17,853 nt of DNA from the NCBI GenBank assembly GCA_043817485.1, contig JBDRGX010000003.1, positions 1 to 17,853 of the forward strand. Reading direction: 5' to 3'. Numbering within the stretch: the first letter of the stretch is position 1; each line of letters starts with the position of its first letter. The stretch comes from JBDRGX01 sp043817485 [NCBI: bacterium] (GTDB taxonomy: Bacteria; JBDRGX01). Below are positions 1 to 17,853 of the stretch, in pieces. The position numbers and the translations under genes are program-made. Under the pieces are notes generated by a model, which had not been told where the DNA came from, did no database searches, and worked only from the letters and a program-made list of their open reading frames with translations.

Positions 1-1
1 G

Positions 2-805
2 AAAATAAAAAAAATTAAACAATATCTTAAAAATTATTATTTTATCATAAAAATTTACCAATTATATATAACAATAAAATTTATAATAATTTCCTTATGG
101 GAAAAATGGTATTTAAAAAAAACATCTTATTTAACTCGTGTTAATTTACGATATCGAGTTCATGGTTGTATGAATTTGAAAAATTTTTTAGAAGTAGGTA
201 AAAAATGTGCTCAAGATATAGAATCTGAACTTTTAAAAATAAATAAAAAAATAGATTCTTTTGAAAAAATTTTAGATTTTGGTTGTGGATGTGGTAGAAT
301 ATTAAATTATTTTAAAAATACTTCAGCCACTCTTTATGGCACAGATATTGATAAAAAAGCAATAAAATGGTGTTCACAACATTTACCTTTTGCAGAATTT
401 AATTCTAATAATGCTTTACCTTGTTTAAAATATTCTTCTAATATGTTTGATTTTATATATGCTATATCTATATTTACTCATTTGAATAAAGAATATCAAT
501 TATTATGGTTAAGAGAATTTCAAAGAATAATTAAACCACAAGGAATTCTTATTTTAAGTATTCATGGAGAATATTGCTTTCAAAATCTTTCAAAAATACA
601 AAAAGAAAATCTTGAAAAACAAGGAACAATTTTTGTAATTACAAATGTAGTAAATAATATATTTCCAAAATGGTATCAAACATCTTACCATACTAAAAAA
701 TATATTTTCAACGAATTTGGTAAATATTTTAAAATATTAAATTATGTTGATCAAGGATTAAATAATCATCAAGATATGGTGATTTTACAAAACGATAAAA
801 AATAA
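2..805 (+). CDS. Class I SAM-dependent methyltransferase, 5' end missing
   Basis: Probable S-adenosylmethionine-dependent methyltransferase. Its substrate cannot be read from the sequence. The reading frame is open from base 2 to the TAA at 803-805, giving 267 visible residues with no ATG, GTG or TTG before the ATG at 170. The stretch just before that ATG reads LRYRVHG and runs into MNLKNFLEVGKKCAQDIE. From memory, this block is continuous in relatives of this methyltransferase family, so the ATG at 170 is an internal Met and the real start lies left of the window. Counting from that Met, motif I (ILDFGCGCGRIL) is at 34-45, the acidic ribose-binding residue lies in YGTDID (56-61), and NMFDFIYAISIFTHL follows as the motif IV region. 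The C-terminus (YHTKKYIFNEFGKYFKILNY) is also family-typical. The gene converges on pilB with a 40-nt gap and no convincing terminator between them. Such proteins often accompany glycan genes, but that role is inference here. Confidence 0.85.
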   Translation, partial: KIKKIKQYLKNYYFIIKIYQLYITIKFIIISLWEKWYLKKTSYLTRVNLRYRVHGCMNLKNFLEVGKKCAQDIESELLKINKKIDSFEKILDFGCGCGRILNYFKNTSATLYGTDIDKKAIKWCSQHLPFAEFNSNNALPCLKYSSNMFDFIYAISIFTHLNKEYQLLWLREFQRIIKPQGILILSIHGEYCFQNLSKIQKENLEKQGTIFVITNVVNNIFPKWYQTSYHTKKYIFNEFGKYFKILNYVDQGLNNHQDMVILQNDKK

Positions 806-845
806 AATGCTATATTTTTGTCAATAATAATTATCAAATGTTTTC

Positions 846-2537
846 TTATTCTTGAATAGTTATTCTCATTACTTCTTCTAAACTAACTATTCCTTGTTTT
901 GCTCTATATAAAGCATTTTGAAACATTGATACCATTTTATTTTTCCTAGTAAGTTCTTTCATTTCTTGAAAAGAAAATCCAGAAGATATTAATTCTCTCA
1001 TTTCTCTAGTAATAATTAATTTTTCATAAACTGCTATTCTTCCTTTATATCCAGTTTTATCACAAGAAGAACAACCAGTGCCTACAAAAAATTTTAAATT
1101 TTCTATTTCTGCTTCATCTTTAATACCTAATTGATATAATAAATCTTTAGGATATTTTTTTTCTTCTTTACAATTTAAACATATTTTTCTAAGCAATCGT
1201 TGAGCAATAATCATTCTTAAAGCAGAAGATAAAAGATATGGTTCTATTTTCATATTTATTAAACGAACAATAGCACTTATAGCATCATTAGCATGTAGAC
1301 AACTTAAAATAAGATGGCCTGTAATAGCACCTTTTACAGCAATTTGTGCTGTTTCAGAATCTCTTATTTCTCCAATCATCATTACATCTGGATTTTGCCT
1401 AAAAAAATTTTTTAATGAATTAGAAAAAAGTAATCCAGCTTTAACATTTATTTGTAATTGATTAATTCCTTTTATTTGAAATTCAACTGGATCTTCTGCA
1501 GTAATAATATTTATAGTAGGTGAATTTATTTTTTCTATTAAAGAATAAAGAGTAGTTGTTTTCCCAGATCCTGAAGGACCAACAGCTAAAATTAAACCAA
1601 CAGGTATTTTTAGTTTTTCTTCAATTAAATCTACATCCTCCTGAAAAAATCCTAATGATTTTAAATCTAAAGATACTCTACTTTTGTCAGAAATTCTTAA
1701 AACTATTTTTTCACCATAAATAACAGGAATTGATGAAACTCTAATATCTATTATTTTATTACTTATTTTTAATCTAATTCTACCATCTTGGGGTAATCTC
1801 ATTTCTGCTATATCTAAATCAGCCATAACTTTTATTCGAGAAATAAAAGCTCGCTTTGAAGAAATTGGCAAAAAGAATTCTTCTCGAAGTATTCCGTCAA
1901 TTCTATATCTTACACGAAATGATTGATCATAAGGCTCCATATGAACATCAGTTGCTCCTTTTAACACAGCACCATGAATTATTTGATTAATTACTTTAAC
2001 TACAGGGCATTCTTTAACACTTTTTTTTAATTCTTCAAGATTTACTTCTTCTTTTTCTACTACTGAAACTTCATCTGTAAAAGATAAAGTAAATTCCCAT
2101 TCTTTTTCTTTTGTATAAAATTTTTCTATAGACTTTAAAATAGAAAATTCAGAACATATAATTTGTTGAATTTCATAACCCGTCATAAATTTTATTTTTT
2201 CAATTACTTCTAAATCTAAAGGATTAGTCATTGCTATAGTTAAAACATTCTTTCTTTTATCAATTGGAATAATTTTATACTTTTTGCATGTTTCTTCTGA
2301 AATTTCTTTTAAAAGAGAAAGATTTATATCATATCTATTTAAATCAATTGAAGGAAAACCACTAAATTTACTTAAAAGAGGATTTATTCTATCTTCTCCA
2401 ATAAAACCAAGTTTAACTAAATTATAATCAACGCTTCCACCACTTTTATTCATTTCTTTAATAGCATCTTGAAGTTGTTGTGATGTGATTTCCTTTGCAT
2501 CTATTAAAAGTTCACCTATGTTTTCTAAAAATTTCAT
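846..2537 (-). CDS. pilB: Type IV pilus assembly ATPase PilB (GspE/PulE family)
   Basis: Cytoplasmic hexameric ATPase that powers pilus extension or, in the GspE branch, type II secretion. The protein has 563 residues, normal for the family. An N-terminal MshEN-type regulatory region spans about residues 1-145 and is followed by a charged linker. The ATPase core carries Walker A GPSGSGKTT (320-328), the Asp-box region EDPVEF (348-353), Walker B DVMMIGEIRD (384-393) and the His box ending GHLILSCLHAND (407-418). A tetracysteine zinc site is formed by C453/C456 and C489/C492, which is typical of PilB and GspE. The ATG at 2537 follows AAGAGG at suitable spacing. The gene stands apart from other pilus genes, and its upstream region contains the repeat at 2572-2706. 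PilB is preferred over GspE only by general resemblance; no pilin or secretin gene is in view to decide. Confidence 0.93.
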   Translation of the reverse strand: MKFLENIGELLIDAKEITSQQLQDAIKEMNKSGGSVDYNLVKLGFIGEDRINPLLSKFSGFPSIDLNRYDINLSLLKEISEETCKKYKIIPIDKRKNVLTIAMTNPLDLEVIEKIKFMTGYEIQQIICSEFSILKSIEKFYTKEKEWEFTLSFTDEVSVVEKEEVNLEELKKSVKECPVVKVINQIIHGAVLKGATDVHMEPYDQSFRVRYRIDGILREEFFLPISSKRAFISRIKVMADLDIAEMRLPQDGRIRLKISNKIIDIRVSSIPVIYGEKIVLRISDKSRVSLDLKSLGFFQEDVDLIEEKLKIPVGLILAVGPSGSGKTTTLYSLIEKINSPTINIITAEDPVEFQIKGINQLQINVKAGLLFSNSLKNFFRQNPDVMMIGEIRDSETAQIAVKGAITGHLILSCLHANDAISAIVRLINMKIEPYLLSSALRMIIAQRLLRKICLNCKEEKKYPKDLLYQLGIKDEAEIENLKFFVGTGCSSCDKTGYKGRIAVYEKLIITREMRELISSGFSFQEMKELTRKNKMVSMFQNALYRAKQGIVSLEEVMRITIQE

Positions 2538-2561
2538 TAAAACCTCTTAATTGAAATTGCA

Positions 2562-2591
2562 TTTAAACACTAACTGTATTGGTTTTGTCAT
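2562..2591 (-). promoter_or_regulatory. Candidate pilB promoter inside the repeat element
   Basis: On the minus strand ATGACA (2586-2591, five of six bases of the -35 consensus) is followed after 18 nt by TTTAAA (2562-2567, four of six bases of the -10 consensus). Transcription would start near 2555, about 18 nt before the pilB ATG. The -35-like bases lie in the block conserved with the repeat at 5323-5467, so the repeat may supply the promoter. AT-rich DNA yields such matches by chance, so this is weak. Confidence 0.25.
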
Positions 2592-2706
2592 CGGCTTTTT
2601 ATGTCCCCCGCTGGCGGGGGTGTCCGTTAGGACAGGGGGTGGAATTCTTTAATACATTTCCATTACCTTCTATCCACCTTGTTATCATTTTAAATGCAAC
2701 TGTATT
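2572..2706. repeat. GC-rich palindromic repeat, copy 1
   Basis: Intergenic element in the 313-nt space between pilB and tRNA-Tyr. It opens with AACTGTATTGGTTTTGTCA and CGGCT. A perfect hairpin CCCCCGCTGGCGGGGG follows (2605-2620), then a second one, TGTCCGTTAGGACA (2621-2634), then GGTGGAATTCTT. The 9-mer AACTGTATT recurs at the right end (2698-2706). Separately, an 11-bp inverted repeat TTGCATTTAAA (2557-2567) / TTTAAATGCAA (2689-2699) brackets most of the element. The opening block, the GTCCGTTAG hairpin region and GGTG..AATTCTT are shared with 5323-5467, in the same orientation. The element codes for nothing evident. It could be a small non-autonomous mobile element or a structured RNA. 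Confidence 0.75.
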
Positions 2707-2748
2707 ATTTAATTTTACTAAATAAATAATAAAACTCAAATTTCAAAA

Positions 2749-2795
2749 AAAAATACCTTACTATTATTTAATTTTTATAATAGAAAGGTATTTTT
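2749..2795 (-). terminator. Rho-independent terminator after the cysS-rlmB-tRNA unit
   Basis: Long imperfect hairpin. An outer stem AAATACCTT/AAGGTATTT (2751-2759 with 2785-2793) and an inner stem CTATTAT/ATAATAG (2761-2767 with 2777-2783) are separated by one A-A mismatch, and the loop is 9 nt. On the minus strand the hairpin is followed by nine T residues, as expected for the end of the tRNA transcript about 55 nt downstream of tRNA-Tyr. A shorter T run also follows it on the plus strand, so it could act in both directions. Confidence 0.88.
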
Positions 2796-2850
2796 ACAAA
2801 AACAATTGCAATAATATTATAACAAACATTTTACAAAATTCTAAATTAAA

Positions 2851-2936
2851 TGGTGGGGAGAGAAGGATTTGAACCTTCGAAGACATTTGCCAGCAGATTT
2901 ACAGTCTGCCCCCTTTGGCCGCTAGGGTATCTCCCC
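2851..2936 (-). tRNA. tRNA-Tyr (anticodon GTA)
   Basis: Complete class II tRNA of 86 nt including an encoded CCA. The acceptor stem is GGGGAGA/TCTCCCC with discriminator A. The anticodon stem GCAGA/TCTGC encloses CTGTAAA, giving anticodon GTA. There is a long variable region of about 14 nt before the T arm GAAGG-TTCAAAT-CCTTC. It lies 23 nt after tRNA-Thr and is probably cut from the same transcript. Confidence 0.97.
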
Positions 2937-2959
2937 ATATATAATTTTATAACGATTTT

Positions 2960-3034
2960 TGGAGCTGGCGAGAGGAGTTGAACCCCCGACCAGGTGATTA
3001 CAAATCACCTGCTCTACCACTGAGCTACGCCAGC
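2960..3034 (-). tRNA. tRNA-Thr (anticodon TGT)
   Basis: Complete 75-nt tRNA with encoded CCA. The acceptor stem is GCTGGCG/CGCCAGC with discriminator T. The anticodon stem GGTGA/TCACC encloses TTTGTAA, giving anticodon TGT for ACA codons. The T arm GGGGG-TTCAACT-CCTCT has a G-T pair. Its first 10 nt (3025-3034) are also the last 10 nt of the rlmB coding sequence, and the rlmB stop codon TAG is tRNA positions 8-10. Confidence 0.97.
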
Positions 3035-3765
3035 CTTTGCTTTAAAACTTCATACATTACAATTGATGCTGCAACTGAAGCATTAAGCGAATCTACTTTT
3101 CCTAATAAAGGAATTTTTACTAAAATATCACTATTTTCTTGCGTTAATCTTCTTAACCCTTTAGCTTCACTTCCTATTACTAAACACAATGGTATTTTAA
3201 AATTTTGTTTCCAATAATTAATAGTACCACTTTTTTCAACACCAATTACCCAAATATTATTTTTTTTAAGAATTTTGATTGTTTCTGCTATATTAACTAC
3301 TTGTACTACATTTACATATTCTAAAGCACCAGCAGAAGTTTTTGTTACTGCTTGTGTTAAAGATACTTGATGTTTTTGAGGCATAATTACTGCATGCGCC
3401 CCTACTGCTTCTACTGTTCTTAAAATTGCTCCTAAATTATGTGGATCTTCTATTTGATCAACCATAATTAAAAAAGGCAATTCATTTTTCTTTTCAATAA
3501 TATCAAAAACATCTTCTAATAAAACAAATTCTTTAGCACTTACATATGCTATTATTCCTTGATGAGAAGCATAATTTGTTTGATTATCTAAAAAATTTTT
3601 AGATTGGTATTCTGTATTAATGTTTTTTTCTTTTGTCAATAAAATAATTTTATTTATACTATCACCTTCTACTCCATCAGATAAAATTATTTTATTAAAT
3701 TTTCTTTTATTTGCTCTTAAAGCTTCATAAATTGGATTTCTTCCAATTAAAATATCTTCTTTCAT
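3025..3765 (-). CDS. rlmB: 23S rRNA 2'-O-methyltransferase RlmB (SpoU/TrmH family)
   Basis: Predicted to methylate the ribose of 23S rRNA G2251 (E. coli numbering), which lies in the peptidyl-transferase P loop. From the chosen start the protein has 246 residues, a normal length. It has an L30e-like N-terminal RNA-binding domain (GRNPIYEALRANKRKFNKI) and a trefoil-knot SPOUT domain. The SPOUT domain carries the three family motifs: EDPHNLGAILRTVEA with the Asn and Arg, LVIGSEAKGL, and IPLLGKVDSLNASVAASI. The frame could begin at a TTG at 3780, but the ATG at 3765 overlaps the cysS TGA as ATGA, has GGAG 9 nt upstream, and gives the usual N-terminus, so it is preferred. The pair is therefore probably translationally coupled. 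At the other end the gene runs into tRNA-Thr. TrmH paralogues are similar, but the length and the cysS-rlmB-tRNA order favour RlmB. Confidence 0.93.
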   Translation of the reverse strand: MKEDILIGRNPIYEALRANKRKFNKIILSDGVEGDSINKIILLTKEKNINTEYQSKNFLDNQTNYASHQGIIAYVSAKEFVLLEDVFDIIEKKNELPFLIMVDQIEDPHNLGAILRTVEAVGAHAVIMPQKHQVSLTQAVTKTSAGALEYVNVVQVVNIAETIKILKKNNIWVIGVEKSGTINYWKQNFKIPLCLVIGSEAKGLRRLTQENSDILVKIPLLGKVDSLNASVAASIVMYEVLKQRLA

Positions 3766-5198
3766 TGTTTTCTGCTCCAAATTGTTCCTTGAGAAGTATC
3801 CTCTAAAATAATGTTCATTTCTTGAAGTTGTTTTCTAATTTCATCTGCTTGTGCATATTTTTTTTCTTTACGAGCATTTTCTCTTTGTTTTATTAATTTT
3901 TCTATTTCTTCTGAAATAATTTCTTGTGTAACAATTGCTTGTGAAACAATTTTTTGTTTAAATTCATAAATTCCAAAAAAATTTGTCCAATTTATTAAAA
4001 TATTTTTAGCACTATTTAAATAATTCCATTGTTCAATATTATTTATTTTTTGTTCTCTTTTATCAATATAAAGATTTATTTCTTTTATAAATTCAAAAAT
4101 AATTCCTATTGCTTTTGCAGCATTAAAATCATCATCCATTATTTCTTCAATTTTTTTATTAAATTCACTAAATTTATTTTCAAAAACATCTTTTGTTTGT
4201 TTAAAAGAAACTAATAAATTGTCTATTCTTTTTATACTATTACTAATTCTTTCTAAACCATTTTTTGCTTCTTCTAATTTTTCTAAACTAAAATCTAATG
4301 GACTTCTATAATGACTTGAAAGAATAAAAAATCTTATTACTTCTTTTTTATATAAATTTAATACTTGTTTTATTGTGAAAAAATTTCCCAGAGATTTGGA
4401 CATTTTTTCACCACTAATTTTTACAAAACCATTATGTACCCAATATGAAACAAATTTTTTACCTGTAGCTGCTTCTGATTGAGCTATTTCATTTTCATGA
4501 TGAGGAAAAATTAAATCTTGTCCACCGCCATGAATATCAAAAGTTTCTCCTAAATATTTTAAAGATATTGCTGAACATTCGATATGCCAACCAGGACGAC
4601 CTTTTCCCCAAGGACTTTCCCAAAATATTTCATTTGGCTTTGAAGATTTCCAAAGAGCAAAATCTAAAGGACTTCTTTTTTTTTCATTTATTTCTATTCT
4701 TACACCTGATTGCATTTCTTCTAATGTCCTTTTAGAAAGCATTCCATAATTTTTAAATTTTTTTACTTCAAAAAAAACATTTCCATCTATATTATAAGCA
4801 AAATCTTTTTCAATTAAATTTTTTATTAAATCAATTATTTCTTTCATATGTTCGGTCACTTTAGGATAAAAACAAGCTTTTTCTATTCCTAAATTTTCTA
4901 TATCTTTAAAATATTCTTCAATATATTTTTCTGCTATTTCTTTAACACTTTTATTTAAAGAATTTGCTTTATTGATAATTTTATCATCTACATCCGTAAA
5001 ATTAGTAATATATTCTACTTTATATCCTTTATAAATTAAATATTTTTTAATCATATCAAAAACTATTCCTGCTCTTGCGTGTCCTATGTGACAATCATCA
5101 TAAGGAGTAATTCCACAAACATACATTTTGACAACATCAAATACAATTGGTTTAAATATTTCTTTTTTTTGTGTAAATGTATTGTAAATTTGCAACAA
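3762..5198 (-). CDS. cysS: Cysteinyl-tRNA synthetase
   Basis: Class I aminoacyl-tRNA synthetase that charges tRNA-Cys in the cytoplasm. At 478 residues it is a usual length. The catalytic core shows MYVCGITPYDDCHIGHARAG (25-44) with the HIGH signature at 37-40, FTDVDDKI (67-74), the zinc-site residues C28 and C208 with the FPHHENE segment (231-237), and KMSKS (265-269). The C-terminal helical DALR-type region ends with an anticodon-binding tail (ARKEKKYAQADEIRKQL). The start is a TTG at 5198 with AGGAG exactly 7 nt upstream; no ATG fits better. Its TGA stop overlaps the rlmB ATG. The 283-nt leader upstream holds a palindrome and a dispersed repeat but no T-box signature. Confidence 0.96.
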   Translation of the reverse strand: MLQIYNTFTQKKEIFKPIVFDVVKMYVCGITPYDDCHIGHARAGIVFDMIKKYLIYKGYKVEYITNFTDVDDKIINKANSLNKSVKEIAEKYIEEYFKDIENLGIEKACFYPKVTEHMKEIIDLIKNLIEKDFAYNIDGNVFFEVKKFKNYGMLSKRTLEEMQSGVRIEINEKKRSPLDFALWKSSKPNEIFWESPWGKGRPGWHIECSAISLKYLGETFDIHGGGQDLIFPHHENEIAQSEAATGKKFVSYWVHNGFVKISGEKMSKSLGNFFTIKQVLNLYKKEVIRFFILSSHYRSPLDFSLEKLEEAKNGLERISNSIKRIDNLLVSFKQTKDVFENKFSEFNKKIEEIMDDDFNAAKAIGIIFEFIKEINLYIDKREQKINNIEQWNYLNSAKNILINWTNFFGIYEFKQKIVSQAIVTQEIISEEIEKLIKQRENARKEKKYAQADEIRKQLQEMNIILEDTSQGTIWSRKQ

Positions 5199-5275
5199 TA
5201 TAATTCTCCTATAACAGATTTTCTAATTTAAAATCTCATATTGTTTTACTTTTTATATGGTAAAATTGTATGGTA

Positions 5276-5299
5276 AACCGATGATTTAAATCATCGGTT
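5276..5299. promoter_or_regulatory. Perfect 24-bp palindrome upstream of cysS
   Basis: The half-site AACCGATGATTT (5276-5287) is followed directly by its exact reverse complement AAATCATCGGTT (5288-5299). The centre is 90 nt upstream of the cysS TTG start and about 195 nt downstream of the lysC stop. A direct repeat of TATGGTAAA (5256-5264 and 5269-5277) lies against its left side. No T run follows on either strand, so it is a poor terminator. A binding site for a dimeric regulator, or a hairpin in the cysS leader, would fit. Confidence 0.5.
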
Positions 5300-5322
5300 C
5301 AATATAAATGATCTCAACTTTT

Positions 5323-5467
5323 AACTGTGTTGGTTTTGTCACGGCTCAATATATAATCATAATCAAGTAAGTCAAAATTTTTAAATTTCTTATCCCCTGT
5401 TAACGGATATGTCCGTTAGAGGACATTAGGTGAAAATTCTTCATTCTGTATTTTGACTTCCTGTATT
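5323..5467. repeat. GC-rich palindromic repeat, copy 2
   Basis: Second member of the family seen at 2572-2706, lying between lysC and cysS. It starts with AACTGTGTTGGTTTTGTCA and CGGCT. It then has about 40 nt of AT-rich sequence absent from copy 1, then ATCCCC. A perfect hairpin TAACGGATATGTCCGTTA follows (5401-5418), then GAGGACA, then GGTGAAAATTCTT. CTGTATT closes it at 5461-5467, echoing the CTGTGTT at its start. A 10-bp perfect inverted repeat AAGTCAAAAT (5369-5378) / ATTTTGACTT (5450-5459) brackets the hairpin. It ends 15 nt before the lysC stop codon. Confidence 0.72.
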
Positions 5468-5481
5468 CATAATTTGTTTTA

Positions 5482-6837
5482 TTATTCAAAAAATGCTTTA
5501 TATAAAGCATTTACAGCCATTTCTGCATCATTTTCTTTAATTCCAAAAATCATACTTATTTCAGATGCTCCTTGAGAAATCATTTCAATATTAACTTTAA
5601 CTTTTGCAAGATTATATGTTGCCCGAAATGCCATACCTGGAATATGTTTCATTCCTTCCCCAACTACAGAAATTAAAGCAATATTATGTTCTAAAGAAAC
5701 TGTATCTGGATTAAGTTTTTCAAAAATTTCTTTTTTAATTTCTTCAAACAATTCTTTTGATATTTGCTTTTGTTTTAAAACAACAGAAATATTATCAACA
5801 CCAGAAGGTGTATGTTCATAAGAAAGATTTTTTTCTTCTAAAATTTGTAAAAGCTTTCTTCCAAATCCTTTTTCTTTATTCATTAAATATTTTTCTACAT
5901 TAATACTACAAAATCCTTTACTACAAGCAATTCCGACTATTTTGCCAGATTCTAATTTTCTATCAGGAACAACAAAAGTACCTTCATAAAAAGAATTATT
6001 TGTATTTTTAATTTCAACGGGAATATTTTTTTTCATTACAGGATACATTGCCTCATCATGAAATACTGTAAATCCAGCACAAGAAAGTTCTCTTAATTCT
6101 CTATAAGTAATTTCTTTAATTTGAACAGGATTTTTAATAATATAAGGATCTACTGCAAAAAGACCATCTACATCAGTAAAATTTTCATAAAGTTCTGCAT
6201 CAACAACATTGGCTAAAATAGAGCCCGTTAAATCAGAACCACCACGAGAAAAAGTAGCAATTTCTCCTTTTTGAGTATATCCATAAAAACCCGGGAAAAC
6301 AACTATTTCTTCTATCCCTTTTAAACAAGATAAAGCAATATAAGAAGATTCTAAAATATTTGCATTTCCAAAATTTTCATCAACTAATAAACCAACTTCT
6401 CGAGGATCAACAAATTTACATTTATGTCCTAAATTATTTAAATAATCAGCAAGTATTTTGGCACTATATTCTTCTCCTAATGCTTTAATAGAATCTAAAT
6501 ATTTTTTTTCATCAACAAAAAATGTTTTCAATCTTTTAATTAAATCATTTTCAGCTTCGTAAGCTAATTTAGTATCTATGTTAAGTCCTAAACATATATT
6601 TAAAAATCTTTCTTTTATTTGATCAACACAAAAAGAAATTGTATTTTTTTGTAAATAATCATTAGCACATTTAATTAAAAGATCTGTAATTTTTTCTTCA
6701 TTTTTATTTATTTTTCCCGGAGCAGAAACAACTATTATTTTTCTTTTTTTATCTTGTAAAATAATTTCTGCAACTTTTTTTATTTGTTCACTATTAGCAA
6801 CAGATGAACCACCAAATTTACAAACTTTTATCCCCAT
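5482..6837 (-). CDS. lysC: Aspartate kinase
   Basis: Phosphorylates L-aspartate, the first step toward lysine/diaminopimelate, threonine and methionine; diaminopimelate also feeds peptidoglycan. The protein has 451 residues and is monofunctional, with no homoserine dehydrogenase domain. The kinase domain begins with VCKFGGSSVA (5-14), and carries FSRGGSDLTGSILAN and FTDVDGLFAVDP, the nucleotide- and substrate-binding segments. Two C-terminal ACT domains (about 310-451) include the typical ALISVVGEGMKHIPGMA and VNIEMISQGASEISMIF, so feedback inhibition by an amino acid is expected. The ATG at 6837 has AGGAG upstream and begins 11 nt after the PEPCK-like gene ends, so the two are probably co-transcribed. 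No lysine riboswitch can fit in that gap. The architecture resembles Bacillus-type aspartokinase III. Confidence 0.95.
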   Translation of the reverse strand: MGIKVCKFGGSSVANSEQIKKVAEIILQDKKRKIIVVSAPGKINKNEEKITDLLIKCANDYLQKNTISFCVDQIKERFLNICLGLNIDTKLAYEAENDLIKRLKTFFVDEKKYLDSIKALGEEYSAKILADYLNNLGHKCKFVDPREVGLLVDENFGNANILESSYIALSCLKGIEEIVVFPGFYGYTQKGEIATFSRGGSDLTGSILANVVDAELYENFTDVDGLFAVDPYIIKNPVQIKEITYRELRELSCAGFTVFHDEAMYPVMKKNIPVEIKNTNNSFYEGTFVVPDRKLESGKIVGIACSKGFCSINVEKYLMNKEKGFGRKLLQILEEKNLSYEHTPSGVDNISVVLKQKQISKELFEEIKKEIFEKLNPDTVSLEHNIALISVVGEGMKHIPGMAFRATYNLAKVKVNIEMISQGASEISMIFGIKENDAEMAVNALYKAFFE

Positions 6838-6848
6838 TTTATTCTCTC

Positions 6849-8624
6849 CTAAAAATCCATTGCATCATAAATAGATTTATTTAAACCAAAACATTGTTTA
6901 TCTAAAGAATGTTTACTCATAATAACTTGTGCTTTTAAAAGAGATTGCATTTCTTCTAAAGAACGATAATTAAATGGATTTAATTCTAATAATCTTTTTT
7001 TTGAAATCCCTTCTACTTCTATTGGCATTAAAACTTTATTTCCCCAAATAGGATGTGATTCATATTTAACCGCTCCTCTTGCTGCTTGAAGTAAAAAAAG
7101 TTCTGTTTCTTCAATAGAAGGACTTTCTCCTCCTATTGGTTTATTTTTGCCATTTACTTCAATGAATTTAACTTTAGGAAAATTTATTTCATTTTCTCCT
7201 ATTTTTTTTTGGTCCCATTCATATTCTGCTCCAATTCTTCCAGTAGTATTAATTTGATATACTTCTATTGGATTATTTGTTTCTTTTCGTTTTACCAAAA
7301 ATTGATGAAATCTATTTACATGAGCACTACACCCAACTCCTATAGTAAAAGGTAAACAATATCTACTTTCATATTTTTCTTCACCTACACCTTTACTTCC
7401 TTGAGATGGATGTCCAATAGTTCTACCATCTGCTAAAACTTTAGCTGCAAAATTCATATCATTTATTTTTAACCAAGCAAAATCAGAAATATATCCCTGA
7501 CTAATAAATACAGCCATATTAAGAGGTTCTGTAGAATTGACATTACCATCATAATAACCTGTATCATTAAGATAAAAAACTGTTCGTGCATTTCTATTAA
7601 GTTTATTATGATATTGATACAACTTACCTTTAAAACTTACATCTCCATTTTCATCAAATTCAGTGTTTTCATGAAGTGCTCTTTTAGCCATTCCAGCAGT
7701 AAACATAGCAATTTGAGTTTCATTAACATCTTCTGTTTTTGACCAAGCACCTCTTTCTGGAGATTCTACTCTATCTTCAAAAATTCCAATAATATCATCA
7801 TTTTTTATTACTTGATCAGAAACTAAATCCAAAACATTTATTCCAAATTTATCTTTATAAATAGATTCTGTTTTTTCATTAAATATATACATTCCATGTG
7901 TTGATTTTCCACTACCTGATAATCCCCAAGTACCCATTACTATTCTTTTTTTCTTGTTATCAATTTTTTTTACTGTAAATTCTTTTAAAGAAGCATGTTC
8001 ACCAGTACCACCTTTTTTATAAACATTGTAAATCCAATGAGAAAGAAATCCTTTTTTACATTCTCCTTGATACGAAGAACAAGTAATGATTGTATAATTA
8101 TAATGAGGAAATCTAATTATTTTAAGCATTTCTGAAGTATTTGAAATAATTGGATTTTCTAAATAATGAGGAATGCAAAAAATAGTAGCATCTGGTTCTC
8201 CTTCAAAGGTTCCATTAAAATTTAATTCTTTCCATCTATAAGCAATGTCTGGAAATTGTGGATCTATATATAAACGAGCTTTCATTTCTGAATAAGAATC
8301 TGGTTGTCCTAAATTAGCATCAACTTGAATTAAAGGTCTACAAAGAATTTGTTCTAAAACAGTATTCATTAATTCTTTGCATTCAGAAGTTAAATCTTCT
8401 TCTTTATCTATTACCAAAGAACCCGCAGCACTTCTACTCCAAATATTTGATGCCCAACCATAAGAACCATTTTTATATTGAATCCCATATAATTTAGCCC
8501 TATCTAATAAATCTTTTGGATTATTAATAATAGAAATAATTCCCGCATTATTTTTTATTTCTATTATTTTTTTAAAAATATTTAAAAAATTAGATATCGT
8601 AATTTCTTCTTTTTTAATTAACAC
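6849..8624 (-). CDS. Divergent ATP-type phosphoenolpyruvate carboxykinase-like protein
   Basis: Predicted P-loop enzyme of the PEP carboxykinase fold, which interconverts oxaloacetate and PEP. The family is clear only in its core. Numbered from the chosen start, YQGECKKG (185-192) matches the catalytic double lysine segment GE.KKG. GEHASLKEF follows, with a histidine where a metal-ligand histidine is expected. GLSGSGKST (234-242) replaces the classical GLSGTGKTT, and SDQVIKNDD stands near the metal-binding Asp region. ALHENTEFDENGDVSF and NARTVF match LLENV..DGTIDF and NTRVSY of the E. coli enzyme. Regions outside the core are unlike E. coli PckA, so it may belong to a separate related family; DUF4914 is one I would test. 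The GTG at 8624 has AAGGAG 6 nt upstream and is preferred over the ATG at 8681, which would add 19 hydrophobic residues. The product is 591 residues and lies directly upstream of lysC. Confidence 0.75.
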   Translation of the reverse strand: MLIKKEEITISNFLNIFKKIIEIKNNAGIISIINNPKDLLDRAKLYGIQYKNGSYGWASNIWSRSAAGSLVIDKEEDLTSECKELMNTVLEQILCRPLIQVDANLGQPDSYSEMKARLYIDPQFPDIAYRWKELNFNGTFEGEPDATIFCIPHYLENPIISNTSEMLKIIRFPHYNYTIITCSSYQGECKKGFLSHWIYNVYKKGGTGEHASLKEFTVKKIDNKKKRIVMGTWGLSGSGKSTHGMYIFNEKTESIYKDKFGINVLDLVSDQVIKNDDIIGIFEDRVESPERGAWSKTEDVNETQIAMFTAGMAKRALHENTEFDENGDVSFKGKLYQYHNKLNRNARTVFYLNDTGYYDGNVNSTEPLNMAVFISQGYISDFAWLKINDMNFAAKVLADGRTIGHPSQGSKGVGEEKYESRYCLPFTIGVGCSAHVNRFHQFLVKRKETNNPIEVYQINTTGRIGAEYEWDQKKIGENEINFPKVKFIEVNGKNKPIGGESPSIEETELFLLQAARGAVKYESHPIWGNKVLMPIEVEGISKKRLLELNPFNYRSLEEMQSLLKAQVIMSKHSLDKQCFGLNKSIYDAMDF

Positions 8625-8713
8625 TTTTTTCTCCTTATTTATGTTTTGTAAGTTTATAAAAATACAAATATAGATTATCATATTTTTGCAATTATAAACC
8701 AGTTATATTTTTT

Positions 8714-9832
8714 TTAAAATTCTTCTCCAAATTTTAATTTGTAAATTTCTTGATAAAATTCCATTGTTTCATTAAAACATTTATCCCAACTAAATTTTTC
8801 AGCTTGTACAAAACCTTTTTGAATTAACTCTTTTCTAAATTCAGAATTATTTAATATTTTTATCTGATCCACAAAAGCACTTACAGATAATTCTTTAACT
8901 AATAAAGCTGCATCTCCAACAACTTCTGGAATAGAAGAAAGATTTGTGCTAACAACAGGACATCCAGATTTCATTGCTTCCAAAATTGGAAGTCCAAAAC
9001 CTTCATAACTTGATGGATAAAGCAGACAAAAGGCGTTATTATATAAAATGTTTAACATCTTGCTATCAATATTGCAAACATGAAATACTCTATCTTGTAT
9101 TGATTTCAATAATTTCTTTTCTATATTATCAAATACTTTACCAATAACTACTAAACAATATTCATTTAAACTTTTTAATATATCAATTGCTATCTTAAAA
9201 TTTTCATGACTATCTCTACTCCCAATAAATAACATATATTTTTTTCCTACAATTTCTTTAAACGAATTTTTTAATTCATCAAAAGCACAATTTAATGCAA
9301 AAAACTCATTACCTGCACTAAGATAAATAACTTTGATTCTTGATTCATTTATATATGGATAAAATTTCAATAGATCCTTTTTTGTATTTTCAGATATACA
9401 AATTATTCCATCAGAATGTTTAAAAGAAAAACCTTTTTGCCAAGAGTGAAGATATTTTGCAAATCCTTTTCTAAAATACTCGTATGTAAAATCATAAACA
9501 GTTGTAAATTTTACAATATCTTTTTGCAAAGATACTCTATAATAGCTTGAATGAAAAATATTTTTTGAAGGAATTTTAACACTTAAAGGCAAATATCTTA
9601 AAAAATATTTAGGTAACTTTTCTGCAATTATTTTCATTTTTTCATTATCAATATTTTTTTGTAATATATTTCTTCGAAATATATTATTTAACGCCTTATC
9701 AGAAGACTCAAAACAAACAATATTTTGTAATTTTGTTACTTGTAATCTTTTTAAAATTTCACTCCAATATAAAGAAATCCCACCTATTTTTTGAAGCGAA
9801 AATATAATATTATCAAAATAGAATTTTAACAC
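8714..9832 (-). CDS. GT4-family glycosyltransferase
   Basis: Predicted retaining, nucleotide-sugar-dependent transferase of the GT-B fold, acting at the cytoplasmic face on a lipid-linked glycan. The N-terminus FYFDNIIFSLQKIGGISLYW is the usual GT4 opening with the glycine-rich acceptor/donor loop. The middle has VYDFTYEYF and the helix ending ISENTKKDLLKFYP. The C-terminal donor domain has LFIGSRDSHENF and YPSSYEGFGLPILEAMKSG, with the E-x7-E motif, then SIPEVVGDAALLV. The GTG at 9832 follows AAAGGA closely and puts that opening at the true N-terminus, giving 372 residues. An ATG at 9877 would add 15 residues of Lys-rich sequence. Sugar specificity is unknown, though the sequence resembles mannosyltransferases. 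It is separated by 89 nt from the PEPCK-like gene. Confidence 0.88.
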   Translation of the reverse strand: MLKFYFDNIIFSLQKIGGISLYWSEILKRLQVTKLQNIVCFESSDKALNNIFRRNILQKNIDNEKMKIIAEKLPKYFLRYLPLSVKIPSKNIFHSSYYRVSLQKDIVKFTTVYDFTYEYFRKGFAKYLHSWQKGFSFKHSDGIICISENTKKDLLKFYPYINESRIKVIYLSAGNEFFALNCAFDELKNSFKEIVGKKYMLFIGSRDSHENFKIAIDILKSLNEYCLVVIGKVFDNIEKKLLKSIQDRVFHVCNIDSKMLNILYNNAFCLLYPSSYEGFGLPILEAMKSGCPVVSTNLSSIPEVVGDAALLVKELSVSAFVDQIKILNNSEFRKELIQKGFVQAEKFSWDKCFNETMEFYQEIYKLKFGEEF

Positions 9833-9949
9833 TTTTAATCCTTTCAAAAAAAAAGTAATTTTTTTACAAATTGTCATTTTTGAAAATAAAGTTTTTCCCC
9901 AATTTTTTAGAAATGCTTTTTTATTAGTTAATATAATAGTGTATTAAAT

Positions 9950-11203
9950 TCATTTATTAACTGTTAAATAATCACTACCAATTTTTCCATAAGTAAAATA
10001 ATATAACCAAATAAAGAAAAAAAATCCATTGTAAAAATAATGACCTTCTCTTATAAGTTTTACTAATAATAAACTCAACACTGCATTACTTATTATCCAT
10101 AAAAAAGAATCTTTTTTACGAGAAATATAAAATTTAAATATAAAAAAGAAAAGTATTCCCATGCCTACTAATCCCAATTCAGAAACAATTCTTAAAAATA
10201 AAGAATTAGCATCAGCGGCATTAATAAATATTATTTCTTTTATTTCTTCTTTATTAATATCTACAAACTTGCTGATATATTTTTCATACGAAATCGGATG
10301 ACTTCCTATCCCAGAACCAAATAATGGATTTTTAATAAAGCTTTGATATGCTACTAATGTATTACTTGCAAATGCAAAAACACTTAAATTCAAATTTTCT
10401 AAACCAAAACCTGTGGTAAAAACAGAAAATAAACCACTGAATCTTTCTTTTATTTCTGGAACATTAACAGAAATACTTATTAGTAAAACAAAAAGCAACA
10501 TAAATGTAATAACATATTTAGAATTTTTTAAATTAAATAAAATCATTATTAAACAAAGTAAAAAACCTATATATGCTAATGAAGAAAAAGTTAAAAGTAC
10601 GCTTATTATTATTATTAAATTTTTAAAATTATTTATAAATAATTTTTTAAATGTTATTAAATTAACCATACTTATAAAAACTGCTGGCATCATAGATATA
10701 GCAAACTGAGAAGGTTCAGAAACAATACCACTTACTCTTAACAAACCAAAATCTGTTGAATCTAATCTATATTTAGAGATAAAAAAAGAAAAATCATATC
10801 CATATTTAAAACCTATTAAATAATTTATTTCTTGGAAAATAGCAATTAAAGCCATTATAAAAGAAATATTTAAATATATTTTGAATAATTTTACTACATT
10901 ATTTTCATTAATTTTAAATAGCATATAAAAACCAATTCCTGTTATTAGAATCCCAAAAAATTGTTTTATATATAAAAAAAATGTGTTATTTCCTTTGTAA
11001 ATATTTATAATTGACAATAAAGAAATTATTAGCAATATTCGAATAAATGTTTTATTAATAAAAATACTTTTATACATCATACAATATATTAAAAAAAAGA
11101 ATATAATAATATAACTAAAATAAAACTCAAATGGATATGTAAATAAAACAAATCCACCTAAAAAAGTATTTAATATCATTATATAATTTAAAATTTTTTT
11201 CAT
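9950..11203 (-). CDS. O-antigen polymerase/ligase-like membrane protein (Wzy/WaaL family)
   Basis: Integral membrane protein of 417 residues with about ten to twelve hydrophobic helices and Lys-rich loops. Near the C-terminus is the Wzy_C-type periplasmic loop: NPLFGSGIGSHPISYEKYI, then ADANSLFLRIVSELGLVGMG. In WaaL ligases an HN dipeptide occupies the place where this protein has DAN, so a polymerase role (joining repeat units on undecaprenyl diphosphate) is more likely than lipid A ligation; that is inference. The ATG at 11203 has AGGTAG upstream. It sits between the flippase and a GT4 transferase, which fits a Wzx/Wzy-dependent pathway. The 179-nt space upstream of it (11204-11382) shows no clear promoter, RNA or gene. 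Confidence 0.82.
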   Translation of the reverse strand: MKKILNYIMILNTFLGGFVLFTYPFEFYFSYIIIFFFLIYCMMYKSIFINKTFIRILLIISLLSIINIYKGNNTFFLYIKQFFGILITGIGFYMLFKINENNVVKLFKIYLNISFIMALIAIFQEINYLIGFKYGYDFSFFISKYRLDSTDFGLLRVSGIVSEPSQFAISMMPAVFISMVNLITFKKLFINNFKNLIIIISVLLTFSSLAYIGFLLCLIMILFNLKNSKYVITFMLLFVLLISISVNVPEIKERFSGLFSVFTTGFGLENLNLSVFAFASNTLVAYQSFIKNPLFGSGIGSHPISYEKYISKFVDINKEEIKEIIFINAADANSLFLRIVSELGLVGMGILFFFIFKFYISRKKDSFLWIISNAVLSLLLVKLIREGHYFYNGFFFFIWLYYFTYGKIGSDYLTVNK

Positions 11204-11382
11204 TTTCTACCTATTTTTTGTCTCAAACAAAATACCTTTTCTACACAATTTTAACTATTTGCTTTTTCATCTATAAGGACACACTTTTATGATTATTCAA
11301 TTATTTCCACAATTACTGATTTATTTCAATTTTTTTGTTTTTAGTCATCAATTAAACTTATTAACAAATATTTCTAAATTAT

Positions 11383-12744
11383 CTAATTAAATTTTTTTTG
11401 ATTAAATATTTTTTTTATAAATAAAAATAACAATATAGTATGTATAAAATAAGCAATAAATCTGGAAGTTACTAATCCCATCCCTCCAAATTTAATCAAA
11501 AAAATAGTTAATCCTATAAAAATTAAACTCCATCCTAAATTTATTACAAGCCCTGACCATAAACTACCTGAAGCAGTAATTAAATCAGCGCATGGAGAAT
11601 GTATTGCTACTAATGCAGATGTAAATAAAACAACTATAAGAACAGGCCAACTATTAGAAAATCCTTCACCATAACAACTCATAATCATTGGACTTAAAAA
11701 AGATAAAATTAAAACTAAAAAAATAGATATTATTGCATTTATTTTTACTGATAAACTAAAAAGTTTAGAAGCATCAACTTTATTTTTTTTCCCTATATAA
11801 TCAGATAAAATTGGTAAAGTAACTTGACTTACTACTCTTGGTAAAAATATTAAAACTAAAAACCACTGATTTGCTGCATTAAAAATTCCCAGTTCAGCAT
11901 AACCTACTTTATTAATTAAAATTGTATTACATGTCCAATTTGCTAAAGTTATCATCAAACCAGTCAAAACTACAGGTAAACTAAAATTTATTAAAATCTT
12001 CCAATCTTCTTTAATTATAGGAGATAAAAAAGAAATGTTATTTTTTTTAATTTCTTTTTGTAAAAAAATATAATTCAACAAAGCATTAAAACCTGCACTT
12101 AATGCTAATCCTAAAACTGCACCATTAAGTTTTCCAAAATAAGTACATATAATCAATAAAAAAAAACTACATATTCCTCCCAATAAATTAACATTGGTAA
12201 TAGATCTAAATGCTTCTAATCCTACAAGAATTCCAGTTTGCACTGCGTTCCAAGATATTAACAAAAATAAAAAAGCACTTATTTGTAAAGCAGTTTTTAA
12301 ATGTGGTGCTACAAGTATTTTTGCAGCAAGAAATGGAGATAATAAAAAAAGTATTGTAGATAAAATAAAACTTATTATTAGTACTACAATATTAGAAAGT
12401 AATATAATTCTACCTGTTTTTTCTAAAGATGTTGTTTTAAATTCTGCTACATATTTTGCAGTAGTTAAACCCATTCCAAATTCAGCAAAAATTTGAAATG
12501 TAGCAATAGTGCTTTGAACAATTGCTAATTGTCCAAATATTTCTTTTTTAAGTAATCGTGCAATAAAAATCATAGATATTAAAATTGCTCCACGAGAAAC
12601 TAACATTCCAATTAAATTCCAAAACATACCACTAGCAAATCGATAACCAATTGAAGAAATTTTAATACGATTTATTAATGTTTGAATTTGTTTTGGAAAT
12701 AATTGTTCAACTTTTTTGTATATAAAAAATATATATTTATCCAT
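11383..12744 (-). CDS. Polysaccharide flippase, Wzx/RfbX-type (MOP superfamily)
   Basis: Predicted to flip undecaprenyl-diphosphate-linked oligosaccharide units across the inner membrane. The protein has 453 residues with about 12-14 transmembrane helices along its length, normal for Wzx-like proteins. After a basic cytoplasmic N-terminus comes the family-typical segment GMFWNLIGMLVSRGAILISM, then FIARLLKKEIFGQLAIVQS and FAEFGMGLTTAKYVAEF. The ATG at 12744 comes 2 nt after the murB stop, so the two genes are tightly linked. No good Shine-Dalgarno is seen, which suggests that translation depends on murB. It is distinguished from MurJ by the general sequence pattern and by the glycan context, but substrate identity is unknown. 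Confidence 0.9.
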   Translation of the reverse strand: MDKYIFFIYKKVEQLFPKQIQTLINRIKISSIGYRFASGMFWNLIGMLVSRGAILISMIFIARLLKKEIFGQLAIVQSTIATFQIFAEFGMGLTTAKYVAEFKTTSLEKTGRIILLSNIVVLIISFILSTILFLLSPFLAAKILVAPHLKTALQISAFLFLLISWNAVQTGILVGLEAFRSITNVNLLGGICSFFLLIICTYFGKLNGAVLGLALSAGFNALLNYIFLQKEIKKNNISFLSPIIKEDWKILINFSLPVVLTGLMITLANWTCNTILINKVGYAELGIFNAANQWFLVLIFLPRVVSQVTLPILSDYIGKKNKVDASKLFSLSVKINAIISIFLVLILSFLSPMIMSCYGEGFSNSWPVLIVVLFTSALVAIHSPCADLITASGSLWSGLVINLGWSLIFIGLTIFLIKFGGMGLVTSRFIAYFIHTILLFLFIKKIFNQKKFN

Positions 12745-12746
12745 TT

Positions 12747-13652
12747 TTAAAAAATATCTTCTGGGATATAAATAACTTCCCTTTTTAATTTAATATTAAA
12801 TTTTTCCAAAACTACTTTTTGAATATGAGAAATTAAAAATTTTACATCACAATCTGTAGCATTCCCTAAATTAACAATCCAATTAGCATGTTTTAAAGAA
12901 ATTTGTGCATCTCCTATTTGCATTCCTTTTAATCCAGCTTGCTCTATATACCATGCTGCAGAATGACAATCATTGCAAGGATTTTTAAAAACTGAACCAC
13001 AATTTTTTTTTATTTCAGGTTGTTTAATTTTTCTTTGCAAAAGAATTTCTTTTACTTTTTTTTTCAAATCTTTTATTTTTGCTTTATTTTTAAAACTCCA
13101 TTCTGCCCCTAATATAATTTCTCCTTTTTCAGCAACATTAGAAAATCTATAAAAAAATTCAATGTTGTCTTTTTTAATATTTTTTATTTCTAATTGAGAA
13201 GTAAGAACTTTAACAGAAATTATATTATCCTTAATTTCTCCTTCAATTGTTCCAGCATTCATTTTTACAGCACCACCAATTGTTCCCGGAATACCACACA
13301 TAAATTCAAACCCTTCGAAACCTTTATTAATTAAATAATTTCCTAATCGAGAAATTTTAACTGCTGATCCAACAATAACTTTTTCTTTTTCTATTTTTAT
13401 TTTATCAAAATCTTTACCTAATTTAATAACAAGTCCTAAAAAATCTTTATCAGAAATAATAATATTAGAACCAGCGCCTATTAAAAAATATAAAAGGTTA
13501 TTATTTTTAGCCCAAATTAAAGCATTTAATAAATCTTCTATTTTATCTGCTATAAAAAAATATTTTGCTAAACCACCAATATGATAAGTTGTAAATTTTT
13601 TTAACAAAACATTTTTTTTGAAATTTAATTTACTTTTATTTAACTCTTCCAT
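12747..13652 (-). CDS. murB: UDP-N-acetylenolpyruvoylglucosamine reductase MurB
   Basis: FAD-dependent cytoplasmic enzyme that reduces UDP-GlcNAc-enolpyruvate to UDP-MurNAc for peptidoglycan. The 301 residues and short C-terminal domain indicate the type II form. Visible motifs are the FAD-binding TTYHIGGLAKYF (21-32), GAGSNIIISDKDF (59-71) and GIPGTIGGAVKMNAG (120-134). The active-site Tyr-Arg is at 168-169, the proton-donor Ser220 lies in CGSVFKNP, and the Glu lies in KREVIYI (about 292). EQAGLKGMQIGDAQISLKHANW is also typical. A CNDCH pentapeptide (226-230) sits in a variable loop. The ATG at 13652 has no clear ribosome binding site. The 133-nt space upstream is very AT-rich and may hold a promoter that I cannot define. 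It is placed unusually, among glycan assembly genes rather than with mur/fts genes. Confidence 0.95.
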   Translation of the reverse strand: MEELNKSKLNFKKNVLLKKFTTYHIGGLAKYFFIADKIEDLLNALIWAKNNNLLYFLIGAGSNIIISDKDFLGLVIKLGKDFDKIKIEKEKVIVGSAVKISRLGNYLINKGFEGFEFMCGIPGTIGGAVKMNAGTIEGEIKDNIISVKVLTSQLEIKNIKKDNIEFFYRFSNVAEKGEIILGAEWSFKNKAKIKDLKKKVKEILLQRKIKQPEIKKNCGSVFKNPCNDCHSAAWYIEQAGLKGMQIGDAQISLKHANWIVNLGNATDCDVKFLISHIQKVVLEKFNIKLKREVIYIPEDIF

Positions 13653-13785
13653 TTTTATTTCTTTAATAATATTTTTTATTTCACAAAATATTCTTTTAAA
13701 TAATTTTTTCTATAACAATATTTGTGATCATTTTTTTAACCAATTTTTTTACAACAAAGCCAAATAACAAAAATTACATAAAAAA

Positions 13786-14964
13786 TTAAATTGAAGCTAT
13801 TAATTTTTCTGCACTATATGCCCATGAAAAACTTTCTTTCACTTTCTTAATCATATCTTTATCAACCCTTTGCTTACATTCAATACACTTTTTTATTTCT
13901 TTTACCCGTTCATCTTCATTAAAATTATCCATAACATTCGCCCCAAAATCCTTAAATTGAGTTAAAGAAGTATTATTTTGAATATAAACAGGTGTTCCCT
14001 GAGATAATGATTCTATAACAGGAATCCCAAAACCTTCAGCAATAGAAGGATAAACCATGGCTACTGCATTTTTATATAGTTTAGGTAAAAAGTTTGATTC
14101 AACCATTCCAAGAATTAAAATTTTATTTTTATATGGACTATTTTTTATTCTTTCTTTAATTGGATTAAAATTCCATGATTCTCCACCAGTCAATACAAGC
14201 ATTAATTTTTCTTTAAAATTATTATTTAAAGATTCAAGTAACAATTCAAAAACATTGATTAAAAAAATTATATTTTTTCTTGGCTCAAGTGAACCTACAT
14301 TAAGCAAATATAATTCAGGTGTAAAAAATTTTTCATCATTATTTTCTTTGTCTTGTAATAAAAAATCTTGTTTTAATCCAGCTTCCAAAACTATTATTTT
14401 GCTTAAATCTTTTTTAAAAGTTAAACTTATATCTTTTTTTGAGTACTGAGATATTGTGAAAATTTTTTCTGCCCGATTAATTGCTATAGGAAGTAACTTC
14501 ATCCGAAAATTGGCATATTTGGTAGTAATTCCTTTATTATGCCATGCTGCTAAATCATATACAGTAATGCCAAATTTTCTTTTAAATAATAAAATAGACA
14601 AAGGAATTTCAGTAGATGGAAAATAATAAAAATCAATGTTATTTCCAGCAAAAATAATTAGTTCATTATAAGCTTGTCTTAATAAAGATATTATTTTTCT
14701 TTTAAAACCCACTTTTCCAATAACAGAAAATGGATTAAAATATGCTTTAATTCTCCTATCAGTTGAAATTTCTTTTGTTAACGAATTATAAATATTACTG
14801 GCAAAAACTGAAATACCTGCTTTAGTTGCAGAATTTATACTCAAATCAAATATTATTTTTTGAGTTTTTGATTTATTCTTCTGGCTTTTTTTGAAATTTC
14901 TGTAAAATTTTAAATTCAATATACGATGTCCTAAAATAAATCTTGAATTGATTTTATTATACAA
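13786..14964 (-). CDS. GT4-family glycosyltransferase
   Basis: Predicted GT-B transferase of the polysaccharide locus, distinct from the one at 8714-9832. The N-terminal domain begins at KIIFDLSINSATKAGISVFA (36-55), and FGITVYDLAAWHNKG (131-145) is a family-typical segment. The donor-binding domain has LLNVGSLEPRKN (220-231) and YPSIAEGFGIPVIESLSQG (305-323), holding the E-x7-E motif and the nucleotide-sugar site. The C-terminus is a helix with a typical FSWAYSAEKL ending. The frame opens at a TTG (14964), 3 nt after the upstream GT2 gene, with a weak GGAA before it. A second TTG at 14919, preceded 9 nt away by AGGA, is an alternative start that would remove a basic 15-residue leader. No ATG fits the frame near either site. 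Sugar specificity is unknown. Confidence 0.87.
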   Translation of the reverse strand: MYNKINSRFILGHRILNLKFYRNFKKSQKNKSKTQKIIFDLSINSATKAGISVFASNIYNSLTKEISTDRRIKAYFNPFSVIGKVGFKRKIISLLRQAYNELIIFAGNNIDFYYFPSTEIPLSILLFKRKFGITVYDLAAWHNKGITTKYANFRMKLLPIAINRAEKIFTISQYSKKDISLTFKKDLSKIIVLEAGLKQDFLLQDKENNDEKFFTPELYLLNVGSLEPRKNIIFLINVFELLLESLNNNFKEKLMLVLTGGESWNFNPIKERIKNSPYKNKILILGMVESNFLPKLYKNAVAMVYPSIAEGFGIPVIESLSQGTPVYIQNNTSLTQFKDFGANVMDNFNEDERVKEIKKCIECKQRVDKDMIKKVKESFSWAYSAEKLIASI

Positions 14965-14967
14965 GCA

Positions 14968-15828
14968 TTAAGTTCCATTTTCTTCTTTTACTTTTAAATG
15001 AATATTATTTAAAACCTTTTCATTTATTAATTTTCGTTCTTTATCAAAAACCCATCCCCATTTTTTAAAATATTTTATTGCACTATTTATATGAAGTAAA
15101 AGTATTTTAAAATTTTTATAAGAGTCTTTTCTATATTCATGATAAATATTTACATTTGGATAATAAACTGTTTTGTAATGAGTATGAATTCTTCTACTTA
15201 AATCAACATCTTCTAAATACATAAAAAACCTCTCATCAAATAATCCCACTTCTTCTAACACATCTACTCTCATAAACATAAAACAACCAGACAAATAAGG
15301 AACTTCCATCATACTATCATATTCTGTAATTCTAAGCTCATATATTTTGTTTCTTTTTTCTATATATTTTTTAAATAACGGTAAAAAAGATAAAAATCTT
15401 CTACCAAATAAATCAAATGGAGTTGGTAACAGTTTGCATAAATACTGAATATTCCCATCCTGATAAAAAACTTTCGGCATAACCAAACCAACATCTAAAT
15501 TTTTCTCCATAAACTCATATAAATTTGTTAACACTCCTTCTTCAAAATACACATCAGGATTCATCACAAGATGATATTTTATATTTTCTTTTATGCTTTT
15601 TTGCATAGCTATGTTATGTCCTTTTCCATAGCCAAGATTTGCATTGTTAAAAATATATTCTATTCTTTGATCAATATTAGCTAATTCTTTTAATGTATTT
15701 GTTGGTGAGTTATCTATAAGATAAAGATTTATATCTAAATTTTTGATTAACATATTTATAACTTTTTGAATTTGTTTTTTATTATTTTTATAAAGAACTA
15801 TGGATATATTTACAAATTTTTTATTCAT
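14968..15828 (-). CDS. GT2-family glycosyltransferase (rhamnosyltransferase-like)
   Basis: Predicted inverting GT-A transferase of the WbbL-like group, often rhamnosyltransferases; specificity here is inference. From the chosen start there are 286 residues. The GT-A fold opens with NISIVLYKNNKKQI and LYLIDNSPTNT. The motif NANLGYGKGHNIAM is followed by LVMNPDVYFEE with the acidic metal/nucleotide-sugar site. LSGCFMFMRVDVLEEVGLFDE and FFMYLEDVDLSRR are the acceptor-side motifs with the catalytic acidic residues. No membrane helix is present, so it should act at the inner face of the membrane. The ATG at 15828 has AAGGA 7 nt upstream; the ATG at 15852 would add eight residues over that same Shine-Dalgarno site. 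It lies 40 nt downstream of galE. Confidence 0.9.
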   Translation of the reverse strand: MNKKFVNISIVLYKNNKKQIQKVINMLIKNLDINLYLIDNSPTNTLKELANIDQRIEYIFNNANLGYGKGHNIAMQKSIKENIKYHLVMNPDVYFEEGVLTNLYEFMEKNLDVGLVMPKVFYQDGNIQYLCKLLPTPFDLFGRRFLSFLPLFKKYIEKRNKIYELRITEYDSMMEVPYLSGCFMFMRVDVLEEVGLFDERFFMYLEDVDLSRRIHTHYKTVYYPNVNIYHEYRKDSYKNFKILLLHINSAIKYFKKWGWVFDKERKLINEKVLNNIHLKVKEENGT

Positions 15829-15868
15829 TATTATTTCCTTAATCATACACAATATTTTAAATAATTCT

Positions 15869-16954
15869 TTATAATTTCTTTAAAAACCATTGCCATGATG
15901 TTTTTATTATAAATTCAATATCTTCACATTGTCTTTTCCAACCTAATTCTTTTTTAATTTTTTCTGAACTGGCAATTAAAACTGGAATATCTCCTTCTCT
16001 TCGAGAAGTTATTTTAACCAAAACTTTTTTTTTAGTTACTTTTTCTACTTTATCAATTATTTCTTTAACAGAAAATCCTTTTTCACTTCCTAAATTATAA
16101 ATTTTACTTTCACAATTTTTATTTAATAAATATTCTAATGCTAAAATATGAGCTTGTGCTACATCATTTACATAAATATAATCTCTAATACAAGTACCAT
16201 CTTTTGTTAAATAATCATCTCCATAAATTTCAAAAATTTCTCTTTTTTCTAATGAATCTACCACACCATAAATGGAGGGGGATCTTCTCTGTAAGGAAAA
16301 TATATTATTATTGTGCCAATCCATCCCCGTCTCAAAAGACGGGACATTCTTGGCACTCCCAGATAAACTTTTTAAAATTTTTGGAATAAGATGTGTTTCG
16401 GGATTATGATTTTCTCCAATTTTACCAGATGGCTCAGCTCCTGCAACATTAAAATACCGTAAAGCAATATACTTTAATCCATAAGCTTTATCAAAATCTT
16501 CTAATATTTGCTCTATTATTAATTTAGTTTTTCCATAAGGATTTATTGGTTTTGTTTTTTCATTTTCTTTAATAGGAATTTCTTCAGGAATACCATAAAC
16601 TACTGCAGTTGAAGAAAAAATAATTTTTTTAACATTATGTTTTATCATTGAATCAAGAAAATTTAAACAATTAACAACATTATTTCGATAATATTTATTT
16701 GGATTTTTTATAGATTCTTCTACAGAAGTATTAGCAGCAAAATAAATTACAAATTCTATTTGATTTTCTTGAAAAATCCTTTCCATTAAATTAATATCAC
16801 CAATATTCCCTTGTATAAATTCTCCATAAAGTACATGTTCTTTTTTGCCTTGACTTAAATCATCAACAACAATAATAAAATATCCCTTTTCTCCTAACAT
16901 TTTCACTACATGAGATCCAATATAACCTGCTCCACCTGCAACTAAAACTTTCAT
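15869..16954 (-). CDS. galE: UDP-glucose 4-epimerase GalE with an internal 38-residue insertion
   Basis: NAD-dependent short-chain-dehydrogenase-fold enzyme that interconverts UDP-glucose and UDP-galactose, supplying UDP-Gal to the glycan locus. NAD binding is shown by VLVAGGAGYIGSHVV (3-17). The catalytic residues are in FSSTAVVYG (113-121, Ser/Thr) and PYGKTK (139-144, YxxxK). Substrate contacts lie in YFNVAGAEP and GTCIRDYIYVND (253-264). The protein has 361 residues against about 325 for close homologues. The excess is residues about 199-236, between HLIPKILKSL and KREIFEIYGDDY, which are adjacent in ordinary GalE proteins. The frame is kept through the insert, and both catalytic and NAD sites are intact, so activity is plausible. 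The ATG at 16954 has AAGGA upstream and follows the DUF3108-like gene by 6 nt. Confidence 0.95.
   Translation of the reverse strand: MKVLVAGGAGYIGSHVVKMLGEKGYFIIVVDDLSQGKKEHVLYGEFIQGNIGDINLMERIFQENQIEFVIYFAANTSVEESIKNPNKYYRNNVVNCLNFLDSMIKHNVKKIIFSSTAVVYGIPEEIPIKENEKTKPINPYGKTKLIIEQILEDFDKAYGLKYIALRYFNVAGAEPSGKIGENHNPETHLIPKILKSLSGSAKNVPSFETGMDWHNNNIFSLQRRSPSIYGVVDSLEKREIFEIYGDDYLTKDGTCIRDYIYVNDVAQAHILALEYLLNKNCESKIYNLGSEKGFSVKEIIDKVEKVTKKKVLVKITSRREGDIPVLIASSEKIKKELGWKRQCEDIEFIIKTSWQWFLKKL
16247..16360. repeat. In-frame palindromic element inserted in galE
   Basis: About 114 nt that add about 38 codons to galE without breaking the frame. By hand count it is 48 of 114 bases G+C (42%), far above its surroundings. 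It uses codons rare in the rest of the window (gcc, gtc, ccg, acg, ccc, tcc, ggg). The right half is a nested inverted repeat. GTGCCAA (16313-16319) pairs with TTGGCAC (16350-16356), a 6/6 internal loop follows, and CCCGTCT (16326-16332) pairs with AGACGGG (16337-16343) over a 4-nt CAAA loop. Borders are estimated from the expected GalE alignment and may be off by a few codons. No clear target duplication is visible. Confidence 0.75.
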
Positions 16955-16960
16955 TAAAAA

Positions 16961-17668
16961 TTATTCCTTAACAACTTTATCTAAAACTGCTGATAAATAA
17001 CCATATTTCAATTGAACTTCTATTTTAACAGGAATACAATCAGCATCATTAGTGAACCAAATTTTAAGAGCTTCTGGCTTTTGAACAATTACAATAGTTT
17101 CAAAAGTACCAAATGGTATTTTAATTTTTTCTTTTCCTTCCACTGTTATTACATTAGAAGTAATTTCTCTTCCTCCAAACATTCCTATTCTAAATTTTTT
17201 TCCTACTTTTAAATTCTGATTTCTCATATAATAAACTATAGAAATAAAATCAAAAGTAGATGGAAGAAGATCTTTGGTAAATTCTCTATTTTTTTCCCGT
17301 ACATAAACTTTTTTCTCTTCAAAATTAAATTTAGCTAAAACATGATTTTCATATTTTCCTTCTTTAATTTTTTTCTCTATTTGAATAGGATGAAAAGTTT
17401 GTTTATCCATATTTACATAAATGATATCATGAAGGTTATAAAACCTATTTAAAAAATCTGAACTTTTTAATTCATAAAAAATTTTATAAGTTTCTTTATT
17501 ATTTATTTGATTTATACCAACAACATGTAAAATTTGTGTTCCAACTGAAACATTTAAAATTTTTATTTTATAAATTAATTTTTCACCTATCTTAATTGTA
17601 TAAGCATTAGAAAAAGAAATTAGTAAAGAAAGAAATAATAAACATAAAATTGTTTTTATGTATTTCAT
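16961..17668 (-). CDS. Secreted DUF3108-like protein
   Basis: Function unknown. The 235-residue protein has a signal peptide: a Lys-containing start, a hydrophobic Leu/Ile/Ser core and a likely cleavage after SNA at residue 22, so it is periplasmic or outer-membrane associated. It is not a lipoprotein, since no lipobox Cys lies at the cleavage site. The mature part is a beta-rich domain. The recurrent phrases GEKLIYKIKILNVSVGT, LLPSTFDFISIVYYMR, IPFGTFETIVIV and KIWFTNDADCIPVKIEVQL match what I recall of DUF3108, a family found in many Gram-negative-type bacteria near envelope genes. The ATG at 17668 has a perfect AGGAGG. It heads the run of co-directional glycan genes, 6 nt before galE. Confidence 0.82.
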   Translation of the reverse strand: MKYIKTILCLLFLSLLISFSNAYTIKIGEKLIYKIKILNVSVGTQILHVVGINQINNKETYKIFYELKSSDFLNRFYNLHDIIYVNMDKQTFHPIQIEKKIKEGKYENHVLAKFNFEEKKVYVREKNREFTKDLLPSTFDFISIVYYMRNQNLKVGKKFRIGMFGGREITSNVITVEGKEKIKIPFGTFETIVIVQKPEALKIWFTNDADCIPVKIEVQLKYGYLSAVLDKVVKE

Positions 17669-17695
17669 ATAAACCTCCTAAATTTAATTTTTATA

Positions 17696-17853
17696 TTATT
17701 TTTTAAAATTTAAAATATTTTTAAAATTAATCCATGTTTTTTTAATATCTTTTTGAATTTTTGAAATTTCTTCAAGCAATCTTTTAATTTCTTCATCTTC
17801 TTTCTTTTTTAAATTTTCAATAAATTCTATAAAGAAAATCCATAATATTCCTA
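17696..17853 (-). CDS. 3' end of an unrecognised protein with a coiled-coil-like tail
   Basis: On the minus strand the frame is open from the window edge to a TAA at 17696-17698, giving the last 51 residues of a gene that begins beyond the right edge. The visible part starts with a hydrophobic stretch (GILWIFFIEFIE), which could be the end of a membrane helix. A Lys/Glu-rich helical segment follows (NLKKKEDEEIKRLLEEISKI) with heptad-like Leu/Ile spacing, then KDIKKTWINFKNI. The stop comes 27 nt before the DUF3108-like start, in the same direction. The other two frames on this strand are closed by stops. I do not recognise the family, and too little is visible to name a function. AT-rich DNA can leave such a frame open by chance, though its position at an operon head supports a real gene. 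Confidence 0.5.
   Translation of the reverse strand, partial: GILWIFFIEFIENLKKKEDEEIKRLLEEISKIQKDIKKTWINFKNILNFKK

What the first reader, a model, noticed from the sequence alone, without database searches (positions are those of the whole stretch)
16247..16360. In-frame GC-rich palindromic element expands galE by about 38 residues
Seen: GalE has 361 residues. The segments HLIPKILKSL and KREIFEIYGDDY, normally adjacent, are separated by about 38 residues. The inserted DNA is about 42% G+C with codons unlike the host gene, and contains a nested 44-nt inverted repeat. Known: Rickettsia palindromic elements insert in frame into protein genes and are tolerated in surface loops. Inference: this is an analogous element, in a loop between a helix and a strand of the GalE substrate domain, possibly still mobile as DNA or RNA.
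Basis: partly seen in the sequence, partly recalled or inferred. Interest (0 to 1): 0.78.

Follow-up and report, generated by a model that had tools for sequence, protein, structure and literature searches.

The report
Palindromic repeat inserted in-frame in galE
In an AT-rich bacterium known only from this stretch of DNA, a 114-base GC-rich hairpin-forming piece sits in-frame inside the sugar-enzyme gene galE and probably adds 38 residues as a floppy loop; it looks like a DNA repeat tolerated inside a protein, as known from Rickettsia, but further copies could not be looked for because the genome is not held.

Summary
GalE (window 15869-16954, minus strand) carries a 38-codon in-frame insert at 16250-16363. 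67 of 67 distinct homologues have 10-14 residues where this protein has 51. The insert is 42% G+C against 24%, and its codon usage lies below all 4388 same-size windows of 12 neighbouring genes. It contains a 44-nt nested palindrome (z about -6.3, 0 of 200 shuffles). AlphaFold2 gives a confident GalE fold with the insert as a low-confidence loop.

New here: an intergenic palindrome at 2601-2645 and one on a viral contig (L054) share both ends with the galE palindrome, ATGTCCC...GGGG-N-TGGA (18 of 19 positions, 0 of 3000 shuffles). But a plain local alignment of insert and intergenic island is not significant (174 of 2000 shuffles).

Best reading: a palindromic repeat inserted in-frame and tolerated, working like RPEs or intragenic REPs, not shown to be a member of either. 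Mobility is not shown: no second copy of the insert was found, and the host genome was not available.

The parts
15869..16954 (-). galE, UDP-glucose 4-epimerase, 361 aa, otherwise intact
   Evidence: TIGR01179 425 bits, cut-off 262; residues invariant in the 43-sequence alignment A3 include S115, Y140 and K144
16250..16363 (-). in-frame insert of 38 codons, residues 198-235
   Evidence: 51 residues against 10-14 in 67 of 67 homologues; composition and codon usage
16313..16356 (-). 44-nt nested palindrome: outer arms GTGCCAA/TTGGCAC, inner stem CCCGTCT/AGACGGG
   Evidence: position; DNA folds on both strands, z about -6.3, 0 of 200 shuffles
16318..16347 (-). 30-nt core with ends ATGTCCC...GGGGATGGATT shared with the intergenic element
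16364..16366 (-). Leu197 codon TTA just before the insert, one half of a 3-nt direct repeat
   Evidence: could be a target duplication or chance
16250..16252 (-). Leu235 codon TTA at the end of the insert, other half of the 3-nt direct repeat
2601..2645 (+). intergenic palindrome with two hairpins and the same ends, between tRNA-Tyr and a T2SSE (PilB-like) gene
   Evidence: a relative in viral contig L054

Best explanation
A short GC-rich palindromic repeat of the REP/RPE kind, together with about 70 nt of accompanying sequence, went into galE at a TTA codon. Shown: it is an insertion relative to the homologues examined, it is in-frame and free of stops, and its composition is not that of the host genes. 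Shown with moderate strength: its 30-nt core shares both ends with an extragenic palindrome on the same contig and with one on a viral contig, the galE copy lacking the first of two hairpins. Inferred: the gene stays functional because the 38 extra residues are translated as a disordered surface loop between the helix after HLIP and the strand IYG, so selection only removed out-of-frame or stop-containing insertions. Inferred: the DNA hairpin, not the peptide, is what was moved, by an enzyme encoded elsewhere (a HUH/RAYT-like single-strand transposase would fit a hairpin substrate; none was found) or by repair.
For: 67 of 67 distinct homologues lack it, and three PDB GalEs break there. Third-position G+C 45% against 6%, and codon score below 4388 of 4388 overlapping 38-codon windows of 12 genes. 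Palindrome z about -6.3. AlphaFold2 mean pLDDT 90.7 with residues 203-211 and 215-233 under 50. 323 of 361 residues superpose on 8wxk_C at 0.9 A (with low-confidence stretches trimmed before alignment). Ends shared with 2601-2645 and L054: 18 of 19 consensus positions, 0 of 3000 shuffles, largest 17. L054 shows that the two-hairpin module recurs on another contig: 22 nt identical, same ends, hairpin 2 kept although its loop and stem letters differ. Precedent: intragenic REPs (PMC3733652, one section read) and RPEs (PMC2229807, one section read).
Against: No copy of the galE insert was found anywhere searched. The plain local alignment of insert and intergenic island is not significant (174 of 2000 dinucleotide and 130 of 2000 mononucleotide shuffles score as high). 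The end signature was noticed by comparing the two, so its test is partly after the fact. A scan for the ends in viral contigs gave 21 stretches; 20 of them lie in stop-free frames of 107 codons or more and look like chance matches in coding DNA (L184 does form a clean single hairpin), and only L054 shows the two-hairpin module. The stricter galE-like pattern gave one chance match (L055). No terminal inverted repeats are seen, and the only candidate target duplication is 3 nt. Low pLDDT in the insert is also what is expected simply because no homologue covers it.
Confidence: 0.68

Rival explanations
1. A one-off capture of foreign DNA that happens to hold a hairpin: illegitimate recombination or repair put about 111-114 nt of unrelated sequence in the loop. 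It is not a repeat family at all.
For: No second copy of the insert found; local alignment with the intergenic island not significant; the 70 nt outside the palindrome have no known relative.
Against: The end signature shared with 2601-2645 and L054 and the strong nested palindrome.
Confidence: 0.23
2. The insert is in the mRNA but not in the protein: ribosomes hop from TTA (Leu197) to TTA (Leu235) over a stable hairpin, giving a segment of exactly the commonest length in homologues.
For: Identical TTA codons bound the insert; skipping 114 nt would leave 13 residues, the commonest length (38 of 67); the hairpin starts a few codons after the first TTA.
Against: The insert is open and in-frame, so no hop is needed; known hop elements (T4 gene 60, mitochondrial byps, recalled) need not be in-frame. 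TTA is likely in DNA with 24% G+C, and a 3-nt repeat is also what a target duplication would give.
Confidence: 0.04
3. Assembly artefact: a chimeric join or a foreign read in the contig.
For: The source record is not named, and nothing here shows read support.
Against: In-frame, no stop, inside an otherwise intact gene, bounded by a 3-nt repeat; a chance join would seldom keep the frame.
Confidence: 0.04
4. A conserved extra domain or old lineage-specific loop of GalE.
For: Loop length varies slightly between homologues (10-14).
Against: None of 67 homologues has it; a tblastn of 37 of its residues finds only matches at E of about 2 in plasmids; third-position G+C 45%. Close relatives of the host could not be examined.
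Confidence: 0.01

Closest known systems
Rickettsia palindromic elements (RPE)
   Same: A palindromic element of 105-146 bp (PMC2229807), in-frame in conserved protein genes and also intergenic; one host protein shown to be translated and active
   Different: No multi-copy family shown here; not compared with RPE sequences; the host is not identified
Intragenic REPs (GTAG- and CGTC-tagged, PMC3733652)
   Same: A short hairpin with extragenic and intragenic copies; more than half of the intragenic inserts there are dimers or groups that encode 20-30 residues, with clusters of 43-82
   Different: No GTAG or CGTC tag beside the 44-nt palindrome: CGTC occurs inside the stem, and one GTAG occurs near the far end of the insert; ends are ATGTCCC...GGGG-N-TGGA
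Translational hop elements (T4 gene 60, mitochondrial byps; recalled)
   Same: A hairpin-bearing insert between identical codons
   Different: In-frame and stop-free, so hopping is not required

Membership tests
Rickettsia palindromic elements | palindromic element of about 105-150 bp | tested here: met
   114 nt with a 44-nt nested palindrome; size range from PMC2229807. Only part of the insert is palindromic.
Rickettsia palindromic elements | in-frame in a conserved protein gene that stays intact | tested here: met
Rickettsia palindromic elements | sequence similarity to an RPE family | not tested
   no RPE sequence was fetched; no Rfam match at the gathering score in the insert
Rickettsia palindromic elements | many copies in one genome, in unrelated genes | not testable with these tools
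   no whole genome is held for the window; one extragenic palindrome with the same ends in 17.9 kb
REP (GTAG or CGTC superfamily) | unpaired GTAG or CGTC tag at one end of the stem | tested here: not met
   by reading the sequence: the 44-nt palindrome is flanked by GGGA and AATAA; CGTC lies inside the stem; a GTAG lies near the 3' end of the insert, far from this palindrome
REP (GTAG or CGTC superfamily) | associated RAYT transposase gene in the genome | not testable with these tools
   genome not held; 13 of the 17 listed ORFs of the window were scanned against Pfam or NCBIfam and none is one
MITE | terminal inverted repeats and target duplication | tested here: inconclusive
   no terminal inverted repeats seen by eye at the borders of the 114 nt; 3-nt TTA direct repeat
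Translational hop element | insert absent from the protein | not testable with these tools
   needs protein data

The most novel reading that the evidence does not exclude
The galE insert is a member of a palindromic repeat family (ends ATGTCCC...GGGG-N-TGGA, one or two hairpins) that spreads between and inside genes of a very AT-rich bacterium, and in galE the ribosome skips it by hopping from TTA to TTA, so that a selfish DNA repeat is hidden from the protein.
Probability: 0.04. Interest if true: 0.85.

Novelty: new variant of a known kind. Interest (0 to 1): 0.42.

Why it matters
In-frame palindromic elements are best known from Rickettsia, with other cases among REPs. A case in a very AT-rich bacterial contig, with a different palindrome and an extragenic palindrome with the same ends on the same contig, would help to test whether proteins routinely take up DNA repeats as loops, and whether the moved unit is the hairpin. 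GalE is a good test protein: solved structures are many and its assay is standard (recalled).

Tried and rejected
Copies of the insert: exact and gapped patterns in viral contigs gave 0; blastn against plasmids gave no match and against phages only 20-29-nt matches at E 0.1 to 6. A galE-like pattern gave L055, a chance match without the hairpin. Of 294 archaeal genomes (phylum of G002) 0 hold a pattern like the core, but these are not the host's relatives and the result says little.

RAYT link: I recalled that AAGAATGTCCC-like ends occur beside RAYT genes. Y1_Tnp matches were found in 0 of 12 and 57 of 148 archaeal genomes, but of the 85 loci then held only L016 has AGAATGTCCC. Dropped. I also recalled a similar repeat architecture near DUF559 genes; a paper search for it listed 2 papers, neither about such repeats by title and abstract. 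Both are memory only.

Plasmid matches to the intergenic hairpin: of the Klebsiella and Raoultella ones I opened one (H28), whose two copies about 60 nt apart beside csf2 I read as type IV CRISPR repeats, not relatives. The Pseudomonas match that I opened (H21) lacks the ends. Phage matches to it cover at most 42%.

GalE in archaea: 0 of 41 genomes at E 1e-40, not informative. Rfam: no match in the insert at the gathering score; four sub-threshold matches in 15900-16700 are chance. Paper search for three strings of these repeats: 4 papers, unrelated by title; only the listing was seen. Other paper searches gave the three papers cited; otherwise only their listings were seen.

Rows left out before the count: of 80 loci, ten (L097-L100, which look like repeats of L096; L105 and L107, same contigs as L046 and L047; L102, L116, L118 and L154, partial matches); of 6 loci, L047 and L049 (same proteins as L046 and L048) and L051 (27% identical, also without the insert). 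73 were used, 67 distinct. A3, used for the fold, holds 42 of these 67 plus the window protein.

Full report
What is there. The window is 17,853 bases at 24.3% G+C and codes for bacterial genes: cysS, rlmB, an aspartate kinase, murB, galE, glycosyltransferases and a T2SSE (PilB-like) ATPase. galE lies at 15869-16954 on the minus strand, 361 aa, 425 bits to TIGR01179.

The insert. Between HLIPKILKSL and EKREIFEIYG lie 38 extra codons, residues 198-235, window 16250-16363. In an alignment with 67 distinct homologues from viral contigs, the stretch between HLIP and IYGDDY is 51 residues here and 10, 13 or 14 in all 67 (20, 38 and 9 of them; rows left out are told under Tried and rejected). PDB GalEs 8wxk, 4twr and 2c20 align in two pieces with the break at this point. 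The 60 plasmid GalE matches listed, of 1290 records, are shorter than the query by 35-41 residues. Of the 20 phage matches listed, of 264 records, 11 are shorter by 36-39 and 9 by 20-29; the nine were not inspected at the site.

Composition. The insert has 42.1% G+C, the rest of galE 24.3%; at third positions 44.7% against 6.2%. Its mean log codon frequency is lower than in all 4388 overlapping 38-codon windows of 12 other genes of the window (the gene at 170-805 was not among them). As a stretch of this size its G+C is in the top 1.4% of the window; the other GC-rich islands are the two tRNA genes, one intergenic island and two milder ones in cysS and murB.

Palindrome. 16313-16356 is a nested inverted repeat, arms GTGCCAA/TTGGCAC around CCCGTCT/AGACGGG. 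The 54 nt around it fold as DNA on either strand with z about -6.3 and 0 of 200 shuffles as good.

A palindrome with the same ends in the same contig. The intergenic island 2557-2681 holds a two-hairpin palindrome (its own fold is modest, z -2.1 and -2.4). Both it and the galE core match ATGTCCC-N(4-34)-GGGG-N-TGGA-W-T, expected 0.00 times in shuffles of the window; this pattern was written after seeing both. A viral contig, L054, found by a 22-nt stretch of the intergenic hairpin, has the same two-hairpin module with the same ends; hairpin 2 reads GTCCGTTAGGAC in the window and GTCCCACAGGGAC in L054, a stem in both. With a consensus of the ends taken from those two elements, the galE insert scores 18 of 19, reached by 0 of 3000 dinucleotide shuffles of the insert, largest 17. 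In a three-way alignment the galE core reads as the same element without hairpin 1. Against this: an ordinary gapped local alignment of insert and island is matched or beaten by 174 of 2000 shuffled pairs, and a viral-contig scan for the ends gave 21 stretches of which 20 look like chance matches in open frames of 107 codons or more, with L054 the one clear exception. I therefore rate the kinship as likely, not proven.

Structure. AlphaFold2 on an alignment of 43 sequences: mean pLDDT 90.7, pTM 0.88; stretches under 50 are 203-211 and 215-233, between helix 189-198 and strand 241-244. No aligned homologue covers the insert, so low confidence there is expected in any case. Foldseek and VIA-align 2 list GalEs first; 8wxk_C: Z 49.9, rmsd 0.9 A, 323 residues aligned, after low-confidence stretches were trimmed. 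That the loop is at the surface is inferred; exposure was not computed. That the following strand contacts uridine in E. coli GalE is recalled.

Borders. The insert lies between two TTA codons, a 3-nt direct repeat; this was the only shared suffix of 3 nt or more for lengths 108, 111, 114 and 117 and starts within 12 nt. Removal of 114 nt from TTA to TTA would leave 13 residues, the commonest length in homologues. This fits a short target duplication, and also a ribosomal hop, which nothing requires because the insert is open. By chance 1308 of 20000 shuffles are open in that frame, so openness with the right length would be seen in roughly 2% of random inserts, but only tolerated inserts are ever seen.

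Comparison with known kinds. RPEs are 105-146 bp palindromes found in-frame in Rickettsia proteins and between genes; a guanylate kinase with one is translated and active, with changed substrate affinity (PMC2229807, abstract and section on RPEs read; PMC10969869, passages). REPs inside genes are known from several species; more than half of those inserts are dimers or groups that encode 20-30 residues, and clusters encode 43-82 (PMC3733652, abstract, passages and one section read). The galE insert works like these. It is not shown to be a member: it lacks the REP tag beside its palindrome, copy number is untestable here, and RPE sequences were not compared.

Verdict. It is a new variant of a known kind if the family is confirmed in the genome.

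Noticed in passing
window 6849-8681 (-): A PEPCK-like protein whose 45 of 45 confirmed relatives in the genome collection are archaeal, best 65% identity, in an otherwise bacterial contig (the scan finds close relatives only): likely a transfer from archaea.
   Followed up: partly
window 2601-2645 (+): An intergenic two-hairpin palindrome with a clear relative in a viral contig of 50% G+C (L054): a module that recurs in different backgrounds.
   Followed up: yes
L053 540-720: Two copies, about 60 nt apart, of GTATGTCCCCCGCTGGCGGGGGTTATCGG on a Klebsiella plasmid beside csf2, read as type IV CRISPR repeats whose hairpin resembles the intergenic palindrome by chance.
   Followed up: partly
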